Shown: positions 1-64,000 of the stretch, piece after piece
How positions within the stretch are numbered: position 1 is the first letter of the stretch
Layout: each line of letters begins with the position of its first letter
Notes under the pieces: model-generated
The model's input: only the letters and a program-made list of their open reading frames with translations
Told to the model about the DNA's origin: nothing
The model's database searches: none
Program-made: the position numbers and the translations under genes
Assembly (NCBI RefSeq): GCF_002356555.2
Contig: NZ_AP017372.2
Location: 1,116,001 to 1,180,000 of the forward strand
Length of the DNA stretch: 64,000 nt
Source of the DNA: Halorhodospira halochloris
GTDB taxonomy: Bacteria > Pseudomonadota > Gammaproteobacteria > Nitrococcales > Halorhodospiraceae
Direction of reading: 5' to 3'

Positions 1-573
1 GAAATCCATCCCGGGGCACGGATTGGCCGCAGGTTTTTCATTGATCACGGTATGGGCGTCGTCATCGGGGAGACGGCAGATGTTGGCGATGATGTGACCC
101 TCTATCACGGCGTTACCCTGGGCGGCACGAGTTGGCAGTCGGGTAAGCGTCACCCGACCTTGGGTAATGATGTGGTGATCGGTGCCGGTGCCAAGCTGCT
201 CGGGCCTATTCGGGTCGGAAGCGGAGCTCGGGTTGGTTCTAACGCTGTGGTGTTAAAAGATGTCCCGGAAGGGGCGACTATGGTGGGTATACCGGCACGC
301 CAAGCTGGTGAGATAAAACAAGAGCGCAGTCGGCGCGAGAAGGTGGCGCAACGCATCGGCTTTGATGCCTACGGTACCACCGAGATGCCTGATCCAGTCG
401 CTCAGGCGGTCGATGCCATGCTTGATCATATCCATGTTACTGACCGGCGCATTGAGGAGCTTTGCTGTGCCGTCAAAGAGCTCGGCGGAGATGTCGAGCA
501 GACTTGCGTGCCCGATTTGAAAGTCGGTACACGCGAGTCGGGTGCTGGAGAGTATGAGGATAAGCGAGATTGA
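1..573 (+). CDS. cysE: Serine O-acetyltransferase, 5'-truncated by the window edge
   Basis: The frame is open from base 1 and ends at TGA 571-573; the first internal Met is at 52, but the family signature [20 protein letters not shown] already begins at the window edge, so the true start lies outside. The visible part is a left-handed beta-helix of hexapeptide repeats ([30 protein letters not shown]) typical of CysE, which acetylates L-serine with acetyl-CoA in the first step of cysteine synthesis in the cytosol. The His in IDHG and the Asp before it match the active-site region of the family. A C-terminal tail of about 90 mostly polar residues follows the helix (bases ~310-570), longer than the usual E. 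coli tail and without the canonical -Ile end that docks in CysK (it ends ...EDKRD), so complex formation with CysK is uncertain. Confidence 0.93.
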
Positions 574-627
574 GCGGGTGGCTGTGCCTAAGTGAATCCT
601 TAAAAAAGTTCGTGCCCCCCGTCTTCG

Positions 628-802
628 AGTAGCCCCTAAAAATGCTCTCCAAAATTACCCCCGGAGCAACTCAACTGCCCCGGTGTGGAGGTCTTGGCGC
701 CAAGGATGGCGCCATGAAGCCTCCAGGGAAGGATTCACGGCGTCCTCCACACCGGGGCAGTTGGCAGTTGAGTGGCTCCGGAGGGAATTTTTAGAGGCGA
801 GC
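628..802. repeat. Dispersed hairpin element, full copy 1
   Basis: A 17-bp perfect inverted repeat (CTGCCCCGGTGTGGAGG at 675-691 and its complement at 744-760) is nested in longer imperfect arms: left CTCAACTG/CGGAGC and GCCCCTAAAAAT (632-674), right CAGTTGAG/GGCTCCG and ATTTTTAGAGGC (761-796). The interior holds the words GGCGCCAAGGATGGCGCC and CCAGGGAAGGATTCACGGCGTCC. A diverged second copy lies at 23481-23629 with the same architecture, so this is a dispersed element of MITE or REP type, not a plain terminator. It sits between cysE and ndk. Confidence 0.85.
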
Positions 803-830
803 TCTATGGGCTTTACGCTAACCCCCGCAG

Positions 831-860
831 TTGTTCTGTGATGGCGCAGCGTTGTATAAT
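831..860 (+). promoter_or_regulatory. Sigma70-like promoter upstream of ndk
   Basis: TTGTTC (831-836), an 18-bp spacer and a perfect TATAAT (855-860). Transcription would begin near 867, just before the hairpin at 878-907, and continue toward ndk if it reads through. Confidence 0.55.
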
Positions 861-877
861 GCACAGTTATCCAAGCC

Positions 878-907
878 GCCGCAGCTTGTTGATGCTGCGG
901 CTTTTTT
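878..907 (+). terminator. Rho-independent terminator or attenuator before ndk
   Basis: GCCGCAGC (878-885) and GCTGCGGC (894-901) form an 8-bp perfect stem with an 8-nt loop, followed by six T (902-907). It lies 60 bp before the ndk start and about 10 nt after the start predicted from the promoter at 831-860. It may terminate upstream transcripts or attenuate ndk. Confidence 0.7.
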
Positions 908-967
908 GTGGTTAGAGAAATCTTTGGCAAGTTTGACTTGAATTGCTATATTTTGAGGAGAGGCTAG

Positions 968-1393
968 ATGACGTCAGAAAGAACCCTTTCGATTATCAAA
1001 CCAGATGCGGTAGCCAAAAACGTTATTGGTGAGATTCTGGCGCGATTTGAGCGCGCTGGCCTGCGCATTGTGGCAGCAAAGATGGTCCATTTGGGTCAAC
1101 AGGAGGCGGAGAGTTTCTACGCCGTTCACCGCGAAAGGCCTTTTTTCAACGATTTGGTTGGGTTCATGACCTCAGGCCCGATTATGGTGCAGGTCCTCGA
1201 AGGGGAACAGGCAATCCGAAAAAATCGTGAGATCATGGGCGAGACTAATCCCCAGGAAGCCAGCGCCGGATCTATTCGCCACGATTTTGCTGAAAATATA
1301 GATGCGAATGCCGTGCACGGTTCGGATAGCCCGGAAACTGCCAAGCAAGAGATCGAGTTCTTCTTCAAGGCCGATGAAATCTGCTCACGCTGA
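968..1393 (+). CDS. ndk: Nucleoside diphosphate kinase
   Basis: A 141-residue protein of the normal family length. It transfers the gamma phosphate from ATP to other (d)NDPs through a phosphohistidine. The start of the protein, [18 protein letters not shown], and the active-site segment [16 protein letters not shown] with its catalytic His are intact. The ATG at 968 follows a GAGGAG ribosome site. The gene overlaps the start of rlmN by 20 bases, as expected for the common ndk-rlmN-pilF-rodZ order of gammaproteobacteria. Confidence 0.97.
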
Positions 1394-2483
1394 ACATGAT
1401 CAGCTCCATGCCGCTAAGGATGCCGGGCCGGTAGAGCTATTAGGGCTTGATCGGCCGCGTTTAGCGGCATTTTTCGAGGCGCTGGGAGAGAAACGTTTCC
1501 GTGCCCGGCAAATGATGCAATGGCTCCATCAGCGTCGGGTTTATGATTTCGAGGCCATGACCGATCTGAGTAAGGCTTTGCGCGCGAAGCTTGCGAAGCA
1601 GGCCATAGTAGCGCTGCCGCAGATAGCCAGCGAAAGCATCTCTGCCGATGGTACCCGCAAGTGGGTGGTGCGCCTTGCCGACGGCCATAGTGTTGAGATG
1701 GTTTATATACCGGAGCCTAAGCGTGGCACACTGTGTGTCTCGTCGCAGGTGGGTTGCCCGATGGGCTGCCGCTTTTGTGCTACCGGTGACGGTGGCTTTG
1801 CCCGTAATTTGAGCGCTGCGGAGATTGTCGGGCAGTTACACTTGGCCACTGAGAAGCTCGGTGATGGGGCCATTACTAATGTTGTGTTTATGGGCATGGG
1901 TGAGCCGCTGCTCAATTTTGACCCGGTCATTTCGGCTTCTCGTGTCTTTACCGATGACTTCGGTTTCGTCATTTCTAAGCGACGGGTCACCATTTCCACC
2001 TCCGGTATTGTTCGGGCAATTAAAAGACTGCGTGGCCTGACCGAGGTTAGTCTAGCTGTTTCGCTGCATGCCCCAAATAACGAGCTACGCAATAAAATTG
2101 TGCCGCTGAATCGTAAACATCCGCTGGAGAAACTCTTGCCAGCTTGTCATGAATATATAAGTGATAAGCCGCACCGGCGTATTACTTGGGAATATGTAGT
2201 GCTGGCCGGAGTGAATGATGCAGATGAACATGCTCGGGAGTTGGCTGCTCGTTTGCGCGATATACCATCCAAAATTAATCTGATACCATTTAATCCATAC
2301 CCCGGGGCAAGGTTTTCGCGTCCCTCTATGAACAGGGTAAACAGATTTGCTGATCTGCTCTTGGAGCGCAATCTTACCGCTACTATCAGGGACAGTCGGG
2401 GCGATGATATACAAGGAGCGTGCGGACAACTGGTAGGCGAGGTAAGGGATGCTCAGCCCAGCAAACTGGTAGCATATCAGTGA
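1374..2483 (+). CDS. rlmN: Dual-specificity 23S rRNA/tRNA methyltransferase RlmN
   Basis: Radical-SAM enzyme that puts a methyl on C2 of adenine 2503 in 23S rRNA and A37 in some tRNAs. The radical-SAM cluster motif is CPMGCRFC (Cys 128, 132, 135 from the chosen start), and the methyl-carrier Cys is in QGACGQL near the C-terminus. I chose the ATG at 1374 (369 residues, usual length), preceded by AAGG, over an in-frame upstream ATG at 1302 that would bury 24 extra residues in ndk. The stop overlaps the GTG of the next gene (GTGA), so translation is probably coupled. Confidence 0.95.
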
Positions 2484-3247
2484 CTCGACTGCTGCAATTG
2501 AGTTTTGTGCTATTGCTGGCCGCTTGCGCTAGTGGTGGCGGGAGCGGGGTTCCGCAGCCGGAAAAGGCAGCAGATAGCCATGCCGGGGCAGGCCTTTATC
2601 TTATCGGGGTGGGCCGGTTCAGTGAGGCGCGAGAGCGCCTTGAGCGTGCCCTAGAGCTGGATCCTCAGCATCCCCAGGCTACAGCCGGCATGGGTCTGGT
2701 AGCCGAGGGGGTGGGTGATTTGGATCGGGCAGTAGAGTATCACCGGGCTGCGGTCGGTTTGGTCGAAGAAGCCGGGTCTGACCAAGGGCGAGGACCAATA
2801 CTCAATAACCTGGGCAGGGTGCTCTGTCGCCTAGATCAGGTTGATGAGGCCTTACAAGAGTTGGAGAGTGCTGCAGGTATAACGGGTTACCCGTCTCGCC
2901 ATGTCCCTTTAACCAATGCGGCCCGATGTGCACTAGGGGCCGGGCGCCTTGAGGAGGCTGGCGAATTTGTCGATTCTGCATTGGCGCATGTGCAGGAGTT
3001 CGCCCCGGCCTTGTTGGTGCGGGCTGAATTGCGCTTCGAGCAGGAGCGCTTCGCTGCGGCCGCTGAGGATCTTGATAGGGTGAGAGAGCTCGACCGGTCG
3101 CCGCGCTCTCTTTACTTTTCGGCGCGGGTGGCCGAAGAGTTGGGACAGTCAGAGGCTGCAGAGGCGTTCTCAGATGAGTTAAGCGAGCGCTTCCCGCAGT
3201 CTGATTATGTCGGGCGGCTCAAAGCCAATGAAGGGGGCACGCCATGA
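2480..3247 (+). CDS. pilF: TPR lipoprotein, type IV pilus biogenesis PilF/PilW
   Basis: The GTG at 2480 overlaps the rlmN stop. Residues 1-16 form a lipoprotein signal with the lipobox LAAC, so the mature protein should be lipid-anchored. The rest is tetratricopeptide repeats (for instance GLYLIGVGRFSEARERLERALELDPQHPQA). PilF is the pilotin that brings the PilQ secretin to the outer membrane; the position between rlmN and rodZ is the standard one. At 255 residues it has the family length. The pilus role is inferred from homologues; no pil gene is in this window. Confidence 0.85.
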   Translation: MTRLLQLSFVLLLAACASGGGSGVPQPEKAADSHAGAGLYLIGVGRFSEARERLERALELDPQHPQATAGMGLVAEGVGDLDRAVEYHRAAVGLVEEAGSDQGRGPILNNLGRVLCRLDQVDEALQELESAAGITGYPSRHVPLTNAARCALGAGRLEEAGEFVDSALAHVQEFAPALLVRAELRFEQERFAAAAEDLDRVRELDRSPRSLYFSARVAEELGQSEAAEAFSDELSERFPQSDYVGRLKANEGGTP

Positions 3248-4227
3248 GCGAGCATGATCAAAGTAATGACCCGGGTCAACAGCTGCGACGGGCGCGAGAA
3301 GCACAAGGGCTGACAACCAGGGCAGTTGCGGCAAGCCTGAATCTTTCGGCTGGGGTGATAGAGGCGTTAGAGGCAGGCGATGAATCCCGGTTGCCGCCGT
3401 CGACCTTCGTTAAGGGTTATCTACGCGGCTATGCTCGTCTGGTTGGGCTAGATGAAAACGAAATAGTTGCCGCATATAGCCGCACTGGGGAGCCTTCTTC
3501 ACCGGCTATTGGCAATTCGGATCCAAAACCCCGCTCTGAAACATCTGCAACGCCTGAAGATAGTTACTCTGCACCGGTAGAAGAAAAGACCACAGTAGGG
3601 ACTCAGCGGGTTAGTGAGTCAGTGGCAGGTGAGGCTAATCAAGGGGGGGGTGCCGAGCGTGCGGATGTGGATCAGGGCGATACCGGCTCAGCGGCGTCGG
3701 AGTCTAGTTATGCTGAGGGTAAGAGAACCAGCGGTGGCAAGAAGCTGATTGCCGCCTTTGCATTGGGGGGGGTGGCCCTCGTGTTGCTGGTGATTGGCGG
3801 AACCTGGCTGGTTTTAGTTGAGCGTGAAGATGACTACGAGCAACAGGATGTGGCTGAGGAGCTTACAGATGATCCGCCGGAGGAAGAGCGCCAGACAGAA
3901 GCCCTGGCAGAGGAACTAGCAGCGGCCGATGCTGTCCCCGATATCGAGGCCGAGCAGGATGAGCTTGAGGAAGAAGCGCGCGATCCAGGTCTTGTGGTAA
4001 GGGTTGCTGAGGGAGAAGATGCATGGATGGAGATCCATGCTGACGGTGATCGGCAGGTATTTAGATTGGTTCAAGGTCCAGAGACGCTGGAGCTTGATGA
4101 GGCAGATGAGTACAACATTGTCATTGGCAACGCCCCTGCGGTTGAGATTGAGCACTTTGGGGAAGATTTTGATTTGGCTCCATTTACTAGACAGGATGTA
4201 GCACGTTTGACTCTGACCAGAGATTAG
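3244..4227 (+). CDS. rodZ: Cytoskeletal protein RodZ
   Basis: ATG overlaps the upstream stop (ATGA). Domains in order: an N-terminal Xre-like helix-turn-helix (residues ~12-80, QQLRRAREAQGLTTRAVAASLNL) that binds MreB in the cytosol; a low-complexity Ser/Glu linker (~85-160); one membrane helix (~168-192, LIAAFALGGVALVLLVIGG); a very acidic periplasmic linker (~195-250); and a C-terminal DUF4115 domain. It couples MreB to the elongasome and sets rod shape. The strongly acidic linker fits a salt-adapted proteome. The ispG gene that commonly follows rodZ is absent; hisS starts 18 bases downstream. Confidence 0.93.
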   Translation: MSEHDQSNDPGQQLRRAREAQGLTTRAVAASLNLSAGVIEALEAGDESRLPPSTFVKGYLRGYARLVGLDENEIVAAYSRTGEPSSPAIGNSDPKPRSETSATPEDSYSAPVEEKTTVGTQRVSESVAGEANQGGGAERADVDQGDTGSAASESSYAEGKRTSGGKKLIAAFALGGVALVLLVIGGTWLVLVEREDDYEQQDVAEELTDDPPEEERQTEALAEELAAADAVPDIEAEQDELEEEARDPGLVVRVAEGEDAWMEIHADGDRQVFRLVQGPETLELDEADEYNIVIGNAPAVEIEHFGEDFDLAPFTRQDVARLTLTRD

Positions 4228-4244
4228 CAAGGGAGTAACGCGAG

Positions 4245-5528
4245 GTGGCGAAAAAGGGAATCCAGAGCGTACGTGGTTTTTGTGACATCCTCCCCGCCGA
4301 GGCGGCGATTTGGCAACGTGCTGAGAAGATCATTCGACGTGTGCTGGAGGCGTACGGGTATCGGGAGATCAGGTTGCCGATGCTTGAGCGGACAGAGCTT
4401 TTCTGCCGCTCGATAGGCGAGGTTACCGATATAGTCGAAAAGGAGATGTATACTTTTGAGGATCGTAACGGCGACAGTGTAACCTTACGCCCGGAAGGGA
4501 CGGCCGGCTGTGTGCGTGCCGGGATCGAGAATGGACTGTTGCATAACAGTGAGCCGCGGCTGTGGTACTCGGGGCCGATGTTCCGTCATGAGCGCCCGCA
4601 AAAAGGTCGATTGCGTCAATTCCATCAAGTTGGCGCTGAGGTCTTCGGCGTCTCGGCGGCCGAGATGGATGCCGAGATGATTGTCATGACCGCCCGGCTG
4701 TTCCGCGAACTTGGCCTTAATGGCCTGCGCTTGCAGATTAATTCGCTTGGCACCCCCCAAAGCCGAGCTGCGCACCGCCAGGAGCTGATCGCCTATTTGC
4801 GGGATAATGAAGATCAGCTTGACGAAGATGCTAGGCGGCGGCTGGAGACCAATCCGCTGCGCATCTTCGATAGTAAGAACCCCCAGGTCCAGCATGTCAT
4901 GGCCGCAGCGCCACGGCTTCTGGATAATTTGGATGAGCAATCAGCAGAGCATTTCGCAACAGTTAGAAACCTGCTTGAGCAAGCGGGGGTGGATTATGAA
5001 GTCAATCCTGCCTTGGTTAGGGGGCTCGACTATTACACCAGGACCGTGTTTGAGTGGGTCAGTGACGATCTCGGGGCGCAGGGCACGGTTTGTGCGGGAG
5101 GTCGCTTTGATGGTCTCGTCGAGCAGTTGGGCGGCAAAGCCACCCCGGCGATAGGTTTCGCGCTCGGCTTGGAGCGGTTGATAGCGTTGCTGGGGCAGAG
5201 TGATAAGCAACCAGTCGGTGATGCGCCCCACGCCTACCTGGTGGTAGCCTGTGATGCCGGGGCTGCATTTGACCTGGCCGAACGCCTACGTGATCGCTTG
5301 CCAGGGCTGCGCCTGCAGGTTAACCCTGGTGAAGGCGGGTTCAAGGGACAATTGAAGCGCGCAGATCGCTGCGGCGCTCGCCTGGCCCTCATTTTGGGTG
5401 AGCGGGAGCTAGCTATGCATGTGGTGACTGTGAAAGATTTACGCAGCGGCGAAGAGCAGCGGCAGTTGGGTTACGACGAGCTGGAACAACTTTTGCATGA
5501 TATAATTGCAGAAGAACCGGCAGATTGA
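4245..5528 (+). CDS. hisS: Histidyl-tRNA synthetase
   Basis: Class II aminoacyl-tRNA synthetase of 427 residues, normal length. It carries motif 2 ([17 protein letters not shown]), the HisA loop [15 protein letters not shown] and motif 3 ([11 protein letters not shown]), followed by the anticodon-binding domain (from ~residue 330). Start is GTG 4245 with GGGAG upstream. It charges tRNA-His with histidine in the cytosol. The cluster with yfgM and bamB is conserved in gammaproteobacteria. Confidence 0.97.
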
Positions 5529-5546
5529 ATCTATTGAGGTAGCTTG

Positions 5547-6176
5547 ATGGACCGCAAAGACGAAGAAGAGTTTGATCAGCTCAGGGATTGGTGGCGGCGC
5601 AACGGCCCCTCCCTCATGCTTGGTATATCAGCAGCTATGGTGGTCTTGGCTGGCTGGTGGGCCTACGGTACTTGGCAGGAACGCTCGGCTCAGCAGGCGG
5701 CTACGGCCTATGCTGAGTTTCTAGAGGTGGAGCGCCGTGACGCCGAGTTGGAGGAGTTAGCAGGCCTTGGTCAACGCCTGCTTGATGATCACAGTGGCAG
5801 CGGCTATGCAGTGCTAGCAGCCATGCGTATGGCGCGGTTGCAGGTCGATGCAGGTGCCTATGCCGATGCAGCGGACACCTTGGGTTGGTTGGTGGAGAAT
5901 AGCGATCATCGGCCCACGGCAGAATTGGCGAAGTTAAGGCAGGCGCGAGTGTTATCACAGATTGACCCGGAAAAGGCTATAGAGTTGCTTGAGGCCGATG
6001 TCTCGGATGGTTTTAAGGCGGCCTATGCTGAACTCAAGGGCGACCTGCTTGCCGAGCTCGGGAGACAAGATGAAGCGGCGCAAGCCTATCGCCAGGCCTT
6101 GGCCGCAAACGGCTTGGCGCCGCAGTCCCGGGAGTTGGTTGAGATGAAGCTGCGCGCTGTGGAATCAGAGGCTTGA
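5547..6176 (+). CDS. yfgM: YfgM-type membrane-anchored TPR protein
   Basis: 209 residues from ATG 5547, which has GAGGT at a good distance; an in-frame TTG three bases upstream is less well placed. A short charged cytosolic N-terminus (DEEEFDQLRDWWRRNG) precedes one membrane helix (~20-40) and a periplasmic TPR-like domain. YfgM is an ancillary partner of the SecYEG translocon that associates with PpiD. The DUF2133 N-terminus and the position between hisS and bamB support the call. Confidence 0.88.
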   Translation: MDRKDEEEFDQLRDWWRRNGPSLMLGISAAMVVLAGWWAYGTWQERSAQQAATAYAEFLEVERRDAELEELAGLGQRLLDDHSGSGYAVLAAMRMARLQVDAGAYADAADTLGWLVENSDHRPTAELAKLRQARVLSQIDPEKAIELLEADVSDGFKAAYAELKGDLLAELGRQDEAAQAYRQALAANGLAPQSRELVEMKLRAVESEA

Positions 6177-6178
6177 CT

Positions 6179-7327
6179 GTGGCTCGGTTGCGAACAATCA
6201 AACAGGCCCTACTTCCAGGCGCGGTTCTGGTAGCTCTTAGTGCTGGGTGCTCGCTGCAAAAGCCTCTACCTGAGCCTCAGGTGGAAGAGAAGATCGATGT
6301 CGAAGTGGTGCGCAGCAGCTGGCCGGTAGGCAGGCTTGAGGCGGGACTCGCCTTCGATCCCTACTACGCTGATGGGCAGATTTATCTGGCCGATGGTCGT
6401 GGCTGGGTAAAATCAATAGAGGCTGAACAGGCATCGAAGCGCTGGTTGCGAAAGCTGGATAAACCTCTTTCAGCCGGCCCTAAGGTTGCTGGCGAGAAGG
6501 TCTTTGTAGCTGATCGCAAGGGCGGCTTTTATGCACTCAACAGGGAAGACGGGGAGCCGCTCTGGGAAGCCCAATTAAGCAGCGAAATACTCGCCGAGCC
6601 GCGCATGACTCGCGGTGTGGTCATAGCCAGAGCTGGGAACGGCAGGCTTTACGGGCTTGATGCTGAGAGTGGTGAGCGACTGTGGATGTTCGAGCGCAGT
6701 GTGCCGCCTCTGACACTCCGGCAACGCAGTGCCCCGGCTGTATCCGGCAGTAGCGTTGTGGTCGGTCTGGAGGGTGGCCGCTTGGTAGCCCTGGATGTTA
6801 CCGACGGATCGGTGCGCTGGGAGCATACCCTATCTGAGCCACGCGGCAGGACCGAGCTAGAGCGCATGCGGGATATTGCTGCCGAGCCGGTGATAGACCG
6901 TGGCGCGGTCTATGCTGTTGCCTATCAGGGCGAGCTGGCCGCGGTGCGCATGGCGACGGGAAGTAGTCAATGGAGCCGCAGCGTTTCTAGCTTCAGTGGC
7001 TTTCTGCTCGATAATGAGGAGATCTATCTCGCCGGCACAGATGGTAGGGTGTGGTCGTTTGATAGGCGTAACGGTGCTACCGCATGGCGTCAGGAAAAAC
7101 TGGAGGGCCTGTCTCTGACCAGGCCAGTTGCCTACGGTGACTACCTGGTAGTCGGCGATAACGCTGGTTATGTCAATTGGCTGCGCTTGCGTGACGGTGA
7201 GCTAATGGCGCGCACCCGGCTCTCTTCGGTGCCCATTGAGCGTACCCCTGTTGTGACCAGTGCTGAAGATGGTCTGGTCTGGGTTATTGACTCAAGAGGG
7301 CGTATTACGGCCCTGCGGGTCGATTAA
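6179..7327 (+). CDS. bamB: Outer-membrane assembly lipoprotein BamB
   Basis: Start GTG 6179 is seven bases after AGAGG; a TTG at 6173 is also in frame. The signal peptide ends in the lipobox SAGC, so the protein is a lipoprotein. The body is a beta-propeller of PQQ-like repeats (e.g. YALNREDGEPLWEAQL, YGLDAESGERLWMFER). BamB is a non-essential scaffold of the BAM complex that folds outer-membrane proteins. At 382 residues it has the normal length. The gene that usually follows, der, is absent; adk comes next after 107 bases. Confidence 0.93.
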   Translation: MARLRTIKQALLPGAVLVALSAGCSLQKPLPEPQVEEKIDVEVVRSSWPVGRLEAGLAFDPYYADGQIYLADGRGWVKSIEAEQASKRWLRKLDKPLSAGPKVAGEKVFVADRKGGFYALNREDGEPLWEAQLSSEILAEPRMTRGVVIARAGNGRLYGLDAESGERLWMFERSVPPLTLRQRSAPAVSGSSVVVGLEGGRLVALDVTDGSVRWEHTLSEPRGRTELERMRDIAAEPVIDRGAVYAVAYQGELAAVRMATGSSQWSRSVSSFSGFLLDNEEIYLAGTDGRVWSFDRRNGATAWRQEKLEGLSLTRPVAYGDYLVVGDNAGYVNWLRLRDGELMARTRLSSVPIERTPVVTSAEDGLVWVIDSRGRITALRVD

Positions 7328-7434
7328 TTATTTAATTTTCCAGCTTTTGATTTATAGGGTATGCTCTCCTGCATAGCCTGTCACAGGTGATGCATGCCAT
7401 TTGTTCTGTTTATTGACTTTTGAGAGGTGATTAA

Positions 7435-8105
<671 letters not shown>

Positions 8106-8106
<1 letters not shown>

Positions 8107-9722
8107 TGCGCCGTATACTCGCGGTATTTTTCGCCTTTTTTCTCTCCGCTATGCCGCTTGGCGGCGCGGAGGAGAGGGGCACAGCGGTTCTTCTCGATGT
8201 CAGCGGGCCGATAGGTCCGGCGACGACCGATTACATCGTGCGTGGTATCGACCATGCCGAGGATACTGGCGCGAGTCTGGTGATCTTGCGCTTGAATACC
8301 CCTGGTGGGTTAGACGACGCCATGCGCGATATAATCGGCTCCATAATCTCCTCTTCAGTGCCGGTTGCTACTTATGTTGCACCAGGGGGTGCGCGGGCAA
8401 CTAGCGCCGGCACCTATATCCTCTATGCCTCGCATGTCGCGGCGATGGCCCCGGCCACCACGGTTGGGGCAGCAACTCCGGTGCAGATGGGTTCTCACAG
8501 CGCCTTGCCTGGTGGGATTGCGAGCGACGCTGGCTTTGCTGTCACTTCGCTGCCTCTGGTGTTGGAAGACTCCTTGACTCGCTCTGGCGGTATCCTGCCG
8601 ACCGATGAGGGCGAGGTAGAGGATCTTGAGGAGATGATCCGCGAGATGGCGGAACGCTTTGATGAGCAGGAAGAGGCTGGCGAAGAAGATGACGCTGCGG
8701 CGAGAGAAGAAGATCAGCCTGAGGGCGACACCGCTGAGGATGATGATGCCGCAGAGGCAGAGGCCAAGGATGACGAGGCCGAGGCTCGTGACGAAGAAGA
8801 GCGGGAAGAGGCCGCTGATGAGCCCCAGGAGGAGCGCCCTGGAGCCATGGAGCGGAAGATCGTCGAGGATGCTGTCTCCTACATCCGCAGCCTGGCTGAA
8901 CTGCGCGGACGTAATGCTGAGTGGGCCGAAAAAGCCGTGCGCGAATCGGTGAGTGCCTCCTATAGCGAGGCAGCAGAGATAGGCATCATCGACTTCGTCG
9001 CCGAAGATATAGAAGAACTGCTGGAGAAGGCCGACGGCAGAGTGGTTAAACTGCCTACCGGTGAGCACGAGCTCAAGACCATCGGTCTGCAGGTAGAGTT
9101 GCACGAACCCGATTGGCGCAATCAGCTGCTCTCCGTGATTACTAACCCTAATGTCGCCTATATCCTCATGCTGATAGGCATATATGGGATAATCTTCGAG
9201 CTGATGAACCCCGGATCTCTCGTCCCAGGTGTTATCGGCGGGGTGTCGCTGCTGTTGGCGATGTATGCCTTCCAAGCATTGCCCATAACCTATGCCGGAC
9301 TGGCACTAATGGGGCTGGGCATAGCGTTCATGATAGCCGAGGCGTTTATGCCTAGCTTCGGTATCCTGGGCATAGGTGGGGCTATTGCCTTTGTCCTCGG
9401 TTCGATAATGCTCATGGATACCGACGTCCAGGGCTTCGAGATATCGCTTGGGGTGATAGCTGGCTTTACCATCGCGAGCATGATTATCTTTATCGGAGTG
9501 GCGACGATGGCGGCGCGGGCCTGGCAGCGGCCACGTCTGGGTGGTGCCGAGCAGATGATAAGCGCAGAGGCCGTTGCCGATGAGGACTTCAGCGCCGATG
9601 GCCATGTCCGTTATGCCGGCGAGCGCTGGCGCGCGCGGAGTAGTCAGCCGGTCAAGGCTGGGCAGCGTGTCCGGATTGTTAGCAAGGATGGATTGAATCT
9701 ACAGGTGGAGCCTTATGAATGA
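8106..9722 (+). CDS. nfeD: NfeD-family membrane-bound ClpP-class serine protease
   Basis: Long NfeD: signal peptide (1-21), ClpP-like protease domain with the nucleophile Ser100 in [10 protein letters not shown] and probable general base Lys276 in WAEKAVRES, then a multi-helix membrane region (~345-465) and a C-terminal soluble OB fold (~480-538). Homologues cleave hydrophobic stretches of stomatin partners and are linked to membrane quality control; no stomatin gene lies next door. Between the two catalytic residues is an insertion of about 80 residues (165-246) made almost entirely of Glu, Asp and Ala, absent from typical family members as I know them. The last bases overlap pdxH. Confidence 0.9.
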
Positions 9723-10320
9723 ACCACGTAGCGCCTCAGACGATCTTTACCGTGAGGCGTTGGATCGAGTTAAACAGGCTATTGAGAGAGCCAGCCAGAC
9801 CGATTTGTATGAACCTACCGCAGGGGTTTTGGCTACCGCAGGGAATGCTGGTTGGCCGACAGCACGGACAGTTCTGTTGAAGGGGCTTGATGAAGCCGGT
9901 GCCTTGTTCTACACCAACCTGTGTAGTCGCAAGGCCCAGCAACTAAGTGAGAACCCGCGGGCATCGCTCTGTTTTTTCTGGCAGCCTTTGGCCGAGCAGG
10001 TGGAGATTTGCGGCAGCGTTGTGCGGATCAGTGCTGCCGAGGCGGATGAATACTGGGCCGAGCGTCCGCGTGATAGCCAAATCGGTGGGTGGGCTTCAGA
10101 TCAGTCGCAGCCGTTGGAGTCGCGACGTGAACTTGAAGAGCGCGCGGCCGAGATCGAGCGCCGCTTTCCGGATCGGATACCGCGCCCACCCCACTGGTCC
10201 GGTTATCGCTTGGTGCCGGTCAGTATAGAGTTGTGGCGGGCCGGGGAAGGCCGTTTGCATGAGCGTGAGCGCTATGAGCTCCATCCCGAGGGCTGGGAGC
10301 GCATGCTGCTAAACCCCTGA
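9715..10320 (+). CDS. pdxH: Pyridoxamine/pyridoxine 5'-phosphate oxidase
   Basis: FMN enzyme that oxidises PNP or PMP to pyridoxal 5'-phosphate. The FMN/substrate-binding stretch ([28 protein letters not shown]), [15 protein letters not shown], and the C-terminal dimerisation part ([24 protein letters not shown]) are all present. 201 residues; N-terminus somewhat short, as is common. It starts eight bases inside nfeD. Confidence 0.95.
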
Positions 10321-10357
10321 TTTATAAAGTGATTTGTTAAGTGGTGCGAATTTAGTT

Positions 10358-10579
10358 ATGGAAGAGCTTTCACGCTATTCTGTTGACGAACTGCGGCGTA
10401 TGCGTGGCCTTGTGGAAAAAGAGATGGAGCGCCGCCGCGAAGACTATCTGCGTCAAGCGCTGCGTGAGGTAGAGCAGATCGCTGAGCGTTACGGTTTCGC
10501 GCTCAGCGATCTGGTTGATGATATAGAAGTACAGCATTCGCACCAGCAGCATTGCCAGCAGCACAATTCCCGCCAATGA
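10358..10579 (+). CDS. H-NS-like protein, oligomerisation half only
   Basis: 73 residues from ATG 10358. The first ~57 residues (EELSRYSVDELRRMRGLVEK and YLRQALREVEQIAERYGFAL) read as the N-terminal coiled-coil oligomerisation domain of the H-NS family. The C-terminal DNA-binding AT-hook-like segment (the usual YRNP...W.GRGR.P) is missing; instead there is a short His/Gln-rich tail (VQHSHQQHCQQHNSRQ) and a stop. No GRGRRP-like sequence appears in any frame before the next gene. It may be a natural antagonist or modulator like H-NST, or a remnant. Function is inference. Confidence 0.65.
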   Translation: MEELSRYSVDELRRMRGLVEKEMERRREDYLRQALREVEQIAERYGFALSDLVDDIEVQHSHQQHCQQHNSRQ

Positions 10580-10603
10580 TATCTGCCAATTATTCAGGGG
10601 GCG

Positions 10604-11428
10604 TTAGGCGCGCAGCCCCGTTCCTCTATTAAGAAGATATAGCGATAGTCCGCCGAGTGCTAGGATAAAGGCGATCATCATGGCGTAAGAAAGCAGTATA
10701 TGCACATCTGATGATCCTAGAATGCCGAAGCGAAAGGCGTTAACCATATAGAGTATGGGGTTGGCGAGCGAGACGTTCTGCCAAAACTCCGGCAGGAGTG
10801 AAATGGAGTAGAAGACCCCGCCTAAGTAGGTCAGTGGGGTCAGGACGAAGGTCGGGATTATCGCAATATCATCGAATTTCTTAGCGAATATCGCATTAAT
10901 AAGACCGCCTATGGAAAAGAGGATCGAGGTCAGCACGACCACTGACAGGGTTATGGCCCAGTTGTGGACGGGTAGCGATGTAAACATCAGCGCTATTAGG
11001 GTGACTATCGCCCCGGTGCACAGACCTCTGCCCACCCCACCGGAGACGTAGCCGAGTAAGATCACCAGGTTGGGTGTCGGTGAGACGATCAACTCCTCGA
11101 TATGGCGCTGAAATTTAGCGCCGAAGAAAGATGAGACAACGTTATTATAGGAGTTGGTTATTATCGACAGCATGATTATTCCCGGGGCTATGTACTCCAT
11201 GTAGCTATAGCCTTCCATGGGGCCGATGCGCTCGCCGATAAGCGCCCCGAATATGACGAAATAGAGCGTCATGATGATCGCCGGCGGCACCAAGGTCTGG
11301 ACCCAGATGCGCATATAGCGGTGGGTCTCTTTGTAAGCGATCGTCTGTAAAGAGATCAGCGCGGCCTGTAAGCGATGCGGCTGGCCCTGTTGGCCGTAGC
11401 GGCTGGAACTAGTTGTGTTTTTCTCCAT
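10604..11428 (-). CDS. ABC-2 type transporter permease, YadH-like
   Basis: 274 residues with six predicted membrane helices and the ABC-2 signature around PGIIMLSIITNSYNNVVSSFF. Matches the YadH group of drug/polysaccharide exporter permeases. It lies 8 bases downstream of its ATPase and is surely cotranscribed. Substrate unknown. Confidence 0.88.
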   Translation of the reverse strand: MEKNTTSSSRYGQQGQPHRLQAALISLQTIAYKETHRYMRIWVQTLVPPAIIMTLYFVIFGALIGERIGPMEGYSYMEYIAPGIIMLSIITNSYNNVVSSFFGAKFQRHIEELIVSPTPNLVILLGYVSGGVGRGLCTGAIVTLIALMFTSLPVHNWAITLSVVVLTSILFSIGGLINAIFAKKFDDIAIIPTFVLTPLTYLGGVFYSISLLPEFWQNVSLANPILYMVNAFRFGILGSSDVHILLSYAMMIAFILALGGLSLYLLNRGTGLRA

Positions 11429-11436
11429 TAATGCCT

Positions 11437-12357
11437 CTATTCCTTGTCTTCAACGTCGAGCATGCGCATGAACAGCTCTTCGAGGCGGTTTGATTTGTTA
11501 CGCATGCTCAGTACCGCAACACCGTGCTCGGATAGCCTATTAATCAGTTCACTTAACGTGCTGCCGCGCGGGACCTCTGCCTCAATGATCTGCTCCTCTA
11601 CCTTCTTGAGGGTGAAATCTCCTAGCTGCGGCAGTGGCTCAGGGACGGTGTCGACATCGAGCAGGAAGGAGTGGGTGGATAGGCGCTGGAGGAGGGTTTT
11701 GACATCGGTGTTCTCAATAATCCTGCCCTCATCGATGAAGGCGATATCGCGGCAGAGGCTTTCCGCCTCCTCAAGGTAGTGGGTGGTGAGGATGATGGTT
11801 GTGCCCTGGTCATTGATATGGCGCAGGAAGTCCCACATGCTGCGGCGCAGTTCGATATCTACCCCGGCGGTTGGCTCATCCAGGATTAGCAGGCGCGGTT
11901 CGTGAACCAGGGCGCGGGCGATCATCAGGCGGCGCTTCATGCCCCCAGATAGGTTACGCGAGACGGTGCTGCGTTTCTCCCACAGGCCGAGGCTTTTTAG
12001 GTAGTGTTCGGTACGCGCGCGGGCCAGACGGCGCGGGATACCGTAGTAGCCGGCCTGGTTGGTGATGATCTGTTCGGCGGTTTCGAAGGTGTTGAAGTTG
12101 AACTCTTGGGGTACTAGACCTATAGAAGATTTTACTGCCCAGGGGTCTTTGTCGAGATCGTTACCGAAGACTTCTACCTTGCCGCCGCTCTTCGTCACCA
12201 TGGTCGAGATGATGCCGATCAGGGTCGATTTGCCGGCACCATTGGGCCCGAGCAGGCCGAAAAAGGCGCCGGCGTCTACGTCGAGGTTGATTCCATCTAG
12301 GGCTACTTTGCCATCTTTATAAGTCTTAGTAAGCTCTCTGACGGATAGGGCAGTCAA
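11437..12357 (-). CDS. ABC transporter ATP-binding protein, YadG-like
   Basis: 306 residues. Walker A GPNGAGKST, signature LSGGMKRRLMIARAL, Walker B LLILDEPTAGVD, and the H-loop TTHYLEEAE are intact. The start is TTG with GGGAG close upstream. Together with the permease at 10604-11428 it forms a two-gene ABC-2 exporter. In E. coli yadGH has no firmly known substrate. Confidence 0.92.
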   Translation of the reverse strand: MTALSVRELTKTYKDGKVALDGINLDVDAGAFFGLLGPNGAGKSTLIGIISTMVTKSGGKVEVFGNDLDKDPWAVKSSIGLVPQEFNFNTFETAEQIITNQAGYYGIPRRLARARTEHYLKSLGLWEKRSTVSRNLSGGMKRRLMIARALVHEPRLLILDEPTAGVDIELRRSMWDFLRHINDQGTTIILTTHYLEEAESLCRDIAFIDEGRIIENTDVKTLLQRLSTHSFLLDVDTVPEPLPQLGDFTLKKVEEQIIEAEVPRGSTLSELINRLSEHGVAVLSMRNKSNRLEELFMRMLDVEDKE

Positions 12358-12464
12358 TTGTTCTCCCGATTCTTATACCTGCATCAAACCGGCTATTATA
12401 TCCTCTATCTGTGCTGTGTTGTTGGCAGTGGCTGCATTTTTTTGATTTTTAGGGCCAGGGTCGG

Positions 12465-13925
12465 TTAGAACCGAGTCTCGAGGCCGGCACTGAGCATAAA
12501 GCCACGGGGCACCGAGTCGACGGTGTCGGTTGATACAGCTGCATCAAGGCTGAAGAAGTTGGCCAGGGTAAAACCACCGCTCAAGTAGCTGAGTTCTGAG
12601 CCGGCCAGGTTTTGCCGGTAGCCAAAGCGCGCCCCGGGGAGTAAGGCCGTGCTGGGCTGATAGGCAGCACCCAGGGTGAACCACTGGTAGGCATCATTGT
12701 AGTCTTCACCAAACGGCCCATCCACAGCGTTGGCGTCGAGCGCGGCGCTTAACAGCCAATTCCTGCCCGGGGTTTGGGCAGCGGCCTCGAGGCTTAGCTG
12801 CGGCTGCATCTCATAGTCTTGGCTGCGCTCGATGTCGCCTCTATCGATGGCGTCGTTGAGCAATTCGCAGCTGCTGTCGCCGTTGCAATCCTGCGGGACT
12901 GAATGGTACGCGAATGATGGGGTGTTGATGTTGAGCAGGGTAGCGCCGAGTTGATACCAGTCGCTGATCCAGACCAAGCCGGCATCTAGGCCGAAGTCGG
13001 TGCTCTGGCGTTGGTTTGAGGTGTAGCCGTCGGTCAGGGTATCGCCCATGTCGTCATCGAAGTCGGAGGCGGTGCGCGAGAGCTCAACCTCGAAGTGGTT
13101 AAGCCGGCCGCCGGCGAACAGGGTGCCGGTGGGATACTGTGCCACTGCTGTGCCGTAGCCGATGGATATGGTGCGGGTATAGGCACCTTGGGCAAGGGCG
13201 GCGGGGTCGCCGAGGGCTTCGTCGTCAAGTTCGATTTTATTGTTTGGGTCTGAATCTGCGTAGACGTTGCCGTCGCCATCAATGCAGAAAGGTTTGCCGT
13301 TGAAACTGTTGTCGCAATCTCCGGTATGATAATCCTCGGGATCAGTAGAGAGAACCGAGAACGGTGAGTCCCCAGGGATGCCGTAATGCACCGAAAGATT
13401 GCCGCGGATGTCGAAGTCGACGTCGAAGAAGAGCGAACCGCGTAGGGTGTCACTGGTTATCTCGAGCGGGAATGGGAGGACATTGCCCTTTATGCCGAGG
13501 CCAAGGTAGAGATCATCGGTAAGGTTGACTATGGAGTCTTGAACGCGTTGGCCGCCTTCAATTATTCCTATAAGGTTGTCGATCTCATCATCTGGGTCGA
13601 AATTTTCTTCATCGCCGAACTCTCCAAACTCATCAACACTATCTCTAAATTCATCAACACTATTTTCAAAGTCCTCAAACCTATCCCCAATATCCTCAAC
13701 ATCGCCGATCTCATAGGAGAGGCTGAACCCGATGACCCCCATGCGCACTCCACGGCGCACATCGGAGATGGGTGAGGCCGGGTTTTTCTTGTTGCCCTGG
13801 AGGCGGTCGAGAGCGGTTGAATCGCCGAAGCCGATATTGGGGCCGCTTGGGTAGGCGTGGGGATTGGCCAAGGCTAGACCGGGGAGGGCGGCGCCAAGAA
13901 ATAGGGGGAGGAGTAACTTGCGCAT
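12465..13925 (-). CDS. TraF-like outer-membrane protein (TraF_2 family)
   Basis: 486 residues with a Sec signal peptide (MRKLLLPLFLGAALPGLALA) and a beta-barrel look: alternating hydrophobic strands ending in aromatic Phe (GFMLSAGLETRF), a common last strand of outer-membrane barrels. The sequence resembles the 'conjugal transfer protein TraF' family (TraF_2), which despite its name is often chromosomal. There are no other transfer genes nearby, so a conjugative role is unlikely. Residues ~77-112 are a repetitive acidic run (FEDFENSVDEFRDSVDEF). Divergently transcribed from dinG, with AGGAGA before the ATG. Confidence 0.75.
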   Translation of the reverse strand: MRKLLLPLFLGAALPGLALANPHAYPSGPNIGFGDSTALDRLQGNKKNPASPISDVRRGVRMGVIGFSLSYEIGDVEDIGDRFEDFENSVDEFRDSVDEFGEFGDEENFDPDDEIDNLIGIIEGGQRVQDSIVNLTDDLYLGLGIKGNVLPFPLEITSDTLRGSLFFDVDFDIRGNLSVHYGIPGDSPFSVLSTDPEDYHTGDCDNSFNGKPFCIDGDGNVYADSDPNNKIELDDEALGDPAALAQGAYTRTISIGYGTAVAQYPTGTLFAGGRLNHFEVELSRTASDFDDDMGDTLTDGYTSNQRQSTDFGLDAGLVWISDWYQLGATLLNINTPSFAYHSVPQDCNGDSSCELLNDAIDRGDIERSQDYEMQPQLSLEAAAQTPGRNWLLSAALDANAVDGPFGEDYNDAYQWFTLGAAYQPSTALLPGARFGYRQNLAGSELSYLSGGFTLANFFSLDAAVSTDTVDSVPRGFMLSAGLETRF

Positions 13926-14045
13926 GATATTGTCTCCTATCGAGACGGGATTAAGCTATCCGCACACCAATTATGCCATTATGCTCTCAGGAGTGCTATA
14001 CGCACAACTTGCAAAAGCCGGTTATGCGCTGGAAACTAGGCGGCT

Positions 14046-16172
14046 ATGCCCAGCAAGGAAACCATTCAGCTAATAGCCGATGCCTATCACAGCATCCGCG
14101 CTACAATGCCCGGATTTCGCGAGCGCGAATCGCAGCGGCGGATGATCTGGGAGGTGGCTAAAGCCCTGGATGGGGAGCACGATCACCAGATTCTAGCGGT
14201 TGAGGCGCCCACCGGAACCGGCAAGAGCCTTGGTTACTTACTCGGTGGCATACCGGTAGCGCGCGAGCGTGAGGTGGCGCTGGTAATAGCGACCGCCACC
14301 ATTACCTTGCAAGAGCAGATCCTCAATCAGGACCTGCCCAAGCTGGCTGAGTACGCCGGACTTGAGGTCAAGGCCTGTGTTGCCAAAGGCCGGGGGCGCT
14401 ACGTCTGTCCGCGCAATCTCAAGGCCTTGTTGGATGAGAGCGAGCACAACGACGAGGGCCGGCAACAGGCACTCGCCCCCGAAGTGCTTGGCTCCGCAGC
14501 TTGGTCGCGTCCCCCGCGCGAGGGCGAGATAGATAACCTGAACGCCATGCTAGATGCCCTTAAAGAGGGCGAGTGGCAGGGCGATCTCGATGAGTGGCCA
14601 AATCCACCGGCCAGCCCGGATCTCTATAATATGATCACCTCTACCCCGCATTCGTGTACCGGGCGGCGCTGTGCCGATTTCTTCTCCTGTCCGGTCTATC
14701 AGGCCCGCGAACGGATGCGTGAAGCCGAGGTGGTGATCGCCAACCACGATCTGCTACTGGCCGATTTGCAGCTCGGCGACGAGGGCGGCGGTGTGGTAAT
14801 GCCCAACCCTGCTGAGAGTCTCTATGTGATCGATGAGGGCCATCGCTTTGCCAGTAAGGCGGTCCGCCGTTTTGCTGTCAGTGCCAAGGTGCAGGCTGCC
14901 CGCGATTGGATAAACGATGGTCTGCGGACGGTGCAAGAGATTCGCGGCCTGCTCAGTAGCGAGCCGCAGGAGCAGCAGCTTAGTGATAGCGTCGGTGAGT
15001 TGCTCCGTGAAGTTCACGAGGTCTTGCAGGATGTCGATGAGTTCCTGCAGCACAACTACACAGCCGATCCTGAGGAGCATTTATGGCGCTTTCGCGCCGG
15101 CCGCGCGCCTGAAGAGGTGGTTGCCATTGCCCGGCGTGTTGCGAAACCGGCACAACGCTTGCAAGCCGATCTTGATAAGCTTGCAGAGAAGTTAGATGCG
15201 GCCATGAGTAGTGAGCGGGTGAATGTCAGTGAGTTGGAGAAGTATCTCCCAAGATTGGGTTTTTTGCGCGAGCGCGCGGATAATTTAGCCACTACTTGGG
15301 GGCTTATGAGTACTGCCGATGAGGATGACAAGCCACCGGTGGCACGCTGGATAGAGCGCCACGAGGGTAAGACTGGGCAAGGCGATCACCTCATCTCGGC
15401 TGCTCCGGTATCGGTGGCTGGCGACTTGGCAGCCCGCTTCTGGCAGCGGTGTCTCGGCGCAGTGATAACTAGTGCTACGTTGACCGCCCTGGGCAAATTC
15501 GATCGCTTGCGCCGCGATTTGGGTTTAGAAGCTGATGAGCGGGTTGCAGTCGGCAGATTGCCGTCGCCATTCGATTACAGTAGCTCATTGCTTAGCGTGC
15601 CGGCCATGCGCACTGATCCCAAAGACGGTCGGGAGCATACCAATGAGGTAATCGAGCAACTCAAGGAATTGTTACGCAGCGACGAGGCGGCCCTCGTGCT
15701 GTTTACCAGCCGCTCGCGCATGGAGCATGTCGCCGAATCCTTGCCCAAGCGCCTGCGGGCGCTGATCCAGTGTCAGGGCGAGCGCTCCCGTGAGGCGATG
15801 TTGCGCCACCATCGCCAGGCCATTGATGCCGGTGAGGGCAGTATCCTGTTCGGGCTGGCCTCCATGGCCGAAGGCGTCGACCTGCCTGGGGCCTATTGTG
15901 ATCACGTTATCATTGAGAGGATCCCGTTCTCGGTGCCATCTGAGCCGGTTGAGGCGACCCGCAGAGAGTGGCTAGAGGATCGCGGCGAGCGGCCCTTTTA
16001 TTCGGTCAGCTTGCCAGATGCATCGCTGCGCCTGGTCCAGGCTTGTGGTCGACTAGTCCGCTCCGAGACCGATCAGGGGCGCATCACCATCCTCGATCGG
16101 AGGATTGTCAGCAAGAGCTACGGTAAGGCCCTTATTAACTCCTTGCCCCCGTTTACCCGCGATGTTCAATAG
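14046..16172 (+). CDS. dinG: ATP-dependent DNA helicase DinG
   Basis: XPD-like superfamily 2 helicase, 708 residues, unwinds 5'-3' and clears R-loops and D-loops. Visible: Walker A APTGTGKS, cysteines for the 4Fe-4S cluster (CVAKGRGRYVC ... CTGRRCADFFSCPVY), Walker B/DEAH box as VIDEGH, motif SATLT, and motif VI QACGRLVRSETDQG. No exonuclease domain. Often SOS-regulated; I saw no clear LexA box in the 120 bases before it. Confidence 0.94.
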   Translation: MPSKETIQLIADAYHSIRATMPGFRERESQRRMIWEVAKALDGEHDHQILAVEAPTGTGKSLGYLLGGIPVAREREVALVIATATITLQEQILNQDLPKLAEYAGLEVKACVAKGRGRYVCPRNLKALLDESEHNDEGRQQALAPEVLGSAAWSRPPREGEIDNLNAMLDALKEGEWQGDLDEWPNPPASPDLYNMITSTPHSCTGRRCADFFSCPVYQARERMREAEVVIANHDLLLADLQLGDEGGGVVMPNPAESLYVIDEGHRFASKAVRRFAVSAKVQAARDWINDGLRTVQEIRGLLSSEPQEQQLSDSVGELLREVHEVLQDVDEFLQHNYTADPEEHLWRFRAGRAPEEVVAIARRVAKPAQRLQADLDKLAEKLDAAMSSERVNVSELEKYLPRLGFLRERADNLATTWGLMSTADEDDKPPVARWIERHEGKTGQGDHLISAAPVSVAGDLAARFWQRCLGAVITSATLTALGKFDRLRRDLGLEADERVAVGRLPSPFDYSSSLLSVPAMRTDPKDGREHTNEVIEQLKELLRSDEAALVLFTSRSRMEHVAESLPKRLRALIQCQGERSREAMLRHHRQAIDAGEGSILFGLASMAEGVDLPGAYCDHVIIERIPFSVPSEPVEATRREWLEDRGERPFYSVSLPDASLRLVQACGRLVRSETDQGRITILDRRIVSKSYGKALINSLPPFTRDVQ

Positions 16173-16180
16173 TACTTAAC

Positions 16181-16894
16181 ATGCACGACGGTATCCTTAT
16201 CATCAAAACTGGTAGCACGTTACCAGCCTTACGTCAGCAGGGCGATTTTGAAGACTGGATTCGGGCGGCAATCGCCCCCATCTCGGCATGGGTGGTTGAT
16301 GTCGAAAAGGGCCAACCCTTGCCCGCGGTCGAGGAGCCAAGCGCGGTGATAGTAACCGGGTCGCCGGCCATGGTCTCGCAGCGCCTGCCCTGGAGCGAGC
16401 AGACCGCCGCTTGGCTGGCCGAGGCGGTGGCCGCAGCCACACCTATTCTAGGCATATGTTACGGCCATCAGCTGCTTGCCCACGCCCTTGGGGGTCGGGC
16501 AGGGCCTAACCCCAATGGCCGCGAAATTGGCACGGTTAGAGTGGAGCTAAACGCGGCTCAGGCGCGGCGAGATCCCTTGTTCGAGGAGTTGCCGGCAGAC
16601 TTTGCAGCCCATGTTACCCATGAGGAGTCGGCCCTCAAGTTACCCGACTCTGCGGTGCGCTTGGCTTATAATGGCCACGAGCAGAACCATGCCTTTCGTG
16701 TCGGTAGCTCGGCGTGGGGGGTGCAATTCCATCCCGAGTTCAATGCCGCTATAACCCGCGGCTATATCTTTCATAAGCGCCATGACCTCTATCGGGAGCG
16801 CCTTGCTGCCCTTGATATACTGCGTAGCGTAACCGAAACTCCGCATGCGACGAGGTTGTTGAGCCGTTTTGCGCACATGTTTGTAAGCCCTTGA
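16181..16894 (+). CDS. Class I glutamine amidotransferase, GMP synthase-like
   Basis: 237 residues, a stand-alone GATase domain. The nucleophile elbow GICYGHQLL carries the catalytic Cys, and the His/Glu pair is in QFHPEF. It releases ammonia from glutamine, or acts as a gamma-glutamyl hydrolase, on an unknown acceptor; no synthetase partner is adjacent. It lies eight bases after dinG and has no obvious ribosome site, so it may depend on readthrough translation. Confidence 0.85.
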   Translation: MHDGILIIKTGSTLPALRQQGDFEDWIRAAIAPISAWVVDVEKGQPLPAVEEPSAVIVTGSPAMVSQRLPWSEQTAAWLAEAVAAATPILGICYGHQLLAHALGGRAGPNPNGREIGTVRVELNAAQARRDPLFEELPADFAAHVTHEESALKLPDSAVRLAYNGHEQNHAFRVGSSAWGVQFHPEFNAAITRGYIFHKRHDLYRERLAALDILRSVTETPHATRLLSRFAHMFVSP

Positions 16895-16948
16895 CCGGGA
16901 GCGCGCCTCGGCAACGGGTGGCTAGTAGAGGCTAGTGGAAAGGTTTAG

Positions 16949-17548
16949 ATGGGTCTAATGCGTTATCTGATCAGCGTAGTTGCCACTCTTATAGTGGTCT
17001 GGGTAGTCGTCCTCGGCTCGCTTAATCTTATGGAAGATTTAGGCAAGAACGTCGGCTACGGTGTCGAGCGGATGGTCTTGGGCGGCGACGATGAGCAAGA
17101 TATCGCCGATCTTGAGCAGTGGCTTACCGCTCGCGAGGAGCGGCTCGAGAAGGCCGGTGATCATTTGGGCTGGGCACGCCTGGCAGTCTGGGTGGCGCCG
17201 CCGGGGATGCGCAGCGAGGTGTCCCAAATCATCACTGATGCCCAGCAGTTACGTGTCCAAGCCCTGGAGTTGATCGGTGAGGTGGAGCGCCTGAATGCCG
17301 AGTACGATGCCTTTGCCCCGCTGATAGGCGAGCCGGTCTTGGTTGAGGGTAAGGGGTTTCCGGCTCGGGAGCAGTTGATGCGCCGCGAGGCCCTGGATTT
17401 GCTCAAGGAGATAGAGCAGATGATCAGGATGGCGCGAGCCTGGCAGCAGCTCAAACAGGACATGGAGGCAATTGGCGAGCGTGGCGCTGAGCTGCAAGAG
17501 CGGGCAGCTGCGGAGCAGGAGTATTGGGTGCCATTTAGAGGGGGCTAA
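16949..17548 (+). CDS. Hypothetical protein, N-terminal membrane anchor plus helical domain
   Basis: 199 residues. One membrane helix near the N-terminus (~5-27, LISVVATLIVVWVVVLGSLNL), then a Glu/Gln/Leu-rich helical body with two coiled-coil-like stretches (~55-75 and ~160-190). AAGG lies before ATG 16949. I do not recognise the family. By analogy with other single-span proteins it should face the periplasm, but topology is not certain. Followed by a 460-base gene-free stretch. Confidence 0.75.
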   Translation: MGLMRYLISVVATLIVVWVVVLGSLNLMEDLGKNVGYGVERMVLGGDDEQDIADLEQWLTAREERLEKAGDHLGWARLAVWVAPPGMRSEVSQIITDAQQLRVQALELIGEVERLNAEYDAFAPLIGEPVLVEGKGFPAREQLMRREALDLLKEIEQMIRMARAWQQLKQDMEAIGERGAELQERAAAEQEYWVPFRGG

Positions 17549-17586
17549 AGGGGGATTCAACGACGTCCTCTTGTGCAGTGCACACC

Positions 17587-17615
17587 GTGACATGTGAGCG
17601 ACTGTCAGCTACAAT
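17587..17615 (+). promoter_or_regulatory. Strong sigma70-like promoter
   Basis: GTGACA (17587-17592), an exact 17-bp spacer, TACAAT (17610-17615); one mismatch to consensus in each box. Predicted transcription start near 17622. No ORF follows before the terminator at 17710-17738. Confidence 0.65.
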
Positions 17616-17621
17616 GATCTA

Positions 17622-17738
17622 AGTAACTAGGCCTTGATTAGGCTAGGCTGTGCCAGCCGGCGAGTTGGTATCGCGAAGGCTGTTAGCTTGAGGTTATTGA
17701 TTGAGAAGACGGGAGGATCCCTGAACCTCCCGTTTTTT
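17622..17738 (+). ncRNA. Candidate small RNA between a promoter and a terminator
   Basis: The interval from the predicted start to the end of a strong terminator is about 117 nt. It contains a small hairpin GGCTG-TGC-CAGCC (17646-17658) and no plausible ORF. Boundaries are predicted from the promoter at 17587-17615 and the terminator. It could equally be an attenuated leader for carA. I tried tmRNA, 4.5S RNA and 6S RNA signatures and saw none. Confidence 0.45.
17710..17738 (+). terminator. Rho-independent terminator
   Basis: CGGGAGG (17710-17716) pairs with CCTCCCG (17726-17732), 9-nt loop, then six T. It ends the candidate small RNA. Confidence 0.85.
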
Positions 17739-17750
17739 GTGTGCCCGAAT

Positions 17751-17881
17751 TCCCCGGCGAGTTAGCACCAGCACTTATCCGGCGTCGCCGGCGGGGATTG
17801 GCAGAGACACGGATGGGAGCTTCTGAGCATCTCTCTTGCGCCATTCGCCTGCCCTGTTGTGGTGCTAAATGGCGCCGGGGA
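17751..17881 (+). promoter_or_regulatory. Strongly folded element upstream of carA, possible structured leader
   Basis: Two stacked 9-bp perfect helices enclose a ~90-nt branched interior: TCCCCGGCG (17751-17759) with CGCCGGGGA (17873-17881), and TTAGCACCA (17762-17770) with TGGTGCTAA (17860-17868), separated by a 2/4-nt internal loop. Inside are CCGGCGTCGCCGG, GGCAG/CTGCC and GATG/CATC helices. Such a closed multibranch fold is typical of riboswitches or stable RNAs, but I do not recognise a class. The carA start is about 130 nt further on; the remaining bases 17882-18000 hold another small hairpin (TGCGG/CCGCA). Confidence 0.5.
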
Positions 17882-18009
17882 TAGGCGCTTATGGACCCTG
17901 CGGGGAGGGGCACCGCATCCTCTACTACTGGTTTGAGTGGCGCAAAGATTAGATCTAGGAAGTTCTTCAGAGGCAGCAAATTGCCACTAGCTCCATAAAG
18001 GAGGAAGCT

Positions 18010-19152
18010 TTGACTCGTCCAGCACTGCTCGTTCTCCAGGACGGTACGGTATTCCGCGGCGAAGCGCTTGGCAGCGATGGCGCGGTAACCGCAGAGGTGG
18101 TGTTCAACACCGCCATGACCGGCTATCAGGAGATCGCCACCGATCCTTCCTATGCCGGTCAAATTGTCACCTTAACTTATCCCCATATCGGTAATACCGG
18201 CATCAACTCCATAGATCGTGAGGACGATCGCATCCGTTGTGCTGGCCTGATCGTCCGCGATGTCCCGCTTCGTTACAGCAACTGGCGTGCCGAGTTGGGG
18301 CTACACGAGTGGCTGCAACTGCATGGGGTTGTCGCTATCGCTGGCATTGATACGCGGCGTTTGACCCGGATATTGCGCGAAAGAGGTGCCCAAGGTGGCT
18401 GTTTAGTAACCGGCGAAGGCGCTCTGGACAGCAACTGGGCATACCAGCAGGCCCAGGCCTATGCCGGGATGAGTGGACGTGATCTGGCTGGCGAGGCGGG
18501 CACGGGTAGTAGCTACGCCTGGTCGCGCGGTACTTGGCGGCTCGATGATGGTAGAGAGGATGCTGGAGCCCCTGAGCAGCAGCCGAGATTCAAGGTAGTT
18601 GCCTATGATTTCGGGGTTAAGCAGCATATCTTGCGCCTGCTGGTCGATCACGGCTGTCAGGTCAGCGTGGTTCCGGCGCACACATCGGCAGGCGAGGTTG
18701 CAGCGCTGGAGCCCGATGGGGTGTTTCTCTCCAACGGCCCGGGTGATCCCGAGCCGATGGATTACGCCATCGCCAATATTCGCAGCTTGCTTGAAGAGCA
18801 CCGTATCCCGGTTTTTGGCATCTGTCTTGGCCATCAACTGCTCGGTCTCGCCAGTGGGGCGCGGACGGTGAAGATGAAGTTCGGCCATCACGGGGCCAAT
18901 CACCCGGTGCAGGAGCTGGCTAGCGGCAGGGTGATGATATCCAGCCAGAACCACGGCTTTGCCGTTGATGAGGCGAGCCTGCCGGACAATCTTGAGCCTA
19001 CCCATAGGTCACTGTTTGACGGTTCACTCCAAGGGATAAGGCGCAGCGATGTGCCAGCGTTCGGTTTTCAGGGGCACCCCGAGGCGAGTCCCGGGCCGCA
19101 CGATGTTAGGCCACTGTTTCAGCAGTTTATCGAGATGATGGAGCAGCGATAA
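18010..19152 (+). CDS. carA: Carbamoyl-phosphate synthase small (glutaminase) subunit
   Basis: 380 residues. The start is TTG 18010, chosen because a near-perfect AAGGAGG (17999-18005) sits just upstream and the protein begins with the family's [15 protein letters not shown]. The class I GATase domain has the nucleophile in [12 protein letters not shown] and the His/Glu in [11 protein letters not shown]. It hydrolyses glutamine and channels ammonia to CarB for carbamoyl phosphate, shared by arginine and pyrimidine synthesis. Rare start codon plus strong ribosome site suggests tuned expression. Confidence 0.96.
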
Positions 19153-19265
19153 GGAATCTCCGCAGTCGAGTAGCTATTGTGTACCTCCCCGGGGTGTGAG
19201 CGTACCCGCTCTTCTCCGCGGTGGAAAAACAGCAACACCTCACCGAGCGAGCCTGCGAAAAGACT

Positions 19266-22200
19266 ATGCCAAAACGCACAGACATAAAATCAGTTCTCAT
19301 CATAGGTGCCGGTCCGATCGTCATCGGTCAGGCCTGTGAGTTTGACTACTCCGGCGCGCAGGCCTGTAAGGCCTTGCGCGAGGAGGGGTTGCGAGTGATT
19401 CTGGTCAACTCCAATCCGGCCACCATCATGACCGACCCGGAGACCGCCGATGCGGTCTACATTGAGCCGATCGAATGGCAGACGGTAGCCCGAATTATCG
19501 AGCGTGAGCAGCCTGATGCAGTTTTGCCGACCATGGGCGGACAGACCGCTCTTAACTGTGCGCTCGACCTGGTCAAGCACGATGTGCTGACGCGCTTCGG
19601 GGTAGAGATGATCGGTGCGAGCCGCGAGGCTATTGACAAGGCAGAGGAGCGCGAAGCGTTCCGCTCGGCAATGGCCAATATCGGCCTGGAGTCGCCACGC
19701 GCCGAGTTGGCACGCTCCATGGCTGAGGCGCAGGCGGCACAAGCGCGGATCGGCTTTCCGGTCATCATCCGCCCCTCTTATACCCTGGGCGGCTCCGGTG
19801 GCGGTATAGCCTATAACCGCGAAGAGTTTAACGAGATCGTCGAGCGCGGCCTGGATCTATCCTACACCAACGAGGTACTGCTCGAAGAGTCGGTGCTGGG
19901 TTGGAAAGAGTATGAGATGGAGGTGGTCCGTGATCGCAAGGACAATGCGATCATAATCTGTTCGATCGAGAATCTTGACCCGATGGGGGTGCATACGGGT
20001 GATTCGATAACCGTCGCCCCGGCTCAGACACTGACCGATAAAGAGTATCAGATTATGCGTGACGCCTCGTTGGCGGTGTTGCGCGAGATCGGTGTTGAGA
20101 CCGGTGGCTCTAATGTGCAGTTTGCCATCAACCCGGACAATGGGCGGATGGTGATCATCGAGATGAATCCGCGGGTCTCGCGCTCTTCGGCGCTGGCCTC
20201 CAAGGCAACCGGTTTCCCTATCGCCAAGGTTGCGGCTAAGCTGGCTATTGGTTATACCCTCGATGAACTGAGCAATGAGATAACCGGCGGCGCCTCACCG
20301 GCGTCATTTGAGCCGGCCATCGACTATGTAGTTACCAAGATACCGCGCTTTACCTTTGAGAAGTTCCCTCAGGCGCAGACCTATCTGACTACGCAGATGA
20401 AGTCGGTAGGCGAGGTTATGGCTATCGGCCGAACCTTCCAGGAGTCATTCCAGAAGGCCTTGCGCGGCTTGGAGCAGGATCTTGATGGGCTAGAGGAGCG
20501 TGTCGATCGTAATCGCCAAGATGTTAAAGAAGCGATCCGCCATTCGCTTCGCCAGCCAACCCCAGAGCGGGTGCTGCATCTAGGTGATGCCTTCCGGTGC
20601 GGCTTCACCCTTGAGCAAGTCTATGAGATGACCGCCATAGATCCTTGGTTCTTGGCCCAAATCGAGGATCTTATCGCAACCGAAGCGCAGGTAGCCGCGA
20701 GCGTCTTTAGCTCTTGCGATGCGTCAACCTTGCTCAGTTATAAACGGCGCGGTTTCTCCGATGCGCGCCTAGCTAGTTTATGGGGCGTTGAGGAGGCTGA
20801 TGTACGGGCTCGGCGCCACGAACTCGGGTTGCGACCGGTGTTTAAGCGGGTCGACTCATGCGCGGCCGAGATGCCGACCATAACCGCCTATATGTACTCC
20901 ACCTATGAGGAGGAGTGTGAGTCGCAGCCGACCCAGCGGCGCAAAATAATGGTCCTCGGCGGTGGCCCTAACCGTATAGGTCAGGGCATTGAGTTTGACT
21001 ACTGCTGTGTCCATGCCGCCTTGGCGCTGCGCGAAGATGGCTATGAGACCATCATGGTTAATTGTAATCCGGAGACAGTCTCGACCGACTACGACACCTC
21101 GGATCGGCTCTACTTTGAGCCGTTGACCTTCGAGGACGTTATGGAGATCGTTGAGACTGAGCGCCCGGAAGGGATAATCGTCCAGTATGGCGGCCAGACG
21201 CCGCTTAAACTCGCCCGCGGGCTTGAGGCCGCCGGGGCGCCGATTATCGGCACCACCCCCGATTCTATCGATCTAGCCGAGGATCGGGAGCGTTTTCAGG
21301 AGATGATCGGGCGGATTGGGTTGATGCAACCGCCTAACCGCACGGCTCGCACAGAGAGCGATGCCCTGCGCCTGGCAGCCGAGATAGGTTATCCACTTGT
21401 GGTGCGGCCATCCTATGTGCTTGGCGGGCGGGCCATGGAGATCGTCTATGAGGAGAGCGAGCTGCGGCAGTACATGAATGAGGCGGTGCGGGTCTCGAAT
21501 GAGTGTCCGGTACTGCTTGATCGCTTCCTAGACGACGCGGTGGAGGTCGATGTTGATGCGGTCAGCGATGGCCACAGTGTGGTTATCGGCGGGATCATGC
21601 AACACATTGAGCAGGCAGGGGTCCACTCGGGAGATTCGGCCTGTTCCATGCCACCTTATACGTTGCCCGCGGATGTCCTTGATCGGGTGCGGGAGCAAGT
21701 CCGTTTGCTTGCCACCGAATTGGGCGTAGTCGGTTTGATGAATGTGCAGTTTGCCATCCAGGGGCAAAGTATATTTTTGCTCGAGGTCAACCCTCGTGCC
21801 TCGCGCACCGTGCCCTATGTCTCGAAGGCCTGCGGGGTGGCGCTGGCCAAGGTGGCCGCGCGCTGCATGGCAGGCGAGACGCTTGCTGCACAGGGGGTGG
21901 ATAAAGAAGTCGTACCGTCCTATTATTCAGTCAAAGAGGCTGTATTTCCATTCCTTAAATTCCCTGGCGTAGACCCAATTCTTGGCCCGGAGATGAAATC
22001 TACCGGCGAGGTCATGGGTATTGGCGCCTGTTTTGGTGAGGCTTACGCTAAGTCGCAGTTGGCCGCAGGAGTGGTAGTGCCTCGTGGTGGTAGTGTTTTC
22101 ATTAGTGTGCGCGAAGCCGACAAGGAGGCTGCGGTGGAAGTTGCGCGGGATTTGGCCCGACGTGGGTTTCACTTGATTGCCACCCATGGTACCGCGGCCG

Positions 22201-22487
22201 CCCTCGAGGGCGCGGGCCTGGAGGTCCGACATATAAACAAGGTCACCGAGGGTAGGCCGCATGTAGTCGACGCAATCAAGAATGATGAGATAGATTTGAT
22301 CGTGAACACCACTGAAGGGCGGCAGGCTATTGCTGATTCCTATTCCATAAGGCGCGAGGCGCTCCAGCGTAAGGTATGCTATACCACCACTATAGCTGCG
22401 GCACGGGCTATGTGTCTGGCGCTGGATCATCTGAAGGAGTGGGAGGCTCGCCCCCTTCATGTCCTGCACAGGGAGATGACGGGATGA
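19266..22487 (+). CDS. carB: Carbamoyl-phosphate synthase large subunit
   Basis: From ATG 19266 the protein is 1073 residues, the same as E. coli CarB. It has two homologous ATP-grasp halves ([20 protein letters not shown] at the N-terminus and [19 protein letters not shown] at ~560) and the C-terminal allosteric MGS-like domain (from ~935). It makes carbamoyl phosphate from bicarbonate, ammonia and two ATP. An upstream in-frame ATG at 19221 would add 15 atypical residues. The gene overlaps greA by four bases. Confidence 0.97.
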
Positions 22488-22960
22488 GTAAGATACCGTT
22501 GACCGCGAAAGGCGCAGAAAAGCTGCGTGCAGAGTTACATCGGCTCAAGCATGAGGAGCGCCCGCGTATTATCCAGGCGATTGCTGACGCTCGTGAGCAC
22601 GGTGATTTGAAGGAGAATGCCGAGTACCATGCGGCCCGCGAGCAGCAGGGTTTTGTTGAAGGGCGGATTCAGGAACTGGAGTCGAAGCTGGCTAATGCTC
22701 AGATAATTGATCCGACTACAGTTAACGCGGCGCCGAAGATTGTTTTTGGGGCTACTGTGGTGCTTGAGGATACCGATAGCGGGGAGGAGGTCACCTATCA
22801 GATCGTCGGTGATGAGGAGGCAGATATAAAGCAGGGGCTCATATCCGTCAGTTCGCCCATTGCTCGCGCCTTGATAGGCCGTGAGGAGGGTGATGAGGCG
22901 GTGGTCCATGCCCCTAGTGGCGAGCACGTCTATGAGGTGGTTGAGGTTCGTTATGAATAA
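22484..22960 (+). CDS. greA: Transcription elongation factor GreA
   Basis: 158 residues from ATG 22484 (ATGA overlap with carB). N-terminal coiled coil carries the acidic tip in [20 protein letters not shown], which enters the RNA polymerase secondary channel to stimulate transcript cleavage; a C-terminal FKBP-like domain follows. carAB-greA is the usual order in Pseudomonas relatives. Confidence 0.97.
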
Positions 22961-22981
22961 GCTCGGCGAGGGGCGCAATAA

Positions 22982-23431
22982 GTGCTGATCAATGCCCTTG
23001 AACGCCTTGCTTTGACCGCATGGGCCGGCGGCTTGTGGGTCATCGGCTATCTTGTCTCGCCGTTGCTATATCGCCATTTTGACGATACCGTTACAGCAGC
23101 GGCCATCTCGGGCGAGCTAACCGGCGCCGTTGCTTGGCTCAGCCTGGTCTGCGCAGCTGTGCTTATCCCGGCACAGCTGCGCCATCGCGTCCGCCCTATC
23201 GCGGCCCACTGGCGGTTTTGGTTGCTGGCGATCATGCTCGCCCTGATTGCCATTGGCGAGTTTTGGGTTCGCCCGGATATGGCCTCACTCGACCCGGAGG
23301 CTATTGAAGTAAGCTACTTGGCCGCCTTAAGGGCGAGTGAGAGTATCTATTTCGTGGCCAGCTTTATCGCTCTGGTCCTGGTTCTTGGCGGTCTGCAACC
23401 GGCCAGCGAAGGGAACTCAGGGCAGGATTAA
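22982..23431 (+). CDS. DUF4149 membrane protein
   Basis: 149 residues, GTG start, four predicted membrane helices (LALTAWAGGLWVIGYLVSPLL, GAVAWLSLVCAAVLI, FWLLAIMLALIAIGEFWV, YFVASFIALVLVLGG). The length and pattern fit the DUF4149 family that often lies next to greA and yhbY. Function unknown. Confidence 0.78.
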   Translation: MLINALERLALTAWAGGLWVIGYLVSPLLYRHFDDTVTAAAISGELTGAVAWLSLVCAAVLIPAQLRHRVRPIAAHWRFWLLAIMLALIAIGEFWVRPDMASLDPEAIEVSYLAALRASESIYFVASFIALVLVLGGLQPASEGNSGQD

Positions 23432-23480
23432 TGGGATGCCCGCCACACTCAGTTGTAGGCGACTATATTGGTTCTTGAGC

Positions 23481-23629
23481 GCGCCTTCCAAAACTCCCCT
23501 GAGCCATCTAGCTGCCCCGGTATGGGGATCTTGACGCCAGGGATGGCGCTAGGAAGGCTCCCGGGATGTATTCTTGGCGTCCTCCATAACGGGGCAGCTA
23601 GATGGCTCAGGGGAGGTTTTGGGAGGCGC
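23481..23629. repeat. Dispersed hairpin element, full copy 2
   Basis: Arms of about 45 bp (left 23481-23525, right 23584-23629) are inverted copies with only a few differences: GCGCC, CTCCCCTGAGCCATCTAGCTGCCCC... on the left and its complement on the right. The interior repeats the words of copy 1 in diverged form (GACGCCAGGGATGGCGCT and GGGATGTATTCTTGGCGTCC). It lies exactly between two convergent genes, so its transcript hairpin could stop transcription from both sides. Confidence 0.88.
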
Positions 23630-23655
23630 CCTTGAGAGGTTTTGCTAGGCAGTAA

Positions 23656-23946
23656 TCAGCTCGATTCAGGGTTCTCTCGGTAGAGGAGTACCACTCGACC
23701 GATGTTCTGGGCCACTACAGCACCGGTTTGCGCAGTTATCCGCTCGGCCATTTCCTGGCGTGATTGTTTGTCCGCGCCGGCTAGTTTGACCTTGATCAGT
23801 TCGTGGTCGTTGAGTGCGCGTTCTATCTCTGCAAGTACCGCGTCACTAAGGCCTGCTGCGCCGGTTAGAACTACTGGTTTGAGGTGATGGCCGCGGCGGC
23901 GTAACTCTTTTAGCTGCTGTTGATCGAGATCCATTAAGGTTTCCAT
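23656..23946 (-). CDS. yhbY: YhbY/CRS1-type RNA-binding protein
   Basis: 96 residues with the CRM-domain core LKPVVLTGAAGLSDAVLAEI and the GxxG-like loop, ending in GRVVLLYR. Binds the assembling 50S subunit in E. coli. Start either ATG 23946 or the ATG four codons later (23934). Divergent from the small membrane protein at 23962 and from rlmE, the conserved yhbY-rlmE-ftsH layout. Confidence 0.93.
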   Translation of the reverse strand: METLMDLDQQQLKELRRRGHHLKPVVLTGAAGLSDAVLAEIERALNDHELIKVKLAGADKQSRQEMAERITAQTGAVVAQNIGRVVLLYRENPESS

Positions 23947-23961
23947 TGTAGGTTTTACTAG

Positions 23962-24234
23962 ATGACCGGTACTAACGATAGACCCAAAAGCCTAGCACGG
24001 CGCATGGTAGTGAAGGCAAGCGCCGGGCCTCTGCGCGAGGTTAAGGTGGAACTGGGCATAGTTATTATGATATTAATTTGCATTTGGCTTGTAACCTTGG
24101 GGGTAGATGGGCCACCATGGTTAGAGGTGGTGCTCCTGTTCGGGGCTTCGTGTTGCGGGGCTGGTTGGATAATGTGGCGTGCCAGTCGGCGCGCTAAGCA
24201 GGTGTTGGCAACTGAAGAAGAGCATAGTGAGTAA
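23962..24234 (+). CDS. Small hypothetical membrane protein
   Basis: 90 residues with two membrane helices (~30-47 and ~53-70) separated by a short DGPPW turn, a basic N-terminus and an acidic C-terminus. It overlaps the rlmE start by eight bases, which supports a real gene. I do not recognise the family. Confidence 0.62.
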   Translation: MTGTNDRPKSLARRMVVKASAGPLREVKVELGIVIMILICIWLVTLGVDGPPWLEVVLLFGASCCGAGWIMWRASRRAKQVLATEEEHSE

Positions 24235-24880
24235 GGTTAAGGGCAAGCAGGGCGCACCCGCCAAGAAAAAATGCGGATCTGCCCGCAGGCGCGCGCAGCA
24301 CGAGGCGGATCCCTATGTTCAGCGAGCTCGCGCGGAAGGCTGGCGGTCGCGGGCGGCGCTCAAGCTGGAGGCGATGGATAAGCGTGATGGCATATTCTCA
24401 CCCGCAGGCGTGGTGGTAGATCTCGGGGCAGCGCCAGGCGGCTGGTCGCAACTCGCGCTAAAGCGGGTTGGCAAGGCTGGTGCGGTGATAGCCATAGACT
24501 GTTTGGAGATGGAGCCAATCAGCGGAGTTGAATTTATTCAGGATGACTTTACCGAGCAGAGTGGCCTGCAGGCAGTCGAGCAGGCCTTGGCAGGGCGTGA
24601 AGTCGATGTGGTGCTATCCGATATGGCGCCTAATTTAAGTGGCCACGCGGCCATAGATCAGCCGGCGGCAATCTATTTGGCCGAACTGGCAGCCGATTTT
24701 GCTAGGCAGCGGTTGAGTAAAACCGGCTGCTTTCTTGTCAAAATGTTTCAAGGTGAAGGTTTCGATCAATTCCGAGCCCAATTGCTAAGGGACTTTAATA
24801 AGGTTATAACCCGCAAACCGGAGGCCTCGCGTTCAGCTAGCCGGGAGTGCTATCTGCTGGCTCGCGAGCCGGTGTTGTAG
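24227..24880 (+). CDS. rlmE: 23S rRNA 2'-O-methyltransferase RlmE (FtsJ/RrmJ)
   Basis: 217 residues from GTG 24227; the first residues ([15 protein letters not shown]) are basic, as in the family. SAM-binding motif [13 protein letters not shown] and catalytic K-D-K-E tetrad positions (AALKLE..., [27 protein letters not shown]) are all visible. Methylates U2552 of 23S rRNA, a late step in 50S assembly. Located before ftsH as in E. coli. Confidence 0.95.
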
Positions 24881-24927
24881 TAGAGTGCATATATGATGCC
24901 ACAAACAGGCGAAGCGAGGATAAAGCC

Positions 24928-26892
24928 GTGAGCGACATGGCGAAGAATTTAATACTTTGGGTCATCATCGCTGTGGTGCTGATGTCTGTATTCAGCAACT
25001 TTCAGGAGCGTACCACCGAGGTGACCGAAGAGGTGGCTTATTCCGAGTTCCTCGATGAGGTCGAGCGCGGCAATGTACGCGAGGTTATGATCCAAGGTGA
25101 CAAAATAACCATTCAGCACGCCGACGGTCAGGAATACAAAACCTATAATCCAGAGACAGATAATCGGGCCTTAATCGGTGAGTTGCTGGAGCATAGAGTG
25201 CGTATCGATGCCAAAGAGGCAGACGGCGATAATATGATGCTCCAGATACTCATCTCTTGGACGCCGTTCTTGCTGCTCATTGCGGTGTGGATCTACTTCA
25301 TGCGCCAGATGCAGGGCGGCGGCGGTGGCCGTGGGGCGATGTCCTTCGGCAAAAGCAAGGCCAAGATGATGACCGAGGAGCAGAGCAAGCACACCTTTAA
25401 CGATGTGGCCGGTTGTGATGAGGCCAAGGAAGACGTTAAAGAGCTTGTAGACTTTCTGCGTGATCCGAGCAAGTTCCAAAAGCTTGGCGGCACGATACCG
25501 CGCGGTGTGCTTATGGTGGGCCCGCCTGGGACGGGTAAGACGTTGCTTGCTAAGGCTATTGCCGGTGAGGCGCGAGTGCCGTTTTTCTCCATCTCCGGCT
25601 CTGACTTTGTTGAGATGTTTGTCGGTGTTGGAGCCTCGCGGGTGCGCGATATGTTCCAGCAGGCCAAAAAGCAGGCACCTTGCATAATCTTCATCGATGA
25701 GCTGGATGCCGTGGGGCGTCAACGTGGCGCCGGTTTAGGCGGTGGCCATGATGAGCGTGAGCAGACCCTTAACCAGATGCTTGTCGAGATGGACGGCTTC
25801 GAGGGTAATGAGGGCATTATCGTTATTGCCGCAACTAACCGCCCTGATGTCCTCGATCCGGCCTTGTTGCGCCCGGGGCGCTTTGATCGGCAGGTCGTTG
25901 TGCCGTTGCCTGATGTGCGTGGTCGGGAGCAGATCTTGAATGTGCATATGAAGCAGGTACCGGTAGCGGATGATGTCAAGGCCGAGATCATCGCACGCGG
26001 TACTCCAGGGTTCTCTGGTGCCGATCTGCATAACCTGGTCAACGAGGCGGCGCTGTTTGCTGCCCGTGGTAACAAGGAGCAGGTTGAGCAGATCGATTTC
26101 GAGCAGGCCAAGGATAAGATCATGATGGGCTCGGAACGTAAGTCCATGGTGATGAAGGAGGAAGAGAAGAAGCTTACCGCCTATCATGAGGCCGGGCACG
26201 CTATAGTTGGCCTAAGCTCGCCTGATCACGATCCGGTGCACAAGGTCTCTATTATTCCGCGTGGGCGGGCTCTGGGTGTCACCATGTTTCTGCCCGAGGA
26301 GGATCGCTACAGCTACACCAAGCAGCGCCTCGATAGCATGATTGCCAGCCTGTTCGGTGGGCGTATCGCCGAGGAACTAATATTCGGCGCTGATAAAGTC
26401 ACAACAGGGGCGCAGAACGATATCCAGCGGGCTACTGAGATTGCTCGTAATATGGTCACCAAGTGGGGTCTTTCGGCGCGCCTCGGTCCACTAGCTTATG
26501 GGGAGGAGCAGGGCGAGGTCTTTCTCGGCCACTCTGTAGCGCAGCATAAAGAGGTCTCGGACGAGACCCAGCACGCTATAGACGAGGAGGTCCGGGCCGT
26601 GATTGATAACAATTACACTACGGCCGAGCGCATCCTGCGCGAGAAGATGGACCGATTGCATCTGATGGCTGAGGCCCTGATGAAATATGAGACCATCGAT
26701 CACCTGCAGATCGAGGACATCATGAATGGCGAGGAGCCACGGCCGCCCAAAGGGTGGGATGATCGTCAAGATGATGAAGGCGACTCGACTGCAGAGGGTG
26801 AGCAGGACACGTCGCCAGATGGTGCTGGCGGCCATGAAGAGGGAGATCAGGGTGGCAGTGGCCCCCTAGGTCGTCCGGTTGGCGAGCACTAA
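24928..26892 (+). CDS. ftsH: ATP-dependent zinc metalloprotease FtsH
   Basis: 654 residues from GTG 24928, which has GAGGAT at 7 bases. Two N-terminal membrane helices flank a periplasmic domain; AAA module with Walker A GPPGTGKT, Walker B IIFIDELD and SRH; zinc protease motif HEAGH at about 425. It degrades membrane and short-lived cytosolic proteins. The C-terminal tail (~30 residues) is acidic and Gly-rich. Part of rlmE-ftsH-folP-glmM. Confidence 0.97.
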
Positions 26893-26894
26893 TA

Positions 26895-27749
26895 ATGGTG
26901 GCGCAGTTGCAACCGGCGCCTCTCGATTTCGGGAGGTGCCGGTTAACATTTGAACAGCCGCGGATCATGGGGGTTATCAACGTTACCCCTGATTCATTCT
27001 CTGATGGTGGTCTCTTTGTTGATGTCGATAGTGCGCTGGCCCAGGCGGAAAAACTGATCAGCGAAGGGGCGGATCTGCTTGATGTTGGTGGCGAATCGAG
27101 CCGCCCAGGTGCCGAGCAGGTGCCCCTTGAGCTAGAGATAGAGCGGGTTGTTCCGGTGGTTGAGGCCTTGCGCAAGCGCTTTGACGTACCGATTTCGGTT
27201 GATACCTGTAAACCGCAGGTGGCTAGTGCGGCGGTTGCCGCTGGGGCCGATATGGTGAATGATATCCGCGCCTTGGGGGCAGATGGTGCCCTGGAAAATG
27301 CATCTTTTTGGGAAGTGCCTATCTGTCTGATGCATATGCAAGGCGAGCCGCGGACTATGCAGCATTCGCCCTCTTATGTTGATGTGGTTAGTGAGGTTGT
27401 CGATTATCTAGCAGCGCGGGTTGGCGCTGCTGAGCAAGCGGGAGTGCCGCGGCAGCGCTTGGTGGTGGACCCGGGGTTCGGGTTTGGCAAGACCTTGGAA
27501 CACAACCTGGAGTTGTTGAGAAGGCTGGGAGAGGTTGCCGCATTAGGTCTGCCAGTGCTCGTCGGTATGTCACGCAAGTCTATGATAGGTAAAGTTTTAG
27601 GGGATAAGCCGGTTGATCAGCGATTGGCCGGCGGTTTGGCAGCGGCTAGCCTGGCGGTTTGGCACGGGGCGGACATCGTGCGTACCCACGATGTTGCTGC
27701 TACGCACGATGCTGTTCGGTTCACCGCTGCGGTGCGCGATTCCAGCTAG
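26895..27749 (+). CDS. folP: Dihydropteroate synthase
   Basis: 284 residues, TIM barrel. Signature MGVINVTPDSFSDGG near the N-terminus, DVGGESSRPGA, and SRKSMIGKVLG near the end. Condenses p-aminobenzoate with hydroxymethyl-dihydropterin diphosphate; the sulfonamide target. It starts two bases after ftsH. Confidence 0.96.
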   Translation: MVAQLQPAPLDFGRCRLTFEQPRIMGVINVTPDSFSDGGLFVDVDSALAQAEKLISEGADLLDVGGESSRPGAEQVPLELEIERVVPVVEALRKRFDVPISVDTCKPQVASAAVAAGADMVNDIRALGADGALENASFWEVPICLMHMQGEPRTMQHSPSYVDVVSEVVDYLAARVGAAEQAGVPRQRLVVDPGFGFGKTLEHNLELLRRLGEVAALGLPVLVGMSRKSMIGKVLGDKPVDQRLAGGLAAASLAVWHGADIVRTHDVAATHDAVRFTAAVRDSS

Positions 27750-27819
27750 TTGCCTGACTTAACTTCTCTATTTTTTTGTGGTTGCTGGTAAAAAATAACT
27801 TCGTTTGGGGAACGGATCA

Positions 27820-29175
27820 GTGGTCGAACGTAATTATTTCGGCACCGATGGTATTCGTGGCCGGGTTGGGGAGCATCCGGTCACGCCGGATTTTGTGCTG
27901 CGCCTTGGTTGGGCTGCAGGTAGAGTGCTTGCCGGGGAAGGCGGGCGGAAGGTGGTCATTGGCAAGGATACCCGACTCTCCGGTTATATGTTTGAGTCGG
28001 CGCTTGAGGCCGGATTCGCTGCTGCCGGGGTGCACACCTTGATGCTGGGCCCCATGCCGACACCGGCAATTGCCTACTTAACGCGTACCATGCAGGCGGC
28101 AGCTGGAGTGGTGATCAGCGCCTCACACAACCCGCACTACGATAATGGCATTAAGTTCTTTGGTCATAATGGTTACAAGCTTGACGATGCGGCTGAGACC
28201 GCTATCGAGGGCTTGCTCGACAGCCAACCGGATTTAGTTAGCTGTGATTCGCTGGGTCGTGCTACCCGTGTCGGCGATGCACCGGGACGTTATATTGAGT
28301 TTTGCAAAAGTTCAATTGACCGCCAGGTACACCTGCGCGGCCTGCGGATAGTAGTCGATTGTGCTCAGGGTGCTACGTATCAGGTGGCCCCTGCCGTACT
28401 CCGTGAGCTTGGTGCGGATGTCATTGTGATGGGGAATACTCCTGATGGTCTGAACATCAATGTTGAGTGTGGCTCTCAGGCTCCAGGTGCCTTGCAGGAA
28501 AGGGTTGTAAGCGAGGGAGCCGACGCCGGTCTGGCATTTGATGGGGATGGCGACCGGGTGGTAATGGTTGACTCGCGGGGGCGACTCATAGACGGCGACG
28601 GGCTCCTGTACATCATTGCTGCGGCACGTCGCGCTAAGGGCCAGCTCAATGGCAGCATAGTCGGCACCCAAATGACCAATCTCGGTCTTGAGATCGCCTT
28701 GCGGTCTATGGGGATAGGGCTTGAGCGGACAAAAGTCGGTGATAGATACGTGCTCGAGCGCTTACTCCAGGTAAACGGCACTCTCGGTGGTGAATCCTCG
28801 GGGCATATCATATGCCTAGACCGGACTACTACTGGAGACGGGCTGGTTTCAGCATTGCAGGTCCTGGAGGCGATGGTGAGCAGCGAGCGTCCGCTGAGCG
28901 AGTTGCTTGATAATATAGAGTTCTATCCGCAGCGCTTGGTTAATGTGCCTTTGCTCAAGGGAGTTAATGTACTGGATTCCCCTCAGCTCCGGGAAGCCGT
29001 CAACGAGGTAGAGAGCGAACTGGGTGAGCGGGGGCGGGTGCTGTTGCGGGCATCGGGCACTGAACCTCTGCTCAGGGTAATGGTAGAGGGTCGGGATGCC
29101 GAGCAGGTATCATCCCTTGCTGAGCAGCTTGCTCAGGCCGCAGCAACCGCTGCTGAGCGCGCAGTGGTCAATTGA
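27820..29175 (+). CDS. glmM: Phosphoglucosamine mutase
   Basis: 451 residues from GTG 27820 (begins VERNYFGTDGIRG); an in-frame TTG at 27805 is possible. The active-site phosphoserine is in ISASHNPHYDNG, the metal-binding loop in FDGDGDRVVMVD, the substrate loop in GGESSGH, and phosphate-binding in RASGTEPLLRVM. Makes glucosamine-1-phosphate for peptidoglycan and LPS. Confidence 0.96.
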   Translation: MVERNYFGTDGIRGRVGEHPVTPDFVLRLGWAAGRVLAGEGGRKVVIGKDTRLSGYMFESALEAGFAAAGVHTLMLGPMPTPAIAYLTRTMQAAAGVVISASHNPHYDNGIKFFGHNGYKLDDAAETAIEGLLDSQPDLVSCDSLGRATRVGDAPGRYIEFCKSSIDRQVHLRGLRIVVDCAQGATYQVAPAVLRELGADVIVMGNTPDGLNINVECGSQAPGALQERVVSEGADAGLAFDGDGDRVVMVDSRGRLIDGDGLLYIIAAARRAKGQLNGSIVGTQMTNLGLEIALRSMGIGLERTKVGDRYVLERLLQVNGTLGGESSGHIICLDRTTTGDGLVSALQVLEAMVSSERPLSELLDNIEFYPQRLVNVPLLKGVNVLDSPQLREAVNEVESELGERGRVLLRASGTEPLLRVMVEGRDAEQVSSLAEQLAQAAATAAERAVVN

Positions 29176-29250
29176 GTTTGATTTCATCGGTCACGACATA
29201 TAGTCTTGCCACTTTCCTAATCATTTCGGCTTACAGGGTTGGATAAGGCG

Positions 29251-29997
29251 ATGAGGCGTAAGATCATTGCAGGCAACTGGAAGATGAACGGCGACACCGA
29301 TTTGGTGCGTGATGTTGCGGCGCATGCTGCCGACGCCATAAGTGGCGCTGAGTTAGTGGTCTGCCCGCCGTTTACGCTCCTGTCCACGGCAGCTAATCAC
29401 TTGCCGGCGGGTGTTGGACTAGGTGCTCAGGATGTCAGTGAGTATGACTCCGGCGCCTATACAGGCGAGGTCTCAGCAGCAATGCTGCTCGAGGTCGGCT
29501 GCCGTTACGTCATAGTAGGCCACTCCGAGAGGCGTTCGCTCTATGGCGAGGATAATGCCCGGGTCGCGGCCAAATATTCAGCTGCCAAGAGCGCCGGATT
29601 GACTCCAATTCTCTGCGTCGGAGAGACGTTGGCTGAGCGTGATGCTCAGCGTACCGAGAGCGTGGTCGCCGAGCAGGTAGATGCTGTCTTCGCTGCCCTT
29701 GGCAGTGAGGCATTTGCCGGCGCCGTCATTGCTTATGAGCCGGTCTGGGCTATCGGCACCGGGCGAACCGCTACCCCTGAGCAGGCCCAAGCCGTTCATG
29801 CCTATATCCGTCAGCGAGTTGCTGAGCGCGATGCCGAAGGTGCGGCGGCTTTACCGATTCTTTATGGGGGTAGCGTAAAAGCCGAAAATGCCGCTGAGCT
29901 TTTCGCCCAGGATGATATAGATGGCGGCTTGATAGGGGGCGCATCTCTTGACGCCGAAGGTTTCCTAAAAATTCACCGCTCTGCAGTGGGGGGTTGA
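29251..29997 (+). CDS. tpiA: Triosephosphate isomerase
   Basis: 248 residues. Catalytic Lys in GNWKMNG, His in VGHSERR, Glu in AYEPVWAIGTG, and phosphate loop YGGSV. The ATG at 29251 starts the canonical MRRKIIAGNWKMNG; a TTG at 29239 is also in frame. Converts glyceraldehyde-3-phosphate and dihydroxyacetone phosphate. Confidence 0.96.
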   Translation: MRRKIIAGNWKMNGDTDLVRDVAAHAADAISGAELVVCPPFTLLSTAANHLPAGVGLGAQDVSEYDSGAYTGEVSAAMLLEVGCRYVIVGHSERRSLYGEDNARVAAKYSAAKSAGLTPILCVGETLAERDAQRTESVVAEQVDAVFAALGSEAFAGAVIAYEPVWAIGTGRTATPEQAQAVHAYIRQRVAERDAEGAAALPILYGGSVKAENAAELFAQDDIDGGLIGGASLDAEGFLKIHRSAVGG

Positions 29998-30006
29998 GTC
30001 TAGATC

Positions 30007-30573
30007 ATGTTCGAAGCAGTTCTCGCCGTACACGTCGTTATCGCCGTAGTGCTAGTTGTACTGGTATTACTCAATCAAGGGAAAGGCGCCGATATGGGTG
30101 CCGCGTTTGGCAGTGGAGCCTCCAGTACGGTATTCGGCTCGGCTGGTGCGGCGACGTTCATGACCAAGCTCATCGCTTCGCTAGGAACCCTCTTTTTTGT
30201 CACTAGTTTATCTCTAGCAGTAATGGCGACTCGCGGCATCGGGATGGGTCAGGATCCTTCAGTCATTGGAGATGAACCGGACGTGGAAGAGCTGCCGGCT
30301 AGCGAGGCCCCGGAGGCGCCAGATTCGCCTGATGCTCCTGATGCTCCCGGCGAGCCAGCGCAAGCCCCTGACGAGCCAGCAGATGCGGCGGATGAGGCCC
30401 CGGAGGCTCCTGAACAGGTTCCTGAGGAACCAGCAGAAGAGGCCCCGGAGGCTCCAGCAGAGGCACCAGAAGCCCCGGAGGAGCCAGCGGAGGACGGGGA
30501 TGTTGCCCCTGAGGCCCCGGCTGCCCCGGCGCCCGAGGGTGACGTAGCGCCCGAGGAGCCTGCAGAAGAGTAG
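30007..30573 (+). CDS. secG: Preprotein translocase subunit SecG with a long acidic tail
   Basis: Residues 1-80 are ordinary SecG: two membrane helices around the conserved LLNQGKGADMGAAFGSGAS loop. From about residue 88 to the end (188) is a tail of Pro, Glu and Ala (repeats of EAPEAP, EEPAE, DAPDAP), roughly doubling the usual length of ~110. SecG assists SecYE with SecA-driven translocation. The tail is expected on the periplasmic side by standard SecG topology (both ends out); its function is unknown. Confidence 0.92.
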   Translation: MFEAVLAVHVVIAVVLVVLVLLNQGKGADMGAAFGSGASSTVFGSAGAATFMTKLIASLGTLFFVTSLSLAVMATRGIGMGQDPSVIGDEPDVEELPASEAPEAPDSPDAPDAPGEPAQAPDEPADAADEAPEAPEQVPEEPAEEAPEAPAEAPEAPEEPAEDGDVAPEAPAAPAPEGDVAPEEPAEE

Positions 30574-30665
30574 GGGCAGTTTTTCTGCTTGAGATTAGCT
30601 CAGGCGATTGGTAATATGCGCATTCGCTAAGCCGATGTGTTTGTGGCGCTTAGCATAAGATAAAT

Positions 30666-30750
30666 GCCGAAGTGGTGGAATTGGTAGACACGCCGTCTTG
30701 AGGGGGCGGTGGCGCAAGCCGTGCCGGTTCGAGTCCGGCCTTCGGCACCA
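30666..30750 (+). tRNA. tRNA-Leu(GAG)
   Basis: 85 nt with acceptor GCCGAAG/CTTCGGC, class II long variable arm, anticodon loop TTGAGGG giving GAG, T arm GCCGGTTCGAGTCCGGC, and encoded CCA at 30748-30750. The secG-tRNA-Leu order is common in gammaproteobacteria. Confidence 0.97.
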
Positions 30751-30802
30751 GATATCTTGACTGTGGTTTATTTATCCAGGTGGAGTCCTGAGTCCTTTGA
30801 AC

Positions 30803-31390
30803 ATGGCTATGGCGACCCTGATAGTAGGCTTGGTTCTCTTCCTGGGGGCGCACAGTTCCCGGCTCCTGGTCCCGGGGTGGCGGGCAGTCCAAATTGAGCG
30901 CTTGGGAGAACAGCGCTGGAAGGGCATGATGGCCCTGACCTCGCTGGCGGGGCTTGTCCTGCTTGTGATCGGTTACTCTCTCTCTTACCCCGAGCAAAAT
31001 CCACTGTGGGCAGCCCCCGCCTGGTTAGATCCCATCCTGGGCACGTTGATGCTCTTCTCATTTATCTTGGTTGCGGCAGCCTTTGTGCGGGGCAGCCAGA
31101 TCCACCATCGGCTTGGCCACCCTCTGGTAGCCGGAGTGGCCGTTTGGGCCCTGGTTCATCTCATCGCCACTGGAGGGCGGCCTGCAGACTTGGCCCTCTA
31201 TGGGTTGTTTATGTTGTGGGCTAGTGCCGAGTTTATAAGTCTGCGGCGGCGCGATCTCGCCGCTGGTGCCAGTTTCAGTGACGGTCGGATGGCTCTGGAT
31301 GGGGTTGCTATATTTGCCGGGCTAGTTGCCTACCTTGCCTTCGTCTTCTTTTTGCATCATTTCTTGTTCGGCGTGCCTGCCTTCCGCTGA
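30803..31390 (+). CDS. NnrU-family membrane protein
   Basis: About 195 residues, five to six membrane helices, with the family's HSSRLLVPGWR near the N-terminus and RLGHPLVAGVAVWALVHL in the middle. NnrU proteins are linked to nitrite/NO metabolism or isoprenoid/carotenoid chemistry (15-cis-zeta-carotene isomerase relatives); role here unclear. Start taken at ATG 30803; TTG 30797 and ATG 30809 are alternatives. Confidence 0.82.
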   Translation: MAMATLIVGLVLFLGAHSSRLLVPGWRAVQIERLGEQRWKGMMALTSLAGLVLLVIGYSLSYPEQNPLWAAPAWLDPILGTLMLFSFILVAAAFVRGSQIHHRLGHPLVAGVAVWALVHLIATGGRPADLALYGLFMLWASAEFISLRRRDLAAGASFSDGRMALDGVAIFAGLVAYLAFVFFLHHFLFGVPAFR

Positions 31391-31500
31391 ATAGATAAGA
31401 GACAGCCTATTTGGGTCAACGCTGGTAGAGTAGCTGCCTGCGCGAGATGCTCGACCCCGGTATATTGTTTGGTTATGCTGACCGCAAGAGCGTCAGGATC

Positions 31501-31547
31501 TTTTTTTGTAACTATAACTCTTTATTAGTCAGGAAGTTACAAAAAAA
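31501..31547. repeat. AT-rich inverted repeat upstream of the nuo promoter
   Basis: 13-bp perfect arms TTTTTTTGTAACT (31501-31513) and AGTTACAAAAAAA (31535-31547) with a 21-nt loop. It sits just 6 bp upstream of the -35 box. It could be a bidirectional terminator for the preceding gene or a protein-binding site. Confidence 0.7.
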
Positions 31548-31553
31548 TTCTGG

Positions 31554-31583
31554 TTGACAGGGAGTCCCGGGGCTCCGTAAACT
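31554..31583 (+). promoter_or_regulatory. Predicted nuo operon promoter
   Basis: Perfect TTGACA (31554-31559), 18-bp spacer and TAAACT (31578-31583). The spacer contains GGAGTCCCGGGGCTCC (31561-31576), a palindrome broken only at two positions, which would put an operator between the boxes. nuoA starts ~65 bp after the predicted start. Confidence 0.65.
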
Positions 31584-31653
31584 CCATACACCTTAAAATG
31601 CGGTGGAGCACGGTGCGCCACCAGCTCAAGCAGGATCGGAGCAGCGTAAAATA

Positions 31654-32010
31654 ATGCTAGAAGAATATCTGCCGGTCTTAATGTTCATAGTCGTCGGGCT
31701 CGTGTTTGGAGTTCTGCCGCTGGTTGCCGGCTTTGTGCTCGGGCCGCGGCGGGCTGGACCTGAGAAGCAGGCCCCTTACGAGTGTGGCTTCGACGCCTTT
31801 GAAGACTCACGAATGAAATTCGATGTGCGTTACTATCTAGTGGCGCTGCTTTTCATTCTCTTTGATCTGGAGATCGCCTTCCTTTTCCCGTGGGCTATAG
31901 TGCTTGAAGATATAGGCCTGTTTGGCATAGCTGCAATGGGTGTATTTGTTGGCCTGCTGGTTATAGGTCTCCTCTACGAGTGGCAGAAAGGGGCACTGGA
32001 ATGGGAGTAG
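31654..32010 (+). CDS. nuoA: NADH-quinone oxidoreductase subunit A
   Basis: 118 residues from ATG 31654; an upstream in-frame ATG (31603) would add 17 non-membrane residues and is less likely. Three membrane helices and the family loop [21 protein letters not shown], ending in [10 protein letters not shown]. First gene of the complete 14-gene complex I operon. Confidence 0.94.
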
Positions 32011-32477
32011 AAGGCCTGCTTGAGCGTGGCTATGTAACCACGACGGCTGATGCATTGATCAATTGGTCGCGTACCGGTTCACTTTGGCCGGTGACGTTTG
32101 GTCTGGCCTGCTGTGCGGTTGAAATGATGCACGTGGCTGCCCCACGCTACGACTGGGATAGGAATGGCTTGATCTTCCGGCCGAGTCCCCGCCAGTCGGA
32201 TGTGATGATTGTGGCTGGAACCTTGTGCAATAAGATGGCACCCGCTTTGCGCAAGGTCTACGATCAGATGCCCGAGCCTAAGTGGGTAATATCCATGGGT
32301 TCATGTGCCAATGGTGGTGGGTACTACCACTACTCTTATTCAGTGACTCGCGGCTGTGATCGGATAGTGCCGGTTGATATTTACGTCCCGGGTTGCCCAC
32401 CTACGGCGGAAGCCCTGTATTACGGGATCCTCCAACTCCAAAACAAGATTCGCCGGACGGATACCATTGCGCGCTGA
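32001..32477 (+). CDS. nuoB: NADH-quinone oxidoreductase subunit B
   Basis: 158 residues from ATG 32001, overlapping nuoA by ten bases. Carries the N2 4Fe-4S ligands: the adjacent pair in GLACCAVEM, Cys in MGSCANGGG and Cys in [12 protein letters not shown]2 passes electrons to quinone. Confidence 0.97.
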
Positions 32478-32487
32478 GGGAGATTCC

Positions 32488-33225
32488 ATGGCCGAGCCCG
32501 ATATTCTTTGTGAGCAGCTATGCGAGCAATTTGCAAGCCAGATCCTCGCGAGCAAGGTTGAGTATGGCGAGGTTACAATTGAGGTGGCGCCGGAGAGTCT
32601 TGTTGCCATAATGCGCGAATTGCGCGATGCCCCGCAGTGGCACTTCGAGCAGTTGATAGATGTCGCCGGGGTTGATTATGCCACCTATGGTCAGGATGAA
32701 TGGACAACAGAGCAGGCGAGTAGTACCGGTTTTAGTCGTGGAGTAACCGATCCGGGCGTAGGTCGATTAGGACGAACCGGTATTTACGGCCTGCAGCCGA
32801 TAACCGAAAACACCGGCCGACGCCTGGCAGCTGTCTACCACCTGCTCTCCTTAAAGCACGGCCACCGGCTTCGGGCCCGTTGCTTTGCTACTGATGACGA
32901 TTTCCCGGTGATACCCTCGTTGGTGGAGGTTTGGGGATCAGCAAACTGGCCTGAGCGAGAGGCCTTCGACCTTTATGGGATCATCTTTGAAGGCCACCCA
33001 GATTTGCGCCGGATTCTCACCGACTACGGGTTTGTCGGCCACCCCTTCCGCAAGGACTTCCCGATGATAGGTGATGTCGAACCCTATTTTGATGAGGATA
33101 AGGGGCGTGTTGTCTATGTGCCGGTGCAGATTGAGCCACGTGTTCTCACTCCGCGAGTGATACGTGACGATAATCGCCAGCAGCAGTCTCGCGGTTCGGC
33201 TCAGGAGGGGCAAGGGAATGACTGA
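32488..33225 (+). CDS. nuoC: NADH-quinone oxidoreductase subunit C
   Basis: 245 residues from ATG 32488 with GAGGGAG upstream. Contains the 30-kDa subunit signature ([29 protein letters not shown]) of the peripheral arm. nuoC and nuoD are separate here, not fused as in E. coli. The C-terminal ~20 residues are Gln/Arg-rich and overlap the start of nuoD by eight bases. Confidence 0.96.
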
Positions 33226-34471
33226 GTTTCAGAGCTACACAATCAACTTCGGACCGCAGCACCCGGCGGCGCACGGTGTGCTGCGCCTAGTGCTGGAGAT
33301 GGATGGCGAGGTAGTCAAGCGCGCCGACCCCCATATAGGCTTGTTGCACCGGGCGACTGAGAAGCTTGCCGAGACCAAACCGTATAATCAGTCGATCGGT
33401 TATATGGATCGGCTTGATTACGTCTCCATGCTTTGCAGCGAGCACGGCTATGTGCGTGCCATTGAGAAGCTGCTCGACATCGAGCCACCGCGTCGAGCTC
33501 AGTACATTAGGGTAATGCTTGATGAGGTCACCCGTATCCTCAACCACTTGATGTGGTTGGGCAGCCACGGGCTAGATGTCGGCGCGATGAGCGCATTTCT
33601 CTATGCGTTCCGCGAGCGCGAAGATCTGATGGACGTTTACGAAGCCGTCTCCGGGACGCGCATGCATGCCACCTATTATCGCCCAGGAGGCGTCAATCGC
33701 GATCTGCCCGATCAGATGCCGCGTTATGAGGCTTCACCATATCGTAGCGATAAAGAGCTACGTGAGATGAACCGAGCTCGAGAAGGCTCGTTGCTCGATT
33801 TTCTTGATGACTTCACTGAGCGCTTCCCCCATTGTGTTGATGAGTATGAGACGCTGCTGACCGATAACCGGATCTGGAAGCAGCGCCTAGTAGATGTCTG
33901 TCCTATCTCGGCAGAGCGGGCACTGTCCCTAGGCTTTACTGGGGCTATGCTGCGTGGCTCAGGGGTGGAGTGGGATCTGCGTAAAACGCAGCCTTATGCC
34001 GTCTATGACGAGCTTGATTTTGATATCCCGGTAGGAACTAATGGCGATAGCTACGACCGTTATTTGGTCCGAGTTGAGGAGATGCGCCAATCGAATCGGA
34101 TTATCAAACAGTGTGTTGATTGGCTGCGTGATAACCCCGGGCCGGTTCGTATTGATGACCCGAAGGTTGTGCCTCCCTCGCGTGAGCGGATGAAAGATGA
34201 CATGGAGGGGCTGATCCATCACTTCAAGCATTACAGTGAGGGGTACTGCCCGCCACCGGGAGAGGTCTACGCTGCGGTTGAGGCGCCTAAGGGTGAATTC
34301 GCTACATATATTATCTCGGATGGGGCCAATAAGCCTTACCGACTCAAGATAAGGCCGCCTTGTTATTACCACCTAGCGGGGATGGATGAAATGATACGTG
34401 GCTATATGTTGGCAGATGTGGTTACTTTGATCGGCTCGCTTGATGTGGTCTTCGGGGAGGTGGATAGGTGA
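33218..34471 (+). CDS. nuoD: NADH-quinone oxidoreductase subunit D
   Basis: 417 residues from ATG 33218 with a strong AGGAGGGG. 49-kDa subunit: [15 protein letters not shown] near the N-terminus contains the quinone-site His; [11 protein letters not shown] and the C-terminal DVVFGEVDR are typical. Confidence 0.97.
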
Positions 34472-34980
34472 GTCAGGAGACAGAGCAGGTTGAGCTGCTG
34501 AGTGCCGATCAGCGCCAGCGCATCGATAAGTGGTTAGCTCAGTATCCAAGTGATAGTAGTGGGCGAAAATCAGCGATAATCCCTGCTTTGCACATAATGC
34601 AGGATGATAATGGCGGCTATCTGGAGCGTAACCACGTTGAGGCAGTAGCTGATTATATCGGTATGCCGCGGGTAGAGGCCTTCGAGGTTGCTACCTTCTA
34701 CTCTATGTTCCATCTTGACCGGCCGACCGGTAGGCACAAGGTCAATATCTGTACCAATATCTCCTGCTGGCTCAATGGCGCCGATGATTTGGTGGCCTAC
34801 GCCGAGCAGCGCTTAGGGATTCGACAGGGTGAGACGACAGCAGATGGTAGGATCACCCTGGTGCGTGAGGAGGAGTGCCTAGCCGGCTGTGTTGGAGCGC
34901 CGATGATGGTCGTCGATGGTCACTATTACACCCATCTTACCCGTGAGCGGATCGACGAGATCCTCGACGGGTTGAGCTAA
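34468..34980 (+). CDS. nuoE: NADH-quinone oxidoreductase subunit E
   Basis: 170 residues, GTG start overlapping nuoD (GTGA). Thioredoxin-like 2Fe-2S protein; cluster N1a ligands in CTNISC and ECLAGC. Confidence 0.96.
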
Positions 34981-35001
34981 CCGGCGGGGCGCGGAGGAGC
35001 C

Positions 35002-36282
35002 ATGGTCAATCAAGTGTGCTTCACTACCCTCGGCTACGAGCAGCCCTGGAGCCTGGAGAACTACCGTAAGGTCGGCGGTTATCAGGCCTTGGAGAAGGTG
35101 CTCAAAGGTAAGATGCCAGCAGCTGAGGTCATCGACCAAGTAAAGCAGAGTGGTTTGCGAGGGCGCGGCGGTGCAGGATTCCCCCCGGGGATAAAGTGGG
35201 GCTTCATGCCTCGTGAGAGCCAAGTACAAAAGTATTTGGTTTGTAATTCGGATGAATCCGAGCCGGGCACTTGCAAGGATCGCGATATTTTGCGCTTCAA
35301 CCCACACGCGGTCGTCGAAGGCATGGTCATCGCCGGCTACGCCATGGGGGCGAGCATCGGTTATAACTATATGCGCGGTGAATTCCATCATGAGCCTTTT
35401 GAGCGCATGGAAAAGGCCGTTGCCGAAGCGCGCCAGGCCGGTTATCTAGGCGATAACATCCTTGAATCCGGGTTCAGCTTTCAGCTTTATAACCACTATG
35501 GTGCCGGTGCGTACATCTGCGGTGAAGAATCGGCACTAATGGAGTCCCTTGAGGGTAAGAAAGGCCAGCCGCGCTATAAGCCGCCATTCCCCGCGCAGTA
35601 CGGGGTGTATGGCAAGCCAACTACCATAAATAACACCGAGACCCTAGCCTCGGTGCCCGCGGTTATCCGCAATGGCGCAGAGTGGTTTCTCAATCTTGGT
35701 AAGCCCAACAATGGTGGCGAGAAGATATTTTGCGTCTCGGGGCATGTTGAAAAACCCGGCAACTTTGAAATCCCCATGGGCACCCCGTTCCGGGAGCTTT
35801 TGGATATGGCTGGCGGGGTACGCGGTGGTCGTCGGTTAAAGGCGGTGATCCCGGGAGGCAGTTCGACACCGGTAGTGCCCGGAGAGGCCATGCTAGCAAC
35901 CAACATGGACTACGATAGCCTCCAGCACGCCGGTTCAATGCTCGGCTCAGGTGCGGTCATAGTCATGGATGAGACTACTGATATGGTCAGGGCTTTGGCC
36001 AGGATTGCGCGTTTCTACTACGCCGAATCATGTGGTCAGTGTACGCCTTGCCGCGAGGGGACTGGCTGGCTCTATCGCACTCTGATGCGCATTGTCGAGG
36101 GCAATGGGCGCTTTGAGGACTTGGATAAGCTCGATGCGGTCGCCGAGCAGATTGCCGGTCATACCATTTGTGCATTCGGAGATGCTGCAGCCATGCCGGT
36201 ACAGAGCTTCCTAAAGCATTTTCGCAATGAGTTTGAGCACTACATCATGCATGGAAGGTCGGTTGTGGAGGCTGCAGCATGA
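35002..36282 (+). CDS. nuoF: NADH-quinone oxidoreductase subunit F
   Basis: 426 residues, ATG after GGAGGAG. FMN and NADH binding ([15 protein letters not shown], the [16 protein letters not shown] region) and the N3 4Fe-4S ligands [12 protein letters not shown] plus Cys in HTICAFGDA. The site where NADH hands electrons to complex I. Confidence 0.97.
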
Positions 36283-38738
36283 GCTCCAGCGCAGAGAGCG
36301 TAGATACTGTCACCATCGAGATCGACGGTCGCTCGGTGGAGGCGCGCAAGGGTGAGCAACTGATCGAGGCGGCGGATAGGGTAGGCATCCATGTGCCGCG
36401 GTTTTGCTACCATCGCCATCTCTCAGTGGTAGCCAGCTGCCGGATGTGCCTGGTAGAGGTGGAGCGGGCCCCTAAGTTGATGCCGGCTTGCGCGACGCCG
36501 GTAGCCGATGGCATGAAGGTAACAACTCAATCGCAGCGGGTATTTAACGCCCAGCGTGGGGTAATGGAGTTCCTGCTCATCAACCACCCCCTCGACTGCC
36601 CGATCTGCGATCAGGGCGGTGAGTGTGAACTGCAGGATCAATCGGTTGGCTACGGTAGCGGGTTGTCGCGTTTTAATGAAGGTAAGCGCGTGGTTGCCGA
36701 TGAGGACCTTGGTCCACTGGTAGCCACTGAGATGACCCGTTGCATCCACTGTACACGGTGTATTCGGTTTCTTGATGAGATTGCCGGAGAGCCGGATTTA
36801 GGTGGCATGAACCGCGGTGAGAAGCTGCAAATATCAACCTATACCGGTAAACACCTGCAGTCTGAACTGTCAGCTAATATCGTCGACTTGTGTCCGGTCG
36901 GGGCGCTGACCAACAAGCCTTTCCGCTTCCGTGCTCGTCCCTGGGAGTTGCTCAGCTTCCCTGCGGTATCGCCGCACGACGGCGTTGGCTCGCAGCTCCA
37001 GCTACATACATTCCAGGGTAGGGTGGTGCGGGCGGTGCCGCGGGTTTGCGATACCATCAATGAGAACTGGATCAGTGACCGTGACCGCTTTGGCATAGAG
37101 GGGCTTAACTCGCCACAACGTCTTGCTAATCCGCAGGTGAAACGCGACGGCCGCTGGCAGGAGATAGACTGGGGTGAGGCGGTAAATATCGCCGCTGCCA
37201 GGCTGCGCGAGGTGATTGATAACCATGGCCCGGAGTCGATCGGCGGGCTCATCGCCCCGAGTGCGACTCTCGAGGAACTCTACCTGGGTGGGCAACTGCT
37301 ACATCAAATAGGTTCGGCCAATGTCGATCACCGGCTGCGCGAGGTCGATGTCCGCGATCAGGACTCAGCCCCGGTGTATCCCTATCTCGGCCAATCAATA
37401 GCGGATCTTCAGGACTCTGCGGCGATACTTTTGATTGGTAGTTATCCGCGTCATGAACAGCCACTGATCAACCACCGGCTGCGTAAGGCAGCGCAGGCTG
37501 GTGGTGATGTTATGGCGATCAACCCGCGCGGCTTTGACTGGAACTTTGATTTGGCAAGAGAACTCGCCGTTGCCCCCGATAAACTCCTCGCGGAGCTAGC
37601 AGGTGTGGCGCAGGCCCTAGCTGAAAAGCGCCAACAGAAGCTTCCCCAGCACCTCGGTGCTGAGATAGGCCAGATCAAGGTAACTGATGCGGCGCGAGAT
37701 ATAGCGCAGCGCTTGCTCGATGGCCAACAATCTAGCGTACTGCTTGGCAATCTGGCTATGAGCCATCCTCAGGCCGCTACTCTGCGGGCCCTAGGTAGCC
37801 TTATCGGTGAGTGGAGTCGATCCCGCTTTGGGGTGCTTGCAGAGGCGGCTAATAGCGTTGGTGGATGGTTAGCTGGTGCGTTGCCTCATCGCAGGGTAGG
37901 TGGTGCTAGTTCGGCAAGGCAAGGACTCGCCGCTAATCAGATGCTGCGCGCCGGTTTGCGCGCTTATCTGCTCTTTAACGTGGAGCCGGATAACGATCTA
38001 TGGGATCCGGCAGCGGGCCGCGCAGCGCTGGAGCAGGCTGATCACGTGGTGGCAATAACCACCTTTGCCGATGAGCGTCTGCGCGAGGTTGCCGACCTGC
38101 TTTTGCCGGCGGCGGCGTTTGGCGAGACAGCTGGTACTTACGTCAACAATGAAGGGGCTTGGCAGAGCATTCGCGGCGTCGCCAAACCCTATGCCCAGGC
38201 TAGGCCGGGGTGGCGCATTTGGCGGGCCCTGGGTACTGTGCTTGAGTTGGATGGTTTTGATTACGAGGATATTGCCCAAGTTCATGCAGAGATAGCGGGC
38301 AAGTGTCGTGATATCACTCCCGCAGCGCAATATCCGGTAGATGCTTTGCAGGCTTCAAAACAAGCCACATCTAGTGATACTAAGCAGGACCATAAGCGGA
38401 ATGAAAAGAATAAAAGCAAACAAACAAATTGCCTGGCGCTGGGAGGAGACGTGCCCATCTATTCAGGCGATCCTTTGGTTCGGCGCTCAGCGCCGCTGCA
38501 GCAGGCCCCAATAGCCGGGGCCCTGGGAGTAGCTGTCGCGCCGCAGACGGCCCGGCAGCTAGGGGTAAACACAGATCAGGTCACCCCGGTTAGGGTGCGG
38601 GCTAACGGCGCGGCACTTGAGTTGCCGCTAACCGTTTGCTCACATATCCCCGCGGGTACGGCTTGGATCCCGGCAGGGCTTGCTGAGCGGGCGCCGCTCG
38701 GCCCGGCTTACGGGACCGTGACCATAGAAGCGCTCTAG
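36279..38738 (+). CDS. nuoG: NADH-quinone oxidoreductase subunit G
   Basis: 819 residues. N-terminal 2Fe-2S domain ([15 protein letters not shown]), His-Cys cluster ([17 protein letters not shown]), 4Fe-4S cluster ([10 protein letters not shown]) and a molybdopterin-oxidoreductase-like large domain that holds no Mo. Around residues 690-720 is a polar run ([20 protein letters not shown]) that looks like an unstructured linker. ATG overlaps the nuoF stop. Confidence 0.95.
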
Positions 38739-38763
38739 GCGGCAGCAAAGGACGATCAAGGGC

Positions 38764-39792
38764 ATGTTCGAGACACTTTTGTGGCATTCCGCCAAGATCT
38801 GGGCCATATTGATACCGCTGTTCATAGCTGTGGCTTATTACACCTATGTTGAGCGGCGTGTTATAGGCTATATGCAGGATCGGCGTGGCCCTAACCGGGT
38901 GGGATATGCGGGGCTACTCCAACCCATTGCTGATGCCCTGAAGCTCCTGTTCAAGGAGATCACGGTTCCGAGCAACGCCAACCGCGTACTGTTTTTGATT
39001 GCGCCGACCATGGCCATCATGCCTGCCCTGGCAGCCTGGGCGGTGGTGCCTTTCGGCGAGGGGATGGCGGTAGCCGCTATCAATGCCGGGGCTCTCTACA
39101 TCCTGGCAATGACCTCATTGGGTATATACGGCCTGCTGCTTGCCGGGTGGGCTTCCAACTCTAAATACGCCCTGCTGGGCACTTTACGGGCCTCGGCGCA
39201 GGTCGTCTCTTACGAGATAGCCCTCGGATTCGCCTTAGTCGGTGTTTTAATGGCTGCCGGAACTATGAATATGGGCGGTATCGTTGAGGCTCAAGCCGGG
39301 CCGTTCTGGGAGTGGTTCTGGCTGCCTCTGCTCCCCCTGTTTATCGTCTATTGGATCTCCGGTGTAGCAGAGACGAACCGGTCACCGTTCGATATAGCCG
39401 AGGGTGAGTCGGAGATTGTCGCCGGCTTCCACGTCGAGTACTCAGGTATGGCCTTTGCCATATTCTTTTTGGCCGAATACGCCAATATGCTGCTTATCTC
39501 GATCCTGGCGGCGACCTTCTTCCTCGGTGGTTGGTATTCACCTTTTGAGGGGTTGCCGGTACTGGGGCCGGCCTTCGACTGGGTGCCGGGGACGGTATGG
39601 GTACTGCTTAAGACAGCTTTCTTTGCCTTCTGCTATCTGTGGTTCCGCGCTACCTTCCCGCGCTATCGTTATGATCAGTTGATGCGCCTGGGCTGGAAGG
39701 TTTTGATCCCAGTGACAGTGGTATGGCTGGTGGTGCTTGCCGGCCTTATCTATGTCGGCGTCGGCCCCTGGTTTGATGGAGTGAGCACATGA
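38764..39792 (+). CDS. nuoH: NADH-quinone oxidoreductase subunit H
   Basis: 342 residues, eight membrane helices, with [18 protein letters not shown] and [27 protein letters not shown] conserved. Forms the quinone chamber and joins the membrane to the peripheral arm. Confidence 0.97.
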
Positions 39793-40277
39793 GGCCGCTA
39801 AGCGATTACTTGCGAAGCTTTTTCCTGGTGGAGTTGTTGCGCGGGATGCGCCTTACCGGGCGGCACTTTATTAACCGCAGCATCACCCTGGAATTCCCCG
39901 AGGAGCGCGCGCCGAAGTCACCGCGCTTTAGGGGCCATCTGGCTTTGCGCCGCTATCCGAATGGCGAGGAGCGCTGCATTGCCTGCAAGCTCTGCGAAGT
40001 GGTATGTCCGGCGCAGGCAATAACCATCGAATCGCACCAGCGCGAGGATGGGACACGGCGTACAACCCGCTACGAAGTGGATATGTTCAAGTGTATCTAT
40101 TGCGGTTTCTGTGAAGAGTCTTGCCCGGTAGATTCAATAGTGTTGACCCGTTTAGATACTTATCACGCTGAACAGAGTAGTGAGCGGGTGATAGATAAAC
40201 AGAAGTTGCTGCATATGGGCGATCAGTATGAGAGTCAGATCGCGGCAGATCGCGCCGTCGACGCGCCATACCGATAA
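39789..40277 (+). CDS. nuoI: NADH-quinone oxidoreductase subunit I
   Basis: 162 residues with two 4Fe-4S motifs, [12 protein letters not shown] and [12 protein letters not shown] (clusters N6a and N6b). ATG overlaps the nuoH stop. Confidence 0.97.
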
Positions 40278-40295
40278 GCGAGGGCGGTACTGACG

Positions 40296-40904
40296 ATGGA
40301 ACAGATAATTTTCTACATCTTTGCCGGCGTGTTGCTGTTCGCGGCAACGATGGTCATTAGTGTCCGTAACCCAGTGCACGCCGCCTTATTTCTGGTCTTG
40401 GCCTTTTTTAATGCGGCGATTATTTGGGTGCTCTCCGGCGCCGAGTTTCTCGGCCTTGCCTTGATAGTGGTCTATGTCGGAGCAGTGATGGTGCTGTTTA
40501 TGTTCGTGCTGATGATGCTCGACATAAATACCGCCGTAATGCGCGAGGGCTTTGCTAGATACTTGCCGGTAGGGCTGCTAGTGGCCGTGTTAATGTTCGT
40601 GCAACTGGTTGTGGTGATCCTCTCAGAGCAGGTTGACCTGGTCGGTGGCTTTATTCCCGAGCCATCGGCCGATGTCAACAACATCCGCGCCATAGGCGAG
40701 GTGCTCTACACGGTCTACGTCTATCCATTCGAGATAGCTGCGGTGATTCTCCTCGTTGCGATAGTCGCTGCCATCTCATTGACCATGCGCCGCCGGCCGG
40801 ATACTGCTCGTCAGGATGTGCCTAAGCAGCTCTCGGCGCGCAAAGAGCAGCGCCTGCGCTTAGTACAAATGGGGCGCAAAGACCGGAGGCGCTCGTCAGA
40901 ATGA
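40296..40904 (+). CDS. nuoJ: NADH-quinone oxidoreductase subunit J
   Basis: 202 residues, five membrane helices (e.g. [24 protein letters not shown]). A basic C-terminal tail of about 35 residues follows the last helix. Confidence 0.94.
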
Positions 40905-40953
40905 GCGGTTCGAGGCGTATTCAACCAACAATGAATATAAGCGGGAAGGCCCA

Positions 40954-41259
40954 ATGATCGAGCTCTCCAATTACCTGATCCTAGGGGCACTGCTCTTCAG
41001 CCTCGGTGTGGCGGGGATCTTCATAAACCGCAAAAACGTTATTTTGTTGCTGATGTGCATTGAGCTGATTCTGCTCGCTGTGAACATCAACTTCATCGGT
41101 TTCTCCGCCTATCTTGAGGATTTGGCTGGGCAGATCTTTGTCTTCTTCATCCTCACAGTAGCGGCGGCAGAGGTTGCTATCGGGTTGGCGATAGTAGTCG
41201 TGCTCTTCAGATCACGCGGTGATATCAACGTCGCCGCCATGGATGCTATGAGGGGGTAA
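40954..41259 (+). CDS. nuoK: NADH-quinone oxidoreductase subunit K
   Basis: 101 residues, three helices, with conserved membrane glutamates in [14 protein letters not shown] and [17 protein letters not shown] after GGGAAGG. Confidence 0.97.
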
Positions 41260-41262
41260 GCC

Positions 41263-43248
41263 ATGGATCAGGTTATGATGGAACCGATTCTGTTAGCCAT
41301 AGTCCTGCTGCCGCTTGTTGCCTCAATTATTGCCGGCATCGGTGGACCTTGGATAGGCCGTTCCGGGGCACATTGGGTAACCATCAGCGCAGTGGGGATC
41401 GCTACGCTGCTCTCTTTTTGGGTCCTAGCCGGCTTGGTGCGCGGTAGCCTCGAGCCGGTAGATTTCACTATCTATACCTGGGCGGCAGTCGGTGATCTTA
41501 GCTTCGAGATAGGGTTTCTCGTCGATCGTCTCACGGCGGTGATGATGGCCACGGTGACATTCGTGGCCTTGATGGTGCATATCTACACCATCGGATACAT
41601 GCACGACGATCCCGGTTATCAGCGCTTTTTCAGCTATATCTCGCTGTTCACCTTCGCCATGCTGATGCTGGTTATGGCGAATAACCTGCTGCAGCTGTTT
41701 TTCGCTTGGGAAGCGGTAGGGCTGGTCTCCTATCTGCTGATCGGCTTCTGGTATACGCGCGAGAGCGCGATATTTGCCAATCTTAAGGCCTTTCTGGTCA
41801 ACCGGGTAGGGGATCTGGGTCTACTGCTCGGCATCGCCGTCCTCGCTGGCGCCTACGGCACACTGCATTACGGCGAGCTATTTGCGGCTATCGAGCAGAG
41901 CGCCGAGCTGACCTTGAACGTATTCGGTGCCGCTGAGTGGAGCCTGATAACTGTTGCCTGTGTACTCATATTCATTGGCTGTATGGGCAAGTCTGCTCAG
42001 GTGCCGCTCCACGTCTGGCTACCCGACTCCATGGAGGGTCCGACGCCGATCTCGGCGCTGATCCACGCGGCGACCATGGTTACTGCCGGCATCTTCCTAG
42101 TAGCGCGGCTTTCGCCGGTCTTTGAGTTGTCAAGCGTAGCGCTTACTGTGGTGTTAGTAGTGGGGGCTTTGACAGCCTTCTTTATGGGCCTTATTGGCTT
42201 GGTGCAGAATGACATCAAGCGCGTAGTTGCCTACTCAACACTCTCACAGCTTGGCTACATGACCGCCGCCCTTGGCGTCTCCGCCTACGCCGCCGGTGTC
42301 TATCACCTGTTTACTCACGCCTTTTTCAAGGCGCTGTTGTTCCTCGCCGCCGGATCGGTGATTGTTGCGCTGCACCATGAGCAGGATATGCGCAAGATGG
42401 GCGGACTGGCTAAGTACATGCCGATCACCTACGTCACCATGCTGATCGGTACCTTGGCCTTGGTTGGATTCCCTGGCTTTTCCGGGTTCTTCTCTAAAGA
42501 GGCCGTGATCGCCGCGGTTGGCTATAGTGCCGGCGGTTGGGCGGTATTCGCTTATTGGCTGCTGGTGCTGGGGGTCTTCGTAACCGCCTTGTATAGCTTT
42601 AGGCTGCTGTTCATGGTCTTTCATGGCGAGGAGCGCGTTGATGCCCATGCCCGCGAGCACTTGCATGAAAGTCCGCGGGTGGTCACCTGGCCGTTAATCC
42701 TGTTGGCAGTACCGTCGATATTTATCGGGCTGTTCACCTTTGCGCCGATGGTGGTGGGTGATTTCTTCAAGGTTGATGGCTCGATCCAGGTGCTGGCTAC
42801 AGAGCATGGCTTGGCCAGGCTGGCCGAGGGCTATACCGGTATCATGGGCTTTATCGCTCACGCCTTTGCTACTCCGGTGCCTTATTTGGCGTTAGGCGGT
42901 TTCCTGGTGGCCTGGTTGCTATATCTCAAGAGGCCGGAATGGCGGGCGCGGGTTACTGCTCCGCTGTTGCCTGTTCAGCGTCTGCTTGAGCATAAGTACG
43001 GTTTCGATTGGCTTTACATCCAGGGCTTTGCCGGTGGTGGCAGGGCAGTGGCACGCCTTTTATCGACGGTTGGCGAGCGGTGGATTATTGATGGCGCGTT
43101 GGTTAATGGCTCGGCGCGTTTGGTTGGTCGCCTGGCCGCAGGTGTTCGTCAAGCGCAGACCGGTTATCTGTACCACTACGCTTTTGTCATGGTCATCGGC
43201 GTCCTGCTGCTGATCACACTTTTTGTAGTGCGCACGTTGCTCGTCTAA
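41263..43248 (+). CDS. nuoL: NADH-quinone oxidoreductase subunit L
   Basis: 661 residues, Mrp-type antiporter-like subunit, with the proton path residues in FFAWEAVGLVSYLLIG and VWLPDSMEGPTPISALIHAATMV, and the long C-terminal lateral helix. Confidence 0.97.
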   Translation: MDQVMMEPILLAIVLLPLVASIIAGIGGPWIGRSGAHWVTISAVGIATLLSFWVLAGLVRGSLEPVDFTIYTWAAVGDLSFEIGFLVDRLTAVMMATVTFVALMVHIYTIGYMHDDPGYQRFFSYISLFTFAMLMLVMANNLLQLFFAWEAVGLVSYLLIGFWYTRESAIFANLKAFLVNRVGDLGLLLGIAVLAGAYGTLHYGELFAAIEQSAELTLNVFGAAEWSLITVACVLIFIGCMGKSAQVPLHVWLPDSMEGPTPISALIHAATMVTAGIFLVARLSPVFELSSVALTVVLVVGALTAFFMGLIGLVQNDIKRVVAYSTLSQLGYMTAALGVSAYAAGVYHLFTHAFFKALLFLAAGSVIVALHHEQDMRKMGGLAKYMPITYVTMLIGTLALVGFPGFSGFFSKEAVIAAVGYSAGGWAVFAYWLLVLGVFVTALYSFRLLFMVFHGEERVDAHAREHLHESPRVVTWPLILLAVPSIFIGLFTFAPMVVGDFFKVDGSIQVLATEHGLARLAEGYTGIMGFIAHAFATPVPYLALGGFLVAWLLYLKRPEWRARVTAPLLPVQRLLEHKYGFDWLYIQGFAGGGRAVARLLSTVGERWIIDGALVNGSARLVGRLAAGVRQAQTGYLYHYAFVMVIGVLLLITLFVVRTLLV

Positions 43249-43290
43249 GACGAGACTGGCTAAAGCGCCTAGAAAGCAGGGGAATAACGG

Positions 43291-44811
43291 ATGTTCGACG
43301 GTTGGTTGTTGAGCCTGATCATCTGGGTGCCGATTTTAGGCGGTGCCGCAGTGCTCGCGATCGGGGATCGCTCACCGGGGGCTGTCAAAGCAGTGGCGAG
43401 CGGAGCAGCCGCTCTGGCGTTATTGCTTAGCCTTATCCTGTGGGTCGGGTTTGATCCCGGCGCGGGTATGCAGTTCGTCGAAAAACGCAGTTGGGTACCG
43501 ACCTTCGATATCCATTACCACTTGGGAGTCGATGGTATCTCCATGCCGTTGGTCTTGCTGACCACCTTTGCGACCCTGTTGGTGGTGGTGGCGGCCTGGA
43601 AGGGGATTGAGTACCGCCTGGCTCAGTACATGGGAGCCTTCCTGATAATGGAAGGTCTCATGGTCGGCGTTTTCGCAGCCCTTGATGCGATACTCTTCTA
43701 CGTCTTTTGGGAGGCGATGCTGGTACCGATGTTCCTGCTCATCGGTATCTGGGGAGGTGCTAACCGCATCTATGCGACGATAAAGTTTTTCCTCTACACC
43801 TTCCTCGGTTCGGTGTTGATGCTCATCGCCTTTCTCTATCTGCGCTGGCAGGCAGATAGCTTCGGGGTATTGGATTTCCACGGTCTGGAACTCGCCTTTG
43901 AGGCACAGATACTGATCTTCTTGGCGATGCTCGCCGCGTTTGCGGTGAAAGTGCCGATGTGGCCGGTTCACACTTGGTTGCCTGATGCCCATACAGAAGC
44001 ACCGACCGGGGGCTCGGTAATCCTGGCGGCCATAACCCTGAAGATGGGGGCATATGGCTTTTTGCGCTTCGCCCTGCCGATTGCCCCCGAGGCGAGCCAA
44101 GAGCTAGCCTGGCTGGTTATTGGCATGTCACTCATTGCCATCGTCTACATTGGCTTGGTGGCGATGGTCCAAGAGGACATCAAACGGCTGATAGCCTATT
44201 CTTCAATTGCCCATATGGGGTTTGCCACCCTTGGTTTTTTCGTGATTTTCCAAGCTGGCCTGTCAGCAACCGAAGGCGGTGGTCTGTTGGCCATGACCGG
44301 AGGCTATGTTCAGCTTATCTCTCACGGTTTCATATCAGCGGCCCTGTTTTTATGCGTGGGAGTACTCTACGACCGTATGCATACCCGGCGGATCGCGGAT
44401 TTTGGCGGCGTAATTAATAAAATGCCGATCTTTGGGGCCTTTTTTGTACTCTTTGCTATGGCCAATGCCGGTTTGCCGGGTACCTCAGGCTTTGTCGGCG
44501 AGTTTATGGTCATCTTAGGCAGCTATCACGCCAGCTTCTGGTATGCCGCCATCGCCGGTCTAACTCTCATAGTAGGTGCGGCGTACTCGTTGTGGGTTGT
44601 TAAACGGGTTATATTCGGGCCGGTGGCTAACGAAAGAGTCGATCGGCTCCAGGATCTCGATGGCCGTGAACTGACATTGTTATCGGTATTGGCGGTTGCA
44701 GTGCTTGGCCTAGGCCTTTATCCGGCGATACTTATTTCAGTAGCGGAGCCAACCTTGATCAACCTGCTTGAAGAGGTCTCCGCAACCCTGTCCAGCGCTG
44801 CTGCCCGGTAA
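43291..44811 (+). CDS. nuoM: NADH-quinone oxidoreductase subunit M
   Basis: 506 residues, antiporter-like, FYVFWEAMLVPMFLLIGIWGG and HTWLPDAHTEAPTGGSVILA conserved. Starts 42 bases after nuoL. Confidence 0.97.
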   Translation: MFDGWLLSLIIWVPILGGAAVLAIGDRSPGAVKAVASGAAALALLLSLILWVGFDPGAGMQFVEKRSWVPTFDIHYHLGVDGISMPLVLLTTFATLLVVVAAWKGIEYRLAQYMGAFLIMEGLMVGVFAALDAILFYVFWEAMLVPMFLLIGIWGGANRIYATIKFFLYTFLGSVLMLIAFLYLRWQADSFGVLDFHGLELAFEAQILIFLAMLAAFAVKVPMWPVHTWLPDAHTEAPTGGSVILAAITLKMGAYGFLRFALPIAPEASQELAWLVIGMSLIAIVYIGLVAMVQEDIKRLIAYSSIAHMGFATLGFFVIFQAGLSATEGGGLLAMTGGYVQLISHGFISAALFLCVGVLYDRMHTRRIADFGGVINKMPIFGAFFVLFAMANAGLPGTSGFVGEFMVILGSYHASFWYAAIAGLTLIVGAAYSLWVVKRVIFGPVANERVDRLQDLDGRELTLLSVLAVAVLGLGLYPAILISVAEPTLINLLEEVSATLSSAAAR

Positions 44812-44824
44812 GGAAGGAGAAGCA

Positions 44825-46288
44825 ATGAGCTTCGAGACGCCCGATTTTTCATTAGCGCTGCCAGAAATATGGTTGCTGGGTGCTATCTGCACCATATTGG
44901 TCGTGGATCTTTTTGTGCGCGGTTCACGGCGCACAGTGACCTTTTTGCTCACCCAGCTGGCTTTGTTAGTTACCGCGGCATTGGCGATCCTTACCCAGTG
45001 GGGGGTGACTGATACCACTTTCTCCGGGCACTACGTTGTCGATCCCTTGGCCGCCATGCTCAAGGCAGCTGTAGCGCTGTTGGCGGCGTTGGCCTTGGCC
45101 TACAGTCGGCCTTACCTAGAAGAGCGCGGACTGTTGCAGGGCGAGGTCTATCTGCTCGCCTTATTCGCTACCCTAGGGATGATCATCATCGCCTCGGGCG
45201 GAAGCATGCTGACGCTCTATCTGGGCTTAGAACTGATGTCGCTTGCCCTATATGCCCTGGTAGCCTATCAGCGCGACTCCCAGCGCGCAGCCGAGGCGGC
45301 CATGAAGTATTTCGTCCTCGGCTCGTTGGCATCAGGGATCCTGCTATACGGCATGTCCATGGTCTATGGCGGTTCAGGGAGCCTGATTCTCACCGAGATA
45401 GCCGCAGCCGCAGCGAGTGAGGAGCAGCCTATGCTGCTGCTCTTTGGCATGTCGTTCATGCTTGTGGGTGTGGCGTTTAAACTGGGGGCAGCACCCTTCC
45501 ACTCTTGGGTTCCGGATGTCTATCAAGGTGCCCCGAGCGCGGTGACACTATTTGTCAGCACTGCTCCCAAAGTGGCGGCCGTCGCGCTATTCTTGCGGCT
45601 ATTGGCAGACGGCATGGGTCCCCTACATGAGACCCTGCAACCGATGCTGCTAGTGGTCGCTGTTGTTTCGCTGCTCCTGGGTAATTTGGCTGCGATCATG
45701 CAGACCAATCTCAAGCGCATGCTCGCCTATTCAGGCATTGCCCATGCTGGCTTTATTGTGCTTGCCTTGGCCGCGGGGACCGATGCGGGACATTCAGCGG
45801 CGCTATTCTATGTTATCGCCTATGCGATCATGGCAGCTGGCGCCTTCGGTTTGGTTACCGTGCTTTCCCACACCGGCATAGAGGCCGAAAGGATTGCCGA
45901 CTATCGGGGGCTTAACGAGCGCCATCCGGTCTTTGCCGGTGTGTTGTTGTTGCTAATGGTCTCTATGACCGGCATCCCGGGCACCGTAGGGTTCTATGCC
46001 AAGTACCTAGTACTCAAGTCGGTGGTGGAAGCCGATCTAATCGCCTATGCTGTTCTGGCAGTGGTTGCTGCCGTAATAGGTGCTTTCTACTATCTGCGAG
46101 TTCTCAAGGCTGCCTATTTTGATAGGCCTGATAGTGATAGCGCTGATGATGATGAAGTTAAAGAGTTGTCGCCCGGTGCCTCATTGCCGATTAGGGCGCT
46201 GTTAGTGGTCAATGGTGTGGCGGTGCTGGTTCTGGGTATCTTCCCGGAACAGCTTATCTCGCTGTGCCAGTCAGCCCTAGGTATGTAG
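44825..46288 (+). CDS. nuoN: NADH-quinone oxidoreductase subunit N
   Basis: 487 residues from ATG 44825 with AAGGAAGGAG upstream; last gene of the operon. Antiporter-like, with LYLGLELMSLALYALVAY and SWVPDVYQGAPSAVTLF. The completed set A-N encodes a standard 14-subunit complex I (with separate C and D). Confidence 0.97.
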   Translation: MSFETPDFSLALPEIWLLGAICTILVVDLFVRGSRRTVTFLLTQLALLVTAALAILTQWGVTDTTFSGHYVVDPLAAMLKAAVALLAALALAYSRPYLEERGLLQGEVYLLALFATLGMIIIASGGSMLTLYLGLELMSLALYALVAYQRDSQRAAEAAMKYFVLGSLASGILLYGMSMVYGGSGSLILTEIAAAAASEEQPMLLLFGMSFMLVGVAFKLGAAPFHSWVPDVYQGAPSAVTLFVSTAPKVAAVALFLRLLADGMGPLHETLQPMLLVVAVVSLLLGNLAAIMQTNLKRMLAYSGIAHAGFIVLALAAGTDAGHSAALFYVIAYAIMAAGAFGLVTVLSHTGIEAERIADYRGLNERHPVFAGVLLLLMVSMTGIPGTVGFYAKYLVLKSVVEADLIAYAVLAVVAAVIGAFYYLRVLKAAYFDRPDSDSADDDEVKELSPGASLPIRALLVVNGVAVLVLGIFPEQLISLCQSALGM

Positions 46289-46369
46289 TAGGCCAGGTCG
46301 GCTAATAGGGCGGAGGGGCATACTTCTTTACGCAGGGGCATTAATTTTGCATAAAAGTGCTAAAGAAGG

Positions 46370-46398
46370 TTGCAAACCTCCGCTCTAATGAATACAAT
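46370..46398 (+). promoter_or_regulatory. Promoter for tRNA-fMet
   Basis: TTGCAA (46370-46375), 17-bp spacer, TACAAT (46393-46398); start predicted near 46405, six bases before the tRNA. Confidence 0.65.
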
Positions 46399-46410
46399 AC
46401 ATACATCGAT

Positions 46411-46487
46411 TGCGGGGTGGAGCAGTCAGGCAGCTCGTCGGGCTCATAACCCGAAGGTCGCAGGTTCAAATCCTGCCCCCGCTACCA
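46411..46487 (+). tRNA. Initiator tRNA-fMet(CAT)
   Basis: 77 nt with encoded CCA. Initiator hallmarks: unpaired 1:72 (here U1 opposite U72 instead of the usual C1/A72), three G-C pairs in the anticodon stem (GGG CTCATAA CCC) and the A11:U24 pair. Homologous regions usually have rimP-nusA-infB next; here none follows. Confidence 0.94.
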
Positions 46488-46587
46488 GATTTCAGTTTCA
46501 TGCCTAGAGACTTATCCCCTCAAAAAACACCTCATCTGATCCCATTCCGTCTGTAAATTCCTCTGCAGTTACTGAGATCTTGCGGTT

Positions 46588-47517
46588 TTGTCTGGGTTAG
46601 GAAGGCTTTTTCCGGTAGCTTTATCGCTTACGCTGATCGGCCTGGGCGGCTCAGTTCTGTTTGGGCTTGGGGCACAGACACATAATCCCTGCCAGCGCCC
46701 CTTGGCCTACAGCATTACCGAGGTAGATGCGCGTTACGATATTGATCGTGATGAGCTGGGTCGGCAGATCGCAGAGGCAGCATCTTTATGGGAAGAGGCC
46801 GCCGGGCGAAGCCTGTTTCGTCGCGTAGACGATAACCCAGAGCTGGAAATCCGTCTGGTCTATGGTGAACTTCAGGGACACTTGGAGCGCCAGCGGGACT
46901 CCCACGAAGAGCTTAAGCAGGAGCAGGAGCGTCACCGCGAGCGTTGGGATGCTTTTCGCGAGCGTGTCCAGCGATTCGAGCAGCGCTGGGAAGAGCATGA
47001 GCAACAGGTAACGGATTACGAACAGCGGCAAGTTAGTTTCGAGAGAGATGTTGAGCGCTGGAACCGCGGTGAAGTCGAGCGTACTGCGCAGGCGCGTGAG
47101 CGGCTTAAGAGCGAGCAGGAAGAGTTGCAGCAAGAGGCCGTGACGCTCAATGACCGAGCCGCGCAACTACGCAATCGCTCGGCGCAGTTAGAGCAGCGCC
47201 AGAACCAACTCCTCGCCGAGCAGCAGAGACTTAACGATCACGCCGATCGGTTACGCAGCCAAGCTGAGCGCATCCAGGGGTTTCAGGCTGGGGAGTATGA
47301 AGGTCGTGGTCGCGAGGGACGGATCACCGTCTACCAGTTTCGGGATCGGCAGGAATTGCGCACTATACTAGCCCATGAGTTAGGCCACGCCCTCGGCATC
47401 GGCCATGTTGATGATCGCCGATCGGTAATGTATCCCACGATGAGTGAAGCTAACCGCGATGCAAGCTCGCTCTCGCGACATGATCGTGCGGCATTGCGCG
47501 AGGTTTGCGCGCGCTGA
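46588..47517 (+). CDS. Matrixin-like metalloprotease with a large coiled-coil insertion
   Basis: 309 residues, TTG start (no better one visible). An N-terminal hydrophobic segment (~8-28) acts as signal or anchor. Residues ~34-95 resemble the first half of a matrixin/M10-type domain (YDIDRDELGRQIAEAASLWEEAAG). From ~97 to ~232 is a continuous Glu/Arg/Gln-rich coiled coil. The zinc motif HELGHALGIGH follows (His 263, 267 and 273, Glu 264), then a Met-turn MYPTM (281-285). So the coiled coil interrupts the catalytic domain. Probably secreted or periplasmic. Substrate unknown. Confidence 0.78.
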   Translation: MSGLGRLFPVALSLTLIGLGGSVLFGLGAQTHNPCQRPLAYSITEVDARYDIDRDELGRQIAEAASLWEEAAGRSLFRRVDDNPELEIRLVYGELQGHLERQRDSHEELKQEQERHRERWDAFRERVQRFEQRWEEHEQQVTDYEQRQVSFERDVERWNRGEVERTAQARERLKSEQEELQQEAVTLNDRAAQLRNRSAQLEQRQNQLLAEQQRLNDHADRLRSQAERIQGFQAGEYEGRGREGRITVYQFRDRQELRTILAHELGHALGIGHVDDRRSVMYPTMSEANRDASSLSRHDRAALREVCAR

Positions 47518-47538
47518 TCGGTAGTCAGGATTTGATTT

Positions 47539-48117
47539 ATGATTATCTATATTCACGGTTTTGGCGGTAGCGGGCGCAGCCGCAAGGCGGTGGTTTTGCG
47601 GCGGCTATTGCAGGATGAAAATTTTTTGGCACCGTCGCTGCCCAATCATCCGCGGTTGGCGTTAGAGACGTTGAGCGAGATCGTGGAGTATGTCACGCGG
47701 TTCGAGCCAGTAGGCGTCATTGGCAGTTCACTCGGTGGCTTCTATGCGCTTTGTCTCAGCGAGCGGTTCCCTGAGCTGCGAGCGGTGCTGATTAATCCGG
47801 CTCTGCGCCCCTATGAGACGTTGCGCTGTGCGCTGGGTCCGACCGGCGGTGTTGAGCTCCACGACGGCAGCCGTTACGAATGGCACGAAGGCCATTTGGA
47901 GGCACTAAAAGAATTGGCTCCAGAGAGATATTGTACTCAGAATCTGTTGTTGCTGAGCCAGCTCGGCGATGAGTTGCTGGATGCCCGTGAGGCAATCGAG
48001 GCCCTGAACGGCTGCGCGCAAGTGGTAGAGGATGGTGGCAGCCACAGTTTTGACGGCGTCGAGCGTTACGTTGGGCGTATCCGTGAGTTTTTCGAGGTTT
48101 CTTCAAACGTTACGTGA
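47539..48117 (+). CDS. YqiA-like esterase (UPF0227, alpha/beta hydrolase)
   Basis: 192 residues. MIIYIHGFGGSG oxyanion region, nucleophile GSSLGG, and a C-terminal His in DGGSHSF. The family includes E. coli YqiA, an esterase on short acyl substrates. It starts 21 bases after the protease gene with AGGA upstream. Confidence 0.88.
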   Translation: MIIYIHGFGGSGRSRKAVVLRRLLQDENFLAPSLPNHPRLALETLSEIVEYVTRFEPVGVIGSSLGGFYALCLSERFPELRAVLINPALRPYETLRCALGPTGGVELHDGSRYEWHEGHLEALKELAPERYCTQNLLLLSQLGDELLDAREAIEALNGCAQVVEDGGSHSFDGVERYVGRIREFFEVSSNVT

Positions 48118-48129
48118 GGGAGTTTGGCC

Positions 48130-49368
48130 ATGGCCCCATCGGTGCTTTCGCCCATACATCTGCCCCAGATAGCCCACCATCCCGGTGCTGCGCAGACGTA
48201 TCTGGCGAGCTGGGTCCAGGAGCTTGCGCCGGCGCCTGGAGAACAAGGGCAAAGAGAATTGGTCCTGGTCACAGGGGGTACCACCCTGGAGCGTTTACCG
48301 TCCGTAGCAGGGGGCCTGGAGCTTCTCCAGGAGCTGGGCTGGCGGATCACGGAAGTGCGCATCAGCGGCGAGCCGAGCGCCGAATGGGTCGATGAGCAGC
48401 GGCGGCGGTTGCCGCTCGGCGGAGGTGATGTGGTGGTCGCCATAGGCGGTGGCAGCGTCCTCGACGTCGGCAAGACACTTGCTGCCATGGCCTGCGAGGA
48501 GGGTCCGACCAAGGCCTACTTGGAGGGGGTAGGGGATCGCTCACCCAGCGGCAAGCGGCTGCCGTGGTTGGCCGTGCCGACCACCATGGGCACAGGCAGT
48601 GAAGCGACCCACAACGCCGTGCTTGGCCGTCCGGCGTTAGAGGGCGGCTATAAGAAATCCCTGCGCCACCCAGCCTTTGTCGCCGACCGTGTTATCCTCG
48701 ACGCGCACTTGACCCGTACTCTGCCGCGTCGCGTTGTTGCCAGCGCTGGGATGGACGCCTTTGCGCAGTTGCTGGAGAGCTACCTGGCGCCTACTTCGAC
48801 GCCGCTGCTGGATCGCTGGCTACTCTACGGCCTGGAACTGGCCGGCGGCGCCCTCCCGGAGCTTCTGCGCCGCCACGGCGACGACGATCTCGAAGCAGAG
48901 CGTCACGACATGGCGCTGGCAGCCACGCTCTCCGGGGTGGCGCTGACCTATACCGGCCTGGGTGCGGTGCACGGAGTGATCGGCCCGCTCGGCTCTCTGG
49001 CGCCGATCGGGCACGGTGATGCTGCCGCCAACGTCCTGGCACCGGCCATGGAATCGACACTGGCGGCAGCGCGCGCCGCCGGAGGCGATACGGAGTCCTT
49101 CGTCGAGAGCCGTATGGCCCGTATAGCTCGCCTTATTGCGGAGGATGAGGTGCCTCCAGTTCGTGAAGCAGACCAAGCGGACGCCCTGGTGGCGACCCTC
49201 TACCGCTGGCGGGAGGAGGCCCGAGAGTACGCTGGTCTACCAGGGCTGGCAGCGGCGGGAGTGAGCGCCAATCACGTCGAGGCAGTCCTGAGCAAGGTCT
49301 CCGAGCGCCGTAATCCGGTCTCGCTCACGGCCGAGCAGTGGCGTGCCCTGGTCGAGAAGGCGCTCTAA
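48130..49368 (+). CDS. Iron-containing alcohol dehydrogenase family protein
   Basis: 412 residues from ATG 48130 (GAGGGAG at 7 bases). NAD-binding GGGSVLDVGKTLAAM, PTTMGTGSEATHNAV, and metal ligands in the Asp/His positions (GMDAFAQLLESY, GAVHGVIGPLG, GHGDAA). Group III Fe-ADH; substrate not predictable. Higher GC than its neighbours. Confidence 0.88.
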   Translation: MAPSVLSPIHLPQIAHHPGAAQTYLASWVQELAPAPGEQGQRELVLVTGGTTLERLPSVAGGLELLQELGWRITEVRISGEPSAEWVDEQRRRLPLGGGDVVVAIGGGSVLDVGKTLAAMACEEGPTKAYLEGVGDRSPSGKRLPWLAVPTTMGTGSEATHNAVLGRPALEGGYKKSLRHPAFVADRVILDAHLTRTLPRRVVASAGMDAFAQLLESYLAPTSTPLLDRWLLYGLELAGGALPELLRRHGDDDLEAERHDMALAATLSGVALTYTGLGAVHGVIGPLGSLAPIGHGDAAANVLAPAMESTLAAARAAGGDTESFVESRMARIARLIAEDEVPPVREADQADALVATLYRWREEAREYAGLPGLAAAGVSANHVEAVLSKVSERRNPVSLTAEQWRALVEKAL

Positions 49369-49393
49369 GCCGTGCGCAGGAGTTTGGGCGGTG

Positions 49394-50566
49394 TCATGCC
49401 AGCGCCTGCTCCAGGTCGGCGATCAAGTCGTTGGTCTCTTCCAGGCCTACCGAGAGCCGCAGCAAACCATCCTCAATGCCGCGTCGAACCCGCTCCTCGT
49501 GAGGCAGTCCATGGTGGGTGGTGGTGCAGGGCTGGGTGGCTAGGCTTTCGGTGCCGCCCAGGCTAGGTGCTAGGGCGAATAGTTTGAGGCGATCGGCTAC
49601 CCTAGTGGCCGCTTCTCCACCGCCCTCAATATCAATGCTGAGCATGCCGCCGAACCCCTGCATCTGTCGTTTGGCAAGTTCGTGACCCGGAAAATTAGCT
49701 AGGCCGGGATAGTAAACGCGCCGAACGCTCTGGTGCTTCTCCATGGATTCCGCGATCGTCTGTGCCGAGGCATTCTGCTGACGAACCCGCACTACTAAGG
49801 TGCGCAGGCTGCGTGCTAGCAGAGAGGCGGTCGCCGGAGCCGGCATCGAGCCTAGGTTCTTGCGCCAATTCCAGATCGGACCTAGCAACTCTTTTGAGCC
49901 CATCAGGGTGCCGGCAGTCAGGTCGCTGTGGCCGCCCAAATACTTGGTGGCACTGTGGACCACCACGTCGGCGCCCAGCGCCAGCGGCTGCTGGTTGACG
50001 GGTGAGGCAAAGGTGTTGTCGACCACCAGGATAGCGCCATGGGCATGGGCTCTTTCGGCAATAGCCTCTATATCGAATAGTTCTAAGGTGGGGTTGGTAG
50101 GCGTTTCCAGGAAGACCATACCAGCGCCTTCGGCGAGCAGCTCGTCTAATTGATCGAGTTCGCTGCCGAGAATCAATCGGGTGGGTATGCCCAACTCCGG
50201 GAGCTGACTGCTCAGCAGTTCCATGGTTCCGCCATAGGCATCGCCGATACCAATTATGCCCTGGCGCCCATGGGTCAGAAACAGTGCCGTTTCGGCGGCC
50301 ATTCCCGAACAAAAGACCCAGGCCATCTCGGCACCCTCGAGGCCCGCCAACGTCTCCTCCAGTGCAAAGATGGAAGGATTCAGGCCGAAGCGGGTATAGA
50401 AGCTGCCCAGCTTGCGTCCCTCTATTGCGTCCAGCACATCCTGGGTCGTCTCGAAGGTGAAGGTGCTAGTATCGTAGATCGGCATGTGCGGGCTGCCATG
50501 GGCATCCTTGAAGCCGTGGCCGTGAATGCTGCGGGTGGCCAGGCCCTGGGCACGGGTGAAGGTCAT
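49394..50566 (-). CDS. Cys/Met metabolism PLP-dependent lyase (MetB/MegL family)
   Basis: 390 residues. PLP Lys in SATKYLGGHSD, YTRFGLNPS near the N-terminus, and the substrate region ESLATQPCTTTHHGL. The family covers cystathionine gamma-synthase, gamma-lyase, methionine gamma-lyase and O-acetylhomoserine sulfhydrylase; sequence alone does not separate them. AGGAG precedes the ATG, and a dyad CAACA...TGTTG (50586-50603) lies 20 bases upstream, possibly an operator. Convergent with the alcohol dehydrogenase. Confidence 0.88.
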   Translation of the reverse strand: MTFTRAQGLATRSIHGHGFKDAHGSPHMPIYDTSTFTFETTQDVLDAIEGRKLGSFYTRFGLNPSIFALEETLAGLEGAEMAWVFCSGMAAETALFLTHGRQGIIGIGDAYGGTMELLSSQLPELGIPTRLILGSELDQLDELLAEGAGMVFLETPTNPTLELFDIEAIAERAHAHGAILVVDNTFASPVNQQPLALGADVVVHSATKYLGGHSDLTAGTLMGSKELLGPIWNWRKNLGSMPAPATASLLARSLRTLVVRVRQQNASAQTIAESMEKHQSVRRVYYPGLANFPGHELAKRQMQGFGGMLSIDIEGGGEAATRVADRLKLFALAPSLGGTESLATQPCTTTHHGLPHEERVRRGIEDGLLRLSVGLEETNDLIADLEQALA

Positions 50567-50691
50567 TCAGCAATCTCCTATCATCAACAACATTAATTTG
50601 TTGAATGTTGGCCGGATTGCAATATGGTGTCAATTTTCGTGCCGTAGGTACTCACCCAGGAAGTGCTCTCGCACCGCCGCTTACAGCAATT

Positions 50692-50747
50692 ATCAGCTAG
50701 ATGGCTTATAGCTTATCGCTCCTACTAGTGGAGCGCCCCTAAAAGAG
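50692..50747. repeat. Decayed end of the dispersed hairpin element
   Basis: CAGCTAGATGGCT (50697-50709) matches the right arm of copy 2, and GCGCCCCTAAAA near 50733-50744 matches the outer end of copy 1. The middle does not align. Likely a truncated remnant at the 3' edge of a broken gene. Confidence 0.4.
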
Positions 50748-51665
50748 CAGGCCGGGCATAGTAAAATCCCTGACCGATCTCGCACCCTGCTTCGCGCAGG
50801 TAAGCCTCCTGCTCACGGGTCTCGATCCCCTCGGCGATGATGGTTAGACCCAGGCTATGGCCCAAGGCGAGAATGGCATCGGTGATAGCAGTAGCTCGGG
50901 ATTCGTGATCTATTTGCGGCTGGTAATAGCCGCTTGCTGGAGTTCTTGCTCGCGCAGCCGCAGAGCATGCTCAGTCTGCTTGAGCTGTTCGATCTCAACA
51001 TGGGTCCCCATTAGCAGCTGCGGTTGGCCATCCGGAGCGCGTTTCACTATGTGTCCCCTGCCCTGTACCCAGAGCCAAGCGCCATCGGCGCATTTATAGC
51101 GAAACTCGATGGTAAAGGGTTCGCTGCGTCTGACCTGCGCTATAACCACAGGCTCACCCCTAGCCAAATCATCGGGATGCACCAGATCTCGCCAATCCGC
51201 GAACGCCAGTGTTCGCCCCTCGGCAGGGTCGTAGCCGAGCATGCGCCAGCACGCCTCGTCCCAGTGGACTGAATCGTGCTCAAGGTTCCACTCCCAGATC
51301 CCGAAGCGGGCCGCCTCCTGCGCAAGGCGATAGCGCTCGCGCTCGGCTTCCTGCTCGCTAAGATCCATGCAGGATCCGGCCACACCAGCTAATTGGTGGT
51401 CCTCATCATGCTCGGTGGCCCATGCTAGTTCGCGATGGGCAAGGCGCAGTTCCAGCTCATCGGTGACCATCTGCGCTAGGTCGTGGAGGGGAGTTAAGTC
51501 CAACTCAGAAAAGCTGCGCGGGCGCTGATCCTGTACACAGAGGACCCCAATGGCGAAACCGTCCGGCGAGACAATCGGCACGCCTGCGTAGGCGCGCACA
51601 TGAGGGGGTCCGGTAACGAGCGGGTTATCGTGGAAACGCTCATCTTGGTGAGTATCGTCAACCAT
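50725..51665 (-). pseudogene. Broken GAF-PAS-(GGDEF)-EAL signalling gene
   Basis: One open frame (51665 to 50910) encodes the second half of a GAF domain (starts inside it at HQDERFHDNPLVTGPPHVRAYAG) and a PAS domain with PAC (GIWEWNLEHDSVHWDEACWRMLGY ... FRYKCADGAWLWVQGRGH). It then stops. Directly downstream, in another frame (50898 to 50725), is the end of an EAL domain: ITDAILALGHSLGLTIIAEG, ETREQEAYLREAGC, GQGFYYARP. The GGDEF and most of the EAL are missing, as is the N-terminal GAF half. This reads as an internal deletion plus 5' truncation of a cyclic-di-GMP phosphodiesterase-type protein. Confidence 0.78.
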
Positions 51666-51670
51666 GGTTT

Positions 51671-52162
51671 TTATGGCGAATGGTGATTAAATACTCGTGT
51701 TTGGCCATCCTCTTGGAAGGCAATGACATCGAAAGGCTCCGGTGCAGCGCCAGGCACCTCCATACCAGGCGATCCAATCGGCATGCGCGGTACAGCTAAT
51801 CCGGCTATATCAGGGCGCTCTTCAAGCATGCTCTTGATGTCTTCAGCAGGTACATGTCCCTCAACTGCATATCCCTCTATAACTCCTGTGTGGCAGGAGA
51901 CCAACTCAGGGGTGATGCCGTGTTGGTAACGAACTTGGTTGATCTGCTGCTGCTCGGCTATGACTGACTCCACATCAAAGCCAGCTTCACGCAAATGCTC
52001 TTCCCAGTGATCGCAGCATTCACAGGAAGGGGACTTATAAACAGTTATCTGTTCTTCACCGATATCCCCTTTAGAGTCTGATAAAAGGCCCCACCCTAGG
52101 CCGATAGCCCCGAGCACTCCAGCGACACCGCCAATACCCACGTAAGTAAGACTTCTTGGCAT
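51671..52162 (-). CDS. DUF411 metal-binding protein
   Basis: 163 residues. N-terminal membrane helix or signal (~5-27), then the DUF411 core with SPSCECCDHWEEHLREAGF and VSCHTGVIEGYAVEGHVPAEDIKSML, ending IGSPGMEV. These proteins bind copper or other soft metals in the periplasm and often occur beside resistance genes. A promoter-like TTGACA (reverse of 52235-52240) and dyad ACATG-N8-CATGT (52220-52237) lie upstream. Confidence 0.85.
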   Translation of the reverse strand: MPRSLTYVGIGGVAGVLGAIGLGWGLLSDSKGDIGEEQITVYKSPSCECCDHWEEHLREAGFDVESVIAEQQQINQVRYQHGITPELVSCHTGVIEGYAVEGHVPAEDIKSMLEERPDIAGLAVPRMPIGSPGMEVPGAAPEPFDVIAFQEDGQTRVFNHHSP

Positions 52163-52578
52163 TATGTTTGCCCCTGCTGTTGCGTTGAAAAAGAAAGGTC
52201 CGCATCTCCTAGATGATCAACATGTATTGATTCATGTCAATAGTAAACTTGGTTGGCGTACGAACCATCGATGGCTTGTCCTCATGTAAGGCGATAGGAT
52301 GCTCCGCTTCATAAGCAAAGATGGTGCAGAGTGCAGCTGGTGACTGCTCCCCGCCCTGACGGACGAGGCTTTCAACTTCTCAGGCAGCTGCGAGTGCGCA
52401 GTCATCCGCTTATATCCCGCCCGTATTGGGCGAGGGTATAGGCGGGGTTTGCTAAAATAGGCCCTCTAAATCCTTTGACCAGAAAATCACCACCCCCGCT
52501 CGGGCAATAGCTCGTGCGGCAAGGTAATGCGAAGCTCGCCAGCATGAGCTTCGTTTATGCCTTAAAATACGAGATTAA
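52163..52578. other. Gene-free stretch between DUF411 and fetA
   Basis: Contains the dyad ACATG-N8-CATGT (52220-52237) in the DUF411 promoter region, and a GC stem CCCGCC (52416-52421) / GGCGGG (52441-52446) followed by TTT. The words CTCCCCGCCCTGACGGACGAGGCTTTC (split 52347-52373) resemble the outer flank of IS200/IS605-type elements, but no transposase or clear ends are present. No ORF recognised. Confidence 0.5.
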
Positions 52579-53238
52579 ATGAACAACCAAGAGCTATCTC
52601 CAGCTGTCGGCGCACTACTTGTGGGTGAAGGGCAGGGCGAGCCTCCCCGCCTGGAGCTGCGGGAACTTCGGTGTGCCGTGGCAGCCTGGCCCGCGCTATT
52701 CCTGCCACCCGGTGGTTGCACCGCGGTCGCCGGGCCGTCCGGCTCGGGCAAGAGCCGGCTGCTGCGTGCCATCGCCGATCTGGACCCCAGCGAGGGCGAG
52801 GTTCGTCTCGACGGCGCCTCCCGTGAGGCCTTCACCGGCCATGCCTGGCGGGCGCGAGTAATCTATTTGGCCGCGGACAGCGCCTGGTGGAGTGACCGCG
52901 TCGGGGATCACCTCGCGGTGGTCGAGCCCTCAGTACTGGCGCCACTGGGCTTTGAGGCGGATGTCGCTGACTGGTCCGTACGGCGGCTTTCTACCGGCGA
53001 GCGCAGTCGGCTGGCCCTGGCGCGGGCCCTTGCCCTGCAGCCGCGGGTGCTGCTGCTGGATGAGCCGACAGCGAACCTCGACGCCGCCACTACCGAGGCC
53101 GTCGAGACCGTGACCGAGCAGCAGCGCCGCCAAGGGCTAAGCCTGGTCTGGGTGACCCACGATCAGGAGCAGGTTCGACGCATGGCAGCCCAGCGCTTCG
53201 TTATCCGCGACGGGGTCGCCGAGGAGATCGATTCGTGA
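52579..53238 (+). CDS. fetA: ABC transporter ATP-binding protein, FetA/YbbL-like
   Basis: 219 residues. Walker A AGPSGSGKS, signature LSTGERSRLALARAL, Walker B VLLLDEPTANLD and H-loop WVTHD. With the next gene it matches FetAB, reported as an iron exporter that aids peroxide resistance in E. coli. The ATG at 52579 fits the 5' end. Confidence 0.86.
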   Translation: MNNQELSPAVGALLVGEGQGEPPRLELRELRCAVAAWPALFLPPGGCTAVAGPSGSGKSRLLRAIADLDPSEGEVRLDGASREAFTGHAWRARVIYLAADSAWWSDRVGDHLAVVEPSVLAPLGFEADVADWSVRRLSTGERSRLALARALALQPRVLLLDEPTANLDAATTEAVETVTEQQRRQGLSLVWVTHDQEQVRRMAAQRFVIRDGVAEEIDS

Positions 53239-54032
53239 CCGGTGAAATTATCGAGCTGCAGGCCCTGGATCTGGCCATCGCCGGGGCGCTAGTGGTCGCG
53301 CTGGCCGGATTGTCGTGGGCCGGTCGGCTCGGCGTCGAGCGCTCCCTGCTCATCGCCGCGGCGCGCACCGTAATCCAGCTTCTGCTGGTAGGTTTGGTGC
53401 TGGAGACCCTCTTCGCCCATGCCACGCTGTACTGGGTGGCGCTGATGGGGCTGATTATGCTACTGGTCGCCGGGCGCGAGGTTATGGCTCGGCAGAAGCG
53501 TCGCTTTGCCGGCTTCTGGGGCTTCGGCCTGGGGACGCTGGCGATGTTTTTGTCGTCGTTCAGCGTTGCGGTGCTGGCCCTGGTGGCCTTGGTGCAGCCG
53601 CAGCCGTGGTATCAGCCGCAGTACGCCATCCCCCTGCTCGGTATGTTGCTCGGCAACACCATGAACGGCATCGCCTTGTCTGTAGACCGGCTCACCGACG
53701 GCGCCTGGCAGCAGCGCGATGTCATCGAGGCGCAGCTCGCCCTAGGATACACCTGGAGCGAGGCCGTTGAGGGCATCCGCCGCGATGCCACCCGATCGGG
53801 TATGATCCCCATGATAAACGCCATGGCAGCGGCCGGAATTGTAAGCCTGCCGGGGATGATGACGGGCCAGATCCTCTCTGGAGTACCGCCGATGGAGGCA
53901 GTCAAGTACCAGATTCTGATCATGTTCCTGATCACGGTAGGCACCGGGATCGGGACCCTGGCTGCAGTATGGCTCGCCTCAGGGCGGCTGTTCGACGAAC
54001 GCGAGCGGCTGCGCCTGGATCGGCTGCGCTGA
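53235..54032 (+). CDS. fetB: ABC transporter permease, FetB/YbbM-like
   Basis: 265 residues, GTG start overlapping fetA (GTGA). UPF0014 family with seven to eight membrane helices and conserved LLGMLLGNTMNGIALSVDRL and SLPGMMTGQILSGVPPMEAVKYQ. Cotranscribed with fetA. Confidence 0.9.
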   Translation: MTGEIIELQALDLAIAGALVVALAGLSWAGRLGVERSLLIAAARTVIQLLLVGLVLETLFAHATLYWVALMGLIMLLVAGREVMARQKRRFAGFWGFGLGTLAMFLSSFSVAVLALVALVQPQPWYQPQYAIPLLGMLLGNTMNGIALSVDRLTDGAWQQRDVIEAQLALGYTWSEAVEGIRRDATRSGMIPMINAMAAAGIVSLPGMMTGQILSGVPPMEAVKYQILIMFLITVGTGIGTLAAVWLASGRLFDERERLRLDRLR

Positions 54033-54059
54033 GTAAGAACACCGGGAGCACTTCGCCTG

Positions 54060-54122
54060 CCAGCCTGATTGCTGCTGGGAGCCGAGCATTGGCTCAGGGG
54101 GGAGTCTTTAGAGGCACCCGTT
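54060..54122. repeat. Decayed right end of the dispersed hairpin element
   Basis: GGCTCAGGGG (54089-54098) and TTTAGAGGCACCC (54107-54119) match the right arms of copies 1 and 2 (TTTAGAGGC, GGCTCAGGGGAGG). No left arm was found here, so it is a fragment. Confidence 0.45.
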
Positions 54123-54226
54123 AGCTGTGAATTATCTCCGCCTGACATCCTCACCGCTTTGTCCGCTATAGCCGAGCTGTTATTTCCTGCGGCCTATCGG
54201 TTGCCGTTGATTACGCTCGAGCAATA

Positions 54227-54262
54227 GTATATGGTTGTCCGTATATCTGTTAATGCGTATAT
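54227..54262 (+). promoter_or_regulatory. Repeated GTATAT words upstream of acr3, possible operator
   Basis: Three direct GTATAT words at 54227, 54241 and 54257 (spacing 14 and 16), in an AT-rich patch within the ~310-base gap before the arsenite exporter, downstream of TTGATT (54207-54212). May be an ArsR-type or other repressor site. No arsR gene is in the window. Confidence 0.35.
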
Positions 54263-54345
54263 CATTAAATGTCCTGGCGGAAGGCTAGGGACCTTCTAGG
54301 TTGTATGACCTGTCCTCCACCGCTCTAATAACGGGAGAGTGAATA

Positions 54346-55455
54346 ATGAGTGAGAAGCAGCGCACCGCTGCCGACGAAGCGCCCTCTACCAAGGAGGGCA
54401 TGAACCTCTTCGAGCGCTACCTAACCATCTGGGTAGCGCTAGGGATGATCGCCGGCGTGCTTCTGGGGCAGTTTCTGCCCGTTGTGCCGAATACTCTGGC
54501 GCAGTTTGAGTATGCGCAGGTCTCCATCCCGGTGGCCATCCTCATCTGGGCCATGATCTACCCGATGATGGTGCAGATCGATTTAACTTCCATCCTGGGG
54601 GTGCGTCGGCAGCCGAAGGGGCTGATCATTACCACTACGGTGAACTGGCTAATCAAGCCTTTCACCATGTTCGCCATCGCCTGGTTCTTTCTGCTGGTGC
54701 TCTTTCAGCCATTCATCCCCGAGGATTTGGCTCGGGAGTACTTGGCCGGGGCTATCCTGCTGGGTGCAGCGCCCTGTACGGCGATGGTCTTCGTTTGGAG
54801 CTATCTCACTCGGGGGGATGCTGCCTATACCCTGGTGCAGGTATCGGTGAACGATATCATCATGCTCTTCGCTTTCGCCCCTATCGTGGTGCTACTGCTG
54901 GGTATTTCTGACATTCAGGTCCCCTGGGATACTGTGGCGCTGTCGGTGTTTCTCTATATCGTTATCCCGCTTACCGCTGGCTATTTGACCCGGGTGCTGC
55001 TTATCCGGCAAAAGGGCTTGGAGTGGTTCAATAACATCTTCATGAAGCGCCTGGCGCCGGTGACCCCGATTGGGTTGATTCTCACCCTGATCTTACTGTT
55101 TGCCTTCCAGGGCGAAGTTATCCTGAATAACCCGTTACACATCCTGCTGATCGCCATCCCGCTTATCGTTCAGACTTTTCTGATCTTTTTCATCGCCTAC
55201 CGCTGGGCGAAGGCGTGGCGGGTGCAGCACTCGGTGGCAGCCCCTGGTGCGATGATCGGCGCGAGCAACTTCTTCGAGCTTGCCGTAGCGGCTGCTATTG
55301 CACTGTTCGGTTTGCAGTCGGGAGCGGCCCTCGCCACAGTGGTGGGTGTGCTGGTTGAGGTACCATTGATGCTCGCATTGGTGCGCATCGCCAACCGAAC
55401 GAAGCATTGGTTCCCAGAGGAGACCCAACCGGGGCTTGTGCCGAAAGCGGGATGA
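54346..55455 (+). CDS. acr3: ACR3-family arsenite efflux permease
   Basis: 369 residues, ten membrane helices. ACR3 key Cys in LGAAPCTAMVFVWS, and the conserved end helix segment ASNFFELAVAAAIALFG. Exports As(III), using the membrane potential. GGGAGAG precedes ATG 54346. No arsR, arsC or arsA neighbours, so it stands alone. Confidence 0.93.
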   Translation: MSEKQRTAADEAPSTKEGMNLFERYLTIWVALGMIAGVLLGQFLPVVPNTLAQFEYAQVSIPVAILIWAMIYPMMVQIDLTSILGVRRQPKGLIITTTVNWLIKPFTMFAIAWFFLLVLFQPFIPEDLAREYLAGAILLGAAPCTAMVFVWSYLTRGDAAYTLVQVSVNDIIMLFAFAPIVVLLLGISDIQVPWDTVALSVFLYIVIPLTAGYLTRVLLIRQKGLEWFNNIFMKRLAPVTPIGLILTLILLFAFQGEVILNNPLHILLIAIPLIVQTFLIFFIAYRWAKAWRVQHSVAAPGAMIGASNFFELAVAAAIALFGLQSGAALATVVGVLVEVPLMLALVRIANRTKHWFPEETQPGLVPKAG

Positions 55456-55655
55456 GGTAAAAAGTGCCGCTGAGCGGGTTTGGCGGAGCACTGCGGCTCT
55501 TGGTTGCCGAGCAGCGGATCGAGGTACTCACGGGCAAGCATCCAGGCACTGAATGGCAGCCATAGCAGAGGGGCTAGCACTAATCGGAACCCACGCAGGA
55601 ACCAGCGGGCGCCATTGCGGAGGCTGATCGTGAGGTGGTAAGCAGGTCTTTTCAT
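55456..55655 (-). pseudogene. Possible small membrane protein or gene remnant
   Basis: From ATG 55655 a frame encodes about 67 plausible residues (MKRPAYHLTISLRNGARWFL, then a hydrophobic helix LAPLLWLPFSAWMLAREYL), then continues into the reverse strand of acr3 (to 55197) with composition typical of antisense sequence. It lies seven bases after the SDR gene. I report only the part outside acr3 and treat it as a likely remnant. Confidence 0.25.
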
Positions 55656-55662
55656 CCGTGGA

Positions 55663-56622
55663 TCAGCCGGATGCGGCTGATGCGCCGTCGGCCTTCACGT
55701 CATCGCCGTTGAGGTAGATCGCCTCAGGAGCCGTGATCTGGAGCAGAACCCCGGCGATATCCTCCGGCTCGGCGATGCGGCCCATGGGGTGAGCCTCGTC
55801 CGCTCCTTCCAGGGAGCCGCCGCGGAACCGGCGAAGCAGCTCGGTACGTGTTCCCCCCGGAGAGAGGCTCACCACCCGGAGCCCATGGCCGACCTCCGCC
55901 GCCGCGGTCGAGCGGGTCAGGCCGATGACAGCGTGCTTCGTCGCAGCATAGGCGCCGGCGTGGGAAGATCCTGTGTGCGAGAGCATGGAGCCTGTGTTGA
56001 CGATCACCCCGTGGCCCTGCTCGCGCATGACCGGGATCTCGTAGCGCATGGCGTAGTAGACCCCATCGACGTTGGTGCGCATGACATCTCGATAACCGTT
56101 CTCACCGGAGACATCGATGGCGTCGAACTCGCCGATCGGACCCTCGATCCCCGCGTTGTTGAAGGCAATATCCAGGCGACCGTAGGCCTCCAGGCACCCA
56201 TCAACGAAGTCGCGCATGTCGTCGCGCTCACGCACATCCGCGCTCATAAAGGTGGCCTCGCCGCCGGTCTCCCGGATGGAGGCGGCCACAGATTCGCCAA
56301 GCTCCTCGCGCCGGCCACAGAAGAAGACCTTGGCCCCCTCCCGTGCGTACGCGCGTGCCGCTGCCTCGCCGATGCCGGAGGTAGCCCCGGTGATCAACAC
56401 TACGGCGCCGGCATAGCGGCCCTCGCCCTCTCGCATGCCCTCGGGCCACCCACCAAAAGCAGTGCCGGCCGCAGCCATCCCGACCAAGCCTGCGGTGGCT
56501 CCGGTCAAAAAGCGGCGGCGCTCGGGGTCGTCGGGGGCCTGGCCGTGCTCACTGCGCCGTGACCGGTCCGGACTCTCGCCGGAGTCTTGCTGTGATTCCA
56601 AGGGCATCGGCTGCTTTCTCAT
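55663..56622 (-). CDS. Short-chain dehydrogenase/reductase with a Tat-type signal
   Basis: 319 residues. An N-terminal leader of about 55 residues has the twin-arginine motif RRRFLTG and a hydrophobic stretch ATAGLVGMAAAGTAFGG. The SDR domain follows: TGATSGIGEAAARAYAREG cofactor loop, NNAG, catalytic Ser and YAATK. The catalytic domain is ordinary, but SDRs are usually cytosolic, so a Tat leader is unusual. NAD(P) availability outside the cytosol is a problem for function. GGGAGG precedes the ATG. Confidence 0.85.
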   Translation of the reverse strand: MRKQPMPLESQQDSGESPDRSRRSEHGQAPDDPERRRFLTGATAGLVGMAAAGTAFGGWPEGMREGEGRYAGAVVLITGATSGIGEAAARAYAREGAKVFFCGRREELGESVAASIRETGGEATFMSADVRERDDMRDFVDGCLEAYGRLDIAFNNAGIEGPIGEFDAIDVSGENGYRDVMRTNVDGVYYAMRYEIPVMREQGHGVIVNTGSMLSHTGSSHAGAYAATKHAVIGLTRSTAAAEVGHGLRVVSLSPGGTRTELLRRFRGGSLEGADEAHPMGRIAEPEDIAGVLLQITAPEAIYLNGDDVKADGASAASG

Positions 56623-56649
56623 GGGTTGAACCTCCCGGTTAGCCGCGTC

Positions 56650-57303
56650 CTATGGAGCGGCTTGTGCAGTTCTGATCGAACGATCGCGGACACCAGTTTT
56701 GGTTAACCTTACCAAGTGGCAAATCCTCGAAGCTAGCATTGCTTGGACCAGCTTGACACCGTCATTGGCCCGGATGAAGCGACAAGCCCAATGCAGATAC
56801 GTTTTCTCGGTACGGATTGCCTTTCCGCGTAGATGAATCGCATCGGAGAGTCGATGAAAGAGTTCCGGGTGAGAGCGGATGGTATGGGCGAAGCGGGTGT
56901 TTCCGGCGCGCTCGGCAAAATGCTCCGCCGAAAGCGCCGGGGTGGTGCGGGCGATAGTGGGATGTTGAGTGGATAGTGTCATCGCGGAATCGAGCCAGTG
57001 TTGCCAGTCAATGGCGTTCACTGACGCGTATTGAATGGTGTTCAACAGCGTCCGTATAGCATCGATGGCCTGACGGTATTGCCAGTCTTCGAGGCGGCTA
57101 TCACGGCCAAGGCTCTTCAAGTAGCCATTTACTTGCTCTGGGTCAATGTTGTGGATTCTTCGGTTGGGGAAAGCGGCGATGAACTGCTCGGCGCGCTTCA
57201 AGTACCACTTGGCAGCAGATGGCTTGACACCTTGGGACTGAAGCTGGTGGATGTAGCGATCCCAGAAGCGGGCTACAGAGTTCGCGTCCTTGCTAGAAGG
57301 CAT
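56650..57303 (-). pseudogene. intI: Integron integrase (IntI-like), C-terminally truncated
   Basis: 217 residues from ATG 57303 (GAGGAG 8 bases upstream). The first ~150 residues (ARFWDRYIHQLQSQGVKPSA, LEDWQYRQAIDAIRTLLN) resemble the extra N-terminal domain of long integron integrases; then comes the usual SAM-like core-binding segment LRGKAIRTEKTYLHWACRFI. Normal sequence stops at about residue 182, and the last ~35 residues are unrelated. The catalytic domain (two Arg, His, Tyr) is gone, so no recombination can be expected from this protein. Its divergent position to the cassette array is the classic integron layout. Confidence 0.75.
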
Positions 57304-57380
57304 GGTAGGTTGCTCCTCAGTCATCCTTGACGTCTGGTACAGGAAGCAACAGGAAGGCACAGAGATGCAAGAGCTGGAAG

Positions 57381-57405
57381 GTGTTATACAGCGTCCGTAT
57401 AACAC
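57381..57405. repeat. Perfect inverted repeat between intI and the first cassette
   Basis: GTGTTATAC (57381-57389) and GTATAACAC (57397-57405), 7-nt loop. It lies 78 bp upstream of the intI start and 55 bp upstream of the HNH gene; a GTTGAAT (57423-57429, consensus GTTRRRY) after it is a candidate recombination point of attI. Could be an operator of intI or part of attI. Confidence 0.6.
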
Positions 57406-57459
57406 GCAAAAAGCCGCATCCGTTGAATCAACTTATGTTTCCCAAATAGGCTCGACGCA

Positions 57460-58317
57460 ATGAATAAGAACACTGCACGCAATTTGGCAAAAGTCCTGAA
57501 GCACGATCTCGGTAGTTGTCCTGAGTTTCATCTTTCGGAGGAAATTCGGCACCTCCCTCTGGGAGGGTTCCACTCATTTGCGGATGGCAAGCCCTGCATG
57601 GGTGCGTTCCGAATTGAGCGAGTTGATGGTGAAGCACTTTGGTTGCTAGTCATCGATTGGTATGACGATGGTAATTACTATGTTGTCCTGTACCCGAGTA
57701 ACAATAATCTTGCCCCAATAGCGGAATTGCACAATCAACGGAACGGACAAGAGTCAGTCGATCTAATCTGGACCTACAGCCCGAGAAAACGCGACGGGCG
57801 CAACAACGAAAGGAAAGAAGCTTTCGTTCAAGCGGCCGGATCCGCTGATTATGTTGTGTCGCTTCCAGGCGCCCTCGTGACCCTTGAAGATTTTCTGGAG
57901 GATGTTTTTCAGCTCTCGGCCCTCCGACTCGCCGCGGATGAGCTATCGGACTATAGCCATGAGTCAACGCGCCAGTCTTTCCCGGAAGGCAAAAGAATAG
58001 AGCGTCTACATAAGTTCAGGGAGCGAGATTCAAGGGCGGTCCGCCAAGCGAAACACCGACACGCCCAGCGAAACAACGGAGCATTGCCTTGCGAAGTTTG
58101 CCGCTTCGATTTCGCACGAACGTATGGTCCTCTTGGGGAGTCGTACATCGAGGCGCACCACACCAGGCCCCTAAGTGAGCTTGCTGACGGAGAAATGCAA
58201 ATTACAGAAGTTGATGATTTTGTGTTGGTCTGTGCGAATTGCCATCGAATGCTCCATAGGAAGCGGCCGTGGGCTAGTGTTGACGAACTCAGGAAGGCAC
58301 TTAAAAGCGAAACATAA
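57460..58317 (+). CDS. HNH endonuclease family protein (cassette 1)
   Basis: 285 residues. N-terminal ~190 residues are of no family I recognise. The C-terminal zinc HNH domain is clear: CEVC (211-214), a conserved IEAHHTRPL (His 233/234) and CANCHRMLH (Cys 258/261, His 262/266), similar to McrA-type restriction nucleases. Such genes cut modified or foreign DNA, an inference here. First gene after the presumed attI; immediately followed by an attC. GC is lower than in the core genes. Confidence 0.82.
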   Translation: MNKNTARNLAKVLKHDLGSCPEFHLSEEIRHLPLGGFHSFADGKPCMGAFRIERVDGEALWLLVIDWYDDGNYYVVLYPSNNNLAPIAELHNQRNGQESVDLIWTYSPRKRDGRNNERKEAFVQAAGSADYVVSLPGALVTLEDFLEDVFQLSALRLAADELSDYSHESTRQSFPEGKRIERLHKFRERDSRAVRQAKHRHAQRNNGALPCEVCRFDFARTYGPLGESYIEAHHTRPLSELADGEMQITEVDDFVLVCANCHRMLHRKRPWASVDELRKALKSET

Positions 58318-58371
58318 CCAAGCCATGTAGCCGACGCTCGTACCTCGCGCGGCTGATGGCTGGCGTTGGGC
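58312..58371 (+). repeat. attC site 1
   Basis: 60 bp, from ACATAAC (58312) to GTTGGGC (58365-58371, perfect GTTRRRY). Inner pairs AGCC...GGCT (AGCCGAC, GGCTGAT) and AAGCCA/TGGCT give the folded bottom-strand hairpin. The left core box is degenerate. Confidence 0.7.
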
Positions 58372-58386
58372 GTCACTCGAATTACT

Positions 58387-59178
58387 ATGGTAGACCTAAA
58401 GCGTTCGCAGATCAGAGCCATTGAAGAGGCCATGGGGTATCCCAGGGGTTTCGGCTACGTTCTTGATTTTTCGGACCGGACTATGGAGGAATTCTTCGAG
58501 GACGAGTTCGGGGTCGAGATCTATGATGAGCAGAATCAATCGCTCGGGACTTCCAAGCGAAATTGCCTTACAGGCTTCCTCCTGCGCGCGGACAAGCAGA
58601 CTGCTCTGCGCGTACTTCGTGCGCTGTGGGAACGGAGGGAAGGCCTGATCGATGCTGCTCCGAGCTCTGCGGATGCGCGGGAGGCAAAGTCGAAGTCGGG
58701 GCCATTCCAGGAGGTCATTGATTATCTTGAAGGCGACCTAGGCAGCCCGAACACGGAGGGCGTCGAAACATTCGAGCGCGACCGGACGCTGGAGGAGTTG
58801 GTGGCTGATATCGAGCGCACGCTCGCCGCAAATAAGCCAGAGGTCGCGATCGATCACTTGCATACGTACTGTATGAAGAAGTTTGCCCATCTCTTGAAAG
58901 CTCGAGGAATCAATTGCGACAAGGATGAGCCCCTCCATTCTCGGTTTGGAAAGTACCGCAAATGTCTTGAGGCGGAGCAAGATCTTCCTGAGTTCACCGT
59001 CCGGGCTCTGAAGTCCTTCATTAGCTTGCTCGAGAGTTTTAACGATCTGAGGAACAATCGATCGTTGGCGCACGACAACGAAATATTGAAGCCTGCCGAG
59101 GCGCGTTTTATCTTCTCCAGCATCAGCGCGATTTTGGTAATGGTACGCGCTCTTGAAGCAGCCCGGTACGGTGATTGA
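58387..59178 (+). CDS. AbiJ/HEPN-like protein (cassette 2)
   Basis: 263 residues from ATG 58387; a TTG 21 bases upstream lies inside the attC and is unlikely. N-terminal ~85 residues resemble the N-terminal domain of abortive-infection AbiJ-type proteins (FEDEFGVEIYD, RNCLTGFL, ALWE). The C-terminal ~120 residues are helical, with LRNNRSLAHDNEIL giving R222-X6-H229, the HEPN ribonuclease signature. I expect an RNA-cutting phage defence protein; the match is by motif, not by alignment. Confidence 0.6.
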   Translation: MVDLKRSQIRAIEEAMGYPRGFGYVLDFSDRTMEEFFEDEFGVEIYDEQNQSLGTSKRNCLTGFLLRADKQTALRVLRALWERREGLIDAAPSSADAREAKSKSGPFQEVIDYLEGDLGSPNTEGVETFERDRTLEELVADIERTLAANKPEVAIDHLHTYCMKKFAHLLKARGINCDKDEPLHSRFGKYRKCLEAEQDLPEFTVRALKSFISLLESFNDLRNNRSLAHDNEILKPAEARFIFSSISAILVMVRALEAARYGD

Positions 59179-59184
59179 AATGAC

Positions 59185-59256
59185 GCCCAACAATATACTC
59201 CAGCCGACCGCTCAACTGCTGCGCGGTTTCCCGGCGGCTGAGCATAAGCGTTGGGC
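59185..59256 (+). repeat. attC site 2
   Basis: 72 bp with perfect core boxes GCCCAAC (59185-59191) and GTTGGGC (59250-59256) and an imperfect inner pair CAGCCGACCG / CGGCGGCTGAG. This is a textbook attC, and its position just after cassette 2 confirms the integron. Confidence 0.9.
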
Positions 59257-59375
59257 GGCAGTGGCTCGTCAACATTGCACTGGGCCGATATCCGGTTGCG
59301 AGTTACGACCAGACGGTAGAGGCAATACCAGCGATCGGTTAAACGGTACTGGAATCGGATAACAAGAGGTTTCTC

Positions 59376-60422
59376 ATGGAGTGTTTCCGGATCGACGAGA
59401 GTGGCTACACGGGGTTCGATTTAATGAACTCTGACCAACCCTTTCAGGGGGCAGCCGCGATCGCGATCAGCAACGAGCACGCTGAGTATCTTATCAAGAA
59501 GCACTTCCCGACGCTCCAGGCCGATGAGCTCAAATACCGATCGCTCGCCCGTCGGCCCAAGAACCATCCCCGACTGCTAGGTTTACTAGGTGACATACTG
59601 GCTAACTACAAGTCCGTGACCTACGTCTGTGACAAGCGTTTTCTGCTGTTGCTGATGTTCTTGGACTACGCCGTTGAGCCCTTTTACTACGAACGGGGGC
59701 TGAACTTTTACGAGTACGGCCAGAACTATTCGCTCGCGTCGCTTCTTTATTTCGTTGGGCCAACGGTATTGGGCAAAGATGCATTTTACGAACTGGAGGC
59801 GGCTTTTCAGGTCGCAATGAAGGAGAAGACACCAAAAGCGTTGAACGAACTCGTGCGTTCGGCCCAAAAGACAAAGTGGCATGAGCTACCCGAGGCTCTC
59901 GGGCCTCTAGCGGGCTATCGGGCCCCGGAGTGCCTATCGGCTATTGCGACGCCCGGTGTGAGCACGGACGCTGCCTTCATCGTTCTACAAGCGCTGATCA
60001 GTCGAATGGAAGTGATGACAGAAGGGCCGTATCGGGTTGAGCACGATCAGTCGAAGAACCTGCGCACTTACCACACTCTACTGGAGCGCTACATTAACCA
60101 CGACGATGAGATTGAGTTCCGCCAATCGGAAATCGCGAGCATTAGGTTTCCGCTTAAGCTTGTGTCAGTGAGTCAGGTAGATTCAAAGACGAGCCCGGCG
60201 GTACAGCTTGCGGACGTGATGATAGGCGCAGCCGTTGAAATGGCGAGAAGCTTAAGTGGGCGGCGGACAGGACCATTGGATCCCGAGGCGGTGTTAGCGC
60301 TATATGCGGACAATCAACTAATACATATGCTTCCGTCGTTAGACTTCGAGGAGCAGCGGCGGTTTCGGCAAGGAACACAAGCGGCAGAGGTAATTGACTA
60401 CTTTTCGCAGTTTCATGATTAG
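59376..60422 (+). CDS. DUF3800 family protein (cassette 3)
   Basis: 348 residues. DESGYTG at residues 7-13 and QVDSKTSPAVQLADVMIG at ~268-284 fit DUF3800, a predicted RNase H-like fold with acidic residues at both ends. Function in the family is not established; it is common in mobile and defence regions. A 120-base leader follows attC site 2, with AGAGG before the ATG. Confidence 0.8.
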   Translation: MECFRIDESGYTGFDLMNSDQPFQGAAAIAISNEHAEYLIKKHFPTLQADELKYRSLARRPKNHPRLLGLLGDILANYKSVTYVCDKRFLLLLMFLDYAVEPFYYERGLNFYEYGQNYSLASLLYFVGPTVLGKDAFYELEAAFQVAMKEKTPKALNELVRSAQKTKWHELPEALGPLAGYRAPECLSAIATPGVSTDAAFIVLQALISRMEVMTEGPYRVEHDQSKNLRTYHTLLERYINHDDEIEFRQSEIASIRFPLKLVSVSQVDSKTSPAVQLADVMIGAAVEMARSLSGRRTGPLDPEAVLALYADNQLIHMLPSLDFEEQRRFRQGTQAAEVIDYFSQFHD

Positions 60423-60432
60423 AGGGCTCACC

Positions 60433-60492
60433 GCCCAACGAGACGCTGCAGCCGACGCGGCAAGGCCGCGCCGCTTAGCTGTGTCGTTATCG
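60433..60492 (+). repeat. attC-like site 3, abutting the group II intron
   Basis: Perfect left box GCCCAAC (60433-60439) followed by a strong inner palindrome (GCAGCCGACGCGGC / GCCGCGCCGC). The right end near 60486-60492 is GTTATCG, which departs from GTTRRRY at two positions. Either a variant attC or one disrupted by the intron. Confidence 0.55.
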
Positions 60493-62500
60493 CGCCGAGC
60501 AAAGCTCGGAGTATCTTGCGGGGTGGATGTCCCCGTCGGGCAAGGGTTAGCCACCCACCCGTATCGAGTCTTGGACCTGTGGCGGAGTAAGGGAAGACGA
60601 ACAAGGCAGGTTAAGCGTAGACAGAGAATCCTGTAGGCCGTAGGGGTTATCGTGCGCCCTGAAGTGCTGGTACAGCTTCGACAAGCTCAGTTCCGGACGC
60701 CGAGGGTTTTAACGTGCCCGAAGGCAACACGAAGCACCCGCAATGGCGAGGGTGTGGAGGTCTGGCGGAGTCATCAGGCCGTGGCATGCAGGGAGAGATA
60801 CGTCGGAGAACTCGGGAAGCCCCTATGAGCTCCTGTGGTGGTGAAGGCCGGCAAGGGCCTACGGCTATTGAGACACGAAGGGGAAACCCGGAGACGGAGT
60901 TATGCCGGAGCCTACGACCGGAGTGACCGGAACCACGCGCAGGTGGGGCGTTGAGAGGCGCCTAGAAGCGCTCGGGGTGTCTTATCAAGCATAGTACTCG
61001 GGGGTGGGGAAAGCCCATCACAAGGGGAAGGACTTGACGGAAGTACGCAGCCCAAAAAGGAAACTCATGCCGGACACGGTCGGGCCGGGAGACCATGAGC
61101 GAACCTCACTGTGGGGGATAGCCAAGCGGGCGAGGGTCTGCAAGGACCATCGTTTCCAGGACCTTTACCGGCTGCTGGATGCGGAGCTATTGCACGCGAG
61201 TTGGCGCGATCTGAACAAGAAGGCGGCGGCTGGCGTGGATGGCGTGGCGATGGCGGTGTACGAGGAGGATCTGGACGCCAACATCGGCGCACTGGTGGAG
61301 CGACTGAAGACGAAGCGCTACCGGACCCGGCGGGTCCGGCGTTGCTACATCCCCAAGGAGGATGGCGGCGAGCGTCCATTGGGGATACCGGCGGTGGAGG
61401 ACAGGCTGGTGCAAGCGGCCTGTGCTCGGATACTGACCGTCATCTACGAGGCGGACTTTCTGGACGTGAGCTACGGCTACCGGCCAGGGAGGAGCGCTAA
61501 GGACGCGGTGGCCGATCTGGGTTTCAACCTCCAGTACGGCAAGTTTGGTCACGTGGTCGAAGCGGACATCAAGGGCTACTTCGACGCAATTGACCATGAC
61601 TGGCTGCTGGAGATGTTGTCGCTGCGGATCGACGACGGTGCGTTCCTGGGGCTGATCCGCCAGTGGTTGCAGGCGGGGATACTGGACATGGACGGGGAGG
61701 TCCTGCACCCGGTGACGGGCAGCCCCCAAGGTGGGGTCGTCTCGCCGGTGTTGGCGAACGTGTATCTGCACTATGCGTTGGACCTTTGGTTCGAGCGGGT
61801 GGTGAAGCCACGTTGCCGAGGTCAGGCGCTTCTGGTTCGGTACGCCGATGACTATGTTTGCGCGTTTCAGTTTCAGGAGGACGCCGCGCGCTTCTATCGC
61901 GTGGTGCCGCGCCGACTGATGCGGTTTGGGCTACAGGTGGCGCCGGAGAAGACGCGATTGATGCGTTTCAGCCGGTTCCACCCGGGCTTGCGGCGACGTT
62001 TCGCCTTTCTCGGCTTTGAGTTGTACTGGAATCGGGATAGACGGGGCGAGTTGCGGGTGATGAAGCGCACGGCCCGCAAGAAACTGCAAGCAGCCAAGCG
62101 ACGGTTGAAGGGCTGGATACGGGCCAACCGGCATCTGCCGGGGCGCGTGTTTATCCAGGAGCTGAATCGTAGACTGGTAGGTCATTACAACTACTTCGAG
62201 CTCCGCAGCAATGAGCAGGGTCTAGGGAGCTACTACATCTTCGCCATACGGTGTGCCTTCAAGTGGCTGAACCGGCGAGGTGGCAAGCGCAGTAGTTTCA
62301 ACTGGGCGCAATACATTGCGGCGTTGAGGAAGCTGGGAGCGGCGCAGCCGCGGATCGCGGAGAGGCAACGAGCGCATGCGGTCTTTGCATAAGGGCACGC
62401 CCGGCGCGAAGGCGAGTACAACCGAGGAACCGGATGCGGGAAAACTGCATTTCCGGGTCTGTGCGGCGGCGCCTGGCAACGGGCGTTCCTACCGTGAGAT
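60481..62500 (+). mobile_element. Group II intron with reverse transcriptase
   Basis: 5' end approximate: GTGTCG at 60481 fits the GUGYG start, but GTGCGCCC at 60652 is another possibility. Noncoding leader to 61003 is GC-rich and rich in helices. The 3' end is inferred from a domain V hairpin (GGATGCGGGAAAACTGCATTTCC region, 62430-62456 approx.) and a domain VI stem with TTCCTACCGTGAGAT ending near 62500. It is in the same orientation as the cassettes. Class not determined. Confidence 0.7.
61004..62392 (+). CDS. ltrA: Group II intron reverse transcriptase/maturase
   Basis: 462 residues from GTG 61004; ATG 61067 is the next in-frame Met. RT motifs: GVDG, RRCYIPKEDGGERPLGIP, VVEADIKGYFDAIDH, SPQGGVVSPVLANVYLHYALD, catalytic LVRYADDYVCAF (YADD at 280-283). 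The maturase domain follows (GHYNYFELRSN ... FNWAQYIAALRKLG). No HNH endonuclease domain at the end. Symbol reflects function only. Confidence 0.92.
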   Translation: MGKAHHKGKDLTEVRSPKRKLMPDTVGPGDHERTSLWGIAKRARVCKDHRFQDLYRLLDAELLHASWRDLNKKAAAGVDGVAMAVYEEDLDANIGALVERLKTKRYRTRRVRRCYIPKEDGGERPLGIPAVEDRLVQAACARILTVIYEADFLDVSYGYRPGRSAKDAVADLGFNLQYGKFGHVVEADIKGYFDAIDHDWLLEMLSLRIDDGAFLGLIRQWLQAGILDMDGEVLHPVTGSPQGGVVSPVLANVYLHYALDLWFERVVKPRCRGQALLVRYADDYVCAFQFQEDAARFYRVVPRRLMRFGLQVAPEKTRLMRFSRFHPGLRRRFAFLGFELYWNRDRRGELRVMKRTARKKLQAAKRRLKGWIRANRHLPGRVFIQELNRRLVGHYNYFELRSNEQGLGSYYIFAIRCAFKWLNRRGGKRSSFNWAQYIAALRKLGAAQPRIAERQRAHAVFA

Positions 62501-62524
62501 AGGTAAAGAGTATGGGAGAACCCC

Positions 62525-63442
62525 TTGGCTGTACCTGATTTTCAATCATTGATGTTGCCGTTGCTCAAATTTTCCGCTGATGGCGAAGAGCATACGATGC
62601 AGGAAGCCCGTGAGGGTTTGGCTAAAATAATGGAGCTTTCCCAAGAAGATCTCGAGGAAAGACTGCCAAGCGGTCGGCAATCTACATTTGCAAACCGCGT
62701 AGCCTGGGCCAAGGTCTATTTGACCCAAGCTGGAGTCCTGGAGTCGCCCAAGCGGGGCAAATTTCATATTTCTGATCGCGGTCGAAAAATTCTTTCAGAA
62801 AACCCAGATCGGATAGACATAAAATTTTTGCAGCGGTTTGAGGAGTTTCAGGCATTCCGGCAGGCAAGCAGCAAAAACCGAACCGAGAAAGTAACCCACA
62901 CGGGCGAAGATGAGACAGCGACTACGACTCCGGAAGAGACATTAGAGCAAGCCTACCAGCAATTACGGGATGAAACGGCAAACGAGCTGCTTCATCTGGT
63001 AAAGGACAATACGCCGGAATTTTTCGAAAAGCTGGTTGTTCACCTTATCGTTTCAATGGGCTATGGGGGCTCTGTAAATGAAGCGGGAAGGGCTACCCGG
63101 AAAACAGCGGATGAAGGTATTGATGGCGTCATCAAAGAAGATCGTCTCGGTCTGGAAACCATATACCTTCAGGCAAAGCGCTGGGAAGCAGCGGTTGGTC
63201 GACCAGAGATTCAGAAATTTGTTGGAGCACTTCATGGCCAACGGGCCAAGAAGGGGGTCTTCATCACAACCAGCCGATTCTCGAAAGAGGCTCTGGATTA
63301 CGTCGGTCAAATTGATCCGAAGGTTGTTCTGATAGATGGCGCAGATCTCGTGCAACTGATGATTGATCACGGTGTTGGAGTCAGTACGGCAACGATATAT
63401 GAAGTCAGAAAAGTGGATACGGACTTCTTCATTGAAGATTGA
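62525..63442 (+). CDS. Mrr-type restriction endonuclease (cassette 4)
   Basis: 305 residues, TTG start after GGGAG. N-terminal winged-helix Mrr_N domain (~1-95), then a linker, then the PD-(D/E)xK Mrr catalytic domain: FFEKLVVHLIVSMGYGG, Asp in EGIDGVIKED and QAKRW (Gln216, Lys218). Mrr enzymes cut modified or foreign DNA and may respond to methylation. Located between the intron and another attC. Confidence 0.88.
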   Translation: MAVPDFQSLMLPLLKFSADGEEHTMQEAREGLAKIMELSQEDLEERLPSGRQSTFANRVAWAKVYLTQAGVLESPKRGKFHISDRGRKILSENPDRIDIKFLQRFEEFQAFRQASSKNRTEKVTHTGEDETATTTPEETLEQAYQQLRDETANELLHLVKDNTPEFFEKLVVHLIVSMGYGGSVNEAGRATRKTADEGIDGVIKEDRLGLETIYLQAKRWEAAVGRPEIQKFVGALHGQRAKKGVFITTSRFSKEALDYVGQIDPKVVLIDGADLVQLMIDHGVGVSTATIYEVRKVDTDFFIED

Positions 63443-63451
63443 CCGAGACAC

Positions 63452-63529
63452 CTATAACAAGACGCGCCACGCGGATGGCCTTTTCTCCGCGTTGCTCCAA
63501 AAATGCCACCGGTGCGCTCTGCGTTGGGC
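63452..63529 (+). repeat. attC site 4
   Basis: 78 bp starting with CTATAAC (63452-63458) and ending with GTTGGGC (63523-63529). The TATAACAAG start and inner ACGCGCCACGC / GGTGCGCTCTGCG pairing are typical of attC. Located ten bases after the Mrr stop. Confidence 0.75.
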
Positions 63530-63567
63530 CTGTAAAGTCCAAACCCAGTTTTCAAGCAAACATTTTG

Positions 63568-63690
63568 ATGATTTATGTGACTGCATTGTATAAGTTACGC
63601 GATAAACGAGCCAAACGGCTTTTACTTTTGGAATCAACAGTAATGAAGTTGATCCGCAGCATGGATGAGCTCGAACCAGTGGAAGTATGA
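63568..63690 (+). CDS. Possible 40-residue leader ORF
   Basis: ATG 63568 to TGA 63688-63690; the product (MIYVTALYKLRDKRAKRLLL...) is basic and Leu-rich. The stop overlaps the start of the next gene (ATGA), suggesting translational coupling. No good ribosome site; may be spurious. Confidence 0.35.
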   Translation: MIYVTALYKLRDKRAKRLLLLESTVMKLIRSMDELEPVEV

Positions 63691-64000
63691 TGTCAAATAA
63701 GCCTCAATCAATCCTATTTCACATCATTGGCCCGCGCGCCAGCGTTCCGCTTGCCGCCAAAAGATGGTCGGCATACCTGAGTCGCGATCAGTGGGATGAC
63801 TGGGGGAAGTATTGTACTCAATTTTACTTGACCGTTGTTGGCCAAGACGGAGAGCAACACGACATCGGTCAGGTAAAGATAGGGCAGCGCGGATTAAAGC
63901 CTCACGGAGGGTCTGCGGAGCTTCCACCAGGACATCGTAAGCCGAATGTTCCATCTGCCTTCGAACAATTGGAAGATGACTTCTTTTCCGTCGGGCAAGA
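63687..64000 (+). CDS. Unrecognised gene, runs off the window (cassette 5)
   Basis: Start at ATGATG (63687 or 63690); open to the end, at least 104 codons. Begins MSNKPQSILFHIIGPRASVP, then SRDQWDDWGKYCTQFYLTVV, with a hydrophilic rest. I do not know the family. Its position directly after attC site 4 marks it as part of the cassette array or its flank. Confidence 0.7.
   Translation, partial: MMSNKPQSILFHIIGPRASVPLAAKRWSAYLSRDQWDDWGKYCTQFYLTVVGQDGEQHDIGQVKIGQRGLKPHGGSAELPPGHRKPNVPSAFEQLEDDFFSVGQ

Follow-up and report, generated by a model that had tools for sequence, protein, structure and literature searches.

Between an intrinsic terminator and the carA gene of Halorhodospira halochloris lies a stretch of 131 nt that is predicted to fold strongly, which raises the question of whether the leader of this operon carries a regulatory RNA or a piece of inserted DNA. 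The locus was analyzed within a 64,000-nt stretch of the genome (contig NZ_AP017372.2, positions 1,116,001 to 1,180,000 of the forward strand), hereafter called the window, whose own numbering is used throughout. The original prediction had described two stacked, perfect 9-bp helices at 17751-17881 that close a multibranched interior of about 90 nt, with a terminator upstream and a TTG-initiated carA gene downstream, and had read the element as either a new structured RNA or a hairpin insertion. Its anatomical description was exact in each of these respects, including the ends of the helices, the ribosome site and the identity of carA. The parts of the locus are as follows.

17587-17615, plus strand: sigma-70-type promoter, GTGACA-N17-TACAAT, the sole consensus match in 17540-18020; similar promoters precede the terminator in relatives
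17616-17709, plus strand: transcribed leader from promoter to terminator, with a putative start site
17710-17738, plus strand: intrinsic terminator, CGGGAGG..CCTCCCG-TTTTTT, from its fold and its occurrence in the order the probable carAB attenuator
17751-17759, plus strand: 5′ arm of the outer helix of the element, from fold and pairing
17762-17770, plus strand: 5′ arm of the second helix, from fold and pairing
17771-17859, plus strand: interior of 89 nt, branched in the predicted fold
17860-17868, plus strand: 3′ arm of the second helix, from fold and pairing
17873-17881, plus strand: 3′ arm of the outer helix, from pairing; 17868-17881 (14 nt) recurs unchanged in an arm of a dispersed repeat
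17998-18004, plus strand: ribosome-binding site AAGGAGG, from sequence
18010-19152, plus strand: carA with a TTG start, from Pfam matches to CPSase_sm_chain and GATase
19221-22487, plus strand: carB, from the list of open reading frames and a Pfam search

Both helices of the element are perfect Watson-Crick pairings, the outer one formed by UCCCCGGCG and CGCCGGGGA and the second by UUAGCACCA and UGGUGCUAA. When the 131 nt of the plus strand were folded alone, the minimum free energy was -64.5 kcal/mol (z = -3.06), and 3 of 200 shuffles reached as low a value; the z is biased because the ends of the folded stretch were picked to suit the hairpin. A count of nested helices was therefore used as a fairer test, in which perfect 9+9 helices were sought anywhere in a region, with gaps of ≤5 nt and a span of ≤200. 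No such structure occurred in 2000 dinucleotide shuffles of the intergenic region 17549-18009, nor did shuffling the whole window 20 times produce one, while the real window contained three, the other two (672-763 and 23494-23615) being copies of a dispersed palindromic repeat described below. The nested-helix structure of the element exceeds chance. The minus strand folded nearly as well as the plus strand (-57.5 kcal/mol, z = -2.87), as is expected of a DNA palindrome. An open frame of 47 codons with a GTG start (17741-17884, plus strand; assigned by eye) has nearly the same extent as the element and is probably there by chance; no Pfam match was found for the 46-residue frame inside the element (17744-17881).

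How stably the helices are predicted to form depended on the length of RNA that was folded. Their probability was ~0.9-1 for the element alone, in 17739-17890 and in 17622-17890; it was ~0.15 in 17739-18012, 0.25 in 17733-18030, 0.01 in 17622-18030, where a fold forced to contain the helices lies only 0.6 kcal/mol above the best one, and 0.6-0.7 in 17587-18130. The whole leader (17622-18030) had an ordinary fold, with 7 of 100 shuffles folding at least as well (z = -1.64). This dependence on length, a competing fold that is better by only 0.6 kcal/mol and the ordinary fold of the leader do not suggest a tuned switch.

Counterparts of the element were sought in relatives, in its own genome, in Rfam and in mobile DNA. 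The carA gene was located in 51 of the 54 genomes of the order, the present one included, and the leaders read for the element came from nine of the 11 other genomes of the family (G002, G003, G004, G006, G007, G008, G009, G010, and G011; carA was not located in G001 and G005). None of these nine leaders contained the element. One of them, G009, was considered for a shared two-helix architecture and rejected, since its predicted fold uses other pairings. The spacer between terminator and start codon measures 271 nt here vs. 22-154 nt in the nine relatives, and that of G002 gave no DNA match. The carA gene of G002 itself matches in two pieces (G002:C8:38680-39906; residues 1-191 and 190-378), possibly through a frameshift or an assembly error. 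A DNA search of 59 genomes, again including the present one, with 17551-18109 as query and ten candidates per genome scored, gave matches in ten other genomes: nine only from 17988 on, i.e., at the ribosome site or later, and the tenth (G026) over 24 bases within the element. With the element alone as query, 2 of the 368 other class genomes searched gave matches of 21-24 bases (two candidates per genome scored), and none were found among plasmids and phages. Interior matches of 21-24 nt in G026, G318, and G377 were dismissed as chance, as was one of 54 nt at 78% in L002, which is readable as coding. Among 105 scored carA leaders, nested 9+9 helices were found upstream of carA in two, the present one and that of a Thiohalobacter MAG (L058); six of the 111 leaders were left out because the carA start was not located. 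The L058 structure is a nested palindrome ~300-180 nt before carA.

Only one whole copy of the element was found in its own genome by DNA search, and no second copy was detected by DNA, by a paired-arm pattern or by an arm pattern with ≤3 mismatches, so the many unrelated copies by which the original prediction would have known a repeat did not turn up. Its proposed Rfam scan likewise yielded no known family: nothing matched the element at the gathering threshold, and at E ≤10 the region 17560-18030 gave two matches, to a microRNA family and an lncRNA family, both scoring far under the cut-offs and read as chance. Elsewhere in the window, Rfam matched a group II intron (RF02005, 117.8 bits; 60525-60780, plus strand). 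On these sequence comparisons, a conserved or shared leader RNA is not supported, and the new structured RNA first proposed finds no support on any of three counts (nine leaders, Rfam and copy number). The proposed hairpin insertion is the better fit, given the wealth of long palindromes in this genome; neither an empty site nor, by eye, a target duplication was found for it.

The genome contains a dispersed, MITE-like palindromic repeat of ~150 bp (our designation). It occupies at least 40 places in the genome (40 of 342 candidates were scored, and all 40 were places), and 49 places, or 47 under another merging rule, were counted in a 464-kb sample consisting of the window and 20 sampled stretches of the genome. 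Two copies lie in the window (647-797 and 23485-23629), with many further copies in the rest of the genome. A core of ~65 nt is constant, and the arms differ among copies yet mostly remain complementary; in 33 near-full copies, 24 of 35 consensus pairs were changed on both sides, as counted without a null run on a structure drawn from the same alignment. Outside this genome, matches were confined to the core region (three in G002, one in G006). Literature searches for the repeat, by words and by sequence words, returned nothing usable. Nested 9+9 helices numbered 30 in the 464 kb, 24 of them in the dispersed repeat; the remaining six comprised the element, three apparent copies of one other palindrome, one that recurs elsewhere and one in single copy. 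Further long palindromes of the same genome, some of them repeated, were noted at L184 7505-7620, 8240-8439, 8595-8794, and 11861-12059, and at L189 17198-17294.

The element and the dispersed repeat share some features. Both are long palindromes of similar length with GC-rich arms, and 14 nt of the element (17868-17881) are identical to an arm stretch of the repeat, a length of identity that 12 of 2930 131-mers from the genome and 18 of 3000 shuffles also reached. No shuffle out of 400 equaled the best local alignment between the two (47 columns, score 23); among genomic stretches, 1 of 400 did and, in a larger control, 9 of 6000. The outer arms of the element, TCCCCGGCG..TTAGC, correspond to one subtype of the repeat's arms, as in copy L169 (G000:C1:1319073-1319204). 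Unlike the repeat, however, the element has neither the constant core nor the CCTCTAAAA outer ends, and a profile HMM of the repeat gave it 2.0 bits, whereas the window's two true copies scored 118.8 and 90.5, so that the element is not recognizable as a member. Random palindromes with the arm composition of the element matched the repeat arms equally well in 20 of 1000 cases. Moreover, one and the same arm of the element is matched to one part of the repeat by the 14-nt identity and to another by the best local alignment, so that the two support no single model. Taken together, the sequence likeness is suggestive of a kinship that would be weak and partial.

We consider it probable that the element is a quasi-palindrome private to this lineage, most likely a palindromic insertion that has decayed and is inert in the carAB leader, and that any control is likelier to be exerted upstream, at the terminator. 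As a special case, the element might be a diverged member of the dispersed repeat whose arms were retained and whose core was replaced. The fit of the outer arms to the L169 subtype and the low chance rates of the 14-nt identity and of the local alignment point this way; the missing core and outer ends, the 2-bit score and the random palindromes that do equally well point the other way, and we regard this version as possible but rather doubtful. It is also unlikely, in our estimate, that the element arose by lineage-specific growth of an ancestral hairpin, its loop having enlarged, and now serves as a spacer or stabilizer of the read-through mRNA. Such an origin is suggested by short predicted hairpins that begin after the T-run of the terminator in G004 (here CCCGCCCG/CGGGCGGG, following GCATGC), G006, G007, and G008, with a less clear one containing G-U pairs in G011, and by the sequence after the T-run, which aligns by eye between this genome (TGTGCCCGAAT-TCCCC) and G008 (CATGCCCGTA-TCCC); compensatory changes were likewise judged by eye from the alignment. 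Because these small predicted hairpins lie at about the same place in four relatives, and less clearly in a fifth, the outer helix may itself be ancestral. Nevertheless, the spacers of G003 and G010 are too short for a hairpin, those of G002 and G009 have different predicted folds, and none of the ten spacers, that of the element among them, is clearly more stable when folded than its shuffles (z = -1.23 to +1.10).

A true cis-acting structured RNA, i.e., a riboswitch or protein-binding leader restricted to this lineage that would act on carA translation after read-through, appears improbable. The local fold is strong, it lies within the predicted mRNA of a biosynthetic operon, its helices are predicted to form before the downstream RNA is made (the probability of ~0.9-1 in 17622-17890), and a hairpin known from Polynucleobacter, the 'carA motif', is among the proposed riboswitch candidates (PMC8632094). 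Against this, the element is absent from the nine relatives and lacks any Rfam match above threshold, 116 nt separate its end from the ribosome site (17881 to 17998), and competing folds in longer leader RNAs leave its helices with probabilities from 0.01 to 0.7 depending on length. We hold out similarly little prospect for a young, species-level leader RNA that would have grown from the small post-terminator hairpin into a second control of carA translation or mRNA stability, acting after attenuation.

The favored reading, a decayed palindromic insertion, shifts attention to the terminator. The terminator stretch (17706-17740) folds at -17.2 kcal/mol with z = -4.06, and of the 27 scored loci of the order, 24 had a hairpin terminator within 300 nt upstream of carA; the controls gave 3 of 27 for the reverse strand and 2 of 111 for random windows. 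These 27 came from 31 loci (L117-L146 and L027), G025, G034, G015, and G036 having been dropped because the start was not found by motif; the three loci without a terminator (G022, G033, and G035) all belong to one genus (g12). Among 78 other named loci, mostly from Gammaproteobacteria and chosen by carA similarity (80 less L059 and L099), 37 had a terminator of varied sequence before carA, against 8 when the reverse strand was scored and 10 among 360 random windows. The energy cut-off of -11 used in these counts was set after a first look at the same loci with -9. In 12 of the 24 order loci with a terminator, the T-run starts ~24-28 nt before the (approximate) carA start, too close for a further promoter to fit in between; transcription of carA therefore most likely passes through the terminator.

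Within the genus and family, the block before carA consists of a promoter (GTGACA or TGGACA, 17-18 nt, and a TATAAT-like hexamer), a leader and a GGGAGG-type terminator. The genes upstream of this block differ among relatives: judged by eye from translations, G004 has a divergent ABC-transporter ATPase gene and G006 a cysH-like gene in the same direction, and in the present genome the upstream gene has 199 codons and no Pfam match. The terminator had been taken as the boundary of another unit; we assign it to carA instead, because across most of the order such a terminator occurs together with the promoter and the start codon of carA. By analogy with known systems, it is probably a carAB attenuator. 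Open frames run across the terminator, but no conserved leader peptide was recognized among them by eye, and no RNA antiterminator pairing with the 5′ arm of the terminator was seen by eye. Our literature search, which covered mostly open-access papers, found no report of a carA leader or attenuator in this order, and in Naville and Gautheret (2010; PMC2965389) carA was found only in the reference list.

A model consistent with these observations is that a palindromic insertion, of a kind numerous in this genome, lodged in the carAB leader, downstream of the attenuator terminator and upstream of the ribosome site, and decayed afterwards. RNA polymerase would start at the promoter at 17587-17615 and end at the terminator at 17710-17738 unless relieved, and the extent of read-through would set carAB expression, with pyrimidine as the signal by analogy with P. 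aeruginosa. The read-through RNA would then carry the palindrome as a 131-nt local fold, an inert spacer that stretches the distance from terminator to start codon to its present 271 nt.

Three known carA leaders invite comparison. In E. coli the same operon is controlled by tandem promoters, ArgR, PepA, and IHF (as summarized in PMC4997734), and thus has two promoters where one consensus match is found here. The carA (SRC-12-1) motif of Polynucleobacter, a hairpin with 30 representatives that was put forward as a riboswitch candidate (PMC8632094), resembles the element in being an extended, imperfect hairpin upstream of carA; it differs in lying directly before the ribosome site, whereas the element has a single representative and lies 116 nt away. 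The closest likeness is to the carAB attenuator of Pseudomonas (P32 leader RNA), which has the same order of promoter, leader and stem-loop terminator before carA (PMC4997734), and it concerns 17587-17738 rather than the element. The hairpin sequence differs, there is no Rfam match here, and a leader peptide was not recognized. The Rfam family RF01676 (P31) has matches in two Pseudomonas loci (L069 2923-3001 and L081 2906-2983, both minus strand), on the strand opposite to that of the carA leader, and may have been drawn on the wrong strand. In P. aeruginosa, carAB has a single promoter and a leader stem-loop whose removal abolishes the pyrimidine response; in P. syringae, an RNA 3′ end was mapped at the terminator, 45 bp before carA, and disruption of the stem-loop raised expression (PMC4997734). 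The analogy is incomplete, since a leader peptide is reported for P. aeruginosa and the authors found none in P. syringae, where arginine plus uracil made no difference by qRT-PCR (PMC4997734). Promoter, leader and intrinsic terminator are nonetheless present before carA here as in the Pseudomonas-type attenuator, and if the terminators found before carA in this order and beyond are regulated, the transcription attenuation described for carAB of Pseudomonas would be widespread as a mode of pyrimidine/arginine control.
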